From Saprospiraceae bacterium (GTDB taxonomy: Bacteria > Bacteroidota > Bacteroidia > Chitinophagales > Saprospiraceae), in the NCBI GenBank assembly GCA_028284395.1, contig JANQRV010000224.1, positions 1 through 64,000 on the forward strand: DNA of 64,000 bases, read 5' to 3'. Positions 1 through 64,000 of this stretch are shown piece by piece. The notes beneath the pieces were generated by a model, which did no database searches, had not been told where the DNA came from, and saw only the letters and a program-made list of their open reading frames with translations. Each line of letters starts with the position of its first letter. Positions within the stretch are counted from its first letter, which is position 1. Position numbers and translations under genes: made by a program.

Positions 1-378
1 TTCCTCCATACTGTGACTTTCTACTATTGGGAAACACCTCCGAGGATCCACCTTACTTGGCGCCTTGCTTTCTCCTGTACTGCGATTATCTGCTTTTGAG
101 AGAAACCTCGGAGGAGGTTTACACTAGGTTGGAGCAACAGACACGCCACGACTTTCCTCCGAGGTTTTTATCAAGAACAAAGCCCGGACAAGAAGAAAAT
201 GGAAGCAGCTAAGCCAAGTGTTCCTCGGAGGTTTGACAACGCTTTTCAGAAAAGACCTCCGAAGATGACCTCGCTATACACAATAGGAGAACACCCCAAA
301 TTCAGAAAGTTGGAAAAGATTCTTATTTTGAGGACCGGTCTGGCACCTCTATATTTCTAAACTTTTTGAATACGTACA
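1..378. other. Non-coding, repeat-rich left edge
   Basis: No convincing gene is seen here. A 61-codon open frame at 27-212 has low-complexity, non-protein-like composition and crosses the palindromic repeats, so I treat it as chance. The stretch is dominated by copies of a 9-bp near-palindrome (separate entry). It precedes the unrecognised gene at 379 and no clear TAnnTTTG promoter was found for that gene. Confidence 0.6.
37..264. repeat. Cluster of CCTCCGAGG palindromes
   Basis: Five copies of CCTC(C/G)GAGG lie at 37-45, 106-114, 156-164, 223-231 and, degenerate as CCTCCGAAG, 256-264. The central base alternates C,G,C,G,C, so neighbouring copies are in opposite orientation. The copies at 103-114 and 156-167 extend to a perfect 12-bp inverted repeat (AAACCTCGGAGG with CCTCCGAGGTTT). 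One more copy lies at 13885-13893, just after the epimerase gene. Function is unknown; a REP-like element or protein-binding sites are both possible. Confidence 0.6.
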
Positions 379-1134
379 ATGGGTTACTATCAATACATTG
401 ATGGCAGAAAATACGACCGTAGCATATTAGACGCAGTCCAGGCACTATTGGACGGCAAAAGCAAGGGCGCACTTTCCGCCAGGGATGCCGCAAAGATCAA
501 ACAGTATTTCATTGACGCACCGGATTTTTCAGCAACCAGTCGCCGGACCATACAACGCATCCTGGAAACCAGCCGGTTCGCAGCAGATGCCAGACCATGG
601 CTAAAAGAACAGTTGGACGCAAAGCCCGTTAACTGGTATGAGAGTCTTGAACGAATTGTCGAGGAAGAATTGGGATTTCACCACCTCAACATCAATGTGA
701 AGGCAGAAATATTGTCCCATCAATTAAAATTTAAGAACACCACCAATTTTGAAGATGCGGTTCGCCTGGCGCTTAAAAACTTTACGCTTTATGCCGGCCA
801 TGAGCAATCTTTGAGGAATGTATTGCAAAATCTCTATGGGTTCGAAGCTGGTACCAACGGTACAACCGATGATGGCCTGCTGGAAGGTATACTGAGCGAT
901 CATCTCAACCATGCGGAATTCTGCCTGGTGCCGCCGGCAGCTCAAACACCCGTACTTCCCGATTACCATCGCTATGCTCCTGATGAAGCAACCATCCCAT
1001 CCAATTGGGTCTTCGGGTTGTTATTACATGAATTGCCCAACTGGTATTTCTGGGCCGTCATCGACCGCGAACATTTACAAGACCCTTTTAATTTTGGCAA
1101 GATCCAGCCGTCTCCGGCTTGGGGCTCCAACTAA
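379..1134 (+). CDS. Hypothetical protein, 251 aa
   Basis: I do not recognise a named family. The N-terminus (MGYYQYIDGRKYDRSILDA) followed by a helical stretch to about residue 80 reminds me of a small uncharacterised N-terminal domain seen in unrelated bacterial proteins, but that is from memory and weak. The middle (about 90-180) is predicted helical and the C-terminal third is aromatic-rich (WVFGLLLHELPNWYFWAV). There is no signal peptide and no clear membrane span. It converges on cysN with only 20 bp between stop codons and no terminator visible. The reading frame is long, begins with ATG and has normal codon use, so it is probably a real gene. Confidence 0.65.
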   Translation: MGYYQYIDGRKYDRSILDAVQALLDGKSKGALSARDAAKIKQYFIDAPDFSATSRRTIQRILETSRFAADARPWLKEQLDAKPVNWYESLERIVEEELGFHHLNINVKAEILSHQLKFKNTTNFEDAVRLALKNFTLYAGHEQSLRNVLQNLYGFEAGTNGTTDDGLLEGILSDHLNHAEFCLVPPAAQTPVLPDYHRYAPDEATIPSNWVFGLLLHELPNWYFWAVIDREHLQDPFNFGKIQPSPAWGSN

Positions 1135-1154
1135 AATTGGTTGGAGCATCGTTC

Positions 1155-2429
1155 TTAGATGATCATACCGGCCGCCACCGTTTCATTGGTTCCCTCATCA
1201 ACTAAAATGATGCTTCCCGTAATCCGGTTTTTCCGATAGCTATCGAAAAAAAGTGGTTTCGTCGTCCGGAGATGTACCCGCGAAATATCATTCATCCCAA
1301 TGGTCTTATCTTCTTGATTACGGTGCAGGGTGTTGATGTCCAGCTTATAGCGAATCTCCTTAATGATGCACCTAGCTTCTCTGGTGGAATGGAGAATCGA
1401 GTATTTTCCTCTGAGTTGCAAAGGACGCTCATTGAACCAACAAAGCATTACATCGAGGTCTTGTTCTACGGTTGGCTGGTTGTTTTCCCGCACGATCATA
1501 TCGCCGCGACTGAGGTCGTAGTCGTCTTCGAGCAGCATGGTGACCGACATCGGTGGGTGCGCCTCATTCAACTCGCCATCGAAGGAATCGATCTTCGCAA
1601 TTTTTGTCGTAAAACCGGAGGGCAACAGCGTGACCTTATCTCCTTTCTTAAAGACGCCCCCGGCAATCCTTCCGGCGTAACCCCTGTAATCGTGAAATTG
1701 ATCATTATAAGGCCGAATGACGTACTGTACCGGAAAACGACAATCGATGAAATTGTGATCGCTGCCAATGTGTACGTTCTCTAAATAGTAGAGTAGGGTA
1801 GTGCCCTTGTACCAAGGCATGTTTTCGGATTCTTCTACGACATTGTCCCCGTTGAGTGCTGAAATCGGGATAAAATGAACATCGTTGACATCCAATTTAT
1901 AAGAAAATTGGCTGAATTCTTTTTTGATGTTTTCAAACACTTCCTGACTGTAGTCGACCAGGTCCATTTTATTAATGCAGACGATCAAATGAGGAATCTG
2001 CAGCAAGGAGGCAATGAAGGAGTGTCTTCGTGTTTGCTCCACAATGCCATTTCTGGCATCGATGAGCACCAATGCCACATTCGCCGTAGATGCCCCCGTC
2101 ACCATATTCCGGGTATACTGAATGTGGCCGGGCGTATCGGCGATGATGAATTTGCGATTCGGCGTGGCAAAATAGCGATAGGCCACGTCGATGGTAATAC
2201 CCTGTTCGCGTTCCGCCTTGAGGCCGTCCGTTAGCAGCGCCAGGTTCACCCCTTCCTCTCCGCGTCTTTCACTGGTTTGTTTGACCGCATCGTACTGATC
2301 TTCAAAGATGGATTTGCTATCGTATAATAATCTTCCGATCAGAGTACTTTTGCCGTCGTCTACACTGCCGGCGGTGGTGAATCGAAGTAGATCGGTATGG
2401 TCGAGTTGTATGTTTGTATTTTCGTTCAT
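1155..2429 (-). CDS. cysN: Sulfate adenylyltransferase subunit 1 (GTPase)
   Basis: CysN is the regulatory GTPase of ATP sulfurylase. With CysD it makes adenosine 5'-phosphosulfate (APS) from ATP and sulfate in the cytoplasm, GTP hydrolysis driving the reaction. The 424-aa product carries the translational-GTPase motifs: P-loop GSVDDGKST at 21-29, DTPGH at 98-102 and NKMD at 153-156, followed by EF-Tu-like beta-barrel domains. Length matches stand-alone CysN; no APS kinase domain is fused, that activity being the separate CysC. It is the last gene of a minus-strand operon DUF2061-cysC-cysD-cysN, separated from cysD by a 170-bp gap that holds a repeat element. No cysH or cysI is in the window, so the operon may serve PAPS-dependent sulfation as well as assimilation. 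Confidence 0.95.
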   Translation of the reverse strand: MNENTNIQLDHTDLLRFTTAGSVDDGKSTLIGRLLYDSKSIFEDQYDAVKQTSERRGEEGVNLALLTDGLKAEREQGITIDVAYRYFATPNRKFIIADTPGHIQYTRNMVTGASTANVALVLIDARNGIVEQTRRHSFIASLLQIPHLIVCINKMDLVDYSQEVFENIKKEFSQFSYKLDVNDVHFIPISALNGDNVVEESENMPWYKGTTLLYYLENVHIGSDHNFIDCRFPVQYVIRPYNDQFHDYRGYAGRIAGGVFKKGDKVTLLPSGFTTKIAKIDSFDGELNEAHPPMSVTMLLEDDYDLSRGDMIVRENNQPTVEQDLDVMLCWFNERPLQLRGKYSILHSTREARCIIKEIRYKLDINTLHRNQEDKTIGMNDISRVHLRTTKPLFFDSYRKNRITGSIILVDEGTNETVAAGMII

Positions 2430-2464
2430 GATTGAAAGTTAATGGAATGAAACTGTGGTGCTTT

Positions 2465-2596
2465 GATGCTACATGGGCCTTGGCGGCCCATTTGATGCTT
2501 TGATACTGGTCACAACTTGCTTTTGCTGATCGACAATGCTGTTTGGCCATCACAGCATCACAGCATCAAGGTAGCCCCCAAGGCTACCGAAGCATC
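2465..2596. repeat. Paired 35-bp hairpin element, copy 1
   Basis: Two 35-bp hairpins face each other at 2465-2499 (minus) and 2562-2596 (plus). Read in element orientation each is AGCATCAA, a 7-bp stem, a 5-nt loop ending CAA, the complementary stem, then G(A/T)AGCATC. The stems are ATGGGCC/GGCCCAT and GGTAGCC/GGCTACC, so bases change while pairing is kept. Starts are 97 bp apart, exactly as in the second copy at 11033-11164. The element fills the cysD-cysN gap and ends just before the cysD stop codon. Confidence 0.8.
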
Positions 2597-2599
2597 TTC

Positions 2600-3505
2600 T
2601 TAAAAATATCCTTTCTTCTTACGATCTTCCATCGAAGTCTCCGACCGCTTGTCATCCGTACGTCCCCCTCTCTCGGTTTTGCGCGCCATGGAAACTTCCT
2701 TAATGATGTCTTCCAGATTGGCGGCCTCCGATTCCCAGACGCCGGTACAAGTCATATCGCCAATCGTCCGGCATCGGACCATCATTTCTTTGACCTGCTC
2801 GGTGGGCCGGCGCGTGATGTACTCACAGTCGGCCAATAGGGTGCCTTCCCGTTCAAATACCAATCTTTTGTGGGCGTAATACAGATTGGGCAGGGGGACG
2901 TTTTCGATGGCCAAGTATTGCCAGACATCTAATTCGGTCCAGTTGCTGATGGGAAATACCCGGAAGTGCTCACCGTAGTGCTTTTTGCTGTTGAACAGGT
3001 TCCACAGTTCCGGTCTTTGATTCTTGGGATCCCATTGACCAAATTCGTCGCGGTGCGAAAAGAATCTTTCCTTGGCCCTGGCCTTCTCTTCATCCCGGCG
3101 TGCTCCACCCAGGGCGGCATCGAATTTGCCATTTTCCAGGGACTCCAGTAAAACGAAGGTTTGTAGACCATTTCTACTGGCGTTGTATCCTTTTTCCTCG
3201 ACTAGTTTTCCGTCGTCGATGGCCTTTTGAACGGAGCCTACGATCAGTCGTGCTCCCAGGCGTTCGACCAGTTCATCACGGAATTGAATGGTTTCCGGAA
3301 AATTGTGTCCGGTATCGATATGCAAAAGCGGGAAGGGGATCTTGGCCGGGTAAAAGGCCTTTGCCGCTAAATGAGTCATCAATATAGAATCCTTACCCCC
3401 CGAGAACATGATGACGGGATTTTCAAATTGCGCTGCCACTTCCCGGAGCACAAAGATCGATTCCGATTCCAACTCCCGTAGGTGGTTGAGGTGATAATTC
3501 GTCAT
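2600..3505 (-). CDS. cysD: Sulfate adenylyltransferase subunit 2
   Basis: CysD is the catalytic subunit of ATP sulfurylase and forms APS with CysN. The 301-aa sequence has the PP-loop SGGKDS at residues 35-40, the conserved FPLLHIDTGHNFPET segment, and the usual basic C-terminus ending GRTDDKRSETSMEDRKK. Length is typical. Its ATG overlaps the cysC stop by ATGA (3502-3505), which indicates translational coupling within the operon. It is followed by 170 bp carrying a paired-hairpin repeat before cysN, which could affect relative expression of the two subunits. Confidence 0.96.
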   Translation of the reverse strand: MTNYHLNHLRELESESIFVLREVAAQFENPVIMFSGGKDSILMTHLAAKAFYPAKIPFPLLHIDTGHNFPETIQFRDELVERLGARLIVGSVQKAIDDGKLVEEKGYNASRNGLQTFVLLESLENGKFDAALGGARRDEEKARAKERFFSHRDEFGQWDPKNQRPELWNLFNSKKHYGEHFRVFPISNWTELDVWQYLAIENVPLPNLYYAHKRLVFEREGTLLADCEYITRRPTEQVKEMMVRCRTIGDMTCTGVWESEAANLEDIIKEVSMARKTERGGRTDDKRSETSMEDRKKKGYF

Positions 3506-4101
3506 GCTAACACTATTTTTTGCAAAATGAATTGATAGATCGATTCGACGGATTGATCGATCGTCTGTTGGTCTGTTTGTATTTCCAATTGTGGATGGAG
3601 CGGTGGTTCATAAGGAGAATCGATGCCCGTAAAACCTTTGATCTCTCCACTTCTTGCTTTCTTGTAAAGCCCCTTGACATCCCGTTGTTCGCATACTTCG
3701 AGGGGGGCGTTGACGTAAATTTCGATGAAATCGTCGGCCCCTACGATGTCTCTTGCCATCGCTCTAATCTCTCTAGTTGGACTGATGAAGGAGTTGATGC
3801 TGATGATGCCGCTGTTCAGGTAGAGCTTTGAAACTTCCGCAATACGACGGATATTTTCCTGTCGGTCCTCTACACTGAAACCTAGGTTTTTATTAATGCC
3901 CGAACGGATATTGTCTCCGTCCAAAACTTGCGCACAAAAACCATTGTTATATAAATGGCGTTCGAGTGCCTGAGCAATGGTGCTTTTACCAGAGCCCGAT
4001 AAACCCGTCAACCAAATAACTTTGCTTCGCTGTTCCAGCATTTTTTCCCGGTCCGAGCGTTGTAATAACCGATCGAAAATGGGATGAATATTGTTTTTCA
4101 C
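3502..4101 (-). CDS. cysC: Adenylyl-sulfate kinase
   Basis: CysC phosphorylates APS at the 3' position to give PAPS, the sulfuryl donor for sulfotransferases. I place the start at the GTG whose last bases overlap the TGA of the upstream DUF2061 gene (GTGA, 4098-4101). This gives 199 aa beginning MKNNIHPIFDRLLQRSD, which fits the usual N-terminus; a longer frame reaching 4173 would overlap the upstream gene by 76 bp. Seen motifs are the P-loop GLSGSGKST at 33-41 and DGDNIRSGINKNLGF. A free-standing APS kinase beside cysDN, with no cysH nearby, and a PAPS-type sulfotransferase at 29815 in the same region suggest PAPS is used to sulfate the polysaccharide. Confidence 0.94.
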   Translation of the reverse strand: MKNNIHPIFDRLLQRSDREKMLEQRSKVIWLTGLSGSGKSTIAQALERHLYNNGFCAQVLDGDNIRSGINKNLGFSVEDRQENIRRIAEVSKLYLNSGIISINSFISPTREIRAMARDIVGADDFIEIYVNAPLEVCEQRDVKGLYKKARSGEIKGFTGIDSPYEPPLHPQLEIQTDQQTIDQSVESIYQFILQKIVLA

Positions 4102-4379
4102 GTCAAAGGAGCTTTGTTCTTTTTTTTTGCGGCGAAGACCGTGCGAACGGAGCCTCGGGGCGCCATTTGCCACGCGCGTTCGTGGAGGTAGTAAATGACC
4201 AGTTTGATGACCAGTTCCAGGCCTGCTACCATAGTGGATTTCTCCAGAACGTCTTCACATCCAGTGTTACTGAAAACGAGGAAAGCCAAAATAAAAGTAG
4301 TTCCTGTAGCGATGAACCTCCAGGTGATCGCCTTTAAAATACTTCTTGCTCGAGATTCCTTTTGAATTTGTTTTGCCAC
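4098..4379 (-). CDS. DUF2061 small membrane protein
   Basis: A 93-aa protein with the DUF2061 pattern: a positively charged start, KAITWRFIATGTTF leading into a hydrophobic segment, then a second segment (VAGLELVIKLVIYYLHERAW) with the conserved HERxW. Two membrane spans are likely. The start is GTG. Proteins of this family occur beside or fused to APS kinase genes in other bacteria, from memory, and here it is the first gene of the cys operon and coupled to cysC by a GTGA overlap. The molecular role is not established; a link to sulfate uptake or activation is inference from context. Confidence 0.85.
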   Translation of the reverse strand: MAKQIQKESRARSILKAITWRFIATGTTFILAFLVFSNTGCEDVLEKSTMVAGLELVIKLVIYYLHERAWQMAPRGSVRTVFAAKKKNKAPLT

Positions 4380-4405
4380 GTGAAATTAGATTTTTTTTAA
4401 AAAAT

Positions 4406-4593
4406 AGTCTTGTTCAGAAATAAGAAATGATGATATGAAATTTAGATTTTTGTGCTGATCCCCGCCTGACCGATCAGTCGGGCAGGAAGGAACGCCCGGA
4501 GCCTAATAGCCGAAGCTATTAAGGCGAGGACGTGACAAAGAGCAGTGCAAAAAGATATTTTCATATCGCAGATTGTTATTTTTGAACAAGACT
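4406..4593. repeat. 188-bp inverted-repeat element (MITE- or REP-like)
   Basis: The arms 4406-4459 and 4540-4593 are imperfect inverted copies about 54 bp long: both termini read AGTCTTGTTCA inward, with shared ATATGAAA and TTTTTG blocks. Inside are two further hairpins, CCTGACCGATCAGTCGGGCAGG-like at about 4464-4485 and GCCTAATAGC with GCTATTAAGGC at 4501-4525. No coding capacity is present. A non-autonomous mobile element or a structured RNA are both possible; no target-site duplication was evident. Confidence 0.7.
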
Positions 4594-4599
4594 AATGCT

Positions 4600-4741
4600 A
4601 ACACTATGGATTCTATTGACGCTATAGTTGCTGTTGTTACTTTTGTTTCAACACTGTGCTGTGTGTGACTTAGTCGTCACAGAAGCCATAGCCGCCAAAG
4701 AAGCTAGAGCAACAACAGAATCCACTTAGTAAAATAGTGTT
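4600..4741. repeat. 142-bp imperfect hairpin element
   Basis: Outer arms AACACTA (4600-4606) and TAGTGTT (4735-4741), inner arms GGATTCT (4608-4614) and AGAATCC (4717-4723), and an apical stem GTGAC/GTCAC (4665-4669, 4676-4680) share nearly one centre near 4671. Intermediate pairing is imperfect. It abuts the preceding 188-bp element, so the two may form one composite insertion. Confidence 0.55.
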
Positions 4742-4752
4742 CTTCTCAGATG

Positions 4753-4850
4753 TCGTGTCTTATGTAACTACATTGGGAACTGCCTCGTATACCGGAAAGT
4801 ACGGAGGCTAAGACGAGATTGTAAACTTTTGAAGTTAGAACACTTCAAAA
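4753..4850 (+). promoter_or_regulatory. Structured segment upstream of metH
   Basis: Nested pairing is visible. An outer stem TCGTGTCTTA (4753-4762) with TAAGACGA (4809-4816) encloses GCCTCGTA (4782-4789) with TACGGAGGC (4800-4808), the two right arms being directly adjacent. A separate perfect 9-bp hairpin, TTTTGAAGT (4827-4835) with ACTTCAAAA (4842-4850), follows. It does not match a riboswitch class I know. If the promoter near 4927 is the real one, this segment would lie outside the metH mRNA. Confidence 0.3.
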
Positions 4851-4926
4851 CATAGAGCGAGATGTGATGAATGATTTCGAGTAATAATATTACGCAACAA
4901 ATATAGCCATTATTTTGATAATAGCT

Positions 4927-4934
4927 TACTTTTG
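4927..4934 (+). promoter_or_regulatory. Candidate -7 box of metH promoter
   Basis: TACTTTTG fits the Bacteroidota -7 consensus TAnnTTTG, 17 bp before the metH ATG. A TTTG at the right upstream distance is lacking, so support is partial. It would give a very short 5' untranslated region. Confidence 0.35.
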
Positions 4935-4951
4935 TGCCTTAATTCAAAACC

Positions 4952-7900
4952 ATGTCAGGTATGGATACGGGAAAATTACTAAAAAGATTGCTTCAGGAGC
5001 GAATTTTGGTCATCGACGGTGCAATGGGTACCATGGTGCAGGAATACCAGTTGGAAGAAAAGGATTTTCGGGGAGACCGCTTCGAGGATTATCACATGGA
5101 TATCAAGGGCAACAACGATGTGTTGTCGATTACCCAGCCCAATGTGATTCGCCAGATCCATAAGGCTTATCTGGAAGCCGGTGCGGATATCATTGAGACC
5201 AATACCTTTTCCTCTACCAGCATCGCACAAGCCGATTACGACATGGAAGCCTACGTTTATGAAATGAACGTGGCATCGGCCAAGATTGCTAAAGAAGTGG
5301 CCACTGAATTTACGGCTAAGAATCCGGACAAACCCCGGTTTGTGGCGGGGGCATTAGGACCCACCAATAAAACCGCTTCGCTTTCACCGGATGTGAACGA
5401 TCCGGGGTTTCGGGCCATCTTTTTTGATGATTTAAGAGCAGCATATGGGGAGCAGGCCCGGGGTCTACTGGATGGTGGAGCAGACTTGCTGTTGTTGGAA
5501 ACCATCATCGATACCCTGAATGTCAAAGCGGCACTTTTTGCCATCGAAGAAATATTTGAAGAACGAGGAATTAGAGTGCCCATCATGGTGTCGGGGACGA
5601 TTACGGATGCGAGCGGCAGGATCCTTTCCGGCCAGACAACGGAGGCGTTTTGGACCTCGGTAAACCACATCGACTTATTGAGTGTCGGATTGAATTGCGC
5701 CCTGGGGGCACAGGAGATGAGGCCGTACCTGCAAACGCTTTCCAAAGTAGCCGACTGTTTTGTGAGCGCCTATCCCAATGCCGGATTGCCAAACGAATTC
5801 GGCGAATACGATCAGGGGGCAGAAGAAATGGAGCAATACATCCGTGAATTTGCCCAGAGTGGATTGGTCAATTTTATTGGTGGTTGCTGTGGCACTACAC
5901 CCGACCACATTCGTGCCATGGCAAAAGGGGTAGAGGGTATTTCGCCCCGCAAAGTATCGGAAATCGAAGCTTATACCCAATTGAGTGGTCTGGAACCACT
6001 GACCATTCGGCCGGAAACAAACTTTGTCAATGTTGGAGAGCGGACCAATGTTACGGGTTCGCGAAAATTTGCCCGATTAATCAAGGCGGGAGATTACGAC
6101 GAAGCCTTATCGGTAGCCCTGCATCAGGTAGAAGGCGGCGCGCAGATCATCGATGTGAATATGGATGAAGGACTGCTGGATTCAAAGAAAGCAATGACCG
6201 AGTTTCTACATCTGTTAATGTCCGAACCGGAAATTGCCAAACTGCCCATCATGATCGACTCTTCCAAATTTGAAGTCATTGAGGCCGGGCTGAAATGTGT
6301 ACAGGGTAAATCGGTCGTGAATTCCATTTCACTTAAAGAAGGAGAGGAGCAGTTTATACGACACGCCAAACTAGTCAAGCGTTACGGAGCCATTCCCTTG
6401 GTAATGGCATTTGATGAGGAGGGTCAGGCCGACACCATGGAGCGCAAGGTTGAAATTTGCAAACGGGCTTACGACATCCTGACGCAACAAATCGGTTATC
6501 GGGGAGTCGACATCATCTTTGACCCCAATATTTTTGCCGTCGCAACGGGGATCGAGGAACACAACCAATATGCGATGCATTTCATCGAGGCGACCAGAAG
6601 AATCAAAGAATTGTGTCCGGGTGCGAAAGTAAGCGGCGGTGTCAGTAATATTTCTTTTTCTTACCGCGGAAACAATGTGGTCCGGGAGGCCATGCATTCT
6701 GCTTTCTTGTACCACGCCATACAGGCGGGAATGGATATGGGTATTGTGAATGCCGGGCTGATCGAAGTATACGAAGCCATTCCCAAAGAATTATTGACAC
6801 GAGTTGAAGATGTCTTGTTTGATCGAAGACCAGATGCGACCGAACGTCTAACCGAGTTTGCAGAGCAGGTCAAAGGAGATGGGGGTAAAACGATCGCCAA
6901 AGATCTGTCCTGGCGGGAAAATTCGGTAGAAGAGCGATTGTCGCACGCGCTGGTCAAAGGAATCACGGATTACATTGAAAAGGATGTTGAAGAGGCTCGA
7001 TTAAAAGCCAGCCGACCATTGGATGTGATCGAGGGACCCTTGATGGATGGAATGAATGTAGTAGGGGACTTATTCGGGGCGGGGAAAATGTTCTTGCCGC
7101 AAGTCGTCAAGAGCGCCCGCGTGATGAAGAAAGCAGTTGCTTACCTGACTCCGTTCATTGAAGCGGAAAAGATGTCGGGTGGAAAATCTTCCAAAGGAAA
7201 GCTGCTTTTGGCAACGGTAAAAGGAGATGTGCACGATATTGGCAAGAATATTGTAGGAGTAGTACTGGGATGCAATAATTATGATATTATTGACCTGGGG
7301 GTAATGGTGCCGGCAGATAAGATACTAAAGGCGGCCAAAGCCCATCAAGTTGACATCATAGGCCTTTCGGGCCTCATCACCCCGTCGCTCGATGAAATGA
7401 CTTTCGTGGCAAGAGAAATGCAACGGCAAGGTTTCAATGTTCCCTTGCTCATTGGCGGAGCGACTACTTCCAAAACCCACACGGCTGTTAAGATTGAACC
7501 TGAATACGATGCGGGGCCCGTTGTTCACGTACTCGATGCATCCAAGAGCGTGGCCGTGGCTGGTGCGCTGTTAAACAGCGATCCCGACAAAAGAAATACG
7601 TTTATTACCGAACAAAGAGATGCCTACCATCGTATCAGAGAATCAAGAGGAGATCGAACCGGTGTAAAGAAATACATCGGCCTGGAAGAGGCCCGGAAAA
7701 ATCGATTTGCCATCGATTGGAATGGCTACCAGGTTTCCAAACCTGAATTTTTAGGTAAAAAGATCTTTGAAGATTTTGATTTGCAGCAATTGGTAGAGGT
7801 GATCGATTGGACGCCATTTTTCAGCACTTGGCAGATGGCGGGAAAGTTTCCGGCAATTTTAACCGATGAAGTGGTGGGCACCGAAGCCCAAAAGCTATTC

Positions 7901-8647
7901 GATGACGCCCGGGAAATGTTGAAAAAAATCATTGCGGAGCAATGGATAACGGCCAAAGGAGTAGTGGGTATTTATCCAGCCAACTCCGTGCGACACGATG
8001 ACATTGAGATTTATGCCGATGAAACGAGAACCGAACCACTAATGGTGGCCAACCACTTGCGGCAACAGCGTAAAAAAGCACCGGGACAACCAAATCTTAG
8101 TCTGGCTGACTTTGTTGCACCAAAGGGTGAAAAGGAAGATTACATCGGGGCTTTTGCCGTTACCGCAGGTCTCGGTATTGAAAATAAAGTCAAGCAATTC
8201 GAAGCGGCGTTCGATGACTACAATGCCATTCTTCTGAAGGCTTTGGCGGATCGGTTGGCCGAAGCCTTTGCCGAATGGATGCACCGCTACGTGCGCACCG
8301 AATTATGGGGATATGCATCCGAGGAATCGCTGGATAATCAAGCTTTGATCTCAGAGAAGTATCAAGGCATTCGGCCGGCTCCCGGTTATCCCGCTTGTCC
8401 GGAACATACCGAAAAAGGAAAGATCTGGACCTTGTTGGATGTTGAAGAACATACCGGCATGAAGTTAACCGAGAGCTATGCCATGTACCCGGCGGCTTCC
8501 GTTTCGGGTTGGTATTTTGCACATCCGCAATCCAAATACTTTGGATTGGGACAGATTATGGAGGACCAGGCGGCGGATTACGCAAAGCGTAAAAAGATGT
8601 CCGATGGCCAGGCGGAAAAATGGCTGGCACCGGTCTTGAATAATTGA
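4952..8647 (+). CDS. metH: Cobalamin-dependent methionine synthase
   Basis: MetH transfers the methyl group of 5-methyltetrahydrofolate to homocysteine through methylcobalamin. The 1231-aa product is full length and has all four modules in order. The homocysteine domain (about 1-330) has zinc ligands Cys249 and the Cys312-Cys313 pair in GGCCGTTP. The pterin-binding domain (about 350-620) contains [12 protein letters not shown]. The B12 domain (about 650-900) has DVHDIGK, whose His761 is the lower axial cobalt ligand. The activation (SAM-binding) domain has [15 protein letters not shown] near the C-terminus. The ATG at 4952 is chosen although a second in-frame ATG lies at 4961; neither has a strong ribosome binding site. 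It stands alone between the cys operon and the polysaccharide locus and appears to be ordinary core metabolism. Confidence 0.97.
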
Positions 8648-8655
8648 GTAAAATT

Positions 8656-8686
8656 TTTGTTCATTTTCGTAGAAGTTTTATATTTG
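8656..8686 (+). promoter_or_regulatory. Bacteroidota-type promoter
   Basis: TTTG (8656-8659), a 19-bp spacer, then TATATTTG (8679-8686) match the TTTG-N19-TAnnTTTG consensus of the primary sigma factor in Bacteroidota. Transcription from it would begin near 8693. It therefore reads the winged-helix gene from 8716 and rules out a start at 8644. It is the best-supported promoter in the window and probably drives the 8716-10985 operon. Confidence 0.65.
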
Positions 8687-8715
8687 CGTTCATATTGAGT
8701 CATTTTATTACTCAA

Positions 8716-9249
8716 ATGATAGAAGCAATCATATCTTCGAAAACGCGGATCAAACTTTTACTCAAGTTTTTTCTCAACAGCAAAACTACGGCTTACCTCC
8801 GTGGTTTAGAGTCAGAATTTGGGGAATCTACAAATGCGATCCGTATTGAACTCAATAGGCTGGAAGAGGCCGGGATGTTGTCCTCCCGTCTCGATGGGAA
8901 CAAGAAGATGTTCCAGGCAAATACCAAACATCCGTTATTCGGAGAAATTCACAACATTTTATTGAAACACGTGGGCTTTGATCGGATCATTGAAGATGTG
9001 ATCGAGCGACTGGGGAAGGTAGAAATGGTCTTTGTGTTGGGCGACTTCTCTAAGGGACTCAACAGTCAAATCGTAGACCTGATGATCATTGGCGATATTC
9101 AAAAGGAATATTTGATCCAATTGATCGACAAAGCCGAACGACTGATTCGCAGAAAGATCAGATACATTATATACAGCGAAGAAGAATTCAAAGACGTCAA
9201 CTTACAATCTTATAACCCGGAGCCATTATTACTCTGGTCGAAAGATTAA
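8716..9249 (+). CDS. Winged-helix regulator with nucleotidyltransferase-like C-terminus
   Basis: A 177-aa protein with an N-terminal winged helix-turn-helix of ArsR-like type (about residues 1-75: ISSKTRIKLLLKFFLN, then NAIRIELNRLEEAGML). The C-terminal half (VEMVFVLGDFSKG and DLMIIGDI) resembles the minimal nucleotidyltransferase fold, probably without catalysis. The frame is open back to 8644, but a promoter at 8656-8686 sits inside that extension, so I place the start at the ATG at 8716. Proteins of this build often open exopolysaccharide loci in Bacteroidota. It is 6 bp upstream of the aminotransferase gene, in one operon with the NusG-like antiterminator, so a regulatory role in expression of the glycan locus is likely but inferred. 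Confidence 0.8.
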   Translation: MIEAIISSKTRIKLLLKFFLNSKTTAYLRGLESEFGESTNAIRIELNRLEEAGMLSSRLDGNKKMFQANTKHPLFGEIHNILLKHVGFDRIIEDVIERLGKVEMVFVLGDFSKGLNSQIVDLMIIGDIQKEYLIQLIDKAERLIRRKIRYIIYSEEEFKDVNLQSYNPEPLLLWSKD

Positions 9250-9255
9250 GCAACT

Positions 9256-10392
9256 ATGGTAGACAGTAGGAACATACAAATGGTAGATTTAAAGGGTCAG
9301 TATCGTAAGATGCAAAAAGATATTGACGCCGCTGTACTGGAAGTAGTCCGGTCTGCTGCCTTCATCAATGGCCCTGCTGTTAAGTCTTTTCAATCCAACT
9401 TAGCCAGTTATCTGAACGTTGCCGAAGTCATTCCTTGCGGCAATGGGACCGACGCACTGCAGATCGCTTTGATGGCCTTGAATCTGCAGCCTGGTGATGA
9501 GGTCATCGTACCTTCTTTCACATACGTAGCTACTGCGGAGGTAATTGCGCTATTGAGATTGACGCCCGTAATGGTGGATGTCGATCCCGATACCTTCAAC
9601 ATTACCGCCGAAATCATGGAGGCGGCGATAACTCCTAAGACGAAAGCAGTAGTGCCGGTCAATCTCTTCGGACAGAGTTGCGACATGGAGCCGATCATGA
9701 AGATCGCTGATAAACACGGTCTTTACGTCATTGAAGACAATGCCCAGGCCATTGGTTCGGATTATACCTTCTCAAACGGAAGCGTGCAAAAATCCGGAAC
9801 GATTGGTCACATCGGTTGCACTTCTTTTTACCCTTCCAAGAATTTGGGAGCGTACGGTGACGGCGGAGCGATCTACACCAACGATCGTGAGTTGGGAGCC
9901 AAGATACGTATGTACGCCAATCACGGACAACAGAAGCGGTATTACCACGAGACGATTGGCGTCAATTCCCGCTTGGATTCCATTCAGGCTGCCATCCTGG
10001 ATATCAAATTAAAAAGACTGGATGAATATGCCGCTGCGCGCAACGAGGCAGCAGATCACTACGATCAGGCATTTGAAGATATAGAAGGGCTTGTTACTCC
10101 GGTGCGGGCTTCAAATGCATCTCATGTTTTCCATCAGTATACCCTGCGGGTAACCAATGGCAAGCGAGATGCGCTACAAGCTTATTTGAAGGAACACGGC
10201 ATTCCTTCCATCGTATATTATCCGGTACCCCTTTATCGGCAGAATGCCTACAAGAACTATGTGGAAGCAGGATTTAGTTGGCCGATCACTGAAGAATTAT
10301 GCCAGACCGTGCTCTCTCTGCCCATGCACTCGGAGCTGGACCTGGAAACGCTTCAGTACATTTCGGGAAAGGTTTTATCCTTTTTTCATTAA
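9256..10392 (+). CDS. DegT/DnrJ/EryC1/StrS family sugar aminotransferase
   Basis: A PLP-dependent aminotransferase of 378 aa acting on keto-sugar nucleotides. The family signature is clear: NGTDALQIALMALNLQPGDE, then VEDNAQAIG, and the Schiff-base lysine Lys195 in FYPSKNLGAYGDGGA. Length is normal for the family. The exact substrate cannot be told from sequence; 3-keto or 4-keto hexose nucleotides are both possible. It lies between the winged-helix regulator (6-bp gap) and the NusG-like gene (35-bp gap), apart from both dehydratase genes at 25646 and 51804. In principle it could stand in for the missing PseC of the nonulosonate cluster, but its distance and operon make this less likely. Confidence 0.9.
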   Translation: MVDSRNIQMVDLKGQYRKMQKDIDAAVLEVVRSAAFINGPAVKSFQSNLASYLNVAEVIPCGNGTDALQIALMALNLQPGDEVIVPSFTYVATAEVIALLRLTPVMVDVDPDTFNITAEIMEAAITPKTKAVVPVNLFGQSCDMEPIMKIADKHGLYVIEDNAQAIGSDYTFSNGSVQKSGTIGHIGCTSFYPSKNLGAYGDGGAIYTNDRELGAKIRMYANHGQQKRYYHETIGVNSRLDSIQAAILDIKLKRLDEYAAARNEAADHYDQAFEDIEGLVTPVRASNASHVFHQYTLRVTNGKRDALQAYLKEHGIPSIVYYPVPLYRQNAYKNYVEAGFSWPITEELCQTVLSLPMHSELDLETLQYISGKVLSFFH

Positions 10393-10427
10393 TTAGCTTT
10401 TGACAACAAATTATAAATCCACCAAAG

Positions 10428-10985
10428 ATGAACACTGGAACAAAATACGAGAATCACTTAGACCCCGATGAGGCCAAATGGTTCGCCGTATACACAAAAT
10501 ACAAACGGGAAAAATTGGTTTGCCGGCACCTGGAGGAAAAGGGAATTACCTCCTACGTACCACTCCAACACCATACCCGTCATTATACTCGCAAGATCAA
10601 GCAGGTTACCCTGCCACTTATCAGCTGTTATATTTTCACCAAGATCACCCGCAAGGAATACGTGCCGGTTCTGGAGACGCAAGATGTCGTAAAATTTGTG
10701 CAATTCTCCCGCAACCTGATCGCGATTCCGGAGAATGAAATCCAACTCCTGAAGCGCATTTGCGGCGAGAAATTGGATTTAGAGGTAGAGCCCTGCAGTT
10801 ATCACGTAGGTGACCATGTGGAAATTATCAGCGGCAATCTAACCGGCCTGAAAGGGAAACTACTCAGGACCGGCAAAAAGAACTTTTTAGTAGAATTGGC
10901 CCACATCGGCTATACTTTGAGAATGGAGATCGATCCGGCGATATTGAGGAAGACTTCCGGGTTGAAAACAGCTATTGCTTATTAA
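10428..10985 (+). CDS. NusG-like transcription antiterminator (UpxY/RfaH type)
   Basis: A 185-aa NusG paralogue. The NGN domain starts at KWFAVYTKYKREKLV (about residues 13-27) and contains SYVPLQ and the SCYIFTKI strand. A KOW domain follows (YHVGDHVEIISG, LTGLKGKLLRT, about 123-165). Specialised paralogues of this kind, UpxY in Bacteroides capsule operons and RfaH and LoaP elsewhere, let RNA polymerase read through terminators in long polysaccharide operons. The position here fits: it is the last gene of a small operon, and directly after it comes a 519-bp leader with several strong hairpins before the first sugar gene. The target element was not identified. There is no sign of truncation. 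Confidence 0.9.
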   Translation: MNTGTKYENHLDPDEAKWFAVYTKYKREKLVCRHLEEKGITSYVPLQHHTRHYTRKIKQVTLPLISCYIFTKITRKEYVPVLETQDVVKFVQFSRNLIAIPENEIQLLKRICGEKLDLEVEPCSYHVGDHVEIISGNLTGLKGKLLRTGKKNFLVELAHIGYTLRMEIDPAILRKTSGLKTAIAY

Positions 10986-11032
10986 GATTTGCCAGATCAA
11001 GATTTGCCAGATCTTTTAGATCTGGCAAATCT
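10984..11032 (+). repeat. 15-bp tandem plus perfect 15-bp hairpin
   Basis: AAGATTTGCCAGATC occurs twice in tandem (10984-10998, 10999-11013). The second copy forms a perfect stem, AGATTTGCCAGATCT (11000-11014) with AGATCTGGCAAATCT (11018-11032), around a TTT loop. It begins at the stop codon of the antiterminator gene. The strong stem could halt transcription, but no U-tract follows, so it is not a standard terminator. A related hairpin lies at 11224-11254. Confidence 0.75.
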
Positions 11033-11164
11033 GTGGCTGCAACAGCCTTAGCGGCTGTCTTGATGCTCTGATCCTTTGATCGTCATAACGCGTCATCGTA
11101 TAACGAAAGCGAGTAGTGGCCATCATCGCAGCATCAAATGGGCCGTCAAGGCCCATGAAGCATC
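11033..11164. repeat. Paired 35-bp hairpin element, copy 2
   Basis: Hairpins at 11033-11067 (minus) and 11130-11164 (plus) repeat the design of the element at 2465-2596. The flank AGCATCAA, a 7-bp stem and a 5-nt loop are kept, with stems GACAGCC/GGCTGTT and ATGGGCC/GGCCCAT. The 97-bp spacing of starts is identical to copy 1. The block TGGCCATC just before the right hairpin is also shared. The right hairpin is nearly identical (33 of 35) to the left hairpin of copy 1. Confidence 0.8.
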
Positions 11165-11223
11165 ACAGCATCACAGATACAGAGACATAGACCAATAATC
11201 GGAATAAAAAACGTCATGACTTT

Positions 11224-11254
11224 GATTTGCCAGATCTCCAAGATCTGGTAAATC
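11224..11254 (+). repeat. GATTTGCCAGATCT hairpin, second copy
   Basis: GATTTGCCAGATCT (11224-11237) pairs with AGATCTGGTAAATC (11241-11254) around a CCA loop, with one G-U pair. It is the same family as the stem at 11000-11032. No U-tract follows. Confidence 0.65.
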
Positions 11255-11504
11255 TGCACGACGTACATACCAAAAAACTTGAAATTAGTGTACGGCGTCA
11301 TCCGGGAGATGACACGGTATTGTAGCGTCTATCTAGGAAATGTGGTCCCTGCGACTCATTAAAGGCGAAGCCGTATCTCTACTCCCAAATAAAGCCCGCT
11401 AATTGGCAACAGTTTCATCCACAATTACGTACTAACCATCATCCAACGTCTGCGCACCAGTTTCCCGCTTACGGCTCACTACGCATCACATAACATCATA
11501 AATT

Positions 11505-12800
11505 ATGCATCAAGGACTGCTGGCAAAAGAAAAGAAAATTTCCGTTATCGGATTAGGATATGTAGGACTTCCATTGGCACTTGAATTCGCCAAGAAGTTC
11601 AGTGTTGTTGGTTTCGATATCAATGAGCAACGTGTGGAGATGATGAAGAATGGAGAGGATCCCTCCAAGGAATTGGAGTCTGAAGCTTTTGAAGACAAAG
11701 ACATCCTCTTTACCGCGAATCCGGACGACCTGAAACAGGCTCATTTTCATGTGGTGGCAGTACCTACTCCCATCGATGGCCACAACAACCCCAATTTGCG
11801 CCCCCTCTTGGGTGCGTCTAAAACCGTAGGTGCCATCCTTAAAAAGGGTGATTACGTCATTTACGAATCCACGGTTTACCCCGGTTGTACCGAAGAGGAC
11901 TGCGTGCCGATCCTGGAAGAAGAATCTGGTTTGAAGTTCAACCGGGATTTCAAAGTGGGATACTCGCCCGAACGCATCAACCCGGGCGACAAAGAGCACA
12001 CCGTTGCCAAAATCCTAAAGATCGTGTCGGGCAGTGACGACGAATCACTCGAAGAAATCGCCAATGTTTACGGCGAAGTGATCACTGCCGGCATTTACAA
12101 AGCCAATGGCATCAAGGTTGCAGAAGCAGCGAAGGTAATCGAAAACACCCAGCGCGATCTCAACATTGCTTTCATGAACGAGCTGTCGGTCATTTTCGAC
12201 AAAATGAACATCGATACTAAGTCCGTCCTGGAAGCGGCCGGAACGAAATGGAACTTTCTGAAGTTCTCTCCTGGCTTGGTCGGCGGCCATTGCATCGGCG
12301 TAGATCCCTATTACTTGCTACATAAATCGAAACAATTAGGTTATACCCCCCAAATCATTACCAGTGGCCGGAAGATCAATGATGAAATGCCGGCCCATAT
12401 TTCTAAAAGACTGGTACAGTTACTGATTCAAAGAGGAAAAAACCCGGGCGATTCCAAAGTCCTCGTCATGGGAATTACCTTCAAAGAAAATGTAGCCGAC
12501 ATAAGAAATTCCAAAGTTGCAGACCTCGTTAAAGAACTCATGCAATTTTCCATAAATGTGCACTTAGTGGACCCCCACGCCTCCCCGAACGAAATTGCAC
12601 ACGAATACAGATTAACCTTGATGGACAAACCCGCTAATGATTACGACGCCGTAATTGTAGCGGTCGCCCACGATGAATACAAAGTTCTGGACATGGATTA
12701 TTTCAAATCCTTAATGAACGGCCAGCCCATATTCTTCGACCTCAAGGGAATCTACGAAAATGCAGCGGCCAACAACGGTCTGACCTATTGGAGATTATAG
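11505..12800 (+). CDS. UDP-N-acetylhexosamine/hexose 6-dehydrogenase (TviB/WbpO-like)
   Basis: A nucleotide-sugar dehydrogenase of 431 aa that oxidises C6 of a UDP-sugar to a uronate with two NAD+. The N-terminal Rossmann motif is VIGLGYVGLPLALEFA, the catalytic Cys263 lies in GGHCIGVDPYYL, and the C-terminal domain has GITFKENVADIRNSK. The overall pattern is nearer the TviB/WbpO/CapL group (UDP-GalNAc or UDP-GlcNAc dehydrogenases) than plain UDP-glucose dehydrogenase, but substrate is not certain from sequence. It is the first sugar gene after the hairpin leader and lies 18 bp before an epimerase, a pairing common in uronate-containing capsule loci. Confidence 0.9.
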   Translation: MHQGLLAKEKKISVIGLGYVGLPLALEFAKKFSVVGFDINEQRVEMMKNGEDPSKELESEAFEDKDILFTANPDDLKQAHFHVVAVPTPIDGHNNPNLRPLLGASKTVGAILKKGDYVIYESTVYPGCTEEDCVPILEEESGLKFNRDFKVGYSPERINPGDKEHTVAKILKIVSGSDDESLEEIANVYGEVITAGIYKANGIKVAEAAKVIENTQRDLNIAFMNELSVIFDKMNIDTKSVLEAAGTKWNFLKFSPGLVGGHCIGVDPYYLLHKSKQLGYTPQIITSGRKINDEMPAHISKRLVQLLIQRGKNPGDSKVLVMGITFKENVADIRNSKVADLVKELMQFSINVHLVDPHASPNEIAHEYRLTLMDKPANDYDAVIVAVAHDEYKVLDMDYFKSLMNGQPIFFDLKGIYENAAANNGLTYWRL

Positions 12801-12818
12801 TACTTTTCAAAGTTTCTA

Positions 12819-13877
12819 ATGAAGATATTAATCACCGGTACGGCAGGTTTCATCGGGTTCCATCTGGCCAATCGCCTGATGGAAAGGGGAGATGAAGTAA
12901 TGGGCCTCGACTGTATCAACGACTACTACGACGTCAATCTGAAATACGACCGACTGGCCTACGCCGGCATCGAGCGATCACAAGTCGAATACGGCAAAGT
13001 AGTCCAGAGCAATAAACACAAAAATTACCGTTTCATCCAATTGAAACTGGAAGACCGCGAGGCACTCCATCAATTGTTTGCAACCGAAAAGTTCGATGCC
13101 GTATGTAATTTGGCAGCACAGGCCGGTGTCAGGTACAGCCTCGTCAACCCCTATGCCTACATCGATAGCAACATCATCGGCTTCGTCAACATCCTGGAAG
13201 CTTGTCGCCACAACGAAGTAGGGCACCTGGCCTACGCCAGCAGCTCCAGCGTATATGGCCTCAGCAAACAAATGCCTTTTTCAACTTCCAACAACGTGGA
13301 CCATCCCATGTCGCTCTACGCCGCCAGCAAAAAGAGCAACGAACTAATGGCCCACACCTACAGTCATTTGTTTGGCGTACCAACTACAGGTCTGCGATTC
13401 TTCACCGTATATGGTCCCTGGGGCCGCCCCGACATGGCCTTATTCCTCTTCGCCAAAGCCATGCTCGAAGACCAACCCATCAAGGTCTTCAACCATGGCA
13501 ACATGAAGCGGGATTTTACCTACGTCGCCGACATCGTCGAAGGCATCACCCGGGTAATCGACAATCCGCCAAAAGGAAATCCCAATTGGTCAGGATTACA
13601 ACCCGATCCATCAACATCAACGGCACCCTACAAGGTCTACAACATCGGCAACCAAAACCCCGTAGCCCTCATGAGCTTCATCGAAGCCATCGAAAAGAAA
13701 CTGGGTATCGTGGCCAAGAAAAATATGATGCCCATGCAACCCGGCGACGTGGAAGCCACTTCAGCCGATGTCTCCGACCTGGTGGAAGACCTGGGCTATC
13801 GTCCGGACACCCCCAACCAGGAAGGCATCGATCAGTTCGTTGACTGGTATACTGCCTACTACAAAGTCATGGTCTAA
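12819..13877 (+). CDS. UDP-glucuronate 4-epimerase-like SDR
   Basis: An extended short-chain dehydrogenase of 352 aa. It has the Rossmann motif GTAGFIGFHLA, the substrate-recognition segment DCINDYYDVNLKYDRL typical of UDP-glucuronate 4-epimerases (CapI/LspL), the serine motif SSSSVYG, and the catalytic pair Tyr167 and Lys171 (YAASK). It probably interconverts UDP-glucuronate and UDP-galacturonate or the corresponding N-acetyl uronates made by the upstream dehydrogenase. The 18-bp gap to that gene indicates one transcript. A small ACCTCC/GGAGGT hairpin follows the stop codon immediately. Confidence 0.88.
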   Translation: MKILITGTAGFIGFHLANRLMERGDEVMGLDCINDYYDVNLKYDRLAYAGIERSQVEYGKVVQSNKHKNYRFIQLKLEDREALHQLFATEKFDAVCNLAAQAGVRYSLVNPYAYIDSNIIGFVNILEACRHNEVGHLAYASSSSVYGLSKQMPFSTSNNVDHPMSLYAASKKSNELMAHTYSHLFGVPTTGLRFFTVYGPWGRPDMALFLFAKAMLEDQPIKVFNHGNMKRDFTYVADIVEGITRVIDNPPKGNPNWSGLQPDPSTSTAPYKVYNIGNQNPVALMSFIEAIEKKLGIVAKKNMMPMQPGDVEATSADVSDLVEDLGYRPDTPNQEGIDQFVDWYTAYYKVMV

Positions 13878-13894
13878 ACCTCCTCCTCGGAGGT
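13878..13894 (+). repeat. Hairpin with CCTCGGAGG motif after epimerase
   Basis: ACCTCC (13878-13883), loop TCCTC, GGAGGT (13889-13894) directly follow the stop codon and contain the same CCTCGGAGG 9-mer as the left edge of the window. There is no U-tract, so I do not call a terminator. Confidence 0.5.
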
Positions 13895-13998
13895 GTTAAA
13901 CCCCAACAAGGTAAAGATACCTAACCCAGCGCAAGCATAGCAAAAAATACTTATCCAGCGAGATAGAGGAACTAACATTCGATCCTCCAAAAAAACCG

Positions 13999-14006
13999 TA
14001 CATTTG
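13999..14006 (+). promoter_or_regulatory. Candidate -7 box before CpsB gene
   Basis: TACATTTG matches TAnnTTTG, 23 bp before the ATG at 14030. The -33 TTTG is not evident at 19-21 bp upstream, so this is tentative. Confidence 0.35.
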
Positions 14007-14029
14007 CGGTTTAAATCGCTTTATCATAC

Positions 14030-14764
14030 ATGTTCAACTTCTTCTCAAAAAAGAAAGGAAGTCGCACCGACTTTTCCTTTCTAGGCACCGACCTTCACTC
14101 CCACTTAATACCCGGCATCGACGATGGTGCCCAAACCCTGGAAGACAGCCTAACCCTCATCAAAGGCCTCCAGGACCTCGGCTACAACAAGATCATCACC
14201 ACCCCCCACGTCATGATTGACATGTATCCGAACAAAAGAACCGACATCCTACAACGTCTGGAAGAATTAAAAAAGGCCCTATCCAAGGCCAACATCCATA
14301 TCCAAATAGAAGCCGCCGCCGAATACATGCTGGACGACGGTTTCGACGATTTAATCGACAACCAAGAATTCTTAACCTTCGGACGCAACTACGTCCTTTT
14401 CGAAACGTCCATGATTTCGCGCCATCCCGGCCTGGAGGACTACGTTTTCAAAATGCGAACCAAAGGATACACCCCATTACTCGCTCATCCCGAAAGATAC
14501 GTCTACATGAAAGACGACTTCAGTAAATACGAGCGACTAAGGGATATGGGATGCCTGTTTCAGCTCAACATCCTGTCTCTCATCGGCTACTACGGAGCCG
14601 CCTCCAGAAAGATCGCCATCCAACTACTAAAAGAAAGAATGGTGGATTTTTTAGGGACGGATCTGCATCATGAACGGCATCTTGAAAAGCTGCAGACTGT
14701 TTTGGATAATAATAAAGTGAATTTGCTCTTAAGTGATTATGAGTTTATGAATGGTTCGCTTTGA
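14030..14764 (+). CDS. CpsB/CapC-type tyrosine-protein phosphatase
   Basis: A 244-aa PHP-fold phosphatase of the CpsB/YwqE family, which removes phosphate from the tyrosine cluster of the Wzc-type kinase and so controls chain length and export. The metal motif DLHSHLIPGIDDG (21-33, with His23 and His25) opens the domain. EAAAEYML, LAHPERY and a final DLHHER also match the family. Its target is likely the Tyr-Gly tails of the two Wzc proteins encoded at 22444 and 55786. It is followed by a 420-bp inverted-repeat element, which separates it from wza. It probably has its own promoter. Confidence 0.9.
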   Translation: MFNFFSKKKGSRTDFSFLGTDLHSHLIPGIDDGAQTLEDSLTLIKGLQDLGYNKIITTPHVMIDMYPNKRTDILQRLEELKKALSKANIHIQIEAAAEYMLDDGFDDLIDNQEFLTFGRNYVLFETSMISRHPGLEDYVFKMRTKGYTPLLAHPERYVYMKDDFSKYERLRDMGCLFQLNILSLIGYYGAASRKIAIQLLKERMVDFLGTDLHHERHLEKLQTVLDNNKVNLLLSDYEFMNGSL

Positions 14765-15278
14765 GGTGGTGTTCTAATGAACCCTATTTCTTGTGGAATC
14801 GTATCACCCCTTGAGAGTAACTTTATTTCCAAAATTGTGGGGCTTTGTTTTTTGCCTGCGGCAAAGTTTGCTTGTTCTTTTTTTCATTGCCAAAAAAAGA
14901 ACCAAAAAAGTCTAGAAAAAATCAATCCCTGCCTGAACTGCGTTCACGTAGGCAGGTCCTCCGGGGATTTTTTCGGGCCAACGCACGTGTGGGTATGGGA
15001 TACACTAAGGCTACTTTGTAGCCTCTGACGTGTGAGGGTGTGAGACTGAGTAGGACAGCTGTAAGCACGGCTGATAGAACAGCTGCCCTACTCAGCCCCA
15101 CACCCTCAAAAGAAGGCTTTTAGAGCCGCCGTTCACACTCACACCGCGGGATGCCAGAAAAGTTCCGCGGAGCATTGGAAGTTTTCTAGACCTTTTTGGT
15201 ACTTTTTGGGGCAATGCCAAAAAGTACAACCCCCATTGCCGTAGGCAACAAACAAACAATCCCATAAACAACATTACT
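14765..15278. other. Intergenic region filled by inverted-repeat element
   Basis: The 514-bp gap between the phosphatase and wza has no convincing gene. An 83-codon frame at 14777 runs through repeat arms and is rejected. Almost all of it is the large imperfect inverted repeat described in its own entry. No promoter box for wza was found. Confidence 0.6.
14841..15262. repeat. 420-bp imperfect inverted-repeat element
   Basis: The outer arms 14841-14919 and 15182-15262 are inverted relatives sharing CATTGCC, ACCAAAAA and GTCTAGAAAA blocks. At the centre a 29-bp stem pairs 15034-15062 with 15079-15107. Its three non-Watson-Crick positions (15043, 15045, 15055) are all G-U on the minus strand but A-C on the plus strand, so a minus-strand RNA would pair fully. 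A smaller CCTGCCT/AGGCAGG hairpin lies at 14929-14957. The form is that of a non-autonomous mobile or REP-like element common in this phylum. Confidence 0.75.
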
Positions 15279-16055
15279 ATGAGTCTAAAAACCATAACAA
15301 TCACAACCCTAACCCTAACCATACTAGCATCCTGCGCCTCCCACGAAGACCTCGTAAACTTCAATCAAGGCCCGGAATTTCCCTATTCCCCAGCCACTAT
15401 TACCAATTTCAAACCCATTACCATACAGGGGGATGATATTTTACACATTACGGTGCATAGTATTGACCCGATTGCGGCACAGCCCTTTAATTCTTTGATG
15501 GCAACTGCCGGTGCTGGTTTGAATAGCCGGGATTTGATGGAACTCAATGGGTATTTGGTGGATAAGGATGGGAATATAGATTTCCCGGTATTGGGTAAAG
15601 TAAATATTGCAGGACTGAGCATCCAAAATGCAAAAGAGGTATTGCTTGAAAAATTACGTTTGTATTTGAAAGACCCTGTTGTAAATCTTAGATTGCTGAA
15701 CTTTAGGATCAATATAACAGGGGAGGTGAATCGTCCAGGGGTGTACTCTATCCCAAATGAAAGAGTCACAGTGCTGGAGGCACTTGGATTGGCTGGAGAC
15801 CTCACTTCCTTTGCGAATCGTTCAAGAATTCTCTTAACTAGAGAAGTGAATGGTGAACGGACCTTTGGGTACATCGACCTCAATTCTACGGAAATCTTTG
15901 ATTCCCCTTATTTTTATTTGCAACAGAACGACTATGTTTATGTGGAGCCATTACCTACTAAACTGAGCACGGTAAGGGATCCGGTGACTCGGATATTACC
16001 TTGGGTATCGGCATTTACTTCTACGGCTGCGTTTTTGATTTCTATATTACGATAA
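15279..16055 (+). CDS. wza: Wza-like outer-membrane polysaccharide export lipoprotein
   Basis: A 258-aa polysaccharide export protein. The N-terminus is a lipoprotein signal with lipobox LASC, Cys19 being the modified residue. A poly_export domain follows (QGDDILHITVHSID, about 48-61, and NGYLVDKDGNIDFPVLGKV), then an SLBB segment (FRINITGEVNRPGVYSIP). A C-terminal hydrophobic stretch (LPWVSAFTSTAAFLISIL) may span a membrane. It would form the outer-membrane channel for the polymer together with one or both Wzc proteins. It is the only Wza in the window although there are two Wzc genes, so it may serve both. It is 4 bp upstream of rfbA. Confidence 0.9.
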   Translation: MSLKTITITTLTLTILASCASHEDLVNFNQGPEFPYSPATITNFKPITIQGDDILHITVHSIDPIAAQPFNSLMATAGAGLNSRDLMELNGYLVDKDGNIDFPVLGKVNIAGLSIQNAKEVLLEKLRLYLKDPVVNLRLLNFRINITGEVNRPGVYSIPNERVTVLEALGLAGDLTSFANRSRILLTREVNGERTFGYIDLNSTEIFDSPYFYLQQNDYVYVEPLPTKLSTVRDPVTRILPWVSAFTSTAAFLISILR

Positions 16056-16059
16056 GTAA

Positions 16060-16920
16060 ATGAAAGGCATTATACTCGCTGGGGGTTCTGGTACCCGTTT
16101 ATACCCGATCACAAAGGCCATTTCCAAGCAATTGATGCCGATCTATGACAAGCCGATGATCTATTATCCCTTGTCAATCCTAATGCTGGCGGGCATTCGT
16201 GAAGTATTAATCATCACTACACCTCATGATAATCCTCAATTTCAGCGATTGTTGGGAGATGGATCGGAATTAGGTTGTAGTTTCAAATATGCCGTACAGG
16301 AAGTTCCCAATGGCCTGGCACAAGCGTTCGTGATTGGTAAAGAATTCATTGGTGAAGATACGGTGGCTTTGATATTAGGAGACAATATTTTTTATGGTGC
16401 TGGTCTGTCTCAGTTGTTACAGAAGAGTGCCCAATTAACGAAAGGAGCTAAGGTTTTTGCTTATGGGGTCAAGGACCCTGAAAGATATGGCGTTGTGGAG
16501 TTCGATCAGCATTTTAAAGTACTTTCCATTGAAGAAAAACCTAAAAAACCCAAATCAAATTTTGCGGTTCCGGGGCTGTATTTTTATGATAACGAGGTGG
16601 TTCGGATTGCTAAAGAACTTCAGCCATCCGCCCGGGGCGAATATGAAATAACGGATGTAAATAAACATTATCTAAAAGAAGAAGCCTTGACGGTCGGGCT
16701 AATGCAACGTGGCACGGCCTGGTTAGATACGGGGACATTTGATTCCTTGAGTGATGCATCGGAGTTTGTAAGAGTGATCGAAAAACGTCAGAGTAGTAAG
16801 ATTGGATGTATTGAGGAGGTAGCTTGGCGAATGGGCTTTATTGATGATGCGGCACTGCATCACATTGCAGAGAAATACATTAAGAGTGGGTATGGTTTGT
16901 ACTTAAAGGGATTATTGTAA
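16060..16920 (+). CDS. rfbA: Glucose-1-phosphate thymidylyltransferase
   Basis: RfbA (RmlA) forms dTDP-glucose from dTTP and glucose-1-phosphate. The 286-aa product has the nucleotide-binding signature [11 protein letters not shown] near the N-terminus, [11 protein letters not shown] and [13 protein letters not shown], and is full length. The partner genes for dTDP-rhamnose (rfbB, rfbC, rfbD) are not in the window; the RmlD-like protein at 26658 belongs to another cluster. So it is an orphan copy here, or the pathway is completed elsewhere. It is translationally close to wza (4-bp gap). A 32-bp tandem repeat starts directly after its stop codon. Confidence 0.95.
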
Positions 16921-16996
16921 TTTTAAAATTCTCGCCTTTTATTTGAAGTCTATTTTAAAATTCTCGCCTTTTATTTGAAGTCTATTTTAAAATTAT
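16921..16996 (+). repeat. 32-bp tandem repeat, about 2.4 copies
   Basis: The unit beginning TTTTAAAATTCTCGCC and ending ATTTGAAGTCTA occurs at 16921-16952 and 16953-16984 without change, and a third partial copy follows from 16985. It lies between rfbA and the ATPase gene. A TTTG in the second unit (16974-16977) with TATCTTGT 21 bp later resembles a weak promoter that would start transcription at the ATPase ATG. Confidence 0.8.
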
Positions 16997-17009
16997 CGTA
17001 TCTTGTAAT

Positions 17010-18266
17010 ATGGACTTCATAAAAAGAAAGGTTGAGAAGGAGTTACAGGCGCATCTAAAAAAGAAAGAAATCACTTTGCTGATCGGGCCTCGGCAAGTAG
17101 GAAAATCTACTCTGTTATACCGACTGAAAGAGGAATTGGAAAAAAGTGGAGAAAAAACAGTTTTTTTCAATCTTGATCGTGAAGAAGACCGTCGAACTTT
17201 TGAAAGCCAATTAACGGTCTTAGCTAATATAGAGCTATACAGCGGAGGACAGAAATGTTTCGTTTTCATTGACGAAATCCAACGGAAAGAAAATGCCGGT
17301 TTGTTCCTCAAAGGCTTGTATGATCGGGATTTACCTTATAAGTACATTGTCAGTGGTTCAGGAAGCCTGGAGTTGAAGGAAAAAGTAGTAGAATCATTGG
17401 CTGGCCGAAAACGCATTTTTGAAATTACCCCGATTTCTTTTTGGGAATTTATTGATTATCGAACGAATTACCAATTTTCTGATCGTTTAGAAACTTATGC
17501 TGACCTCCATCCGGAGGAAATACAACATAGATTAGAAGAATACCTCATTTTTGGTGGTTACCCTGAAGCAATCAAGGCTACCACAACCAGAGAAAAGGCA
17601 TTGACTATTGAAGAGGTCTATCGTAGTTATATTGATCGAGACATCAATGCCATCATCAACATCGATAAACCCAATGCTTTTGAAACACTAATGAGATTGC
17701 TGGCAATTCAAATTGGTCTGCCGCTTAACTATTCTTACTTGGCAAAAAAAACGGGACTGTCTTCTCCGACGGTCCAAAAATACATCTGGTATTTGGAGAA
17801 AACCTACATCATAAAATTGGTTTGGCCCTTTTTCACCAATCCAGTCAAAGAAATCAGCAAAGCTCCAGTGCTCTATTTCAATGATCTGGGCATGCGGAGC
17901 TACTTACGACGGACCTTCAATTTTGATCCTCTAGCACCGGATCTGGGCTTTGTTTTTCAAAATTTTATTTTTTTGCAGTTATTTGAAAAGGCAACCGAGG
18001 CTTTTACCGAGCTAAAATACTGGCGAACAAAAGATAAGGCGGAAGTTGATTTTGTGTTGGATCAATTCCCGGTTCCGATTCCTTTTGAAGTGAAATATTC
18101 GAATTCAATAAATCACAAGATTAATACCTCATTAAGAAATTACATCAAGCAATATAAGCCTAGGTGTGCTTATTTGATCAGCCGTTCTTTACAGCAAACT
18201 ATAATGATCCAGCAAACGGAAGTGAGGTGGATTCCTTATTGGAAAACTCGATCCCAAATTCAGTGA
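17010..18266 (+). CDS. AAA ATPase with DUF4143 domain
   Basis: A 418-aa ATP-binding protein of the AAA_14/DUF4143 family. Walker A is GPRQVGKST (26-34) and Walker B ends at Asp88-Glu89 (FVFIDEIQ). The middle has the family's GSGSLELK and FWEF motifs. The C-terminal DUF4143 part has YWRTKDKAEVDFVL and PFEVKYS, a PD-(D/E)XK-like arrangement of acidic residues and lysine. Such genes are widespread, often laterally moved, and their role is unsettled. It has no evident link to polysaccharide synthesis and sits as cargo between rfbA and the acyltransferase pair, behind a tandem repeat. Confidence in the family is high, in any function low. Confidence 0.85.
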   Translation: MDFIKRKVEKELQAHLKKKEITLLIGPRQVGKSTLLYRLKEELEKSGEKTVFFNLDREEDRRTFESQLTVLANIELYSGGQKCFVFIDEIQRKENAGLFLKGLYDRDLPYKYIVSGSGSLELKEKVVESLAGRKRIFEITPISFWEFIDYRTNYQFSDRLETYADLHPEEIQHRLEEYLIFGGYPEAIKATTTREKALTIEEVYRSYIDRDINAIINIDKPNAFETLMRLLAIQIGLPLNYSYLAKKTGLSSPTVQKYIWYLEKTYIIKLVWPFFTNPVKEISKAPVLYFNDLGMRSYLRRTFNFDPLAPDLGFVFQNFIFLQLFEKATEAFTELKYWRTKDKAEVDFVLDQFPVPIPFEVKYSNSINHKINTSLRNYIKQYKPRCAYLISRSLQQTIMIQQTEVRWIPYWKTRSQIQ

Positions 18267-18353
18267 CCGTAAAAGGCAGCGGTAAGAGATTACTACCCAG
18301 CGATTGAAATTGGATAAGGTTCTTACCAACCCTCATTAAAGCAAAATCAACAT

Positions 18354-19793
18354 TTGTTATTTAATTCATTTGAATTTGGCATCTTTTTACCAATTGTATT
18401 CCTACTCTATTGGTTTGCATTCGGGAAGAATTTGCAATGGCAAAATCTGCTTCTACTATTTGCAAGTTATTTGTTTTATGGTTGGTGGGATTGGCGATTT
18501 TTAGGACTGATTCTTTTTAGTTCAGTTTTGGATTATAGCTTGGGGCTAAGGATTGGATCGACTGAAGATGACAGAGTTAAAAAGCTATTCTTAGTAATAA
18601 GTCTCGTTTGTAATTTAGGGTTACTAGGGTTTTTCAAGTATTACAATTTTTTCGTTGAACAATTCATTACCGCTTTTTCCTTTTTCGGAAGTAAGCCTTC
18701 TATTCATACATTAAAAATCATACTGCCAGTAGGGATAAGTTTTTACACCTTTCAAACATTAAGTTATACCATTGATGTCTATAGAAGAAAGCTTCAACCA
18801 ACCAATGATATCGTGGCATTTATGGCTTTTGTTAGTTTCTTTCCACAATTGGTAGCTGGCCCAATTGAAAGAGCTTCCAATTTACTCCCTCAATTTGTAA
18901 GCCCGAGGCGCTTTGATTTGGAGAAAGCTAAGGATGGGTTGAGGCAAATTTTATGGGGATTATTTAAGAAAGTAGTAATTGCTGATAATTGTGCCATATT
19001 GGTAGATCAAATTTTTGGAAATTCAGAAGCATTATCAGGAAGTATTCTTTTAATTGGGGCAATATTGTTTGCTTTTCAAATCTACGGCGATTTTTCTGGG
19101 TATTCCGACATTGCAATTGGTACTGGTAGACTATTTGGCTTTAACTTAATGCAGAACTTTGCCTTTCCATATTTTTCCAGAGATATTCCGGAATTCTGGA
19201 GGAGATGGCACATATCTTTAAGTACATGGTTTCGGGATTATGTATATATTCCACTTGGAGGAAGTAGGGTGAACAGTAAGTTTAAACTGATTAGAAATGT
19301 ATTAACTATTTTTTTGATAAGTGGGTTTTGGCATGGTGCAAATTGGACTTTTATTTTTTGGGGAGGGCTAAATGCTCTGTTCTTTTTGCCATCTATACTT
19401 ACTGGTACCAATCGTACAAACCTCAATTCAGTTGCTGAAGGTAGAATTTTTCCATCGATAGGGGAACTCTTTAAGATTATCTCTACCTTTTTATTGACAT
19501 GTTTGATGTGGATATTTTTTAGAGCGGAAAACCTAGAACATTCGTTTGTTTATGTAGCAGGCATTTTGGATTCTTCCCTCATTACCTTTGATGGAACTTT
19601 AAAGTATTTGAAAATAATTCCACTGATATCAATTCTTTTGATTTTCGAGTGGAGTCAGAGATTGAAAAAACATGGTTTACAAATAAATGAATTTCATCCC
19701 ATATTAAGATGGACTATTTACTACACAATAATTTTTCTGTTGTTGGTTGCCGGCAATTTTAACTATAATGAATTTATCTATTTTCAATTCTAG
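18354..19793 (+). CDS. MBOAT-family polysaccharide O-acyltransferase (AlgI-like)
   Basis: A 479-aa integral membrane O-acyltransferase that passes acyl groups, usually acetyl, across the membrane to a surface polymer. The TTG start gives the family N-terminus MLFNSFEFGIFLPIVFLLYW. About ten hydrophobic segments are seen. The MBOAT motifs are intact: FWRRWHISLSTWFRDY with His286, and SGFWHGANWTF with the invariant His327. The next gene overlaps its end and encodes the usual SGNH-type periplasmic partner, as in alginate and cellulose acetylation systems. It lies in the AT-rich part of the locus. Confidence 0.93.
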   Translation: MLFNSFEFGIFLPIVFLLYWFAFGKNLQWQNLLLLFASYLFYGWWDWRFLGLILFSSVLDYSLGLRIGSTEDDRVKKLFLVISLVCNLGLLGFFKYYNFFVEQFITAFSFFGSKPSIHTLKIILPVGISFYTFQTLSYTIDVYRRKLQPTNDIVAFMAFVSFFPQLVAGPIERASNLLPQFVSPRRFDLEKAKDGLRQILWGLFKKVVIADNCAILVDQIFGNSEALSGSILLIGAILFAFQIYGDFSGYSDIAIGTGRLFGFNLMQNFAFPYFSRDIPEFWRRWHISLSTWFRDYVYIPLGGSRVNSKFKLIRNVLTIFLISGFWHGANWTFIFWGGLNALFFLPSILTGTNRTNLNSVAEGRIFPSIGELFKIISTFLLTCLMWIFFRAENLEHSFVYVAGILDSSLITFDGTLKYLKIIPLISILLIFEWSQRLKKHGLQINEFHPILRWTIYYTIIFLLLVAGNFNYNEFIYFQF

Positions 19794-20958
19794 GGAAAGA
19801 GTAATTACAGGCTTTGTCATTAAGTTCTTATTGTTTCTATTGCCGCCAATGTTGCTGATCGGTTTTGCAGAATATGTGCTATTTCAAACTGGAGAGTCTT
19901 GGCCTGTCGAGAAAGTAATCGAAGTTCAAAGAAGGGATAGTGTCGAAAAGGTTCTTTATATGCGTGGGATTTTATCTCAACAGTTTAACTCTTATAAGAT
20001 TGAGGGGATAAAGACATTTGAACCAAAGCTGCTAATTGTTGGTAGCTCCCGAGTCATGAAATTTAGAAAGGAGTTTTTTCCATCCATGGCAGAAGAATTC
20101 TATAACGCAGGGGGAATATTACAATGTGTTGGTGACTTTAAAGCATTTGTGTCCTTATTGGAAAATAAAGAAATCCCTATTCCTGAATACTTAATAGTAG
20201 GAATTGACCCTTGGTGGTTTAAACAAGATAATATTCCCAGTAAGACGTGGTTATCAAAAGAACGCCTAATTGATCATGCAACTACACTAACTGGACATCA
20301 ACTTGCCTTAAGAAGATTACTACTCAACCCAGACAAAGCAAAATCAGCGTTTATGTCATCTAATAGTAGCCATCATTTAGGGGTAGTTGCTATACTACAA
20401 GAGGCAGGTTTTAGATTGGATGGAAGCAAAAGTACTTCATCTCACTTAGTTGCAGAACTTGATCAAAATCCAGTGTACGAAGATAGAGAACAGCCACCAA
20501 TTATCGAACGTATTAGAGAACAAAAGACAACTAGGTTTACGGTTTCTGATGTTTCTTTAGAAAATTTGGAAATGATGATAGATTGTTTCAAAATTGTAAA
20601 GAACCTTGGAGTTGAGGTAATCGCTTATTTCCCACCTTTCTCTGATGAATCATATGAAGCCTTGGAAGGTTCTTTACCTTTAGCAGAGTGGTGGCATTTT
20701 TATAAAGAGGAAGTAATCAATGGGATTTCATCGACTGTGAACAATGTTATAAACCTTACTTATCCCAAGGAGATGAATCAGGATCAGTTGCTCTTCATTG
20801 ATGGAATCCATCCCGGCGAAATATTTGTAGCTCTTCAGATTAAATACTTCTTTCAAAAAATGGAAGCAGAGGAAATAAGTAAAGGATTGTTTACTTCTCC
20901 CAATTATTTGGATTCCCTTGTCCGTTCTACCTCTAACCCAATTGAGTTTAACTTCTGA
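19768..20958 (+). CDS. SGNH-hydrolase-like partner of MBOAT acyltransferase
   Basis: A 396-aa protein with an N-terminal membrane anchor (FVIKFLLFLLPPMLLIGFA) and an extracytoplasmic domain resembling SGNH/GDSL enzymes of the AlgJ/AlgX/DltD kind. Block I is LLIVGSSRVMKF (Ser93 or Ser94 as candidate nucleophile) and block V is DGIHPG with Asp345 and His348. I take the ATG at 19768 rather than the TTG at 19747; it still overlaps the MBOAT gene by 26 bp, so the pair is co-translated. The likely job is to transfer the acyl group delivered by the MBOAT protein to the exported polysaccharide. Enzyme assignment is by motif and context. Confidence 0.8.
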   Translation: MNLSIFNSRERVITGFVIKFLLFLLPPMLLIGFAEYVLFQTGESWPVEKVIEVQRRDSVEKVLYMRGILSQQFNSYKIEGIKTFEPKLLIVGSSRVMKFRKEFFPSMAEEFYNAGGILQCVGDFKAFVSLLENKEIPIPEYLIVGIDPWWFKQDNIPSKTWLSKERLIDHATTLTGHQLALRRLLLNPDKAKSAFMSSNSSHHLGVVAILQEAGFRLDGSKSTSSHLVAELDQNPVYEDREQPPIIERIREQKTTRFTVSDVSLENLEMMIDCFKIVKNLGVEVIAYFPPFSDESYEALEGSLPLAEWWHFYKEEVINGISSTVNNVINLTYPKEMNQDQLLFIDGIHPGEIFVALQIKYFFQKMEAEEISKGLFTSPNYLDSLVRSTSNPIEFNF

Positions 20959-21013
20959 ATGATGATTTGCATACATCACAATCGTTTACAAACTACCAGA
21001 TCAAGGTGATTCT

Positions 21014-21955
21014 ATGAAAAAAGTACTCATTACTGGTGCCGCTGGCTTTCTGGGTTCCCATCTCTGCGATCGCTTTATCAAAGAAGGCTATCGCGTAATT
21101 GGAATGGATAATTTAATTACCGGTAATCTTAAGAACATTGAACATCTCTTCCCCTTAAAAGAGTTTGAATTTCATTTTCATGATGTCAGTAAATTTGTTC
21201 ATGTTCCGGGGCACTTGGACTATATACTTCACTTTGCTTCGCCTGCTAGCCCAATTGATTATCTGAAAATGCCCATCCAGACTCTGAAGGTAGGGTCTTT
21301 GGGAACTCATAATCTCCTTGGGTTAGCTAAAGAAAAGCGAGCCCGAATCCTTGTCGCTTCCACTTCTGAGGTGTATGGAGATCCATTGGTGCATCCCCAG
21401 CGAGAGGATTATTGGGGAAACGTCAATCCGGTTGGACCCCGAGGTGTATACGATGAAGCAAAACGTTTTCAAGAGGCAATGACCATGGCCTATCATACTT
21501 ATCATGGTTTGGAAACTAGGATTGTTAGGATTTTCAATACTTATGGACCAAGGATGAGAGTCAATGACGGTAGGGTATTGCCAACCTTTTTTTCCCAAGC
21601 AATAAGAGGAGAAGGCTTGACCGTTTTTGGGAGTGGTTCTCAAACTCGTTCATTTTGTTATGTAGACGACTTAGTGGAGGGAGTATATCGATTGTTACTC
21701 AGCGATTATTCTCAACCAATAAACATTGGTAACCCAGAGGAGATTACTATCCTAGATTTTGCCAGACAAGTATTAAGATTGGTGAATAATCCAAAGGCAA
21801 AGATTGTCTACCGAGACCTTCCGATTGATGATCCAAAGATTCGACAACCTGATATTTCTAAAGCAAAGAATATTTTGCAATGGACTCCTTTAGTGTGTCG
21901 GCAAGAAGGACTGAAAAAAGCTTTGCTGTATTTTAGAGCAGTTGTTCCTTATTGA
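21014..21955 (+). CDS. UDP-glucuronate decarboxylase (UDP-xylose synthase)
   Basis: A 313-aa extended SDR that decarboxylates UDP-glucuronate to UDP-xylose. The NAD motif is [14 protein letters not shown]. The segments [27 protein letters not shown] and [19 protein letters not shown] are the signature of UXS enzymes, with catalytic Tyr146 and Lys150. The C-terminal RPDI-like segment ([10 protein letters not shown]) also fits. UDP-glucuronate would come from a UDP-glucose dehydrogenase that is not certain in this window; the enzyme at 11505 is one candidate. It suggests xylose in the polymer. Confidence 0.9.
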
Positions 21956-22443
21956 GGAAAAACCAAATAATTTTATTGGTCCGATCATCTCCCCTAAGAG
22001 ACCTATTGATCATCGGAGAGCATTCTCTGATATCCTATAAGAAGGCCAAATCACATTTGGGAACGGACATTTTCGTTTGCGGGTGATCCTGTGGATGGAA
22101 TATTCAATATATTTCTTTTGCTTAGTAATGCACAACTATTATAAATCTCAGCAATCCAGAGTAATTCTGGTTTACTAGACCTTGTAAAAAAGAAATAGAC
22201 AATTTATCGAACCCAAAAGAATTCATTTAGTACACGAACTGTGTCGGGGGATTTCTTTATAGATTAAATGCACTGAAAAACTAAAGCAAATTCTGTACAG
22301 AAATGTAACCTCGTTATCGGTCTAAAAGAAGATTTAGAAATTGCGCTTCACTACTTTTGAGGCAAAAATTAAAAAGAATTCATTTTTCTCGAAATTTCTT
22401 CAATATTACCAAACCTCTGAAGAGGAATAAAGAGCTTTAAAAT
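21956..22443. other. Intergenic region before first wzc
   Basis: 488 bp without a convincing gene. It is AT-rich with several short inverted repeats near its left end (around 21985-22035) that may include a diverged relative of the repeats at 30964 and 32734. A possible -7 box lies at 22352. Nothing else is recognised. Confidence 0.5.
22352..22359 (+). promoter_or_regulatory. Candidate -7 box before wzc
   Basis: TACTTTTG fits TAnnTTTG, about 85 bp before the wzc start. The -33 element is poor, so this is tentative. Confidence 0.3.
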
Positions 22444-24795
22444 TTGGAAAACAATAATAACGGCCAGGAACCTATCATGAACCAGGATATTCCGGTTGAT
22501 TTTCGTCAATGGTTGTTCAAAGCCCTTTACTACTGGTGGTTATTTGCTTTGAGTATTTCCTTGTCAGTCTTCGGCGCTTACTTTTACCTAAGGTACTCAA
22601 CGCCTCAGTACGATGCGAGTTGTACCTTGCTCATCAAAACCAAAGATTCCGAGGGACTATCAGAAGGAAGTATTTTATTAAAGGATCGAGGGATTCTCGA
22701 AGGAGCCAATATGTTAAGCAATGAAATTGAGATTCTTAAGTCTCGGACTCTAATGAGAGAAGTAGTATCCAGATTGAAGTTAAATATCCAATACTACAGA
22801 ATTGGTCGAGTCAAAGAATCAGAGTTGTATGAAAATACTCCCATTCTCCTCGACACATTCGTACTTGAAAATGACGAGGAACTTGACTTGTTTTTAGAAA
22901 TTCTAGACAATAGCTCTTTTAATTTGAAATTCTCTGAAGAAGGAGTACCACAAAGAGCACAATTCGGATTGCCCTTATTTCATGAAGATTATGGATTGTT
23001 CACAATCATCACTAGGGATTCCCTATTCAAAGAGAACCCTAACAACATATATCGTATTAGCTTATCTGGAAAAGAGAAGATGGCCCAGTTTTATTCTTCG
23101 AGATTAAGAATTGAGCAGGTTGGAGAAGAATGGTCTTCTAGTGTTTTGGAATTGGTTACGAGAGATCCCATACCTGGCAAAGCTGAAGATATATTAAATA
23201 CTTTAGTAAAAGTATATGAGGATGCCGGTGTAGATGATGAAAATCGTGTATTGAGGAATACTCTTAGTTTTATTGATAAAAGATTATATACTTTAATCCG
23301 TGAATTGAGAGATTTAGAAGGTGATATTGAAGAGTATAAGAGTAAAAATACAATAGTTACTGACAACCCAGCAGAAAATCTCCAGTACATATATGGTAAA
23401 CTTGCTAGGTTGGAAGAAGAAATGGAGGAGCTAGAACTTGAGCGGGAATTGATTACTTCTCTTGATAGTTTTCTTGTAAAAAGTCGGGAGGAGTTAAATC
23501 TAATTCCAGCAAATTTAACAATGCAGAATTTAGATCTAACAAAGAATATCGAAGAATTCAATCAGCTTTATCTAAAGAGAGATGGTCTGTTGAGAAATGG
23601 TGCTACTCTAGAAAACCCCACTTTAGAGGGAATGTCTAATCAACTAATGGCATTAAGAGAAATCATTATTTCTTCTGTTCAAAAAATTCGATCAGATCTA
23701 AGTGTACCCATTGCTCAAGCTCAAAAAGAAATTGATTCAATCACAGTGCAAGTGGGTTCAATTCCACAGAAGGAAAGAGCACTACTGGATCAGAAACGCT
23801 TGCAAGCCTTAAAGGAAAATCTATATCTGTTTTTGTTGCAAAAAAGAGAAGAAACCGCACTAGCTGAAGCAGTTACAACTCCTAATACACGTATAATTGA
23901 TCCCGCTAAAAGCACAAATATACCAGTAATTCCTAGGCCACAACTGATTTATCTCTCATCACTATTAATTGGATTATTGATCCCAATCGGGATAATTTCA
24001 ATACGGGAATTTCTAAATGATCGAGTTCAATCAGAGAATCACATTTTAAGAGAAACGAGTTTGCCAATCATTGGCCGCATTGGAATTCATAAAGAAAACT
24101 CCAAAATTACCTTTACAGGAAAGTCTCGTTCTGCTATAACAGAAATGTTTCGATCTTTAAGAACTAATCTCAGCTATATAAACCCTAATCAAACTAAACA
24201 AGTGTTATTGACCACCTCGGCAACTGGAGGAGAAGGTAAAACATTTATAACTATCAATCTCGGTGCTGCTTTAGCACTTTCGAACAAGAAAGTGGTTATA
24301 GTAGGTCTCGATTTGCGAAAGCCGAAGCTTTATCAATATCTCCAACATGAAGAAAACAAATTAGGGGTTACCAATTATCTTATCGGTGAAGTCGAGTTTT
24401 TAGATATCATTAGAAAAACAGATTTCCATGAAAACCTTTCCTTTATTACAAGTGGTCCCATACCTCCTAACCCTTCAGAACTAATTCTATCAGACCGTAT
24501 GCGTGCTCTTGTAGCTGATTTAAAGGAGAATTTTGATTATATACTTTTTGATACCTCTCCAGTAGGATTAGTTGCCGATGCTTTGCTGATCAATGACTAT
24601 ATTGATAGTTGTATAATCGTTATTCGGCAGGGATATTCCCGTATTGGAACCATAAAAATGCTTGATCAATTGAACAAAGAAGGCAAACTCAGAAAGCCTG
24701 GAATTGTCTTTAATGGGGTGAAGTCTGGTAGAGGGTATGGGTATGGGTATGGGTATGGATATGGATATGGGTATGGGTATTATGATGATAAATAG
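22444..24795 (+). CDS. wzc: Wzc-like polysaccharide co-polymerase and tyrosine kinase, copy 1
   Basis: A 783-aa inner-membrane protein controlling chain length and export. Residues about 24-48 are the first membrane span after WLFKALYYWW, followed by a large periplasmic Wzz/GNVR region with coiled coils, a second span near 505-525 (LIYLSSLLIGLLIPIGII) and a cytoplasmic BY-kinase domain. Walker A is GGEGKT with Lys599; Walker A' is VGLDLRKPK and Walker B is LFDTSP. The C-terminus is a regular Gly-Tyr tail that would be the autophosphorylation cluster, encoded by a hexanucleotide repeat. The start is TTG at 22444; an in-frame ATG at 22477 is an alternative. A paralogue of nearly the same length is at 55786. 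The CpsB phosphatase at 14030 is the likely counter-enzyme. Confidence 0.92.
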   Translation: MENNNNGQEPIMNQDIPVDFRQWLFKALYYWWLFALSISLSVFGAYFYLRYSTPQYDASCTLLIKTKDSEGLSEGSILLKDRGILEGANMLSNEIEILKSRTLMREVVSRLKLNIQYYRIGRVKESELYENTPILLDTFVLENDEELDLFLEILDNSSFNLKFSEEGVPQRAQFGLPLFHEDYGLFTIITRDSLFKENPNNIYRISLSGKEKMAQFYSSRLRIEQVGEEWSSSVLELVTRDPIPGKAEDILNTLVKVYEDAGVDDENRVLRNTLSFIDKRLYTLIRELRDLEGDIEEYKSKNTIVTDNPAENLQYIYGKLARLEEEMEELELERELITSLDSFLVKSREELNLIPANLTMQNLDLTKNIEEFNQLYLKRDGLLRNGATLENPTLEGMSNQLMALREIIISSVQKIRSDLSVPIAQAQKEIDSITVQVGSIPQKERALLDQKRLQALKENLYLFLLQKREETALAEAVTTPNTRIIDPAKSTNIPVIPRPQLIYLSSLLIGLLIPIGIISIREFLNDRVQSENHILRETSLPIIGRIGIHKENSKITFTGKSRSAITEMFRSLRTNLSYINPNQTKQVLLTTSATGGEGKTFITINLGAALALSNKKVVIVGLDLRKPKLYQYLQHEENKLGVTNYLIGEVEFLDIIRKTDFHENLSFITSGPIPPNPSELILSDRMRALVADLKENFDYILFDTSPVGLVADALLINDYIDSCIIVIRQGYSRIGTIKMLDQLNKEGKLRKPGIVFNGVKSGRGYGYGYGYGYGYGYGYYDDK
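24733..24780 (+). repeat. Hexanucleotide repeat coding the Tyr-Gly tail
   Basis: Eight uninterrupted 6-bp units of GGGTAT (two of them GGATAT) encode alternating Gly-Tyr at the end of the Wzc protein. Near-identical units could gain or lose copies by slippage without shifting the frame, changing the number of phosphorylatable tyrosines. Confidence 0.85.
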
Positions 24796-24900
24796 GAATA
24801 CTGCATTTTATCTGAATATTTGAGTGAGGTTTGATTACATGAGCTTTTGAATACTGATAATTCCTAAGTTCTTAAACTGGACTACTGATTTTATAGAACT

Positions 24901-25593
24901 ATGAAAGTTAGAGCTGTCATTCAAGCAAGGATGTCTAGTACCCGTTTGAGAGGAAAGACATTGATGCCAGTAGCTGGAAGAACATTACTAAAAAGAGTAG
25001 TCGAGGCAGCAATGAAAAATTCCTTTATTGATGAAGTAATTATCGCAACTTCTCATCATGGTGAAGATGATCCGATTGAGGCTTATTCTAAATACCTTGG
25101 TGTTCATTGCATTAGAGGGGATAGGACCAATGTATTTCAAAGGTTCGAGTTAGCAAGTAGAGACCTCTGTACTGAGGACCAGATAGTACGGATCACAGCG
25201 GATAACCCCTTTACTCGTCCTGAATTAAACGCTAAACTTTTTGAAAGTCATATAAAGGCTAAATATGATTATTCAGCTGTCAAAGGACTTTCTCATGTGG
25301 TATACGAGTTTATTCAAGTTGAAGCAATAATGAAAGTTGCTGCAACAAAAATCCAATTAAGTCTGCACGATCAAGAGCATGTAACTCCGATCTTTCGAGA
25401 AGGTGTGATAAGTTTCAAAACGCAAGAAATAGCTCCTGAAGTTTTTAAGTTAGATTCCTATTTTGATAGCTTACTTACAATTGATAGTCATGAGGATCTA
25501 TCAAGGATAGAAGAAATGATTTTGAAATTAGATTTGGATTGCAGAGGTTTTGATTTCGATAAAATTTATCATTGGTTGAAATCTAAATATTAG
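24901..25593 (+). CDS. pseF: Cytidylyltransferase-type protein (SpsF/PseF-like)
   Basis: A 230-aa nucleotidyltransferase of the SpsF/NeuA-like group. It starts AVIQARMSSTRLRGKTLMP, the CMP-sugar synthetase signature, and contains ITADNPFTRP. In pseudaminic-acid clusters this type (PseF) activates the nonulosonic acid with CTP to the CMP-sugar used by glycosyltransferases. It is the first gene of a five-gene group (24901-29744) with PseB, an SDR reductase, PseI and PseG homologues, which supports that role. The 107-bp upstream gap has no clear promoter. The sugar made is probably not standard pseudaminic acid (see the reductase at 26658). Confidence 0.82.
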   Translation: MKVRAVIQARMSSTRLRGKTLMPVAGRTLLKRVVEAAMKNSFIDEVIIATSHHGEDDPIEAYSKYLGVHCIRGDRTNVFQRFELASRDLCTEDQIVRITADNPFTRPELNAKLFESHIKAKYDYSAVKGLSHVVYEFIQVEAIMKVAATKIQLSLHDQEHVTPIFREGVISFKTQEIAPEVFKLDSYFDSLLTIDSHEDLSRIEEMILKLDLDCRGFDFDKIYHWLKSKY

Positions 25594-25645
25594 AATATGC
25601 GTCTAATCGATTAGTATTTACGCAAACTAAAAACAGATGTAGATT

Positions 25646-26665
25646 ATGAATCTAGAAGGTAAGTCTATTTTAGTAACAGGAGGAACAGGATCTTTCGGGA
25701 AGAAGTTCATTGAAACTGTTCTGACTGAACATCCTCAGGTAAAAAGACTAGTTGTTTACTCACGCGATGAACTCAAACAGTTTGAGATGTCTCAATTATT
25801 TAGCCCAACAAGATACCGAGCCTTGCGCTATTTTATCGGAGATGTAAGAGATAAGGATCGTTTCAAAAGAGCTTGCGAGGATGTAGATATCATCGTGCAT
25901 GCAGCTGCACTCAAGCAGGTGCCGGCAGCTGAATACAATCCAATGGAATGCATTAAAACGAACATTTTTGGTGCCCAAAATGTTATTGATGCCGCTCTGG
26001 ATTCAGGGGTCAAGAGTGTAGTTGCGCTTTCGACTGACAAGGCAGCGGCACCTGTAAATCTTTATGGGGCGACCAAATTATGTTCTGATAAATTATTTAT
26101 ATCTGCAAATAATATGAAAGGAGGACGAGATTTGAATTTCTCGGTTGTGAGATATGGAAATGTAATGGGGTCAAGAGGATCTGTAATACCCTTTTTCCTA
26201 TCAAAACGTTCTTCAGGAGAGCTTCCAATTACAGACGAAAGAATGACTAGATTCAATATTACCTTAGCTAGCGGTGTGAGAATGGTCCTACGAGCTATTG
26301 AAAATGCATGGGGTGGTGAAATCTTTGTACCGAAAATTCCTTCATATAAAATACTAGATATGGCTGAGGCCATTGGACCTAATTGCAAAAAAGTGATTGT
26401 TGGTATTCGACCAGGAGAGAAAATACATGAAGAAATGATTACTGCATCGGATTCTTTTAATACTGTCGACTTGGGAGATTATTATGCGATTTTACCACAG
26501 ACCTTTCGATACTCTAAGGCGGACTATATTTCGAAAACAAATGCCACTTCGGTGGAACCAGGTTTTCAATATAATTCAGGAACAAATAAGGACTGGTTAT
26601 CCGTAACCCAAATTCGACAGTTAATTAAACAATATGTCAATCAAGATTTTACGATAGATGTTTAA
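25646..26665 (+). CDS. pseB: UDP-GlcNAc 4,6-dehydratase, inverting (PseB)
   Basis: A 339-aa SDR that removes water across C4-C6 of UDP-GlcNAc and inverts C5, giving a UDP-4-keto-6-deoxy-L-HexNAc. It has the motif GGTGSFGKKF, HAAALKQVPAAEYNP, and STDKAAAPVNLYGATK. Asp131, Lys132 and Tyr140 match the catalytic residues of characterised PseB/FlaA1. The Tyr in NLYGATK separates it from the retaining PglF/WbpM type, where Met is found; the second dehydratase in this window, at 51804, has Met. Length is normal. It overlaps the following SDR gene by 8 bp, so the keto-sugar it makes is probably handed to that enzyme. Confidence 0.92.
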   Translation: MNLEGKSILVTGGTGSFGKKFIETVLTEHPQVKRLVVYSRDELKQFEMSQLFSPTRYRALRYFIGDVRDKDRFKRACEDVDIIVHAAALKQVPAAEYNPMECIKTNIFGAQNVIDAALDSGVKSVVALSTDKAAAPVNLYGATKLCSDKLFISANNMKGGRDLNFSVVRYGNVMGSRGSVIPFFLSKRSSGELPITDERMTRFNITLASGVRMVLRAIENAWGGEIFVPKIPSYKILDMAEAIGPNCKKVIVGIRPGEKIHEEMITASDSFNTVDLGDYYAILPQTFRYSKADYISKTNATSVEPGFQYNSGTNKDWLSVTQIRQLIKQYVNQDFTIDV

Positions 26666-27527
26666 TAATGATGATCGGCCAACAGTTTTGATCCTAGGCG
26701 CTGCCTCTTGGCTTGGTTACCTCTTAATTACACAACTGCAAGTTCTTCGAAGATATCGATTGGTTGGGTCTTTACATCAACAGATACTGAGTATTGGTGA
26801 TGGAATCCATTTATTTCAAGCAAACCATGTTCATCAATATCTGGAGGCCTTGGATTCTTACGAACCAAAAATTGTGGTGAATTTCCTGCGAGGAGAAGAT
26901 GAGAACGGTCTTTATTTGCATAATGAGGTGATTAAATATTGTAAGAATAAAAGTACGCACTATATCTATGCTTCTTCTGCATTGGCTTTGGATGCATATC
27001 ACAACATTGATCTTACAGAAAATCTACTAGCAAAAAGCCAATCAGCTTATGGTAGCTTTAAAGCAAAATGCGAAGAACTGCTTTATCCAAGTCCTATCAA
27101 TTGGACAATATTGCGGTTTGCATCTGTTCAAGGATGGGTTCCACATAAAGCTACTCGGAATGAAAAATTCTTATCCAAATTATGTCAAGGTGAAAAGGTG
27201 CGAGTTGATCGAGGGGTTTTTCAAAATCGAATGTTTGCGAATGTCCTCATCAAAGGTGTACTTGAAGTTATACAAGAAAATATCACCGGGGTTCTTCATT
27301 TCGGAACTACTGACTTTTCGGAAGAGTTTTCCTTTCTTAAGAGACTTGCGATTGCATTTGGTTACGCTGACAAAATGGTAATGGAAGGGATGATAGAAAG
27401 AAATGTAAACTTAGTCACTATCCCCTCCAGAATTTTTAAAGAGCTTGAAGGAGATTACAGACGGACGGAGAAGGATACATTAAAAAGTATTGCTCAAATC
27501 CCTCATTTTCAAAAATATAAAAAATAG
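26658..27527 (+). CDS. RmlD-like SDR, probable 4-ketoreductase in nonulosonate pathway
   Basis: A 289-aa SDR resembling dTDP-4-keto-rhamnose reductase. It has a glycine-rich start (LILGAASWLGYLL), YASSALALD for the catalytic Ser/Thr region, and Tyr131-Lys135 in the YGSFK motif. It overlaps pseB by 8 bp and is followed by pseI after 4 bp. In a standard pseudaminic-acid cluster this place belongs to aminotransferase PseC, and acetyltransferase PseH is also expected; neither is present here. The simplest reading is that it reduces the 4-keto group to a hydroxyl, giving a UDP-6-deoxy-HexNAc. The final nonulosonate would then carry 7-OH in place of a 7-amino group. Family assignment is good; the reaction is inferred from context. 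Confidence 0.7.
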   Translation: MFNNDDRPTVLILGAASWLGYLLITQLQVLRRYRLVGSLHQQILSIGDGIHLFQANHVHQYLEALDSYEPKIVVNFLRGEDENGLYLHNEVIKYCKNKSTHYIYASSALALDAYHNIDLTENLLAKSQSAYGSFKAKCEELLYPSPINWTILRFASVQGWVPHKATRNEKFLSKLCQGEKVRVDRGVFQNRMFANVLIKGVLEVIQENITGVLHFGTTDFSEEFSFLKRLAIAFGYADKMVMEGMIERNVNLVTIPSRIFKELEGDYRRTEKDTLKSIAQIPHFQKYKK

Positions 27528-27531
27528 AACC

Positions 27532-28704
27532 ATGGATTTCAAGATTGGTGCAAAAAAAATAGGACAGAGCGAACCCGTTTTTTTTATTGCAGATATCGCC
27601 TCGAATCATGGAGGAGACCTTTCCTTGGCAAAGGAATTAATACATGCCTGCAAAGAGTCTGGTGTCGATGCCATCAAGATGCAAAACTTCTCTGCTGAAA
27701 CTATCGTCTCGGATCATGGATTCAAAAATCTAGGTGATATAAAAACTCATCAAAGTAGTTGGGGGGTATCGGTCTTCGAATCCTATAAAGCTGCATCAAT
27801 CCCATTTGAGTGGACATTGGAATTGAAGAGCTTGACAGAAGAACTAGGAATGGCTTACTTTACTTCCCCCTATTCACCTGAAATTGTAAAAGCTGTTGCG
27901 CCATATGTCGCAGCATTTAAACTTGGATCCGGTGATATTACCTGGCATGAGGAAATAGAAGTTATGGCATCTTATGACAAACCAATAGTGATTGCTACTG
28001 GTGCAAGCGATCTTTCAGATGTTGAGATGGCAATGAGAGTGGCATTGGAAAATTCGAATAAGATCTTACTTTTGCAATGTAACACCAACTATACCGCAAA
28101 ACATGGTGAACCTGAATCAGTTACCATGGAAAGATATAGTAACATCAATTTAAGGGTTCTGGGTTCCTATGCTCAACTCTGGCCCAATATTCCACTGGGC
28201 TTATCAGATCATACTCATGGCAGTCTAACTGTACTTGGGGCAGTTGGACTTTTTAATTGTTGTGCGGTGGAGAAACACTTTACTCTTGATAGCTCTCAAA
28301 CAGGACAAGATCATCAATTCTCAATGATGCCTTCGGAATGGAGCAGAATGGTGAAAGAGACGGCCGCTCTCAAGGCTGTATTGAAATCAAATATGAGTTA
28401 CTACCAAAGACTTGAGATCGTTAAACAGCATGTGGACCGACCAGATTTTCTTGAGTTAGCAATTGGAGATGGAGTAAAGAGAGTTCAAAAAAACGAAGAA
28501 AACACGGTAATTGTACAGAGAAGGTCGATCAGAGCTGCAAGACCACTGATTACTGGGCAAATTCTAAGAAAAGAAGACCTAGTTGTTTTAAGGCCTTGTC
28601 CGGAGGATGGATTCCCTCCTTATGTACTGGGCAATTTGCTCGGAAAGACATTAAATCAAGATTTGGAAAAGGGACAATATTTGCAGAGAAACCATATCGA
28701 ATAA
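27532..28704 (+). CDS. pseI: Nonulosonic acid synthase (PseI/NeuB family)
   Basis: A 390-aa synthase that condenses a 6-deoxy-HexNAc with phosphoenolpyruvate to a nine-carbon acid. I use the ATG at 27532; a longer frame from 27490 overlaps the upstream gene. The NeuB TIM-barrel shows FIADIASNHGGDLSLA, DAIKMQ, TSPYSPE, KLGSGD, the metal-site regions GLSDHTHG and VEKHFTLD. A C-terminal SAF (antifreeze-like) domain begins near RRSIRAARPLITGQIL. It is about 40 residues longer than typical PseI, the excess lying between the barrel and the SAF domain. It sits between the reductase and the PseG-type hydrolase, as expected for sequential steps. Confidence 0.9.
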   Translation: MDFKIGAKKIGQSEPVFFIADIASNHGGDLSLAKELIHACKESGVDAIKMQNFSAETIVSDHGFKNLGDIKTHQSSWGVSVFESYKAASIPFEWTLELKSLTEELGMAYFTSPYSPEIVKAVAPYVAAFKLGSGDITWHEEIEVMASYDKPIVIATGASDLSDVEMAMRVALENSNKILLLQCNTNYTAKHGEPESVTMERYSNINLRVLGSYAQLWPNIPLGLSDHTHGSLTVLGAVGLFNCCAVEKHFTLDSSQTGQDHQFSMMPSEWSRMVKETAALKAVLKSNMSYYQRLEIVKQHVDRPDFLELAIGDGVKRVQKNEENTVIVQRRSIRAARPLITGQILRKEDLVVLRPCPEDGFPPYVLGNLLGKTLNQDLEKGQYLQRNHIE

Positions 28705-28733
28705 CTTAGATTAACTTTCAGAAACAATTATCT

Positions 28734-29744
28734 TTGGATACTGCTTGGATCCGGGTTGACGCCAGTCCCAAAATAGGTAGGGGGCATCTTTCTCGATGCA
28801 CTGCATTGGCAAATATGCTTTGTAAATACTTTAAGGTCAGCTTCCTGATTAAGAGGGAATTTAAATCGTACTGTGAATCGTTGATTTCCGATTGGAAGGT
28901 ATGTTATATTACCGATGAATCTGATTTAGATAAGTTATTATCTAGAAGAGATTTATTGATTGTAGATCACTATGAGATCGATGAAGAATGGCGAGTCAGG
29001 TACCAATCAGCTGTACAAACATTAATTGTCATAAATGACATACCAGGAAAAATATATGGTGCAGATGTGATAATTAATCATTGTCCTGGAATTAATCAAG
29101 AGAAATATTCGACACCAAAGGAAACCAAGTTCTTATTAGGTCTAAAGTATGCGATTCTTCGACCAGAATTTCTTGAGTATGCTCTCAATGAAAATCCAGG
29201 AACTCATGGAGAGGGAATCTTTATTTGCTTCGGAGCTGCTGATCCATACCATCTCGGATATTTCACAGCAAAGGAACTTTTAGCATCTGGCTTTAAGAAT
29301 CCCATTAATTTAGTAACCCCTTTAGTTAACAGCGAATTGGAACATCTATGTATTAAATATCAAAATTTGGAGATAGTTCATCAATTATCAGCATCTGAAA
29401 TGATCAATTTTATGCGTCGTGCGAGATTACTTTTGCTATCCTCTAGCATTTTGAGCTTTGAAGCCATTGCACTGAGAAAACCTTTTTTTGCGATCTATTT
29501 CATGGAGAATCAACGGCTCATTTATGAAGGCCTGATTGCAAAGGGAATGGCTGATGGCCAAGGAAAGGTTAGTTCTTCAAAGGATCTAATTGGTATTTAT
29601 AAACGAATAGAACGACTATATTATTCCGCTCAGATTCTTGAACAAATGGTGGAGAAACAGCGACAATTCTTAGACGGGAAATCAGGAAGACACATTGGCG
29701 AGACATTATATGAGATTCATGAGGGAAGAACCGAAAGGTTTTAA
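28734..29744 (+). CDS. pseG: UDP-sugar hydrolase, PseG-like
   Basis: A 336-aa GT-B-fold protein that releases UDP from the 6-deoxy-HexNAc before condensation by PseI. The N-terminus IRVDASPKIGRGHLSRC carries the conserved Gly-His (His18), corresponding to the catalytic His of characterised PseG, and VDHYEID also fits. The C-terminal half has FICFGAADP and a SSSILSFEA nucleotide-binding segment. The start is TTG, 29 bp after pseI. Its substrate here may lack the 4-acetamido group of the classical PseG substrate, given the absent PseC/PseH. It ends the nonulosonate group; a sulfotransferase gene follows after 70 bp. Confidence 0.85.
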   Translation: MDTAWIRVDASPKIGRGHLSRCTALANMLCKYFKVSFLIKREFKSYCESLISDWKVCYITDESDLDKLLSRRDLLIVDHYEIDEEWRVRYQSAVQTLIVINDIPGKIYGADVIINHCPGINQEKYSTPKETKFLLGLKYAILRPEFLEYALNENPGTHGEGIFICFGAADPYHLGYFTAKELLASGFKNPINLVTPLVNSELEHLCIKYQNLEIVHQLSASEMINFMRRARLLLLSSSILSFEAIALRKPFFAIYFMENQRLIYEGLIAKGMADGQGKVSSSKDLIGIYKRIERLYYSAQILEQMVEKQRQFLDGKSGRHIGETLYEIHEGRTERF

Positions 29745-29814
29745 CGATGCATTTGTTCGTCGAAAGAAAGCGATCGGTAATTTCTTATTTTCGCCAAGTT
29801 AAAAGTAAGAATAG

Positions 29815-30966
29815 ATGGAAATAAATATTGAAGCTTTACAAAGAAAGAAGTTCATCTTCATTGGCGGTGCTCCTAGAAGTGGAACTACGTTGTTATGTAA
29901 TTTAATGGATTCTCATCCGGAGCTTCTAGTCTTTCCCCTTGAACATTCGACTGTGGAGCAGTTCTTTTGGCATAGCGGAAATTTAGAGTTTTTTCGAAAT
30001 ACATTTATTTTTCATCGAAGCAGTGGTCAACAAAGCATTATGGCTACTGATAAGGAACTAGAAAAATATCGTCATAAAATTTTGAATGAATATCAGAAAG
30101 AATTTGACTTAAATGTTGATACCGCTTTGTACTGTAGTGGTTACCTTGAGTATTTGGAATCTCATGGAATAGAGCTGAGAACGATTCTTGAAGCCCTAGT
30201 ATTTGGATTGGTTAAGGGTAATGAGTTTGCCAGAAGGAAGCTTGAAACTGCAAAATATGTAGTTTTTAAGCAACCCTTTTATACGGAGTTATTTGCATCG
30301 TTTACTTATAACCATCTTCCCGAATCTAAGTTTGTGCATATTCTCAGGAACCCAGTTGCGCGGTATGCATCTGCAAAACAAAGGAGAATCGACCTACATA
30401 AGTTGAATAACAAGAGATTATCCCATATTAACAGAGTCAATTTTGTTTTAGGACATACTGAATTAGATATCTCAACAAGAATTTTGGCAGATAAAAATCT
30501 TCATCAGATTGGTAGCGAAAGCTATAGAATAGTGAAATTTAAAGATATGCTATCTGATAGAGAAAATTTCTTCAAGGAGTTATCATTATGGTTGAAGATA
30601 GAATTTAACCATTCCTTTTTTGAAAAGCCAACTCGGCTAGGGAAATTAGCTATAGCAGGTTCAAAATTAGTGCAAGGGAAAAATGTAGATATCCGCGCAA
30701 TTGAAAGAAAGGACCATTACCTAGCTATCACATCAAAAACCGAAAGAAAACTTCATCATTACTATTTGTCATTGAATAACAAAGGCTCTCAAAATGACTC
30801 CAAAATATTTGCTGCCCTCTTTTCACTCCTATTTCCATTTTATCTTTCTTCTTTCAAACATTATGTCTATCAAATATTAACGATGCCTCATCTTTTCTTT
30901 TTGGATAGATCAAGATTAATAGAAGGGGTGAAAAAGAAAAAACTTTCTTTAAGCGGTGCAACTTGA
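29815..30966 (+). CDS. PAPS-dependent sulfotransferase
   Basis: A 383-aa sulfotransferase. The 5'-phosphosulfate-binding loop is GGAPRSGTTLL (17-27) and the 3'-phosphate site is HILRNPVARYASAK, both close to consensus. The C-terminal part has hydrophobic stretches (FAALFSLLFPFYL and QILTMPHLFFL), so membrane association is possible. It would transfer sulfate from PAPS to a sugar or lipid-linked intermediate in the cytoplasm. The PAPS supply could be the CysDNC set at 1155-4101. The position directly after the nonulosonate genes does not by itself reveal which residue is sulfated. A 44-bp repeat starts at its stop codon. Confidence 0.88.
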   Translation: MEINIEALQRKKFIFIGGAPRSGTTLLCNLMDSHPELLVFPLEHSTVEQFFWHSGNLEFFRNTFIFHRSSGQQSIMATDKELEKYRHKILNEYQKEFDLNVDTALYCSGYLEYLESHGIELRTILEALVFGLVKGNEFARRKLETAKYVVFKQPFYTELFASFTYNHLPESKFVHILRNPVARYASAKQRRIDLHKLNNKRLSHINRVNFVLGHTELDISTRILADKNLHQIGSESYRIVKFKDMLSDRENFFKELSLWLKIEFNHSFFEKPTRLGKLAIAGSKLVQGKNVDIRAIERKDHYLAITSKTERKLHHYYLSLNNKGSQNDSKIFAALFSLLFPFYLSSFKHYVYQILTMPHLFFLDRSRLIEGVKKKKLSLSGAT

Positions 30967-31007
30967 CCTCCTCTCTAAATTGGTTGCATAAATGGGGAAG
31001 AGGACAC
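30964..31007 (+). repeat. 44-bp post-stop repeat, copy A
   Basis: The sequence begins with the stop codon, TGACCTCCTC, and contains GGTTGC and GGGAAGAG before ACAC. A relative starts in the same way at the stop codon of the next gene (32734). The two align over their full length with one 1-nt gap. Confidence 0.65.
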
Positions 31008-31125
31008 TTCGGTTAATCCCCAGATTACAAATGCTGATTTTTGTCCTAAATACTAGCTTGCTAATTATAGAAATCTAGCAAATTAAAGATTTATTATAAA
31101 GCTTTATTAACTTAATATTTATAGA

Positions 31126-32736
31126 GTGAACTCTGAAAGAATACATTTTTCCAACCCATTCTTGGAAACGTATTTACGAAAGTTTGGCGGAGCAAGATTA
31201 GAAACTAGGTATTTCAGAAGATTTTACAAAGATACATTTTCGCCGAGAGATCGCCGAAAAAATATCTTAATTTATTCAGGGATTGGTAGTATGTATCTAT
31301 CACCTATTGAAGTTTTGCTTTACCACCTATTTCTGGCGAAAGGTTTTGATGTTGAATACTATATATATGATGAAAAAATCCCTATAAATGAAGTGATCAC
31401 TAAAGATCGTATTGAGAAATATGGAAAAGAACGATTCTGGAGTACTTCAGTTAGAAACGCAGAAAGACTTCTCAAAGCGTCGAAAGTTGATTATCAATTC
31501 ATAACAATTAGTTCGAAAGTACAAGACATTTTAGATGGAATCCCAAAAAAATTGGAGTCAATTTTGAGGTTCCAATTTGACGGAATAGAGTTTGGGGATA
31601 TTGTTAAGGGAGTCATGTTTAGATATTATAAGTCAATTTCTTTTGGGGAAGACGCCTTAGAGATTGCGAGAAGTTTTTTGATATGTGCTTTGACAAATTA
31701 TTTTCAAATCAAGGAAATTTGTAGTTCCAAGAATTATGAATTCATTCTATTTTCACATGGGATATATTGCACTTGGGAGCCAGTGGCTCAATTCTGCAGA
31801 AAAAACCGTTTAAAGTATGTCTGTTATGACAGAGCAAAGACGAGAGGACATTGTAACTATAATTTGAATTATCCTTCGCCGAATTGGTCCATCTCTGCCG
31901 CATGGGACAGGCTGGAAAACTATGAGTTAACTTATGATGAAGTTAAAAAAGTAGATCTCTATTTGCAAGAGCGCATACTTCAAAAAGGTGATGTATTTAG
32001 TTACAACTTTTCAGGCAAAGTATCTAGTTTAGATACTCTAAAATCTCGGCTTGGAATTCAAGAAAAATCTAAAGTGGTGACGATATTTACAAATCTCATC
32101 TGGGACGCTGCCAATGTTTCAAGAGATATTGCATTCGAATCACCACTTAGATGTATTATAGCGACGATCATGAAATATGGTATGCGAGAAAATGTCCATA
32201 TCCTTATTCGCATTCATCCCGCAGAAAAAGTACTTGGCACTAAAGAAAGATATGGCCAACTAGTGCGAGAAGAACTTTCGAGTGTACCTAATAATGTAAC
32301 AATTGTTGAACCAGAGGACGATATTAACTCTTTTTCTATATTAGATATTTCAGATATCGGAGTTGTCCATACTTCTACTGTTGGGCTTGAAATGGCCATT
32401 GAGAATAAGCCAGTAATTCTAATTTCAGATACACATTATAGGGATAAGGGATTTACTTATGATGCAATAAGTGCTCCCCATTATTTTCAAATTCTAAATA
32501 AACTGATTGCATGTCAAGAACCTCTTCCAAATCAGGTGAAATTAGCTAAAAAATATTTCTATTTGATGATGTTTGAATATCAACATAAAATGCCGATGAC
32601 ATTTACTCGTAAGGGAGCGTTTGATGGCTATGGTTATAAATCTTTTAATAATCTATTAGAGGATCAAGATGCTCCAATTAATAAAATTGTAGACAGAATC
32701 GTCGAAGGAGATTTTGATGATTTCATTTTTCGGTGA
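31126..32736 (+). CDS. Capsule-synthesis-like GT-B protein, unassigned
   Basis: A 536-aa protein with GTG start that I cannot place in a named family with certainty. The C-terminal half looks like a GT-B nucleotide-sugar domain of the capsule polysaccharide/CDP-glycerol transferase kind: VVTIFTNLIWDA, then ILIRIHPAE, and VVHTSTVGLEMA. These resemble motifs of KpsC/KpsS-type Kdo transferases (HP and S-T-x-x-E segments). The N-terminal half includes NILIYSGIGSMYLSPIEVLL and a long helical region. There is no signal peptide. Between a sulfotransferase and the flippase, in a locus making CMP-nonulosonate, it is a candidate for the transferase that adds that acid. That is inference only. Confidence 0.55.
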   Translation: MNSERIHFSNPFLETYLRKFGGARLETRYFRRFYKDTFSPRDRRKNILIYSGIGSMYLSPIEVLLYHLFLAKGFDVEYYIYDEKIPINEVITKDRIEKYGKERFWSTSVRNAERLLKASKVDYQFITISSKVQDILDGIPKKLESILRFQFDGIEFGDIVKGVMFRYYKSISFGEDALEIARSFLICALTNYFQIKEICSSKNYEFILFSHGIYCTWEPVAQFCRKNRLKYVCYDRAKTRGHCNYNLNYPSPNWSISAAWDRLENYELTYDEVKKVDLYLQERILQKGDVFSYNFSGKVSSLDTLKSRLGIQEKSKVVTIFTNLIWDAANVSRDIAFESPLRCIIATIMKYGMRENVHILIRIHPAEKVLGTKERYGQLVREELSSVPNNVTIVEPEDDINSFSILDISDIGVVHTSTVGLEMAIENKPVILISDTHYRDKGFTYDAISAPHYFQILNKLIACQEPLPNQVKLAKKYFYLMMFEYQHKMPMTFTRKGAFDGYGYKSFNNLLEDQDAPINKIVDRIVEGDFDDFIFR

Positions 32737-32778
32737 CCTCCTCCCAGAAAGAGGTTGCCTGATTAGGGAAGAGAACAC
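32734..32778 (+). repeat. 44-bp post-stop repeat, copy B
   Basis: Begins TGACCTCCTC at the stop codon and shares GGTTGC and GGGAAGAG with copy A at 30964-31007. Confidence 0.65.
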
Positions 32779-32808
32779 CATGATTCAACTGGTATTCATC
32801 AAAATATA

Positions 32809-32829
32809 TATGAAAAGACGCTTTTCATA
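32809..32829 (+). terminator. Hairpin in gap before flippase
   Basis: TATGAAAAG (32809-32817), loop ACG, CTTTTCATA (32821-32829): a perfect 9-bp stem. No U-tract follows, so a terminator role is uncertain. The rest of the 276-bp gap shows nothing recognisable. Confidence 0.35.
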
Positions 32830-33012
32830 CATGTCCTAGAAAAGCTCTACGATGGTATAGAAGAATGCATCCGATATTCAATTATGAACCGGGACATCAT
32901 TCGCTCGATTATTTGAAATAATCACGATGAAATCTATTTCGACAAAAAAGTAAATTTTTAAACAACTTCCTATTCAACTTCTCTGGTCTAATATCGGGGA
33001 TAACTATCCTAA

Positions 33013-34530
33013 ATGTCAAACAGATCTCGTAGATTGAAGGTTTTGATAGATGCCATAAGCAATTTGTCAATTCGATTTGGAACCAACATCTTGTCCTTCA
33101 TTACATTACCACTCTATATAAAAGTCTTTGGCAAAGTAGAGTATGGTGTTTTTCTATTGGCTTATGGTCTAATTGAGTCATTGGTCTTTTTTGACTTTGG
33201 AATAGGAAGTGCACTAGTGAAATATACTGCTTTGTATAATGGTCATAATTTTGAAACTAAAGATGAATTGAATTATGCTTTTTTCATTAACTGGACAGTA
33301 AGAATTGCGCTCGTTTTAGCAATTATTTTTTCACTCATAACTTTAACAATAGGATTTAATATCGAAATGTTTTTCAAAGTGGGGCAGGATCATAATTCTT
33401 TAGCTAGAAATATTTTTACTGTCTTTGCTTTGTACGTTTTATTTTATGGTGTTCTTAGACAAGCTCAGTATTATTTAGAAGGGTTGGAAGAGTTTGTTTT
33501 CCTAAATAAAACAAAGCTAATTCTTGTATTTCTCCTGTTTGTTCTTTATTTGATGGTTTTATTTTTTCCGATTGGGATTATTGAATTTGTAATATTGTTT
33601 GCTATATCGAATCTGGTTCCATATTGTATCTATTTTTTACGACTTATTAAATCTGGATTAATTGATTTGAGGAGCTGGAGTTCAGCTAGTTTTTTTGAAA
33701 AACCAAAAGAAGAGTATTTGAAGTTTAGTTTAAATATGTTTTATGTCCAACTAACTTCCTTTTTTTTTACATTATTCGATAAATTCATTATAGGCGCCAT
33801 GTTGGGACCTGTACAACTTGTATACTATAATGCAGTTACTAAATTATCTTTTATTGTTAGGATGATTAATAATCAATCATTACTGGTTTTGAATCCTATG
33901 ATCGCAAAAATTTCAAAGGAAAACTTGTCAAACACTGAATCAATTATAGAAAAAGTAAGTCTTATTCAATTTATAGTTATTCTTCCAATAGTAGCAGGAG
34001 TTTCAATTTTGATCTACCCTTTTATTGATCTTTGGCTCGGGAAAGATTTTCTACCCTATACACATTGGGGTATTTTTGCATTATTAATTTACGTAATAGG
34101 CCCATTTTCTGGTATGATACAGAGGGTCCTGAAATTTGGGGGATTTGATCACCTACTTGTAAAAGTTAATATATTTTTAGTCTTAATAAACCTATTTTTT
34201 TCCATATTACTTACAAATTTTGTAGGTATTGGGGGCCCAATCCTTGGTTCACTAATTCAAGTATTTCTTTCGGTTCTCACTTTCCAATATTTGGGAAGGA
34301 AGCTTCTTGGTGTTAAGGGGGGGCGATTCGATACACACCTTCTAATTAGTTCTTTCATTGCTCTGTTAGTATGCTTACTTGGGTTTAAGTGGTTACAATT
34401 ATTTCCTATAGTTAGCTGGTTGAATCTGATATTTTTTGCTTTGGTACTTACCATTCCATTGTCCCTACATCCGGCGTATATATTGTTTTTTCACCCAAGA
34501 TATCGAGTGGTTAATTTATTTCGATTATAG
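33013..34530 (+). CDS. wzx: Polysaccharide flippase Wzx, copy 1
   Basis: A 505-aa membrane protein with 12-14 hydrophobic segments and the start FGTNILSFITLPLYIKVFG typical of the polysaccharide_synt (MATE/MOP superfamily) flippases, followed by GVFLLAYGLIESL. It would move the undecaprenyl-linked repeat unit to the periplasmic face. Codon use is strongly AT-biased, as in the genes around it. It is followed, with a 1-bp overlap (TAGTG), by a heparinase-fold gene. A second flippase is at 61532, so the region has two Wzx proteins. Confidence 0.9.
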   Translation: MSNRSRRLKVLIDAISNLSIRFGTNILSFITLPLYIKVFGKVEYGVFLLAYGLIESLVFFDFGIGSALVKYTALYNGHNFETKDELNYAFFINWTVRIALVLAIIFSLITLTIGFNIEMFFKVGQDHNSLARNIFTVFALYVLFYGVLRQAQYYLEGLEEFVFLNKTKLILVFLLFVLYLMVLFFPIGIIEFVILFAISNLVPYCIYFLRLIKSGLIDLRSWSSASFFEKPKEEYLKFSLNMFYVQLTSFFFTLFDKFIIGAMLGPVQLVYYNAVTKLSFIVRMINNQSLLVLNPMIAKISKENLSNTESIIEKVSLIQFIVILPIVAGVSILIYPFIDLWLGKDFLPYTHWGIFALLIYVIGPFSGMIQRVLKFGGFDHLLVKVNIFLVLINLFFSILLTNFVGIGGPILGSLIQVFLSVLTFQYLGRKLLGVKGGRFDTHLLISSFIALLVCLLGFKWLQLFPIVSWLNLIFFALVLTIPLSLHPAYILFFHPRYRVVNLFRL

Positions 34531-36395
34531 TGACTTATATACAAATTATAATTTGGCTAATAATATTCATGTGCGTAATGTTGATGCTGTTTTTCACCTT
34601 GAAAACTAGTATCTTCAGATACTTTTTCAGCGCTAGACATTTTGAAGTCTTGGATTTCAAAGAAATTTTCAAAGAATTTAGGGGTTTGCCTCCAGAAATT
34701 AGACCTAAAACGTTGTCTAATTTGGAATTAGTTAACGATGAAAAATTAGTGATTAATACCAAGGGTTATCCATCTGTGGTGTTAGACTTAAGTGTGACAA
34801 AACCGAATTTTCAAAACTTTCATAGGAAAGATCATTCCTCTACACAGTTAATTAGCTTTTATAGTTTAGAATTCCTTTCAAATTTGCTAAAATTATATGA
34901 AGAGACTGGTAATGCCTTATTGTTGAAGTTATCGAAGAGGTTTATCGAGTTTTGGAAAATGAACCGGATAATTTTCGGTTTAGAACCATTCTGTTGGTAT
35001 GATCATACCACTGCAATGAGAATGTTTAATTCATTTCTTAGTATTGGGGTTTTAGTTAAGATTTATCAAGATTCGGAAAAAATTAGTGGACATCTAAAAG
35101 TTCTTTATACAGAGTATTATGCTTGTAGTAGGTTTCTTTTAAAAAGCTACAACTACGATTATATAAGTAACCATGGACTGATAGTTGATTATTATCTACT
35201 GCTGATTTGCTATCTTGACAAACAGGATAAAATACTATCAAATCATAGCTTAAAAAAAGTTGCGATACATAGGTCTGTTCATAGAGTGGACTACTTCATA
35301 AGTGAGGATGGCGTAATCCTCGAACCTGCTACATCATATTGGTTTATGATTTTGAATTTACTAGAGAAAATTAATGCTCTCTTGCCGGAAAATGAAAGAA
35401 ATGCAGATTTAAATTTCTTAAAGAAACTACAGGCAGCAAAATCGTTCATATCCAAAATAAGTATTAATGGCCAGTTTATTAGACTTGGTGATTCATCTGG
35501 TGGACATGATTTTCAAGTAAATGGAGATCTCCATCATGATTTAGGAGAGGGCTATAGTTATTTTTTGTCAGATGCAGGCCTGTTTTATGTCAATGGAGTG
35601 AGAGATAAACAGACTGTGTTTCAGTTCATGTTCAATATACAAAATACACCTCCTTTCGTCCATCGACATCAAGATGCATTAAGTATTAGCATTTTCCATG
35701 AAGGCATATTTTGGATTGATGCCCCAGGCTATTTTTCTCCCGATATGAAAAAATTTGGTGTGAATGTTCGGAATTCGGAAAACCAATCAAGCGTAATAAG
35801 CTTGACTTCAGGGTATTCTAATAATTGTCGGGTTGAAAGTTTATGCCGCAAAAGGAACAAAGTCATTATTTTGGCTTCTTGCATTTTGGACTCCGGCTCT
35901 AAACTATTTCGCGAAATTAATTTCGATCCTTCGAACAATGCTATTTCTATTATTGATCAGAGCGAAGACTCGGGAATTCTGCAGTCTAATTTCTTGTTAG
36001 CCCCTAAGGTTAAGGTAGATAATATTTCAGGTCATATTTACAGACTTTCATTGGGAAAAAAGTATTTGAATGTAGAGTTAGAAGCGGAAAAGATTGAAAT
36101 TCAAGAAGCGGGAATTTCTTTTTATAGAAATCGTATGGAAGAAACAAAAAAGATTGTAGCTACTGGTAAAGAGATAGTTACAAAGATCACTTGGTCGAAC
36201 AATGTTTCAAGTAAACTTCTGGATATTTCTAGTGGTAACTATCCATATAAAGGAAGAGCAGTTAATCAATCTCAAAGATTAACATTTTTCTCTAAGAGTC
36301 TAAAGAGATTTCATAAGAAAAGACTCTTTCAATTAATGATAGTTTCAGCTTTTATTTACCTGATTTTTACCCTGTTTATTTTGCAACTTCCTTAA
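34530..36395 (+). CDS. Heparinase II/III-like protein with terminal membrane spans
   Basis: A 621-aa protein with GTG start overlapping the wzx stop by 1 bp. A membrane span lies at about 5-27 (IIIWLIIFMCVMLMLFFTL) and another at the extreme C-terminus (LMIVSAFIYLIFTLFIL). Between them is an alpha/alpha toroid-like domain (LISFYSLEFLSNLLKLYEET, CWYDHTTAMRM) and a heparinase II/III beta domain containing FVHRHQDALSISIFHEG and FWIDAPGYFS. These correspond to the polysaccharide lyase regions that carry Tyr/His catalytic residues. Lyases in biosynthetic operons can trim or clear polymer, as AlgL does in alginate synthesis; that is analogy. The two anchors are unusual and would tether the domain at the inner membrane. 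Confidence 0.72.
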   Translation: MTYIQIIIWLIIFMCVMLMLFFTLKTSIFRYFFSARHFEVLDFKEIFKEFRGLPPEIRPKTLSNLELVNDEKLVINTKGYPSVVLDLSVTKPNFQNFHRKDHSSTQLISFYSLEFLSNLLKLYEETGNALLLKLSKRFIEFWKMNRIIFGLEPFCWYDHTTAMRMFNSFLSIGVLVKIYQDSEKISGHLKVLYTEYYACSRFLLKSYNYDYISNHGLIVDYYLLLICYLDKQDKILSNHSLKKVAIHRSVHRVDYFISEDGVILEPATSYWFMILNLLEKINALLPENERNADLNFLKKLQAAKSFISKISINGQFIRLGDSSGGHDFQVNGDLHHDLGEGYSYFLSDAGLFYVNGVRDKQTVFQFMFNIQNTPPFVHRHQDALSISIFHEGIFWIDAPGYFSPDMKKFGVNVRNSENQSSVISLTSGYSNNCRVESLCRKRNKVIILASCILDSGSKLFREINFDPSNNAISIIDQSEDSGILQSNFLLAPKVKVDNISGHIYRLSLGKKYLNVELEAEKIEIQEAGISFYRNRMEETKKIVATGKEIVTKITWSNNVSSKLLDISSGNYPYKGRAVNQSQRLTFFSKSLKRFHKKRLFQLMIVSAFIYLIFTLFILQLP

Positions 36396-36408
36396 CCGAT
36401 GTTAGTGG

Positions 36409-37002
36409 TTGTTAACAAAACATCAGTTGACTCAATCATACTCTTATTTCATGTCAATTAGATTAGTTTTTCATTCTTCGAGATACAGGCATCTAGTTCG
36501 TTGGATTAGTAATGCATGGATAGCAAAGATCCCATCAAATCTCTTAAGGCACTCATGGTATCGGTTGCTATTCCCAGTTGGTAAAGATTCAAATATCATG
36601 ATGGGATTGAAATTGCGAGATACAAGGGAGATAATTATTGGACATACTACTAACATAAACTCTAATTGCATGATTGACAGTAGGGGAGGATGCATTAGGA
36701 TTGGTAACTATGTTGATATTTCACCTGAGGTTAATATCTGGACTCTCGAACATGATCCACAGGATCCAAAGTTTGCATCAAAAGGAGGAGATGTAATCAT
36801 AGAAGATTTTGTTTGGATTGGTAATAGAGCCGTGATTCTTCCAAATACTATAATTGGTAAAGGTGCTGTTGTTGCTGCTGGCGCAGTAGTAAATAAGGAG
36901 GTAGAACCCTATACAATTGTTGGTGGTGTGCCTGCAAAGAAGATCGGTGAAAGAAACCCAAATCAAGAACCAAGAAAGCCTTATAAACCTTTTCTGCTTT
37001 GA
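36409..37002 (+). CDS. Left-handed beta-helix O-acetyltransferase (WcaF/Maa-like)
   Basis: A 197-aa acyltransferase with hexapeptide repeats in the C-terminal two thirds (INSNCMIDSRGGCIRIGNY, then VWIGNRAVILPNTIIGKG and VVAAGAVVNKEV). The catalytic His lies in TLEHDPQDP and the C-terminus has IVGGVPAKKIG. It most likely acetylates a sugar in the repeat unit, using acetyl-CoA in the cytoplasm. The start is TTG at 36409; an ATG at 36451 is a possible later start and would remove 14 residues. It overlaps the next gene by TTGA. Confidence 0.88.
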   Translation: MLTKHQLTQSYSYFMSIRLVFHSSRYRHLVRWISNAWIAKIPSNLLRHSWYRLLFPVGKDSNIMMGLKLRDTREIIIGHTTNINSNCMIDSRGGCIRIGNYVDISPEVNIWTLEHDPQDPKFASKGGDVIIEDFVWIGNRAVILPNTIIGKGAVVAAGAVVNKEVEPYTIVGGVPAKKIGERNPNQEPRKPYKPFLL

Positions 37003-38042
37003 AAAAAAAGCAAAGAATTAGTATAGTTTGTCTTCCCATTGCGGGGAAAGAAAATCCATATCAATACCTAATGATGAAGGGCCTGAGTCAAAGTCTAGGA
37101 CTAAAGGTGTCTCATGGTGTGCCTGGAAAGTTTTTGGCCTTTTTGAGGTCCTGCTTGAAGTATCAACCAGACTATATACATGTAGATTGGTTGCATTCAT
37201 ACTATATTCGCAGGAAAGTTTGGATGACTTGGTTGCAATTCCCTGTTTTTCTGATTGAGATTTTTTTAGTAAAAAATATTTTTCGGACGAAAATAGTATG
37301 GACTTTGCACAATATCTTTCCACATGATCAGCCATTTTTTGGACCATTTAAATGGGCCCGTCGGTACTTTGCTAAAAATTGTGAATGGATTAGAATTTTT
37401 CAAGAAGGCACTCTTGAAAGAGCGTTACCGATTCTTAAGGTTGGGATAGATAAATTCAAGGTTGTACCTGAAGGTTCATACGCAAAATATTATCCTAATT
37501 CAATAAAAGTCGACGAAGCAAAGAGGAGATTGGGCTTACCCGCAAATGAGAAGGTTTTACTATATCTGGGCTTAATAAGGCCTTACAAAGGTATTACGGA
37601 GTTAATAGAAGTGAATAAACAAATGAAAATGGAAAAAACGAGATTATTAATTGTTGGTAAGTCAATGAATCAAAAATATCTGCAAAGAATTGAAAACCTT
37701 GCTTCCGAGAATGTTGAAATCATTGAAGGGTTTGTTCCTCCAGAAAAGTTGCAACTTTACTTCAATGCAGCAGATCTTGTGGTTCTACCCTTCAAGAAAA
37801 TAGAAAACTCAGGTTCTGCAATTCTAGCTATGGGATTTAAAAAACCTATTGTTGCACCGAACCTTGGCGTCCTAAGTGAAAGGTTGCAACAACAACATGA
37901 GCTACTATTTGAAGAAGGTGAAATGGCTAAAATCTTGGGAGCAGCCCTGGCAATGGATAAAAGCAAACTTCGGAAAATAGGACTTCAAAATTACAAGGCT
38001 TTAGAAAAATACAAATGGGAAGACTTTGCTTCCTGTTATTAA
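36999..38042 (+). CDS. Glycosyltransferase, GT4/GT-B
   Basis: A 347-aa GT-B enzyme. The N-terminal domain has IHVDWLHSYYIR and WTLHNIFPHD. The C-terminal donor domain has LLYLGLIRPYKGI, EGFVPPEKLQLYFNAADLVV, and the acceptor-side ENSGSAILAMG segment in place of the usual E-x7-E. Donor and acceptor are unknown. The TTG start overlaps the stop of the acetyltransferase gene (TTGA), and wecB follows after 3 bp, so the three form one translational unit. It is a cytoplasmic enzyme likely acting at the membrane. Confidence 0.85.
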   Translation: MKKKQRISIVCLPIAGKENPYQYLMMKGLSQSLGLKVSHGVPGKFLAFLRSCLKYQPDYIHVDWLHSYYIRRKVWMTWLQFPVFLIEIFLVKNIFRTKIVWTLHNIFPHDQPFFGPFKWARRYFAKNCEWIRIFQEGTLERALPILKVGIDKFKVVPEGSYAKYYPNSIKVDEAKRRLGLPANEKVLLYLGLIRPYKGITELIEVNKQMKMEKTRLLIVGKSMNQKYLQRIENLASENVEIIEGFVPPEKLQLYFNAADLVVLPFKKIENSGSAILAMGFKKPIVAPNLGVLSERLQQQHELLFEEGEMAKILGAALAMDKSKLRKIGLQNYKALEKYKWEDFASCY

Positions 38043-38045
38043 AGA

Positions 38046-39173
38046 ATGAAAGTTTTAACGATATTCGGTACTCGCCCGGAGGCTATAAAAATGGCGATAC
38101 TCGTCCGTGCTCTCAATGAGTCTTTTGATTTCGAGCACCGATTATGTGTTACGGCCCAACATCGGGAGTTGTTAGATCAAGTACTGGAATTCTTTGAAAT
38201 TCAACCACATTATGATCTAAATTTAATGAAAACTGGTCAAGATCTAACAGATATTACTTCAAGAGTACTACTAGGGATAAGACCGATTTTTAAAGACTTT
38301 AGGCCTGATATGGTACTTGTTCATGGTGATACAACTACATGTTTTGCAAGTACCTTGGCAGCTTTTTATCACCGAATACCGATTGGCCATATAGAAGCGG
38401 GGCTTCGTACTGGAAACCTATTTGCGCCCTTTCCTGAAGAAGCTAACAGAGTATTGACAGGAAGATTGGCAACGTTGCATTTTGCACCTACCAATAGCAA
38501 TCTAGAAAAATTGATGTCTGAAGGCATTCCAAAGGAAAAGATTGTCCTTACTGGAAATACGGTAATCGACTCTCTATTATTTGCAAGTGAGAAGGTTTCT
38601 GGGTTTTCAACTGCTCTAGTGAAAAATGGGATAAATGAAGTCTTTCAAGAGGATCGAAGAATATTGTTAATAACTGGGCATCGGCGCGAAAATTTTGGAA
38701 GAGGGTTTGTCAATATTTGTGAGGCTTTGAAGATACTGTCTAGAAAATACCCCAAACTTCACATGGTGTATCCGGTTCATATGAACCCGAATGTACAGAA
38801 ACCGGTAATGAGGTTCCTTGACCAATTGAAGAATGTTCACCTACTTCCTCCTCTTTCCTATCCAGATTTTGTTTTAGCTATGAAAAAGAGTTGGGCTATA
38901 CTGACTGATTCAGGTGGAGTCCAAGAAGAGGCTCCAAGTTTGGGAAAACCAGTAGTTGTAATGAGAGATCAGACAGAAAGACAAGAAGCAGTAGCTGCAG
39001 GTACTGTAATTCTTGTTGGTACAACTAAAGAAAAAATTGTAAATACAATAGTAAACCTAATGGAAGATTCCAAGTTATATGACCAGATGAGTAAGAGTCA
39101 CAATCCTTATGGTGATGGTCTTGCGGTGCAAAGAATTTTAAGTAGACTGAGGCTTTTAGATGGAAAGTTTTGA
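38046..39173 (+). CDS. wecB: UDP-GlcNAc 2-epimerase (non-hydrolysing), copy 1
   Basis: A 375-aa epimerase forming UDP-ManNAc from UDP-GlcNAc. Clear motifs are FGTRPEAIKMA, VHGDTTTCFA, HIEAGLRTGNLFAPFPEE, LLITGHRRENFG and DSGGVQEEAPSLGKP. Length is normal. It shares the locus with a second, more divergent epimerase of the same fold at 42842. UDP-ManNAc could be used directly or oxidised to UDP-ManNAcA if the dehydrogenase at 11505 accepts it. The gene is 3 bp after a glycosyltransferase and before a 124-bp AT-rich gap. Confidence 0.94.
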   Translation: MKVLTIFGTRPEAIKMAILVRALNESFDFEHRLCVTAQHRELLDQVLEFFEIQPHYDLNLMKTGQDLTDITSRVLLGIRPIFKDFRPDMVLVHGDTTTCFASTLAAFYHRIPIGHIEAGLRTGNLFAPFPEEANRVLTGRLATLHFAPTNSNLEKLMSEGIPKEKIVLTGNTVIDSLLFASEKVSGFSTALVKNGINEVFQEDRRILLITGHRRENFGRGFVNICEALKILSRKYPKLHMVYPVHMNPNVQKPVMRFLDQLKNVHLLPPLSYPDFVLAMKKSWAILTDSGGVQEEAPSLGKPVVVMRDQTERQEAVAAGTVILVGTTKEKIVNTIVNLMEDSKLYDQMSKSHNPYGDGLAVQRILSRLRLLDGKF

Positions 39174-39297
39174 CCAATAAATTTTTGTTAGTCAATTGAA
39201 AGGAATGGTTACAAAAAATTAACTTTTTGAGCAGAGTTGGAAGGAAAATAAGATCAAATCTAGATTTTCATTAAAATACTATAAATTATCTCTGATT

Positions 39298-40365
39298 TTG
39301 AATAAAAGAGAATTGCAAACTCGAAAGACCATCTTGTACATTTCTACGAACGATGGGAGTGATATGCGGATAAATAAAGAAGTTAGAACGTTATCTAAAG
39401 AGTTTGATATAATCTATTTAGGAGTAGGTAAAAGGGAGAACGCATTCTTGGGAACATATTGTAAAAAATTAGTTATGATAGATGGGCGGAGAAACCAACC
39501 TTTCACTTTATTAAGGCAGATTGTTAAATCTATACAAATTCTTAGTTCTAATAAGATTAGTTCTCTTCATATTATAAATGAGCAGTTAATGATCTTCTTT
39601 TATCCGATCTGTTTTCTTAAGTATACGGTACTAGATGTGTTTGACTCTATTTTTTTGCGAAGGAACTATGGAAAGAATGATCTTTCATTCTTGAAATATA
39701 TACTCTATTATCCCGTAAACGGAATCTTGGTAACCGATGATAATAGGAAGTCCCTGATGCCTGGTTTCAGTCAGGAAAAAACAATAGTGCTACCTAATTA
39801 TCCTCAATCATTTCCAACAAATTTTAAATTCAGAACACCAGACAAGACGAAGCCATTAACGATAATATTTTTTGGATGGCTAGGGTTGAAAAGAGGTGGA
39901 AGTATTATAGAAGGGCTTGTTAATTCTTGTCCTGAAGTGCGTGTGATAATGTTGGGTTGGTTTAGTGATGAAGAAACAAAAAAACTTGTAGAGCATCCAT
40001 CCATTGAGTACCGGGGGGTGGTGCCTCAAAAGGAAGCTTTGGAAACTGCTGCTATTGAAGCAGATTATATTATGTGTGCTTATGAGCCTATTCATTCTAA
40101 TAATGTTAACGCAAGTCCAAATAAAATTTATGATGGCATCCAAACTAGGACTCCATTAATCATAAATCGAGAAATTAAAGTGTCAAGCTTAATTGAGAAA
40201 CTAAATATTGGGGTGGTATTAGATTCTTATTATCCTGAAAATTTCGTGATGATATTTAAGCAGCTTAGGTCTGCTCAAGGTACATTCTCTTTTTCTAGTG
40301 CTTTAGCTGAAAAATATACATGGAACAACGTAGAAGAAAGGATATTGGAAATTCATAGACAATGA
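39298..40365 (+). CDS. Glycosyltransferase, GT-B type
   Basis: A 355-aa protein with TTG start. It begins TILYISTNDGSDMRINKEV, a pattern seen in GT4-like enzymes, and the donor half has IIFFGWLGLKRGG, IMLGWFSDEETKKLVEH and NASPNKIYDGIQTRTPLI. These fit a GT-B glycosyltransferase of the GT4-like superfamily, although similarity is less plain than in neighbouring genes. Substrate is unknown. It overlaps the next gene by ATGA, so the two are coupled. The upstream 124-bp gap has no clear promoter. Confidence 0.75.
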   Translation: MNKRELQTRKTILYISTNDGSDMRINKEVRTLSKEFDIIYLGVGKRENAFLGTYCKKLVMIDGRRNQPFTLLRQIVKSIQILSSNKISSLHIINEQLMIFFYPICFLKYTVLDVFDSIFLRRNYGKNDLSFLKYILYYPVNGILVTDDNRKSLMPGFSQEKTIVLPNYPQSFPTNFKFRTPDKTKPLTIIFFGWLGLKRGGSIIEGLVNSCPEVRVIMLGWFSDEETKKLVEHPSIEYRGVVPQKEALETAAIEADYIMCAYEPIHSNNVNASPNKIYDGIQTRTPLIINREIKVSSLIEKLNIGVVLDSYYPENFVMIFKQLRSAQGTFSFSSALAEKYTWNNVEERILEIHRQ

Positions 40366-41468
40366 AGATTCTGTTTTGTTCTAACAAGTTTGACGAAATT
40401 TCGAATGGCCCAGCGAAATTCGCTAACTTAATTCTGAAAATTAACGAATTGTTTCCCGGTATAGAATTAAGGGTTTTAAGTGAGGATATTTCGCAGCCAT
40501 CAGAATATCTATATCGCCTAGATCTTCATTACCCGAAACTCCTAAGATTATTCAGTCAGTTTTTCAGAATTTATCAATATCATAGTAGAGCCTCGGAAAT
40601 TAAAAGAAATATTTATGACTTTGATGTTATTATCTATAATAATGCATTCATCGGTTTGAGATCTGCGAAGAAATTCAAGAATTCAATCGGAATGATTAAT
40701 GACTATAATAATGCTTCTAGAAATTGGAGGAACTTTAAATTCGAATATGTTTTTATTAAGCAGTTCATTTTTAAACAATTAGAAAGGTGGGCCATATACC
40801 ACTACTCAAAGTTAATTTCTAACTCTAAATTTCTAAATGAATACCTTCCTAAAATCTATCCACAAGCCAAGGGAAAAACTTATCTCCTTTATAAAGCCAT
40901 CGAAAAACCTGACAGATCTAAATTGGATCAACCAATCAAATTGGAGTCAATAAAGATTCTTTTTGTTAAGAATGACTTCATGAGGGGAGGGTTGGAAGAC
41001 CTCATTACTGCTCTTGGGATTTTAAAGTACAGATTTCAATTAACAGTCATTGGTCCGGAGAATGTACATTTGGACCTGATTAAAAATTGGGTGCTAAATA
41101 AAGCCAATGTAGATCTCCTATTTAAGGGAATAGTTCCACAAAGTGTAGTTTTTGAGGAATTATTAAATACCAATATTTTTTGCGTACCCTCGAGGAAAGA
41201 GGCCTTAGGGGTTGGGAATCTTGAAGCACTTGCTAGAGGAGTACCCGTAGTCTCGACAAATACAGGAGGGATTCCAGAGGTTTTGGACTATGGAAAAAAT
41301 GGATGGTTAGCTGAACCCCATAATCCTCAATCTTTATCGAACTGCATATCAGAATGTATCTCCAACGAAAAATTGAGAAAACAGAAAGCACTTAATGGGA
41401 TTAGATATTGCGAGAATTTTTATTTGGAGCAGGTTTTAAAACGTTTCCTAGAAATAATCAAAAAATGA
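40362..41468 (+). CDS. Glycosyltransferase, GT4 family
   Basis: A 368-aa GT4 enzyme. The start is ILFCSNKFDEISNGPAKFA. The C-terminal donor site carries FCVPSRKEALGVGNLEALA, whose two glutamates form the E-x7-E motif of retaining GT4 enzymes, followed by VVSTNTGGIPEVLDYGKNG. It would add one sugar to the lipid-linked intermediate in the cytoplasm. It is coupled to the upstream gene by an ATGA overlap, and the polymerase gene follows after 91 bp. Confidence 0.88.
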   Translation: MKILFCSNKFDEISNGPAKFANLILKINELFPGIELRVLSEDISQPSEYLYRLDLHYPKLLRLFSQFFRIYQYHSRASEIKRNIYDFDVIIYNNAFIGLRSAKKFKNSIGMINDYNNASRNWRNFKFEYVFIKQFIFKQLERWAIYHYSKLISNSKFLNEYLPKIYPQAKGKTYLLYKAIEKPDRSKLDQPIKLESIKILFVKNDFMRGGLEDLITALGILKYRFQLTVIGPENVHLDLIKNWVLNKANVDLLFKGIVPQSVVFEELLNTNIFCVPSRKEALGVGNLEALARGVPVVSTNTGGIPEVLDYGKNGWLAEPHNPQSLSNCISECISNEKLRKQKALNGIRYCENFYLEQVLKRFLEIIKK

Positions 41469-41559
41469 ACGTGGACAGAAATGATCAATCATCTTCTCAT
41501 CCACATGAAAACTTATAGGTCCTGGACTCATGTAAAGTAATCTCATTTCTAATGACATT

Positions 41560-42780
41560 TTGAAAAATGATAGTAAGCGAATGCCCAGTTATTGGCACTA
41601 CAGGCTTTTTTTTGTTAATGCTTTCCTTGTGATATTGGGATATGCTGTTAATACATTTACAGGATTGGCATTTGTCAGTCAAAGTAAACAGCTCAGAGTT
41701 GGGATTCTACTATTTTCCTTGCTATTGCTAATTTATTCCATTTATACCAAAGGTAGTTTTGGTCGAAGAAATACGGGATTTAATTATAGGAGTTATTTTT
41801 TTCTAATATATCTGATGTTCCTTGGGGTAGTTATTTCTGAAAATGTTGTTGGATCCATGAACCGGGTGATCACCTTCTTTATCCCGCTAATATATTTGAT
41901 TCTCTTTTTTCAGTGGGCCTTATCCTATTCTTCAAAAGAGATATTACAACGGAGGATCAGTCGCTTTTTTCAATTGATCTATTTATTCCCAATATTGGTA
42001 TTCTTGTTTTATGAAAGGTCATTCTCTGTAACGAATGTATATGGAGAGAATACAGCGTTTGTAAGTAATCACTATGGCTGGGCTAGTACAATTTTTATTT
42101 TGACCAGTTTCGATACAATTTCGAATAAGAAAACTAGAAGGTTAGAACTTTTAATTACCTATACCCTATTAGTTGTTGCAATATATCTTCTTTTGATTTC
42201 TGGTAGTCGTTCCTCTTGGCTTTCAATATTATTTACCCTTCCAATTCTTCTATTCCGATGGGGCGTATTTTCATTATGGGCTAAGTCTGTTTTCATATTG
42301 ATTATATTTTCAGGACTCTTGTACCTCTTGAAAGACCAAGGTTCTGCCATAAATCAGAGAGTACTTAGGACTGAGTATCAACTAGAACATGGGCAAAAGG
42401 CTTCTGTTCGATTGGCCTGGGCAAATGAGGCACTTGAAAAGTTTAATGAAAAACCATTGCTTTGGCTTACTGGGTTAGGGTTGTTCGATTATACTGGGAT
42501 ATTGATTCGGAGCGGATATCACAATTCATATCTTGAGATTTTATTTGGGTGTGGCATCATTACTTTTTCCTTTTTTGTATATATTATAACTATAAGGCCA
42601 AGTTTTTTTTATTTCCATTTTTATTCAAAAAGATATGTTACTTTTTTTCCATTGATAGTGATACCATTTTTCGAGTCCAATTTAACTGGTGGACAGTTTC
42701 TTTTTTTTCCATGGTTTTGTTATATGTTACTTTATGGAATAACTCCGAAGAGGTATGAGTACAAACTACTGCCAAAATGA
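41560..42780 (+). CDS. wzy: O-antigen/capsule polymerase Wzy
   Basis: A 406-aa membrane protein with about ten hydrophobic segments and a larger loop toward the C-terminal third (LAWANEALEKFNEKPLLWLTG). The loop resembles the Wzy_C segment of O-antigen ligase/polymerase proteins, and the Arg-containing ISGSRSSWLSILFTLP is typical of this group. It has little primary similarity to particular Wzy proteins, as usual for the family. The start is TTG. It would polymerise repeat units flipped by the Wzx at 33013. Distinguishing polymerase from ligase is not possible from sequence alone. Confidence 0.78.
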   Translation: MKNDSKRMPSYWHYRLFFVNAFLVILGYAVNTFTGLAFVSQSKQLRVGILLFSLLLLIYSIYTKGSFGRRNTGFNYRSYFFLIYLMFLGVVISENVVGSMNRVITFFIPLIYLILFFQWALSYSSKEILQRRISRFFQLIYLFPILVFLFYERSFSVTNVYGENTAFVSNHYGWASTIFILTSFDTISNKKTRRLELLITYTLLVVAIYLLLISGSRSSWLSILFTLPILLFRWGVFSLWAKSVFILIIFSGLLYLLKDQGSAINQRVLRTEYQLEHGQKASVRLAWANEALEKFNEKPLLWLTGLGLFDYTGILIRSGYHNSYLEILFGCGIITFSFFVYIITIRPSFFYFHFYSKRYVTFFPLIVIPFFESNLTGGQFLFFPWFCYMLLYGITPKRYEYKLLPK

Positions 42781-42841
42781 TTTCATTATTCTTGAACTTG
42801 TAATAGTCGAAGTTTAATCAGTGACTTTAAGAATTCCAAAG

Positions 42842-43981
42842 ATGAGAATCCTAAATATTGTAGGTGCGCGACCCAACTTTATGAAAATTGCCCCCCTACA
42901 CAGGGCATTTTCAAATATTCCTACAGTTTATTCCCAAATCCTTCACACAGGGCAGCACTATGACCAAAAGATGTCAGATATATTCTTTAATCAGTTGGGG
43001 CTGCCAAAGCCCCACTTTCATTTAGGTGTAGGGGGAGGGTCGCATGCTTACCAAAAGGCTCATGTGATGCTTAAGTTTGAGGAGGTCTTAAAAAAGGAGA
43101 AACCTGATCTGATTCTAGTAGTCGGAGATGTAAATGCAACCGCCGCCTGCAGCATTGTGGCCGTAAAGATGGGAATTCCAACAGCACATGTGGAAGCCGG
43201 ATTAAGAAGCAAGGACCGGACAATGCCAGAGGAAATTAACCGGATCATTACGGATAGCATTTGTGATTATCTTTTCGTGACTGAGCAAAGTGGCATGGTA
43301 AATCTGGCCAAAGAGGGGGTAAAGGATGAGAAGGTTTTTTTTGTCGGTCATGTCATGATTGACTCACTGGTCAATTTCAGAGAGAAAGCAAGTAAGCTGG
43401 ATTTAAATGAAGTCGCGATGAATCCTCTGAATCAGGAGAAGATTGGATCATTAAGTATTAAGGAAAAAGGGTACATTCTTAGCACCATGCACCGGCCGGC
43501 GAACGTAGATAATAAAACCGGTTTGAGGAATATCCTCCAGATCTTTAGGGATGCTACCCGCCATCTTCCAGTTGTATTTGCCATCCATCCCCGAACATCC
43601 AATAACTTGAAAAAATTTGGTCTTTATGAAGACTTGACAAGCATCCCTAGGCTCATATTGTTAGAACCACAGGGTTACCTCCAATTTTTGAAATTGATGG
43701 ATAACGCTCGGTTAATCATTACCGATTCTGGAGGAATACAGGAAGAAACAACTTTTTTGCAAGTTCCTTGCATTACTTTTCGGGATACGACTGAGCGTCC
43801 GGTCACAGTTGAGTTGGGGACTAACTTTTTAATGAAAGATCTAGATCCTGTAAGTGTGAAGAATCAATTGGAGAAAATTTTACAAGGTGAAGCCAAGCAG
43901 GGTGTTATTCCTCCTCTTTGGGATGGAAGGGCGTCAGAGAGGATCGCAAATATTTTGGTAGAACAACTAGCCAGATATTAA
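42842..43981 (+). CDS. UDP-GlcNAc 2-epimerase, copy 2
   Basis: A 379-aa epimerase of WecB type, starting MRILNIVGARPNFMKIAPL at the ATG at 42842; a GTG at 42821 would add seven residues of poor match. Other motifs are TGQHYDQKMSDIFF, VVGDVNATAACS, HVEAGLRSKDRTMPEE, STMHRPANVD and DSGGIQEETTFL. The divergence from the enzyme at 38046 suggests a different origin or substrate. It overlaps the following oxidoreductase gene by 1 bp (TAATG). It thus leads a four-gene group with that oxidoreductase, a heparinase-fold protein and a GT4. Confidence 0.9.
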   Translation: MRILNIVGARPNFMKIAPLHRAFSNIPTVYSQILHTGQHYDQKMSDIFFNQLGLPKPHFHLGVGGGSHAYQKAHVMLKFEEVLKKEKPDLILVVGDVNATAACSIVAVKMGIPTAHVEAGLRSKDRTMPEEINRIITDSICDYLFVTEQSGMVNLAKEGVKDEKVFFVGHVMIDSLVNFREKASKLDLNEVAMNPLNQEKIGSLSIKEKGYILSTMHRPANVDNKTGLRNILQIFRDATRHLPVVFAIHPRTSNNLKKFGLYEDLTSIPRLILLEPQGYLQFLKLMDNARLIITDSGGIQEETTFLQVPCITFRDTTERPVTVELGTNFLMKDLDPVSVKNQLEKILQGEAKQGVIPPLWDGRASERIANILVEQLARY

Positions 43982-46095
43982 TGAAACAAATCATACAGGA
44001 CTTAAAATCAGGGAAAACCATTCTGGAAGAAGTGCCTGCACCTACGGTAAGAAAAGGGCATGTCTTAATACAAACAACAAGGAGTTTAGTTTCTTTGGGA
44101 ACCGAGAGAATGCTGGTTGAATTCGGCAAGGCTAATTTGATAGCGAAGGCACGGCAACAACCGGACAAGGTCAAGATGGTGTTAGACAAAATCCAGACTG
44201 ACGGTCTTGTTCCGACATTAGAGGCAGTATTCAATAAGTTGGGACAACCACTGCCATTGGGCTATTGTAATGTAGGAAAAGTGGTAGCTGTGGGGCAAAA
44301 TGTTTCCGGGTTTAAGGTGGGAGACCGGGTGGCGTCCAACGGACCCCATGCTGAATTTGTGACCGTCCCTAAGAATTTGGTTGCAAAGGTTCCAGACGAG
44401 GTGAGCGATGAAGAAGCGGCGTTTACCGTGATCGGTGCTATAGGGTTGCAAGGCGTTCGTCTTTTAAGGCCGACTTTTGGTGAAACCATTGTCGTCGTGG
44501 GATTGGGGTTGATTGGTCTGATTGCCGCGGAACTACTGCTTGCCAGTGGGTGTCGGGTCATTGGTTTGGACTTTGATGAAGAAAAATTAAGACTCGCCCG
44601 TTCAAAGGGGGCTATCACACTGAATGCCGGAAATGGAGCTGATCCAGTAGCCTTCGCTAAAACATTGACTAACAGCATTGGTGTAGATGGGGTCTTGATT
44701 ACAGCCTCAAGTAAAAGCCAGGAAATAATTAGCCAGGCCGCACAAATGTCTCGTAAGCGTGGCCGTATCATCCTTGTTGGAGTAATTGGTTTAAACCTCA
44801 ACCGTGCTGAATTTTATGAGAAAGAACTCACTTTCCAAGTTTCTTGTTCGTATGGCCCTGGTCGTTATGACAGTCAATACGAAGATCACGGTATAGATTA
44901 CCCTTTACCTTTTGTACGATGGACGGAAAACAGGAATTTTCAGGCGATTCTTTTTGCAATTGCTTCCGGGAAACTAAGTGTCAGCCCATTGATCTCGGAG
45001 TTGGTCGATTTACAGGACTATAACACGATATATGGCGATATTGGTTCTAAACGCACTATAGCTTCCATTTTGCGTTATCCCGAGTCTTTGGAGCCAGTCA
45101 GGACAGTTGATGTTCATGAAAAACAGTTTGTCGGCAAAAAGGGAGTGATTGGTATTATCGGCGCCGGGAATTTCACTAAAATGACGTTGTTACCAGCTTT
45201 CAGGAATTTGGGCGCTAACTTGAAATATATCGTCAGTGCAGGAGGCGTCAATGCCACCGTGATGGCCCAGAAGCACGGAATAGCAAAAAGCACTACTGAT
45301 TTTGAAGAGGTGCTTGCTGACGATGAAGTTGATACCATCATGATTACGACTCGGCACAATTTACATGCTTCAATGATCGTGGCAGCTCTGAATGCAGGAA
45401 AACATGTGTTTGTAGAAAAACCATTGGCCACCAATCAGCTTGGCCTTGATCAAATTATTCAGGCTTATAAAGGCCGGAAACAGAAAGTTCTGGTCGGTTT
45501 CAATCGAAGGTTTTCCCCCCATGTGCAACAGATAAAGAAATTGATTCGGGCTGGTAAGACGCCAATGCATGTCGTTGCAACAATGAATGCAGGTTTTGTC
45601 CCAGGGGAATCCTGGGTTCAAGACATGGAGGTTGGGGGAGGAAGAATTATCGGTGAGGCTTGCCACTACATAGATTTGATAACATTCTTGACCGGCTGCC
45701 AAGTGAAATCGGTTTGCATGAATACCATGGGTGAACCAAATGAAAATACGGACAATGCGACTATTCTACTTAGATACGATAATGGGAGTAATGGAGTAAT
45801 CAATTACTTTTCTAACGGCAATAAAGCCTATCCAAAAGAGCGCGTTGAAGTTTTTGTAGAAGGAAAGATCTTGATTCTCGATAATTTTCGCGTTTTAAAA
45901 GGATATGGTTTCAAGGGGTTTTCAACTTTAAAAACTAAGTTGGACAAGGGACACCGGACACAATTTACCAGTTTTATTGATAATGTGAAGACTGGGGGGG
46001 CGGAACTGATTCCCTTTGCGGATTTAGTTAATACGACACAGGCCAGCTTTGCCGCAATCGAATCCATGAAGAAAAATTCCTGGATTGAGCTTTAA
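43981..46095 (+). CDS. Two-domain oxidoreductase: MDR dehydrogenase plus Gfo/Idh/MocA
   Basis: A 704-aa fusion. The N-terminal half (about 1-350) is a medium-chain dehydrogenase with GYCNVGKVVAVG, VGDRVASNGPHAEFV and the Rossmann motif VVGLGLIGLIAAELL. The C-terminal half (about 375-704) is a Gfo/Idh/MocA oxidoreductase with GIIGAGNFTKMTLLP and FVEKPLATN, where the Glu-Lys-Pro is the family signature. I place the start at 43981, overlapping the epimerase stop by 1 bp; a longer frame from 43918 lies inside that gene. Such fusions occur with heparinase-like and WecB genes in polysaccharide loci, from memory. The sugar modified is not known, but two redox sites could carry out a net epimerisation or a dehydrogenation-reduction pair. 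Confidence 0.85.
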   Translation: MKQIIQDLKSGKTILEEVPAPTVRKGHVLIQTTRSLVSLGTERMLVEFGKANLIAKARQQPDKVKMVLDKIQTDGLVPTLEAVFNKLGQPLPLGYCNVGKVVAVGQNVSGFKVGDRVASNGPHAEFVTVPKNLVAKVPDEVSDEEAAFTVIGAIGLQGVRLLRPTFGETIVVVGLGLIGLIAAELLLASGCRVIGLDFDEEKLRLARSKGAITLNAGNGADPVAFAKTLTNSIGVDGVLITASSKSQEIISQAAQMSRKRGRIILVGVIGLNLNRAEFYEKELTFQVSCSYGPGRYDSQYEDHGIDYPLPFVRWTENRNFQAILFAIASGKLSVSPLISELVDLQDYNTIYGDIGSKRTIASILRYPESLEPVRTVDVHEKQFVGKKGVIGIIGAGNFTKMTLLPAFRNLGANLKYIVSAGGVNATVMAQKHGIAKSTTDFEEVLADDEVDTIMITTRHNLHASMIVAALNAGKHVFVEKPLATNQLGLDQIIQAYKGRKQKVLVGFNRRFSPHVQQIKKLIRAGKTPMHVVATMNAGFVPGESWVQDMEVGGGRIIGEACHYIDLITFLTGCQVKSVCMNTMGEPNENTDNATILLRYDNGSNGVINYFSNGNKAYPKERVEVFVEGKILILDNFRVLKGYGFKGFSTLKTKLDKGHRTQFTSFIDNVKTGGAELIPFADLVNTTQASFAAIESMKKNSWIEL

Positions 46096-48001
46096 TTCTG
46101 TTGGATTGCAAAAGGTAAGAATCCTCTGGCAAGTTTTCCGAAATATGGGATTTCGGTATTTCCTGTTTCGTTCTTGGTATGAAATCATGCGCAAGTCCGG
46201 TATTTTGCAAAAGAGGTTTCCGACGGATCCGCCTATCAGAAAGTTTATTGCTTTGAATGAATGGCGAAAGTTGCCGGTAAATTTCTTTTTCCAAAGCAAA
46301 GCCGATCTGGCTTTTTCTCCCGACCCACAAAGAACTCTCGAAAAAAAGGCTCGCCAGATCCTAGAAGGTAAAGTCGAATTTTTCAGCTCGATCACGTATA
46401 ACCTGGGATTGGATTACGATTGGGTGACCAATCCGGATACGCATTATCGATACGACGTCGGCAGACATTGGACAACTGTCGCAGATTTTTCAAAAGAAGC
46501 AGGAGATATCAAATACGTTTGGGAAAAGTCCCGTTTTTCCTACTTATATACACTTTTTAGATACGATTATCATTTTGATCAAGATTGTTCAGACTTTGTT
46601 TTTGAAGAAATTGACAGTTGGATTGAGGCCAATCCAATCAATCAAGGACCGAATTACAAATGCAGCCAAGAAATATCTTTGCGAATTATGAATTGGCTTT
46701 TTTGTCTATATTTTTATCGAGATTCTGAGCAACTGACTGAAGAACGGTTTCAACGCATTATTCATGCCATCTATTGGCAACTAAAACATGTCTATCAGAA
46801 TATCAATTTTTCCAGGATCGCAGTAAGAAACAATCATGCCATTACCGAAACGCTAATGCTCTATTTGGGAGGTCTTTTTTTTCCCTTTTTTCCGGAGTCG
46901 AGGATTTGGAAGAAGAAGGGCAAAAACTGGTTTGAGCAGGAAATCGCGTATCAGATTTATGAAGACGGCACCTTCTTGCAATTTTCTCATAATTATCATC
47001 GAGTAGTGGTTCAGTTATTGTCATGGGCGCTTTATTTATCTCGAGCTAATCAGGAAAAATTCAAGCAGGTGGTGTACGAAAGAGCACGAATGACACTTCG
47101 ATACCTAGCAGGAGTTCTGATGACACCGGACGGGCACCTACCGAACTACGGGGCAAATGATGGGGCTTTGTTTTTTAAATTGAACAATGCCACCTATCGC
47201 GATTATCGCCCCCAATTCAATGCCTTGTACTTTTACCTGAATAAAAAAGTGAAATACCCGGAGTACACCGAAGATATCTGTTGGTATTCGGGTAGCGAAA
47301 ATGGGCTTGAAAACTGCTTTTCCGCTTTGCAAAACGAGCCGCTACAGGAGTTTGTAAAGGGAGGCATTTATGTGATCAGGGAAAATTCTTCTTCTTTAAC
47401 TTTTATAAAATGTACAGGTTACAAGGACCGGCCCTCTCATGCGGATAATCTACATTTGGATATCTGGGTTAGTGGGAAGAACATCCTCAGGGATATGGGA
47501 AGTTACCGTTATAATGCCGATCCGGATTTGGTGGCATATTTCAATGGGACTAGTGCTCACAATACGGTGACCTTAGGAGAATTCGATCAAATGGAAAAGG
47601 GGCCAAGGTTCATTTGGATGAATTGGTCGAGAGCGATCTCGTCGGAATTGGAAGAACGGGAGTATTACTTCCGTTTCGAAGGAAAGATTACTGCTTTTCC
47701 GCAAGTAGGAAAGAAGGTCTTTCACCATCGAGAGGTTAAAAAATACAAAGGAACTCTCAAGTGGGAAATTGCCGACCATCTGTATCACGACACTGCTCTG
47801 CCGATGAAACAATGGTGGAACATTTGTGATGACTTTTATGATGCTTTTGATATCAAGGCTATCGATGAAGAGGGAAATTCAATAGTGCCGAGAATTCGAA
47901 AGGGGTTCTATTCTGACCTCTATGGAGTCAAAAAAGAAAGCAAGGCAGTGCTCTTCGAAACAAATAGTAAAAGAATACTCACTACGATTCAAGCTATATG
48001 A
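46085..48001 (+). CDS. Heparinase II/III-family protein in biosynthetic module
   Basis: A 638-aa protein with an alpha-helical toroid domain (SLRIMNWLFCLYFYRD, NNHAITETLMLYLGGLFFPF, FLQFSHNYHRVVVQLLSWAL) and a C-terminal heparinase II/III beta domain (RPSHADNLHLDIWVSGKN, ILRDMGSYRYNAD, GTSAHNTVTLGEFDQM). Asn-His, Tyr-His and His-Ala-Asp positions correspond to the lyase active-site regions. No signal peptide is evident, which is odd for a secreted lyase and suggests cytoplasmic action. The start is uncertain: TTG at 46085 overlaps the previous gene by 11 bp, with TTG at 46106 or ATG at 46145 as alternatives. It is coupled to the next GT by ATGA. Confidence 0.8.
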   Translation: MSFNSVGLQKVRILWQVFRNMGFRYFLFRSWYEIMRKSGILQKRFPTDPPIRKFIALNEWRKLPVNFFFQSKADLAFSPDPQRTLEKKARQILEGKVEFFSSITYNLGLDYDWVTNPDTHYRYDVGRHWTTVADFSKEAGDIKYVWEKSRFSYLYTLFRYDYHFDQDCSDFVFEEIDSWIEANPINQGPNYKCSQEISLRIMNWLFCLYFYRDSEQLTEERFQRIIHAIYWQLKHVYQNINFSRIAVRNNHAITETLMLYLGGLFFPFFPESRIWKKKGKNWFEQEIAYQIYEDGTFLQFSHNYHRVVVQLLSWALYLSRANQEKFKQVVYERARMTLRYLAGVLMTPDGHLPNYGANDGALFFKLNNATYRDYRPQFNALYFYLNKKVKYPEYTEDICWYSGSENGLENCFSALQNEPLQEFVKGGIYVIRENSSSLTFIKCTGYKDRPSHADNLHLDIWVSGKNILRDMGSYRYNADPDLVAYFNGTSAHNTVTLGEFDQMEKGPRFIWMNWSRAISSELEEREYYFRFEGKITAFPQVGKKVFHHREVKKYKGTLKWEIADHLYHDTALPMKQWWNICDDFYDAFDIKAIDEEGNSIVPRIRKGFYSDLYGVKKESKAVLFETNSKRILTTIQAI

Positions 48002-49257
48002 ATATTCTTTTAATTCATCAATATTATCTTGAAAAAGACGACGGCGGCGGATCCCGCTTCAACGAAATGACCCGCCAATGGGGAGAACAAGGCCATCAGG
48101 TGACCGTTTTAGCGGGAATGGTCCATTACGCAACCGGTGCCAAAAGGGACAAATACAAGGGAAAGTATACCCTGGTGGAACGGGAATTCGAAGAAAATGT
48201 GGATGTGATCCGATGTCACGTCTCCGAATCCTATAATAAAAGCTTTCTGGGTAGACTTTGGGGTTATTTCTCATTCGTTTTTTCCAGTGTATATGCAGGT
48301 CTGTTTAAAGCGAAAGGTAAATATGATGTAATTCTCGTCACCTCACCGCCCTTATTTGTCGGGATCACAGCTCTGGTACTCTCCTTCTTCAAGCGAACAC
48401 CATTTGTTTTCGAAGTTAGAGACTTATGGCCGGAATCGGCAATTGATACCGGTGTGCTGACCAATAAAACAATCATTTCTTTGGCTTATTGGTTTGAACG
48501 CCTTATTTACCGTAAATCTACGCTTATCAACGTACTGACCCCTGCATTCAAGCGAAAGTTAATCGAAGAGAAGAACGTGCCGAAGGGAAAAGTTATCTTT
48601 ATTCCCAACGCTGCAGATTTTACACTTTCCGATCAGGTGTTACAGTCATTTGACCGGCAATCATTTAGAAAGGAACATGGTTTTGAAGACAAATTGGTCA
48701 TTATATACGTCGGTGCTCATGGTGTGGCTAATCATTTAATACAAGTTGTTGATACGGCTGAGCTTTTGATAGATAAGGAGCAGGTCTTATTTTTACTGAT
48801 TGGAGGCGGTATGCAGAAGCCCATGTTGATCAAACAAGTAGAAGAAAGGGGGTTGAAAAATGTTAAATTTGTTGACTCTGTTCCTAAGAGTAAGGTTTTT
48901 AAATACATATTGGCCTCCGACCTTGGTGCATCTATCTTAAAAAAGGTGGATACCTTTAAAACGATCTATTCCAATAAGACTTTTGATTATATGGCATGTA
49001 AGAAACCGGTTTTGATGGTTATAGACGGAGTTTCACGGCAACTTGTCGAAGCAGCCGGATGTGGTACCTTTGTCGAACCAGAAAACCCGACGGATTTTGC
49101 GGCTAAAGTTAAAAGTTATCTCGACGCCGACGGCAGACTTTTTACAGAACAAGGAGAATCGGGGTACCAATATGCCAAGAAGCATTTTGACCGTATGGTG
49201 CTGGCTAACAGATACCTGGAGCATTTGCAAGAGGTTGCGGGTCACCAGGAGAAATGA
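47998..49257 (+). CDS. Glycosyltransferase GT4, WbuB-like
   Basis: A 419-aa GT4 enzyme with the N-terminus LLIHQYYLEKDDGGGSRFNE and the WbuB-type segments VTSPPLFVGITAL and FEVRDLWPESAID. The donor domain has IIYVGAHGVANHL and FVDSVPKSKVFKYILASD. The family includes WbuB, proposed to transfer L-FucNAc, and similar HexNAc transferases. It is coupled by ATGA to the heparinase-fold gene and is followed after 3 bp by the acetyltransferase of the bacillosamine-type module. It may therefore add the sugar made by the module at 42842-48001. Confidence 0.88.
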   Translation: MNILLIHQYYLEKDDGGGSRFNEMTRQWGEQGHQVTVLAGMVHYATGAKRDKYKGKYTLVEREFEENVDVIRCHVSESYNKSFLGRLWGYFSFVFSSVYAGLFKAKGKYDVILVTSPPLFVGITALVLSFFKRTPFVFEVRDLWPESAIDTGVLTNKTIISLAYWFERLIYRKSTLINVLTPAFKRKLIEEKNVPKGKVIFIPNAADFTLSDQVLQSFDRQSFRKEHGFEDKLVIIYVGAHGVANHLIQVVDTAELLIDKEQVLFLLIGGGMQKPMLIKQVEERGLKNVKFVDSVPKSKVFKYILASDLGASILKKVDTFKTIYSNKTFDYMACKKPVLMVIDGVSRQLVEAAGCGTFVEPENPTDFAAKVKSYLDADGRLFTEQGESGYQYAKKHFDRMVLANRYLEHLQEVAGHQEK

Positions 49258-49260
49258 TCA

Positions 49261-49893
49261 ATGGATAAAGACATCGTTATAGTAGGCTATTCGGGGCATT
49301 CTTTTGTAGTCATTGACGCTCTTTTGAGAAATGGTCGGACAGTTCAGGGGTATTGCGATAGTGAAGAGAAAGCATGGAATCCGTTTGGGCTAAAATACAT
49401 CGGTAGTGAATCGAGTGATGCGATCATTGAAAGCTTGAAGGGGCAGGATTTGTTTATCACAATCGGGAGTAATCGAATTCGAAGAAAGGTTTTTGAACAT
49501 TTCACCCGAAATGGAGTAGCACTTCGTTGCAATGTAGTGCATCCGTCGGCGGTAATTGCAACGAAGATGACAATGGGAACAGGAGTTTTTGTTAGTGCGA
49601 ATGCCTGTATCAACCCCTTTTCAGAAATCGGAGATCAGGTCATTTGTAATACGGGTGCGATTATAGAGCACGAATGCAAAATCAGTGATTTTTGTCATAT
49701 AGCACCGGGAGCTGTCTTGGCCGGAAACGTGTATCTAGGAGAAGAGTCGTTCGTGGGGGCTAATGCCGTTGTTAAGCAAGGGGTCCGTATCGGTCGGAGG
49801 GTGACGATCGGTGCAGGAACGGTCGTCATCAAAGATATACCTGATGATGTCACGGTAGCTGGAAACCCGGCCAGAATCATTAAATCGGAGTAA
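49261..49893 (+). CDS. PglD/NeuD-family sugar N- or O-acetyltransferase
   Basis: A 210-aa protein with the N-terminal PglD Rossmann-like part (IVIVGYSGHSFVVIDALL) and C-terminal left-handed beta-helix. The catalytic His lies in IIEHECKISDFCHIAPG, followed by GAGTVVIKDIPDD and VAGNPARIIK. In the UDP-diNAc-bacillosamine route PglD acetylates the 4-amino sugar made by PglE. The next gene, starting at the following base, is a PglE-like aminotransferase, and a PglF-type dehydratase is at 51804, which favours that role over O-acetylation of sialic acid. Length is typical. Confidence 0.88.
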   Translation: MDKDIVIVGYSGHSFVVIDALLRNGRTVQGYCDSEEKAWNPFGLKYIGSESSDAIIESLKGQDLFITIGSNRIRRKVFEHFTRNGVALRCNVVHPSAVIATKMTMGTGVFVSANACINPFSEIGDQVICNTGAIIEHECKISDFCHIAPGAVLAGNVYLGEESFVGANAVVKQGVRIGRRVTIGAGTVVIKDIPDDVTVAGNPARIIKSE

Positions 49894-51024
49894 ATGATAC
49901 CTTTATCCCTCCCACATATTGATGGAAATGAATGGCAATACGTGAAAGAGTGCCTGGATACGGGGTGGGTCTCCTCTGCCGGTTCATATGTGAATCGGTT
50001 TGAAGAGGCGGTAGCCAAGTATGTCGGTTCGAAATTCGGAGTCGCCTGTATGAATGGTACATCCGCATTACACATTTCCTTGTTGCTTTGTGGTGTGAAA
50101 AGGAGGGATTATGTAATACTACCGAACATTACCTTTGTCGCTAGTGCCAATTCCATAAAATATACGAATGCTGATCCCATTTTTATTGATGTGGACCCCG
50201 GCACCTGGCAGATGGACCTCGATGTTCTCGAGCAATTTCTGGATAGGGAAACGGTATTGGAAAATGGGCAGACTCTGTTAAAAAATAGTAAACGAGCGAT
50301 AAAGGCAATTATGCCCGTGCACGTGTTGGGAAACATTTGTGACCTGGACCGTTTGATGGATATTGCTAAGCAGTTCAATTTGAGCATTGTTGAAGATAGT
50401 ACCGAATCCTTGGGCTCACTTTATAAGGATCGACATAGTGGCACCTTCGGTACACTTGGTTGTTTCAGTTTTAATGGAAACAAAATCATTACAACCGGAG
50501 GCGGAGGAGTAATTGTGACCAACGATGAATCGCTTGCAAATAGGGCCAAGCATCTGACGACTCAGGCGAAAATATCCTCTTCGGAATACATTCATGATGC
50601 GATCGGCTACAATTATAGGCTGGTTAATGTTTTGGCTGCGATTGGGGTAGCTCAGATGGAGCAACTGCCCAATTTTATTTCAAGAAAAAAACACCTGGAT
50701 GCCTTTTATCGAAATGAATTGGAAGGCGTAGGTGATTTGCGTTTTCAGGAAGTGGAAGATGAGGTCAATCACAATTGCTGGTTGTTCACCATGCAAACAA
50801 AGAGGATGAGGGATTTGTTACAGCATCTAAATGAAAACGGAGTACAGTCTAGGCCGTTTTGGATGCCAATGAATCAGCTTAGCATGTTCACCGATGATAT
50901 CTATGTGACTACTTCGGATCACTCAGCCTGTGTATATGAAACCGCCCTAAGTATTCCAAGTTCGGTCAACATATCCGATCAGCAATTGGAAACGGTAGTT
51001 CGCACCGTTAAATCATTTTTCTGA
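49894..51024 (+). CDS. UDP-4-keto-6-deoxy-HexNAc aminotransferase (PglE/LegC-like)
   Basis: A 376-aa DegT-family PLP aminotransferase. The start IPLSLPHIDGNEWQYVKEC and LDTGWVSSAGSYV are typical of the PglE/LegC group that aminates C4 of UDP-4-keto-6-deoxy-GlcNAc. The PLP-binding Lys197 lies in FSFNGNKIITTGGGG. NGTSALHISLLLCGV and VHVLGNICDLD also match. It starts right after the stop of the PglD-like gene and precedes a PglC-like transferase, so the order acetyltransferase, aminotransferase, phosphoglycosyl transferase, dehydratase makes a bacillosamine-type set. It might also act in legionaminate-like synthesis, but no other Leg genes are seen. Confidence 0.9.
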   Translation: MIPLSLPHIDGNEWQYVKECLDTGWVSSAGSYVNRFEEAVAKYVGSKFGVACMNGTSALHISLLLCGVKRRDYVILPNITFVASANSIKYTNADPIFIDVDPGTWQMDLDVLEQFLDRETVLENGQTLLKNSKRAIKAIMPVHVLGNICDLDRLMDIAKQFNLSIVEDSTESLGSLYKDRHSGTFGTLGCFSFNGNKIITTGGGGVIVTNDESLANRAKHLTTQAKISSSEYIHDAIGYNYRLVNVLAAIGVAQMEQLPNFISRKKHLDAFYRNELEGVGDLRFQEVEDEVNHNCWLFTMQTKRMRDLLQHLNENGVQSRPFWMPMNQLSMFTDDIYVTTSDHSACVYETALSIPSSVNISDQQLETVVRTVKSFF

Positions 51025-51058
51025 TGTAATAATTGTAAAATCCTTGAATTTGCCCCCT

Positions 51059-51754
51059 ATGTACCCATTCGTTAAACGATTCTTCGATATTGTAATTTCC
51101 ATACTTGTGCTTCTGGTAATTCTGCCACTATTATTCTTGGTTGGTATTGTCCTGTCTCTTTCCGGGGAAAGGGAGGTCTTTTATTTTCAGGAAAGAGTCG
51201 GCTGGAAAAATCAACTTTTTTCCATGTGGAAATTTGCAACCATGCTGAAGAATAGCCCCGAGATGAAAGGGGGGATCATTACGGCAGATCGGGATCCCAG
51301 AGTTACTAAGGTTGGCGCTTACCTCCGAAAGACCAAAATCAATGAATTGCCCCAAATCATAAACGTAATTCTGGGTGATATGAGCTTGGTTGGCCCCAGG
51401 CCAGTGGTTTCGAAAGCATTTGCCGAATATCCGGAGACGATTAAATCGCTCATTTACAATGTCCGGCCGGGGGTGACCGGAATCGGTTCCGTGATCTTTA
51501 GAAATGAAGCTGTCCTGATTGGGAAAGTCAAACAAATGGGTAAGGACCCTTGGGAGTTTTACAAAAATGAAATTTATCCATATAAGGGTCAGTTGGAGTC
51601 CTGGTACCAGGAAAAACAATCTTTTGCTACAGATTTTTTCATTTTGATCTTGACAGTCTGGGTTTTGTTTTTTCCCGGAAGCACTTTGCATTACCGGGTT
51701 TTTCCTACGCTGCCACGTCAGGAATTATTTCAGTCAATCCTGCAAATTTCTTGA
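51059..51754 (+). CDS. Initiating phosphoglycosyl transferase (PglC-like), copy 1
   Basis: A 231-aa monotopic phosphoglycosyl transferase that moves a sugar-1-phosphate from UDP to undecaprenyl phosphate. I take the ATG at 51059, giving MYPFVKRFFDIVISIL, which matches copy 2 at 53024; TTG at 51044 is less likely. The re-entrant membrane helix covers about 5-35. YFQERVGWKNQLF, MWKFATM, GDMSLVGPRP and NVRPGVTGIGSV are conserved. The catalytic dyad, Asp-Glu in PglC, reads Asn95-Glu96 here (KINELPQI). The extra C-terminal 40 residues, with a hydrophobic segment, are beyond usual PglC. The partner sugar is likely UDP-diNAc-bacillosamine or a related amino sugar. Confidence 0.88.
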   Translation: MYPFVKRFFDIVISILVLLVILPLLFLVGIVLSLSGEREVFYFQERVGWKNQLFSMWKFATMLKNSPEMKGGIITADRDPRVTKVGAYLRKTKINELPQIINVILGDMSLVGPRPVVSKAFAEYPETIKSLIYNVRPGVTGIGSVIFRNEAVLIGKVKQMGKDPWEFYKNEIYPYKGQLESWYQEKQSFATDFFILILTVWVLFFPGSTLHYRVFPTLPRQELFQSILQIS

Positions 51755-51803
51755 AAATAATGGTAGTATTCTCGCTATTTAAGCCATCCCAAAGTACTAA
51801 AAT

Positions 51804-53018
51804 ATGAATCTTCTGAACCTTGACCAATTTATAAGCGAGCATGTGGTCAAACGACCGTCCAGCTTGTTTGAAACGGACATGCGAGACCATTATTTCCAAT
51901 TAAAAACTGCTGTTAAAGGAAAGGCTGTTTTGGTCATTGGTGGTGCCGGTACGATTGGCAGCTCATTCATTAGAGCAATTCTTGATCTCCGACCGACTAA
52001 GTTGATAGTGGTAGATCTCAGCGAAAATGATTTGACAGAACTTGTAAGGGATCTTCGTAGTTCTGATGACCTGGAGATTCCATCGGAATTCAAGACTTAT
52101 CCGATCGATTTCGGCAGCCCTATTTTTGAGCAGCTTTTGAAATTTCATGGTCCTTTTGAAATCATTGCCAATTTCGCAGCTCACAAACACGTTCGAAGTG
52201 AGAAGGATCCATTTTCCATTGCGGCTATGATTGAAAATAATGTCTTCAAGGCACAGCGGCTACTCCATATGATGAGCGAAAATCCGCCGGAACACTTCTT
52301 TTGCGTTTCTACAGATAAAGCCACGAACCCTGTGAATGTCATGGGCGCAAGCAAGAAACTAATGGAAGAAGTTATATTGAGCTATTGCAATCAAATTCCT
52401 ATCAGGACGGCCAGGTTTGCCAATGTGGCTTTTTCCAATGGAAGCTTACTCTACGGGTATTTAAATCGCCTCATGAAAGGCCAACCGCTCTCTTGTCCGA
52501 GCGATGTGAAGAGATATTTTGTCTCACCACAGGAGAGCGGACAGATTTGTATGATGGCGTGCCTCCTCGGGGATTCCGGGGACATCTATTTCCCGCGTCT
52601 ACAAGGCAGCCAAATGGAATTCTTCAAAGACATTACGGATCGCTTCATTAATTTTCTTGGATACGACGTACACTTATGTAGATCTGAAGAAGAAGCAAAG
52701 TCCATCTCGATCGAAGAGGCCAAACTAAATGGAAAATACCCCGTATATTACTTTCAAACGGATACATCCGGGGAAAAGCTTTTTGAAGAATTCTATACCG
52801 ATTTTGACACTATAGATTTGGAAACATATCAAAATCTTGGTGTCATTAAGAATACTCCTCGTAAGTCAAATGCGGAAGTCCAATTGATGATCGAGGAAAT
52901 GAAAAAAATGCTCTATAGTGACAATTTTACAAAGAAAGACATCATCCAATTAATCCAGTCCTTTATTCCAACTTTTCACCACATCGAAACCGGTAAGAAC
53001 TTGGATCAAAAAATGTAA
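51804..53018 (+). CDS. UDP-GlcNAc 4,6-dehydratase, retaining type, soluble (PglF/WbpM-like)
   Basis: A 404-aa SDR of the polysaccharide_synt_2 group without the N-terminal membrane domain of PglF/WbpM. It has VLVIGGAGTIGSSFIRA, NFAAHKHVRSEKDPFS, and STDKATNPVNVMGASKK. Asp171 and Lys172 are in place and Met180 stands where PseB has Tyr, the pattern of retaining dehydratases that give UDP-4-keto-6-deoxy-D-GlcNAc. About 70 C-terminal residues after FEEFYTDFD form an extra helical tail. It lies between the two PglC-like genes and completes the bacillosamine-type route with the enzymes at 49261 and 49894. Confidence 0.87.
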   Translation: MNLLNLDQFISEHVVKRPSSLFETDMRDHYFQLKTAVKGKAVLVIGGAGTIGSSFIRAILDLRPTKLIVVDLSENDLTELVRDLRSSDDLEIPSEFKTYPIDFGSPIFEQLLKFHGPFEIIANFAAHKHVRSEKDPFSIAAMIENNVFKAQRLLHMMSENPPEHFFCVSTDKATNPVNVMGASKKLMEEVILSYCNQIPIRTARFANVAFSNGSLLYGYLNRLMKGQPLSCPSDVKRYFVSPQESGQICMMACLLGDSGDIYFPRLQGSQMEFFKDITDRFINFLGYDVHLCRSEEEAKSISIEEAKLNGKYPVYYFQTDTSGEKLFEEFYTDFDTIDLETYQNLGVIKNTPRKSNAEVQLMIEEMKKMLYSDNFTKKDIIQLIQSFIPTFHHIETGKNLDQKM

Positions 53019-53023
53019 TATTA

Positions 53024-53731
53024 ATGTATCCATTCGTTAAGCGTTTTTTTGATTTTGTTTTTGCGTTTGCAGTACTGCTCATTTTATCTCCCCTTTTGAT
53101 TCCAATCATGATAGGCCTACGACTCACTGGAGAGGGTTATGTCTTTTATTTCCAGGAGAGAATAGGATTTAGGAACCAAATGTTTAGCATATGGAAATTC
53201 GCAACGATGTTGAAAGATAGTCCTAAAATGAAGGGCGGCATCATTACTTTAAAAAACGATCCTCGGATTACTCCAATGGGTGGTTTTTTAAGAACTACTA
53301 AGATCAATGAATTGCCTCAATTGATCAACGTATTAGGTGGAGAAATGAGTTTTGTTGGACCACGGCCATTAATGCGTCTTAGTTTCGATCAGTATTCCGA
53401 AGAAGTGCAAGCTGTCATTTACAATGTGAAGCCTGGAATTACCGGAATCGGTTCGGTAGTATTTCGAGATGAAGAACAAATTATGACAATGGTAAAAGAT
53501 AGTGGCATTGACCCCTGGGATTTCTACCGGGAGACCATTTATCCTTACAAAGGCAAATTAGAAGTTTGGTATCAAAAAAATCAGAGCTTTTTCACAGACC
53601 TGAAGATTCTGTTTTTGACCTGTTGGTCCATCCTGTTTCCGGGTAATGAATTGGCTTATCGATTTTTCCGTGATTTGCCCAAAAGATCGATGGAGCTACG
53701 AATTACCAACAAGAATTATTCTATGTTCTAA
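53024..53731 (+). CDS. Initiating phosphoglycosyl transferase (PglC-like), copy 2
   Basis: A 235-aa paralogue of the enzyme at 51059, collinear along its whole length (MYPFVKRFFDFVFAFA, YFQERIGFRNQMF, IWKFATMLKDSP, VGPRPLM, YNVKPGITGIGSV). The dyad position again reads Asn95-Glu96 (KINELPQL). It is 5 bp after the dehydratase gene. Two such genes flanking one dehydratase suggest duplication with divergence, perhaps to prime two glycans with different sugars, or one pair acting on alternative substrates. The membrane-inserting hydrophobic helix at about 5-35 and the extra C-terminal tail are shared. Confidence 0.88.
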   Translation: MYPFVKRFFDFVFAFAVLLILSPLLIPIMIGLRLTGEGYVFYFQERIGFRNQMFSIWKFATMLKDSPKMKGGIITLKNDPRITPMGGFLRTTKINELPQLINVLGGEMSFVGPRPLMRLSFDQYSEEVQAVIYNVKPGITGIGSVVFRDEEQIMTMVKDSGIDPWDFYRETIYPYKGKLEVWYQKNQSFFTDLKILFLTCWSILFPGNELAYRFFRDLPKRSMELRITNKNYSMF

Positions 53732-53749
53732 TTCTATCAAACTGACTTT

Positions 53750-55507
53750 TTGAAAAAGCAAGGCAAAAGAAATATTTTTGCGCTTCTAGTATGTCTGTTA
53801 TTTGGGAGTTTTCGTTGGTATTGCTACGCCCAAAACGCCATCCTGCCCAGAGACGCCGGTGGAGCCCAAATCTACCATGACCTCGAACGGCTCGAAATAA
53901 AGCACTACGAAGACCTTAACTTCTTTTCCGCCCTTAAAGATTATGACCGGCCACTGACCACAGCATTCATTAGCTCATTTTCTTACGGCTGTCTGTATCT
54001 AACCAAATTAGACCGGGAGGCCTGCGAATACATTTACCTGGATAACAATGAATGGTTGGCAGGGAAAAATCCTTGGCAACGCGAAACCGATACGTTGAGC
54101 CGGGCGCAGCGTAGCCAACGAAGCTTTTATTATAAGAAGAGCAAAAAAAGCATTCTAAAATATTTCTATCGGACCCCGGCCAACCTATTGGAAGTCAATA
54201 CGAGTGACTTTTATCTGAAGGTGAACCCGGTTATTGACATCCGAATTGGAAACATCCGGGAAGAGGAAGATGTCTACCTGATTTACCGTCGCGGTATTGA
54301 ATTCCGGGCTGGCCTGGAAGACAAGTTTTTCTTTTATACGAATTTGTTGGAGACACAAGCACGGTTTCCAAATTATGTAAGGTCCTACCTCAGGCAAAAT
54401 CAAGCAATACCGGGTGAGGGCTTTATTAAGAGTTACGAGAATGATCTTTTTGGATTCGAGGACGGCAATGATTTTTTAAACAGTCAGAGCTTTTTTGGCG
54501 TAAGTTTAGGTAGGGACCATAGTTTCCAGATCAAATACGGGCGAAACTTCATTGGTAACGGATTTCGCTCCTTAATGCTGTCCGATTTTTCCAATAATTA
54601 TTTTCATTTAAAATTTAACTGGAATTTTGGGAAGTTCTACTATCAGAATATTTTCGCGGAAATGCAGGCGGAAAGCCCCGGGTTCGGTGGGGATTTCTTA
54701 AGAAAGAAAAAATATCTGACTGCGCACTATTTAGGTTTTCAAGCCTCCTCCGAACTAAACTTTGGTATTTTCGAATCAACCGTTTTTAACCGAATCAATC
54801 AATTCAATGCGGGCTACCTAAATCCCTTGATCGGTTACCGAACCATTGAAGAACTAGCCTCGAATCCCAACAACAACATTCTATTGGGCTTCGATGTCAA
54901 ATACAGTTTCCTTAGAAGGGCACAGGTTTATGGTCAATTTGTCTTGAGCGACCTCAGTTTTCGGAGCGGCGATTGGCAAAACCGAACCGGCTACCAAATA
55001 GGCCTAAAATACCTCGACATCCTGGCCGTTGACCACCTGGACCTGCAAATCGAACGAAATGTGGTCCGCCCTTACACTTATATGAATATTGACTCTACTA
55101 GCAACTATACCCACTACAACCAAGCGCTGGCTCATCCACTGGGAGCCAACTTTAAAGAAACACTCTTTATCCTCCGTTATCGACCCTTTAAGAGATTAAA
55201 CATCAATACGCGGCTGATCCTGATGCAGGTGGGCAGAGATGCTGCCGGCTCCAATTGGGGCAGCGACTTGTTGAGGTCTTATCGAACTAGAGAGCAGGAT
55301 TTTGGTAATGAAACTGGCCAGGGAAATCAAAGTGATATCTCCCTCTTTGGCGTTGAAGCCAGTTATCAGATCGCGCACAATTATTTTATTGACTTATTCC
55401 TAACTGTGCGGAACGAGGACAGTGAATTACCGCAAAATGACTTGAAAACTTCTATTTTTGGCGTAGGCTTTAGAGCTAATTTGGAGCGACGCAATATGGA
55501 TTTCTAA
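53750..55507 (+). CDS. Outer-membrane beta-barrel, possibly Wzi/RemB-like
   Basis: A 585-aa protein with TTG start and a signal peptide (IFALLVCLLFGSFRWYCYA). The body is rich in alternating aromatic and polar residues expected of a beta-barrel (FGVSLGRDHSFQIKYGRNF, FHLKFNWNFGKFYYQNIF, FLTVRNEDSELP) and ends in an aromatic residue (NMDF). Short N-terminal motifs such as LKDYDRPLTTAF recall capsule-attachment barrels (Wzi) and the gliding-associated RemB of flavobacteria; I am not certain of either. Its place between the initiating transferases and the second wzc fits a role in surface attachment or export of the polymer. It is followed by a 278-bp gap. Confidence 0.65.
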   Translation: MKKQGKRNIFALLVCLLFGSFRWYCYAQNAILPRDAGGAQIYHDLERLEIKHYEDLNFFSALKDYDRPLTTAFISSFSYGCLYLTKLDREACEYIYLDNNEWLAGKNPWQRETDTLSRAQRSQRSFYYKKSKKSILKYFYRTPANLLEVNTSDFYLKVNPVIDIRIGNIREEEDVYLIYRRGIEFRAGLEDKFFFYTNLLETQARFPNYVRSYLRQNQAIPGEGFIKSYENDLFGFEDGNDFLNSQSFFGVSLGRDHSFQIKYGRNFIGNGFRSLMLSDFSNNYFHLKFNWNFGKFYYQNIFAEMQAESPGFGGDFLRKKKYLTAHYLGFQASSELNFGIFESTVFNRINQFNAGYLNPLIGYRTIEELASNPNNNILLGFDVKYSFLRRAQVYGQFVLSDLSFRSGDWQNRTGYQIGLKYLDILAVDHLDLQIERNVVRPYTYMNIDSTSNYTHYNQALAHPLGANFKETLFILRYRPFKRLNINTRLILMQVGRDAAGSNWGSDLLRSYRTREQDFGNETGQGNQSDISLFGVEASYQIAHNYFIDLFLTVRNEDSELPQNDLKTSIFGVGFRANLERRNMDF

Positions 55508-55785
55508 CTTTTCCTATTCCATCACTACTTCCTTTCCCTACTTTACTGAGGCATCATTATGCCCCCTATCAAATGGCCCTTGGATTTAAGTCCGGTCGGG
55601 CATTTCCCAATTTCTGAATCTGTTTATTGTATTTTATTAAGGTGCATACCAAAGAAGTCATTTGACTAATTAAGCGGTTGTTTTGTCTATGATTTGAATC
55701 TTTCGCTTTGTATAAAAAAATAACAAGCAAAGCGAAGCAGCTTCTTAAATAAGTTTGTTTCTTTGCTGTTAAAAGGTTTCGAAGT
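55508..55785. other. Intergenic gap before second wzc
   Basis: 278 bp with no gene. A stem TTCGCTTTG (55702-55710) and CAAAGCGAA (55728-55736) with a 17-nt AT-rich loop is visible. TAAGTTTG at 55750-55757 fits the TAnnTTTG box, 29 bp before the wzc ATG, but lacks a good -33 element. Either could contribute to control of the downstream genes. Confidence 0.4.
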
Positions 55786-58113
55786 ATGTCCCCAAATAAG
55801 GTGCAGAATGAAGAGTTACAGATTGATATGAAGAAATGGTTCTTTAAACTGTTGTCTTATTGGTGGTTGTTTGGTCTTTCTTTGGCTCTTGCTATTTCCG
55901 GAGCCTATCTGTATTTGCGATATTCTGTTTTTCAGTATGAGGCCAAGGCCACTTTGCTGATCAAAACTGGTAATATGGGGTTGTCGGAAGAGCGCATATT
56001 GGTGCAGGATCAGGGTTTGATTGGTGGAAGCAAGACTATGACGAACGAGATTGAGATTCTCAAATCCAAGAATTTAATGCGTAAGGTAGCCGATCGCCTT
56101 CAAATAAACGTTGAATACTTCAAGATTGGACGGATCAAAGATTTGGAATTGTATCACCGAACGCCCATTCTGTTGGACAGTTTTCATCTCCATAAGAAGG
56201 ATACTACAGTGTTGCTTTTTGTAGATTTCATAGATCGGAAGCGCTTTGATCTGGCTTTCTCCGAAGAGGAAGAGAAAAGATCTTATCAATACGGCGTGCC
56301 CATTCGAAACCAGTTTGGTTATTTCCTTTTGAATACGCCCGATTCGATTGACGCTTCTAACCCGAAAGGCAATTACCGCATTCATATTTCACCATTGAAG
56401 GGGATTGCCAATGGCTACAAATCAAAACTGAAAGTGCGTCAGGTTGGTGATCAGTGGTCGTCTAACGTTTTGGAGCTGGGCTTGAGGGATCCCGTTGCAG
56501 TAAAAGCCGAAGACATCCTCAATACTTTGGTGCAGGTATACAATGAGGAGGAGATCAACGACGAGAATCAGGTATTGCGCAATACTTTGGATTTTATTGA
56601 CAAGCGTTTGGTGAACCTCGAACGCGAATTGGATGATGCTGAGCAAAGAATCCAGAATTTTAAGCAGCAAAACGCCATTGTTTCTGACGACGCTTCTGCT
56701 AATACGGAAATTGTTTTTCAGGAATTGAGTCGGTTAGAGCAGCGGTTGGGCGAGTTAACTGTGAATCGGGAAATTCTACAATTGCTGGAGGGCCATTTCA
56801 TTTCCAGTGAAACTCGATTTCAGTTGATCCCGGCAAGCCTCATTTCTAATAATCAGAGCTTAGCCAACCTGATACAACAATACAATGACTTGCTTTTGCA
56901 GAGAGACAAATTGGCAGTAGGAGCAACTGCCCAAAACCCTCGCCTCGTTCCGATTGATGGTCAATTAGCAGATTTACAAAATGCCATCACGCTGATGATT
57001 AGGAACCTAAGAAGAGAGGTCGAAATTCCGATTGCACAGACCGAAGACGACATTGCTCGAATCAATAGTAATATCCGTTCTGTTCCCTCCAAAGAACGTC
57101 AGCTGATCGACCGGAAACGGCAGCAAACCATCAAGGAAAATCTATACCTCTATCTACTTCAGAAGAGAGAGGAGACTGCTCTTTCGGAAGCAGTGACGGC
57201 TCCAAGCACCAGAATTATTGATTTTGCTGAAAGTTCGAGCAATCCGGTAAGTCCAAATGCCCAGTTAATTTATCTGGGCTTTTTCGTTCCGGGCCTGTTG
57301 ATTCCATTTACGTTCCTAATGCTCAGGGAGTATCTGAATGACCGGATTGAATCCGTTGATATCATTAAGAAATTAACATCTATTCCGCTGATTGGGCGGA
57401 TTGGACTGCAGAAAGGTGACGAAAAGATGGTAGTGAAATCCGGAAGTGTTTCGGCGGTAACGGAGATGTTTCGGACGTTGCGCACCAATTTAAACTACTT
57501 TAATTCGGAATCTGAAAAACAGATATTGCTCATTACTTCTTCGTTGGGTGGAGAGGGAAAGACCTTTATTACGATCAACCTCGGACTGACAATGGCCCTT
57601 TCGAATAAAAAGGTACTACTGATTGGTTTGGACCTTCGCAAACCCAAATTGGCTAAATATCTTGGTGTAAATGAAGGTGCTTCGGGGATCACAGATTTTT
57701 TAATTGGTGAAAAGTCAATTGAGGATATCATTGTGCAAATGCCCGACAATAAACAACTTTCCTTTATTACGAGTGGACCAGTCCCGCCTAATCCAGCCGA
57801 GTTGATCATGAATGGGCGCTTGGGCAACGCCATCCAAAGATTAAAAGATTCCTACGACTGCATTTTGATTGATACTCCACCAATTGGGTTGGTCTCCGAT
57901 GCTTTGTTGATCAACAAGATGGTGAGTCAGAGTTTGATCGTGGTAAGGCATAAATATTCGCGGATGGAAGTGTTGGAAATGTTGGAATCCATTCATCAGG
58001 AGGGCAAATTCGTCAAGCCGGGCATCGTTTACAACGGTGTCAATAATCAACGCGGATATAGGTACGGCTACGGCTATGGCTATGGATATGGCTATTACAG
58101 TAACGACAAATAG
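55786..58113 (+). CDS. Wzc-like polysaccharide co-polymerase and tyrosine kinase, copy 2
   Basis: A 775-aa paralogue of the protein at 22444 with the same plan: N-terminal span after KKWFFKLLSYWWLFGL, periplasmic coiled-coil region, second span (LIYLGFFVPGLLIPFTFLM) and a BY-kinase domain with GGEGKT, LIGLDLRKPK and LIDTPPIGL. The C-terminus is again a Gly-Tyr tail (YRYGYGYGYGYGYYSNDK), but its codons vary more than in copy 1. It starts with ATG. Similarity extends throughout, so the two are paralogues or alleles of two export systems. It precedes the GT4 set of the second cluster after 6 bp. Confidence 0.93.
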   Translation: MSPNKVQNEELQIDMKKWFFKLLSYWWLFGLSLALAISGAYLYLRYSVFQYEAKATLLIKTGNMGLSEERILVQDQGLIGGSKTMTNEIEILKSKNLMRKVADRLQINVEYFKIGRIKDLELYHRTPILLDSFHLHKKDTTVLLFVDFIDRKRFDLAFSEEEEKRSYQYGVPIRNQFGYFLLNTPDSIDASNPKGNYRIHISPLKGIANGYKSKLKVRQVGDQWSSNVLELGLRDPVAVKAEDILNTLVQVYNEEEINDENQVLRNTLDFIDKRLVNLERELDDAEQRIQNFKQQNAIVSDDASANTEIVFQELSRLEQRLGELTVNREILQLLEGHFISSETRFQLIPASLISNNQSLANLIQQYNDLLLQRDKLAVGATAQNPRLVPIDGQLADLQNAITLMIRNLRREVEIPIAQTEDDIARINSNIRSVPSKERQLIDRKRQQTIKENLYLYLLQKREETALSEAVTAPSTRIIDFAESSSNPVSPNAQLIYLGFFVPGLLIPFTFLMLREYLNDRIESVDIIKKLTSIPLIGRIGLQKGDEKMVVKSGSVSAVTEMFRTLRTNLNYFNSESEKQILLITSSLGGEGKTFITINLGLTMALSNKKVLLIGLDLRKPKLAKYLGVNEGASGITDFLIGEKSIEDIIVQMPDNKQLSFITSGPVPPNPAELIMNGRLGNAIQRLKDSYDCILIDTPPIGLVSDALLINKMVSQSLIVVRHKYSRMEVLEMLESIHQEGKFVKPGIVYNGVNNQRGYRYGYGYGYGYGYYSNDK

Positions 58114-58119
58114 AAGGGA

Positions 58120-59271
58120 TTGAATATTTTAATAACGAGTGGTATCTTCCCTCCGGATATTGGTGGTCCGGCCTCCTATGTGCCTAAAATTGCGGATTAC
58201 CTATCCAGTCTTGGGCATCAAGTAACCGTATTTTGTTTGACCGATGAGTTTACATTTGATGATGACCAGTTCCATTTTAAGGTTGTCCGATTAAACAGGA
58301 AATTATTTTTGCCGCTCCGCATCCTGTTAGGAGCCTGGATGATCAGAAAGTTGGCCAAAGAGGCCGACTTGGTGTACGCCAATACCATTGCCATCGAATC
58401 GCACATCGGGAGTTGGTTGGCTGGGAAAAGAATCATTCATAAGGTCGTTGGTGATTATGCTTGGGAACGGGCTCGAAATAAAAGATGGTTTTCGGGTACC
58501 ATCGATCAATACCAAAGTGCACAAAAAGTGTTTCGATTGAAACTGCTCGATTTCTTGAGGAATTGGCCATTGAAAAAAGCGGATCTTTTGATCGTTCCTA
58601 GTATGTACCTCAAGAATATTGTCATGGGGTGGAAAATCCCTCCGGATAAGATTAAGGTAATTTATAACGCGGTCAAGGTTGATTCGTCGTGGGTGAATCC
58701 GATAGACGAACCGCGACGGCCGGTAAATCTGGTGACCGTTTGCCGATTGACATCGTGGAAGCGAGTGGATGGCATTATTCGCGTCCTTTCTTCTTTTCCA
58801 GAAATGACCCTTACCGTAGTGGGTGATGGTCCGGAAAGACAACTGTTGGGGGAATTGGCGACAGAATTGAACTTAGAAGAGCGGGTTACTTTTGTTGGAC
58901 ATGTTTCGAACGAAAAGGTTCTACACCATCTCAGTCTGGCCGATTTGTTCATCTTAAACTCTACTTATGAAGGTCTCCCACATGTATTAGTGGAAGCAAT
59001 GTTGTGTCATCTGCCCGTAATTTGCAATGACGTTGGTGGATGTGCTGAGATCGTGCAACATGGAATTAATGGTTATCTAATGCCTTTCCGAGAAGGAGGT
59101 CAAGAAGAAGAATTGAAAAAAGCATTGACTTATTTTAAAGAGCGTCCGGAGACTTTATACGAAATGGCACGAAAAACCAAAGCGAGCATCAATCGTCAAT
59201 TTTCCTTTGCGGTGATGGGGGCGAATTTAAACACGGTTTTAGAAGAATGTATGGAGAAATGGAAGCAATAG
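58120..59271 (+). CDS. Glycosyltransferase GT4
   Basis: A 383-aa GT4 enzyme starting ILITSGIFPPDIGGPASYV (TTG start). The donor domain has VTVCRLTSWKRVDGIIRVL and TVVGDGPERQLLGELA. The catalytic site region is NSTYEGLPHVLVEAMLC, with the E-x7-E pattern, then VICNDVGGCAEIV. It is 6 bp after wzc and overlaps the next GT gene by 25 bp. Donor is unknown; it belongs to the assembly line of the second glycan. Confidence 0.9.
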   Translation: MNILITSGIFPPDIGGPASYVPKIADYLSSLGHQVTVFCLTDEFTFDDDQFHFKVVRLNRKLFLPLRILLGAWMIRKLAKEADLVYANTIAIESHIGSWLAGKRIIHKVVGDYAWERARNKRWFSGTIDQYQSAQKVFRLKLLDFLRNWPLKKADLLIVPSMYLKNIVMGWKIPPDKIKVIYNAVKVDSSWVNPIDEPRRPVNLVTVCRLTSWKRVDGIIRVLSSFPEMTLTVVGDGPERQLLGELATELNLEERVTFVGHVSNEKVLHHLSLADLFILNSTYEGLPHVLVEAMLCHLPVICNDVGGCAEIVQHGINGYLMPFREGGQEEELKKALTYFKERPETLYEMARKTKASINRQFSFAVMGANLNTVLEECMEKWKQ

Positions 59272-60464
59272 ATTCAGAAGCACCGAAACTAAATATTTTG
59301 TCTCTGGGCTATAACCGTCAGTTACTGGACGGAGATTCTTCTGCTGGTGATGTTTATGAGAGATTGACGACTTATGCTTCACTACTCAATCGATATTACA
59401 TTTTAGTGCACGCTCGTAAAAAACACCGGATTGATGATTTTAGGCAGGTTAAGCCCAATATGTTGGTCTATGCCACCCAAGGTTTCAATCTATTTCACTC
59501 TATGTACCGCATGTACCGGATGGGAGGGGATATTATTCGGCGGGAGTCGATCGATGTAATTGCCACCCAGGATCCATTCGTGACCGGCTTTGTTGGAGGG
59601 CTTCTGGCTTGGCGACACGGTCTTCCTTTCAGCGTCTGTGTATATGGTTCTAACCCGTATGATCGCTACTTTATCCGGGAGCGATTGCTGTATCGCTTGC
59701 TTCGATTCGTGGCCATTCGAATATTGCACGCTGCAACCGGCGTTCAGGTGGATGGCAACCAGGTTCGGAAAAGCCTTACGGCCAATGGAATTGCGGTAGA
59801 AAAAATTCACTATAAACCGATGATTCCCCAAAATATCGAAGCATTCTTTAATGTATCTCCAGTTGATCGGGGGCAGATAGAAAAGGATGGAAACCAATCG
59901 TGGAATTTCGTATTTGTTGGCAGATTGACTTACCAGAAAAACCTCGTGATGCTGCTGCGAATTTTTCGGCGACTGAAGTTGGATGGCCGACACTTTTGTG
60001 CCTATTTGATTGGAGATGGCCCTGATCGGTCCGCCTTAGAGCAAAAAGTGAGAGAATGGGGGCTGGATAGTTTTGTACGTTTGGTGGGTAAGGTGTCCCA
60101 TGCCCGGGTTTGCTCTTATCTTGCCGAAGCTGATTGTTTCGTGTTGCCCTCAAATTATGAAGGGTTTCCCAGAGTGTTGATGGAAGCCGGTGCCGTTGGG
60201 ATACCGATTGTTGCGACCGAGGTCAGTGGAGCGGAGGACGTGATCCTTGCCGATCTAACGGGCTATGTAGTCCCTATTGGTGATGAAGATGCGTTTCATG
60301 AGGCTCTTGTCAAAACGATGAATGGAAAATTAGGCGACCCACTCGCCCTTCAATCACTCGCAAAAAAACACATACTCGCCATCGTCAAAAAGTATCGCGA
60401 TTTATCTCTGCAAATCACCATTTGGCAAACTATAAAAAAGCAGTATGCATCTACTCGTTTTTAA
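59247..60464 (+). CDS. Glycosyltransferase GT4
   Basis: A 405-aa GT4 enzyme. Near the start, NILSLGYNRQLLDGDSSAGD is followed by RLTTYASLLNRYYI. The donor half has FVFVGRLTYQKNLVMLL, YLIGDGPDRSALEQKV and PSNYEGFPRVLMEAGAVG with the E-x7-E motif, then VATEVSGAEDVI. The chosen ATG overlaps the previous gene by 25 bp; an ATG 12 bp later is possible. The end overlaps the next GT by 20 bp. Such tight packing marks one operon from 55786 onward. Confidence 0.9.
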   Translation: MYGEMEAIDSEAPKLNILSLGYNRQLLDGDSSAGDVYERLTTYASLLNRYYILVHARKKHRIDDFRQVKPNMLVYATQGFNLFHSMYRMYRMGGDIIRRESIDVIATQDPFVTGFVGGLLAWRHGLPFSVCVYGSNPYDRYFIRERLLYRLLRFVAIRILHAATGVQVDGNQVRKSLTANGIAVEKIHYKPMIPQNIEAFFNVSPVDRGQIEKDGNQSWNFVFVGRLTYQKNLVMLLRIFRRLKLDGRHFCAYLIGDGPDRSALEQKVREWGLDSFVRLVGKVSHARVCSYLAEADCFVLPSNYEGFPRVLMEAGAVGIPIVATEVSGAEDVILADLTGYVVPIGDEDAFHEALVKTMNGKLGDPLALQSLAKKHILAIVKKYRDLSLQITIWQTIKKQYASTRF

Positions 60465-61521
60465 CCTGGTAGTGGATTATGATGATCCGGTGCTGGCGTT
60501 TTCAACCGATTGGATCAATGCATTGGCCCGAAAGGTAGAGCGATTGTCCGTTATCACCATGTTTCGGGGGGTCGACAATACAGCTGAAAATGTACGGGTC
60601 TACAGTGTAGGTAAAGAAAAGAGATATTCGGAACTGAAGAGAGGAGTCGTCTTTTATCGGTTGCTTGCCCGATTGTTGCGAACGGAAAAAGTCGATGCCT
60701 GTTTTGCGCATATGATGCCCTTATTTGCCATTATGGGCGGGCCAATACTAAAGTTATTTGGGGTGCCCGTAGTCCTATGGTACGCGCACGGGAAGTTAAA
60801 CTGGAAAGTCCGGGTTTCTGAAAAGGTCGTTGACGCCATCGTCACCTCGAGTCCGGAGGGTTGTCGGCTGAATAGTTCCAAGGTCAAAATCATTGGACAG
60901 GGTATTGATACGGACAAGATTGCATTCCAGGCTTTTTCAGGGTTTGGAGATACGGTTCGTTTGTTATTCGTCGGGAGGCTAGCGCCGGTAAAAGGCATTC
61001 ATCACTTAGTCGATGTTATGATTCACCTGCAGGAGCATTGGCCCAATCGGTTTTCGATTACCATAGTTGGCAAAGCGCTTAATGAATCAGACGAGGCTTA
61101 CATTGCAGTACTTCAGCAAAGGGTACGTGCCTGTAAATTGGAAAAAAGAGTGCAATTCATTGGGCAAATACCTATAGAATCGATTCAAGAACAATACTAT
61201 GTTCATGATATCATGCTGAATCCCTCTAGTACGGGTAGCATGGACAAAACAGTTTTAGAAGCAATGGCGGCAGGCATTTTCGTAATTACGGGCAATGAGG
61301 CATACGATACAACAGCCTACCGACAGGCAGGAGGTTTTTTTGCGTCAAATGAGGTAGTTGAGATATGTGATTGTCTTTTGAAAATACTCGATATGGAAGA
61401 GGAAGTATTGATAACATGCGCTCAGCGTGCGCGGGAATGGGTAGCAACACGGCACAGCATTCATTCGATGGCGGAGAAAGTTCTATTACAATTAAGCGCA
61501 TCGACGAAGAATTCGTTGTAA
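60445..61521 (+). CDS. Glycosyltransferase GT4
   Basis: A 358-aa GT4 enzyme with the start LLVFNLVVDYDDPVLAFST. The N-terminal half includes WYAHGKLNWKVRVSEKVVD. The donor half has RLLFVGRLAPVKGIHHLV and ITIVGKALNESDEAYI. In the active-site region MLNPSSTGSMDKTVLEAMA the first Glu of the E-x7-E is replaced by a polar stretch (STGSMDK), also seen in some members. It overlaps the preceding gene by 20 bp. Confidence 0.87.
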   Translation: MHLLVFNLVVDYDDPVLAFSTDWINALARKVERLSVITMFRGVDNTAENVRVYSVGKEKRYSELKRGVVFYRLLARLLRTEKVDACFAHMMPLFAIMGGPILKLFGVPVVLWYAHGKLNWKVRVSEKVVDAIVTSSPEGCRLNSSKVKIIGQGIDTDKIAFQAFSGFGDTVRLLFVGRLAPVKGIHHLVDVMIHLQEHWPNRFSITIVGKALNESDEAYIAVLQQRVRACKLEKRVQFIGQIPIESIQEQYYVHDIMLNPSSTGSMDKTVLEAMAAGIFVITGNEAYDTTAYRQAGGFFASNEVVEICDCLLKILDMEEEVLITCAQRAREWVATRHSIHSMAEKVLLQLSASTKNSL

Positions 61522-61531
61522 CAATGGGGAT

Positions 61532-62842
61532 TTGCAGCTTTTAGATAAAATAAGATCTAGCCAATTCACCAAATCGGTAATGACGTTGCTTTCAGGCAAG
61601 TTTCTGGCCATGCTGATTGGCTTGCTCACTTCTCTCTTGACGGCCCGTATCTTGGGAGCAGAGCAATACGGCGTAGTGGCCTTTATTTTGGCTTACCCCT
61701 ATTTGATCAAAAACATCGCAGAAGTAAAATCGGGAGACATCACCATCCGCTACTTTGTTAAGTTTTTGAAAGAGGAGGAGTTTGCCAAATTTGGAAGCAC
61801 CATCAAGTGGGGATACTTGATCGATATTGTTGGTGCCATGCTGGCCTTAATCCTATTGGCATTGGCTTTTGGGGTTGGATTGGTCGATTTGTCGGCCCGT
61901 GAATACGAGTATTATGCCATGTTGTTTTCCACGAGTATTATCCCTTTGTCTAGTTGCAAGACCAGCCGGGCTTTACTAATTGCTCTGGAAGAATTTAGAG
62001 CAATCTCTATCTTGAATTTTCTGGAAAAGCTGGTCGTTTTTTGCTGTGTGATTCCTCCCTTACTGGCAGGGTGGGGCGTAAGGGGGTACATCCTTAGTTT
62101 TTCATTTTCAAATGTCTTGATCTGCATCCTCTATCTGTTGGCAGCCGTGCAGTGCGCTTACAAGTATCCGGTAAAGATAATGGAGGCGAATTTTAGCGAA
62201 CTCAATTTCATCAAATCAGAATTAATGCAGCTATTTGGATGGAATTATCTCATCGTATCGATCAAAGGCTTGGTTTTACAGTTGCCCGTGATTTTTCTTG
62301 GTGAATACGGTAAAGTGGCAGAGGCAGGGTATTTTCGATTGGCCATGACTTTTATGGGATTAGCAGAAATTGTTGAGAATGCCTTGGCGAGTGTCGTTTA
62401 TCCCAAAGTCTCCCAGTTCTGGGGACAACGTTCTTGGAAAGCTCTGAGTACTGCCATGCGAAACTGGACTTTGAGGGATGGAACTGGTTTCTCTTTTCTA
62501 GTGCTGATCGGCACATTCTTACTACCATTTTTTGTGAAGATATTTTACGGGACCGAATTTGAACCTATGATTTTTGGAGCCCAGATTTTGTTGGCTGGTG
62601 TTATTGTGAAGGTGGTGTTTTTCTGGACGGTACCGTTCTTTTATTCTCTTGGGTTTTTGAAAGAACTATTTGTTTATTTTCTCGCGTATGGATTATTGCT
62701 TTTATTGACTGGAGGGTATGTGGTGGATCGATTCGGATATCTGGGACTTTGTTTGCTTTATACCTTGTTGAGATCTCTTTACGCAATCGCGATGGTCATT
62801 GGAGCTTTCCGCCGTATCAAAGGGTTGAAACGAGCTTTATGA
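61532..62842 (+). CDS. Polysaccharide flippase Wzx, copy 2
   Basis: A 436-aa membrane protein of the MOP flippase superfamily with about 12 hydrophobic segments. GKFLAMLIGLLTSLLTARIL and GAEQYGVVAFILAYPYL near the N-terminus are typical. It is distinct from the flippase at 33013 and shorter by 69 residues. The TTG start at 61532 is chosen; an in-frame ATG 48 bp later would still include the first span. It is coupled to the next GT by ATGA (62839-62842). It presumably translocates the repeat unit made by the GT4 enzymes beside it. Confidence 0.9.
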   Translation: MQLLDKIRSSQFTKSVMTLLSGKFLAMLIGLLTSLLTARILGAEQYGVVAFILAYPYLIKNIAEVKSGDITIRYFVKFLKEEEFAKFGSTIKWGYLIDIVGAMLALILLALAFGVGLVDLSAREYEYYAMLFSTSIIPLSSCKTSRALLIALEEFRAISILNFLEKLVVFCCVIPPLLAGWGVRGYILSFSFSNVLICILYLLAAVQCAYKYPVKIMEANFSELNFIKSELMQLFGWNYLIVSIKGLVLQLPVIFLGEYGKVAEAGYFRLAMTFMGLAEIVENALASVVYPKVSQFWGQRSWKALSTAMRNWTLRDGTGFSFLVLIGTFLLPFFVKIFYGTEFEPMIFGAQILLAGVIVKVVFFWTVPFFYSLGFLKELFVYFLAYGLLLLLTGGYVVDRFGYLGLCLLYTLLRSLYAIAMVIGAFRRIKGLKRAL

Positions 62843-63897
62843 GAATTACATTTGTCATGAGCGGTGTGATCTGGATTCCTAGTGGTAGCTACCGGGTCGT
62901 TTATGAATATGCAAATGTGCTAGTACGAAAGGGGCATACCGTCAATATTGTCTTTCCTTTGTCCAAGACAAAAGCATCAGCCCCTTTTTCAATTCAGGCG
63001 TTCCGGAAACGGATAGCTGGCCTAACGCCAAAATGGTTTGATCTTGATAAAAGTGTCAACCTGATAAAGGTCAGTCGTCTTAGGAGCGAAGAGCTTCCGA
63101 ATTCCGATGTTATGATTGCTGCTAACTGGGACGTCGTTGCAACACTTTACGAAGCATGTAAGGTGATGAGCGTTCCCGTTCTTCAATTTGTTCACCACTA
63201 CGAGGCATTGACGGGACATGCTAAAAGATTGGTGGATGAGACTTTGCATTTACCGGTGCCAAAGATCGCCGTCTCTTCATGGACAGCCAAGATGCTGAAG
63301 GAGCTAAATTTTGATCGTGTATACCGGGTTAGTAATGGGATTGATTTGAAGCGATTTAAAATACTGGACGATTGGATCCAACGGCCATTGGTCATTGGTA
63401 TGTCTTTTGTCGACAAGCCGGGGAAGGATATGCAGACAGCGATTGAAGTTTTGAGAAGGGTCAAACAGGCTCGCCCGGAAGTGTCGTTGATTTTATTTGG
63501 ACCAACTAAAACAAGACCGAATTTACCTTTTGAATTCGAATACTTTTTTAGATTGCCGGAAAATCAATTGATCCATAAAATCTATAATCGGAGTTCAGTG
63601 TTTCTATCAACTAGTAAATTTGAAGGATTTTCGTTCCCTCAGATAGAGGCCATGGCGTGTGGTTGTGTGGTCGTGTCGACTCGATGCGGTGGAAATGGCG
63701 ACTTTGCACTCCATAAGGAAACGGCATTGTTGAGCGATGTTGGAGATGTAGCTACCCTTACCGAGAACTGTTTGAAACTGTGTACTGATAATCGACTACG
63801 ACGACAATTAGGAAAGTCTGCACAAGAAAAGATTCAGGAATTCAGTTGGGAAAAAAGCACCACATTACTCTTAAAAACTATTGAACATAATCGTTGA
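62839..63897 (+). CDS. Glycosyltransferase GT4
   Basis: A 352-aa GT4 enzyme. I start it at the ATG at 62839 (MRITFVMSGVIWIPSGSYR), which overlaps the wzx stop as ATGA; an upstream frame back to 62749 lies inside wzx. The N-terminal part has VVYEYANVLVRKGHTVNIVF and VLQFVHHYEALTGHA. The donor half has FLSTSKFEGFSFPQIEAMACG with the E-x7-E catalytic pattern and VVSTRCGGNGDFALH. The acceptor is unknown. The next gene overlaps its stop. Confidence 0.9.
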   Translation: MRITFVMSGVIWIPSGSYRVVYEYANVLVRKGHTVNIVFPLSKTKASAPFSIQAFRKRIAGLTPKWFDLDKSVNLIKVSRLRSEELPNSDVMIAANWDVVATLYEACKVMSVPVLQFVHHYEALTGHAKRLVDETLHLPVPKIAVSSWTAKMLKELNFDRVYRVSNGIDLKRFKILDDWIQRPLVIGMSFVDKPGKDMQTAIEVLRRVKQARPEVSLILFGPTKTRPNLPFEFEYFFRLPENQLIHKIYNRSSVFLSTSKFEGFSFPQIEAMACGCVVVSTRCGGNGDFALHKETALLSDVGDVATLTENCLKLCTDNRLRRQLGKSAQEKIQEFSWEKSTTLLLKTIEHNR

Positions 63898-64000
63898 AAG
63901 CCCAAGATTCCATATTTGTGACTTATGCCTGCTTGCTACTGATCGTCGGTAACTTGTACAGCTACTACCTCCAGCCTCCCATCATTTATTCACTTTTATT
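63894..64000 (+). CDS. Partial membrane protein at window edge
   Basis: A frame opens at TTG 63894, overlapping the GT stop as TTGA, and runs to the window end (35 codons). It reads MKAQDSIFVTYACLLLIVG then NLYSYYLQPPIIYSLL, a hydrophobic start like an O-antigen polymerase or ligase. A Wzy for the second cluster is expected here, but the fragment is too short to name. Confidence 0.45.
   Translation, partial: MKAQDSIFVTYACLLLIVGNLYSYYLQPPIIYSLL

Follow-up and report, generated by a model that had tools for sequence, protein, structure and literature searches.

The window (the whole stretch of DNA analyzed here, 64 kb) comes from a genome of 11.15 Mb that is 94.8% complete. It encodes a NusG paralog within a capsule or polysaccharide cluster, as judged from the Pfam matches of the neighboring genes (Table 1). 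A first-pass annotation had called a NusG-paralog gene at this position, in agreement with the Pfam result. The gene is not the first of its cluster: a DegT aminotransferase gene ends 35 nt upstream. Two NusG-domain genes were found in the genome, this one and another adjoining secE and rplK. Against curated family models the paralog scores 122.8 bits for UpxY (NCBIfam NF033644, cut-off 100), and stays below the cut-offs for RfaH (47.9 bits vs. 144.5) and LoaP (51.9 bits vs. 125). Its AlphaFold2 model, a single static prediction from 19 sequences, has a mean pLDDT of 86.6, with an NGN domain and a KOW region predicted as beta strands; in RfaH, the autoinhibited KOW is alpha-helical. The closest PDB folds to this predicted structure are NusG and RfaH, and a PDB search by sequence gave only weak matches, to RfaH and SPT5.

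Table 1. Features of the paralog gene, its leader, and the first gene beyond it (positions in the window).
Feature	Position	Strand	Remarks
UpxY-family NusG paralog, 185 aa (NGN + KOW)	10428–10985	+	Pfam NusG 1.2e-15; NCBIfam UpxY
Dispersed repeat outside the element: 15-mer in tandem, running into a perfect hairpin of 15 bp	10984–11032	+	
Dispersed repeat outside the element: pair of short hairpins forming a REP/BIME-like doublet	11045–11176		
Second copy of palindromic repeat, 14-nt arms, one mismatch	11224–11254		
Conserved candidate recruitment/pause element, match to covariance model R1	11337–11377	+	37.8 bits, E 3.3e-7 in a search of the genome
RNA hairpin of the element, arms 11338–11344 and 11355–11361, loop holding CTGCGA 11349–11354	11338–11361	+	Covariation across copies
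12-mer resembling ops, GGCGAAGCCGTA; at the predicted pause the RNA 3' end would be at 11374	11364–11375	+	Putative pause position
UDP-sugar dehydrogenase, first gene 3' of the element	11505–12800	+	Pfam UDPG_MGDP_dh domains

At this locus upxZ does not directly follow the paralog gene; the next gene is that for the UDP-sugar dehydrogenase. Beyond the conserved element, the larger ORFs of the window are all on the + strand, up to 63.9 kb. Among 20 proteins sampled from this part, 15 belong to sugar or polysaccharide types, of which three (MBOAT, sulfotransferase, and GFO/IDH-type dehydrogenase) are generic; the remainder are one AAA/DUF4143 ATPase and four without a Pfam match at 1e-8. Two hairpins of 12 pairs lie between the CpsB/CapC and Poly_export genes (14872–14904 and 15197–15229), and a 32-nt unit is present in 2.5 tandem copies at 16920–16998. 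Upstream of the locus is a methionine synthase gene, metH (4952–8647). In one relative (L025:47–2566) there is also what we take, by eye, to be metH, and the metH-adjoining locus is perhaps a conserved chromosomal site. A conserved protein of ~177 aa, with a start like MIETLISSKTRI, is often encoded directly upstream of the paralog in relatives (L025:5419–5952, L037, L039, L043–L048). The L025 copy has a weak PaaX-like match (0.0013, below the cut-off), and the protein is possibly a partner regulator.

Dispersed repeats in the leader

The most conspicuous features between the paralog gene and the dehydrogenase gene are hairpins. A 15-nt tandem duplication at 10984–11013 overlaps the paralog stop codon and runs into a perfect 15-bp stem at 11000–11032, much as the first-pass annotation had described. 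The “two 35-bp hairpins” and “another 14-bp stem” that it listed next appear to be a double count of the hairpins at 11000–11032 and 11224–11254. The 6-bp hairpin that it added can be read at 11297–11313, and no U-tract follows either large hairpin, as it had noted. With loops of 3–10 nt and at most one mismatch allowed, 11000–11032 and 11224–11254 are the only hairpins of at least 13 pairs in the 64 kb, and four Markov-shuffled windows gave a maximum of 11 pairs per hairpin, so the observation of unusual hairpins stands.

Both belong to repeat families. Compared with its own genome, the leader (10986–11504) gave 59 matches at E ≤ 10, itself included, and matched 17 other places at E ≤ 5e-4. 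A hairpin related to the palindrome AGATTTGCCAGATCT was found at 12 of 14 fetched genome places, just one of which lies inside an ORF of at least 150 aa, so that the repeat is mostly intergenic. Two short hairpins, inverted and bordered by TGATGCT and AGCATCACAGCATCAC words, make up the ~130 nt at 11045–11176. Many contigs carry complete or partial copies, and one copy lies within the window (2453–2585, minus strand). The doublet family is of GGGCC..GGCCC type, has AGCATCAC tandem words of 8 nt, and occurs at scattered places in the genome (loci L004–L021). We take REP and BIME to be the fitting names for these dispersed leader repeats. The likeness is that the large hairpins and the 11045–11176 doublet are dispersed palindromes, whereas the conserved element described below has three genome matches above 30 bits, each before polysaccharide-type genes. 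The large hairpins of the leader are ordinary dispersed repeats. A single match to Y1_Tnp (RAYT-like; 23.6 bits vs. a cut-off of 23) is located on the same contig ~73 kb away (G000:C156:84783–85148; L026, L074), and this Y1-transposase gene is a possible mobilizer of the palindromic repeats.

The corresponding gaps were compared in relatives. A usable paralog ORF was present at 25 of 29 loci (all except L050, L053, L054, and L055), and with the next ORF called automatically, the distance to it ranged from an overlap of 4 nt to 456 nt. None of these 25 loci has a hairpin of at least 13 pairs downstream of the paralog, the largest having 11. In the window, a scan listed no intrinsic terminator on the + strand of 10985–11505. 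No sigma-70-type promoter was listed for 11260–11505, which is weak evidence against a promoter there, as is the absence of the promoter motif TANNTTTG from both strands of 9486–13004 (3519 nt; 2.28 occurrences expected).

A conserved element downstream of the paralog gene

Comparison of the gaps 3' of the paralog gene in relatives from several genera is where the word CCTGCGA...GGCGAAGCC was first seen. It is part of an element in which a hairpin with covarying arms and a YUGCGA loop is followed by 2 nt and then GGCGAAGCC-D-T-R. The pattern CCCTGCGA-N2-14-GGCGAA occurs once in the window's own genome, in this leader, and a looser pattern had 84 matches in 68 of 298 genomes of the same family (a family label inferred from named Saprospiraceae relatives). 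The distance from CTGCGA to GGCGAAGCC is exactly 9 nt in 46 of the 84, vs. 0–8 matches for each other spacing from 2 to 14 nt. One search for the element took in 74 hand-picked sources. The fetched loci hold 43 distinct copies with the 9-nt spacing, eight of which overlap a mechanically called ORF of at least 100 aa; two copies in long ORFs (L081 and L124) were dropped, leaving a set of 41 in which six of the eight are retained.

Support for the hairpin is comparative. Across all 41 copies, 5.12 of the 7 stem positions form Watson-Crick pairs, vs. 4.07 ± 0.12 when arms are swapped, with none of 2000 swaps as high. The covariance model R1 comes from 13 of these copies (the window's not among them), selected because their gap to the loop core is 3 nt and five or more of the seven positions pair. 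In this 13-copy alignment 87.9% of cells are paired (64.8 ± 3.0 in shuffles), changes on both sides occur at six of seven pairs, and covariation is 0.597 vs. 0.194 (slid controls at most 0.179), a result that leans toward structure because the copies were chosen for at least five pairs. Fitting 68 distinct copies to the model gave 85.4% paired cells vs. 67.6 ± 1.2, and two-sided changes at all seven pairs. All 68 have GGC, GCC, and a T at the position of 11374, followed by a purine in 53; the variable base between GGCGAAGCC and this T is C in just one, and the successive bases of the loop UGCG are kept in 66, 65, 67, and 67 copies. Invariance of the core is in part a product of how copies were first found, through the exact core itself or a model derived from it; there was no selection on the T, the stem, or the flanks.

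The window copy itself has a weak hairpin, in which five of seven positions pair, and its minimum-energy fold keeps the AAUG/CAUU pairs while also pairing part of the conserved loop. Folding energies are unexceptional in four of five copies (z from 0.06 to −0.93; −2.55 in the fifth), and the hairpin structure therefore rests on comparison rather than on energy. Rfam gave nothing at E ≤ 5 for 15 loci with the element, the genome's own three among them, and nothing at E ≤ 1 for window positions 9000–13000.

The element is closely tied to the paralog gene. When the best 150 R1 matches from the 298 genomes were set against the best 150 paralog matches, 86 of the former were found 32–541 nt 3' of a paralog gene and on the same strand (median 112.5 nt), and none was in any other arrangement within 1.5 kb of a paralog match listed. 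The gap in the window, 355 nt, is the third longest of these 86 listed cases, so the repeats have probably lengthened its leader. At 33 paralog-bearing loci, the window's own included, R1 has a match at E ≤ 3e-4 in 23, each of them downstream and, by coordinates, on the same strand. A paralog gene is located 51–555 nt upstream of 30 of the 43 distinct 9-nt-spaced copies in the fetched stretches. One paralog is followed by a tandem pair of elements 82 nt apart (L092:1491–1529 and 1573–1611; G068:C133).

Among the matches listed, a paralog at E ≤ 1e-20 is present in 121 of 124 genomes with the element; the other three have none at that threshold. With one genome taken per genus (112), and again among matches listed, 51 have both, one has the element only, 29 the paralog only, and 31 neither (Fisher p 6e-10, in a test that ignores part of the relatedness among genomes). 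The 29 of 80 paralog genera without a listed element count against the reading proposed below. Two named Saprospiraceae MAGs (L023 and L025) have paralog and element, and the single named isolate found, Flavilitoribacter nigricans, has the paralog with no R1 match up to E 1 at that locus (L024), which likewise counts against that reading. Across the phylum, R1 was found at E ≤ 1e-4 in three of 395 genomes, all from the same family, and among 248 genomes of the order in 28. One of these (G741) lies outside the family, and its match is on a 3.8-kb contig, possibly mis-binned, with what we take by eye to be sugar genes. At a loose E ≤ 0.5 there is an R1 match in 251 of the 298 same-family genomes, which was not counted as presence.

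The window's genome has one such paralog and three elements, the window copy and two further R1 matches above 30 bits (the next is at 22.9). On contig C266 the copy stops 93 nt short of a gene of Wzc type (Pfam Wzz, GNVR, AAA_31), after which there is, by eye, presumably a flippase gene. The copy on contig C3 stops 148 nt short of a gene for a hexapeptide acyltransferase, and the genes after it were recognized by eye as presumably those for an oxidoreductase and a Wzc-like protein. Overall, 64 of the best 150 R1 matches have no listed paralog upstream, and ORFs were called for 22 of them (20 hand-picked and the genome's own two). In 21 of the 22, the first ORF begins 13–277 nt 3' of the element. 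Sixteen of the 20 first genes scanned with Pfam (L192 and L202 were left out) are of polysaccharide or sugar type: Poly_export, CpsB/CapC, epimerases, UDP-galactopyranose mutase, glycosyltransferase, DegT, and others. The other four are an integrase 758 nt away, an Eco57I-type methylase, a LytTR regulator, and one without a Pfam match. No NusG-like gene was found in the scanned stretches at E ≤ 1e-3. At L190 (G028:C34:402389–402427) the element, at 36.8 bits, is 29 nt before the Eco57I-type restriction-modification gene, and at L191 and L192 (G280 and G312) it is 15 nt before an ORF, which at L191 encodes the LytTR-type regulator and at L192 looks alike.

Proposed role and alternatives

The ~40-nt element, with its covarying hairpin, its position downstream of the paralog gene, its co-occurrence with the paralog, and its presence before other polysaccharide genes, is probably the Bacteroidota counterpart of JUMPstart/ops, a recruitment and pause site at which the UpxY-family antiterminator would act in cis and in trans. 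The same register and layout as ops, together with a UNCG-type word in the loop, are what lead us to read it in this way. In this scheme, 11337–11377 would mark transcription complexes for the antiterminator encoded just upstream. The nascent RNA would fold the small hairpin in or near the RNA polymerase exit channel, and the polymerase would pause ~13 nt past the stem, at the T of GGCGAAGCC-D-T-R; with pause hairpins in general, such a distance between stem and RNA 3' end corresponds to a stem located at the exit channel. The non-template strand of GGCGAAGCC may form a mini-hairpin in the cell, as that of ops does. As single-stranded DNA, its first nine bases are modeled to fold as GGC-GAA-GCC at −1.7 kcal/mol for the window 12-mer and −1.4 for another, vs. 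−0.9 for ops, all small energies. The antiterminator would dock at the paused polymerase and presumably stay bound, allowing read-through of the long polysaccharide cluster, and the same protein would act in trans on two further polysaccharide gene sets of the genome. The genes 3' of each element are assumed to form single operons.

A more tentative extension, which we consider possible and somewhat doubtful, is a two-part address read by one UpxY-family factor: the UNCG-like RNA loop would hold it near the exit channel, in the manner of LoaP, while the non-template GGC-GAA-GCC mini-hairpin would gate its loading during the pause, in the manner of ops/RfaH. If true, one factor would combine modes of recruitment so far known from two different NusG-paralog families.

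Other readings of the leader have to be set beside recruitment of the antiterminator. The first-pass annotation had judged pausing or factor-dependent arrest likelier in the leader than intrinsic termination. The leader does contain a conserved cis-element, which lacks U-tracts and so fits pausing; the hairpins that the annotation named are the dispersed repeats. That the hairpins at 11000–11032 and 11224–11254 are themselves pause or arrest signals for the paralog is very unlikely: they are the strongest in the window and located in the leader, but the repeat families to which they belong also occur at other places in the genome, they lack U-tracts, and the 25 gaps of relatives reach 11 pairs at most. 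They were rejected as the regulatory signal on these grounds.

The element could instead be a cis-regulatory RNA read by a metabolite, as a riboswitch, or by another RNA-binding protein, the paralog sharing polysaccharide genes with it by function only. In favor of this are the covariation of the hairpin arms around a nearly invariant loop, and the 29 of 112 sampled genera that have the paralog and no element among the matches listed. This is nonetheless improbable given the one-sided tight linkage (86 of the best 150 matches, and none otherwise within 1.5 kb), the paralog in 51 of 52 element genera among matches listed, and the small size of the element, ~40 nt with one small stem and an ops-like layout and register. 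A double-stranded DNA operator or promoter part for polysaccharide genes might be expected shortly before them, as the element is in 21 of 22 unlinked sites (13–277 nt before the first ORF), but its stem positions change on both sides with pairing kept, and it is on the paralog strand in all 86 listed linked cases, which makes this reading very unlikely. With the antiterminator site as the preferred reading, there is a concrete 40-nt candidate site with predictions at the level of base pairs, and a way to list candidate target genes in any genome bearing the element.

Comparison with known systems

Three systems invite comparison. In Bacillus, LoaP needs a UNCG-type leader hairpin (PMC12691694), the dfn RNA. 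The two are alike in that a small leader hairpin is tied to a NusG paralog, and the YUGCGA loop contains UGCG, which in sequence fits UNCG. They differ in that here UGCG is inside a larger loop and an ops-like 12-mer follows. UNCG loops usually have a C-G closing pair, which is absent in the element.

In the capsule loci of Bacteroides, UpxY works on its own operon through the leader that precedes upxY (PMC7819879, PMC7593976), an arrangement described for B. fragilis. The likeness to UpxY that the first-pass annotation had drawn is sound for the protein, which passes the cut-off of the curated family model and is encoded in a polysaccharide cluster. It does not extend to the arrangement, as the element is 3' of the regulator gene and also, by position among the matches listed, at unlinked genes. 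If the two-part reading is right, the factor would control a regulon in trans, unlike the one-factor-one-locus arrangement of Bacteroides, and within the literature searched no recruitment site has been proposed before for a member of the UpxY family. Publications on the motif, UpxY, and NusG in Saprospiraceae, among them PMC2864571, PMC6391919, and PMC12632263, gave no report of the element within these searches.

The closest parallel is with JUMPstart/ops, which recruits RfaH; ops is a consensus pause site, and RfaH binds the small hairpin, with stem C3:G8 and loop G4-A7, into which the non-template strand of ops folds (PMC5995543). The JUMPstart of E. coli K-12 (Rfam RF01707, Proteobacteria) has a 5-bp hairpin, 1 nt, and then GGCGGUAGCGUG, and the ops 12-mer, GGCGGTAGCGTG, is in the same register as that of the window. 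The Rfam model finds JUMPstart in the K-12 positive control at 60 bits. R1 does not find the E. coli JUMPstart, nor does RF01707 find the element at 15 loci; because Rfam gave no match there though the control was found, the element is placed outside the JUMPstart family. What the two share is a hairpin followed after 1–2 nt by a 12-mer that starts with GGCG and has T at position 11 and a purine at 12, a location in the leaders of polysaccharide genes with several unlinked targets, and a NusG paralog as partner. They differ in that the element has seven pairs in a longer stem, a YUGCGA loop, 2 nt, and GGCGAAGCC-D-T-R rather than GGCGGTAGCGTG; the regulator gene here is just 5' of the element, and its protein is of the UpxY family and below the RfaH cut-offs. 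The JUMPstart architecture thus appears to recur in another phylum with another sequence and another paralog family, by convergence or by common descent.
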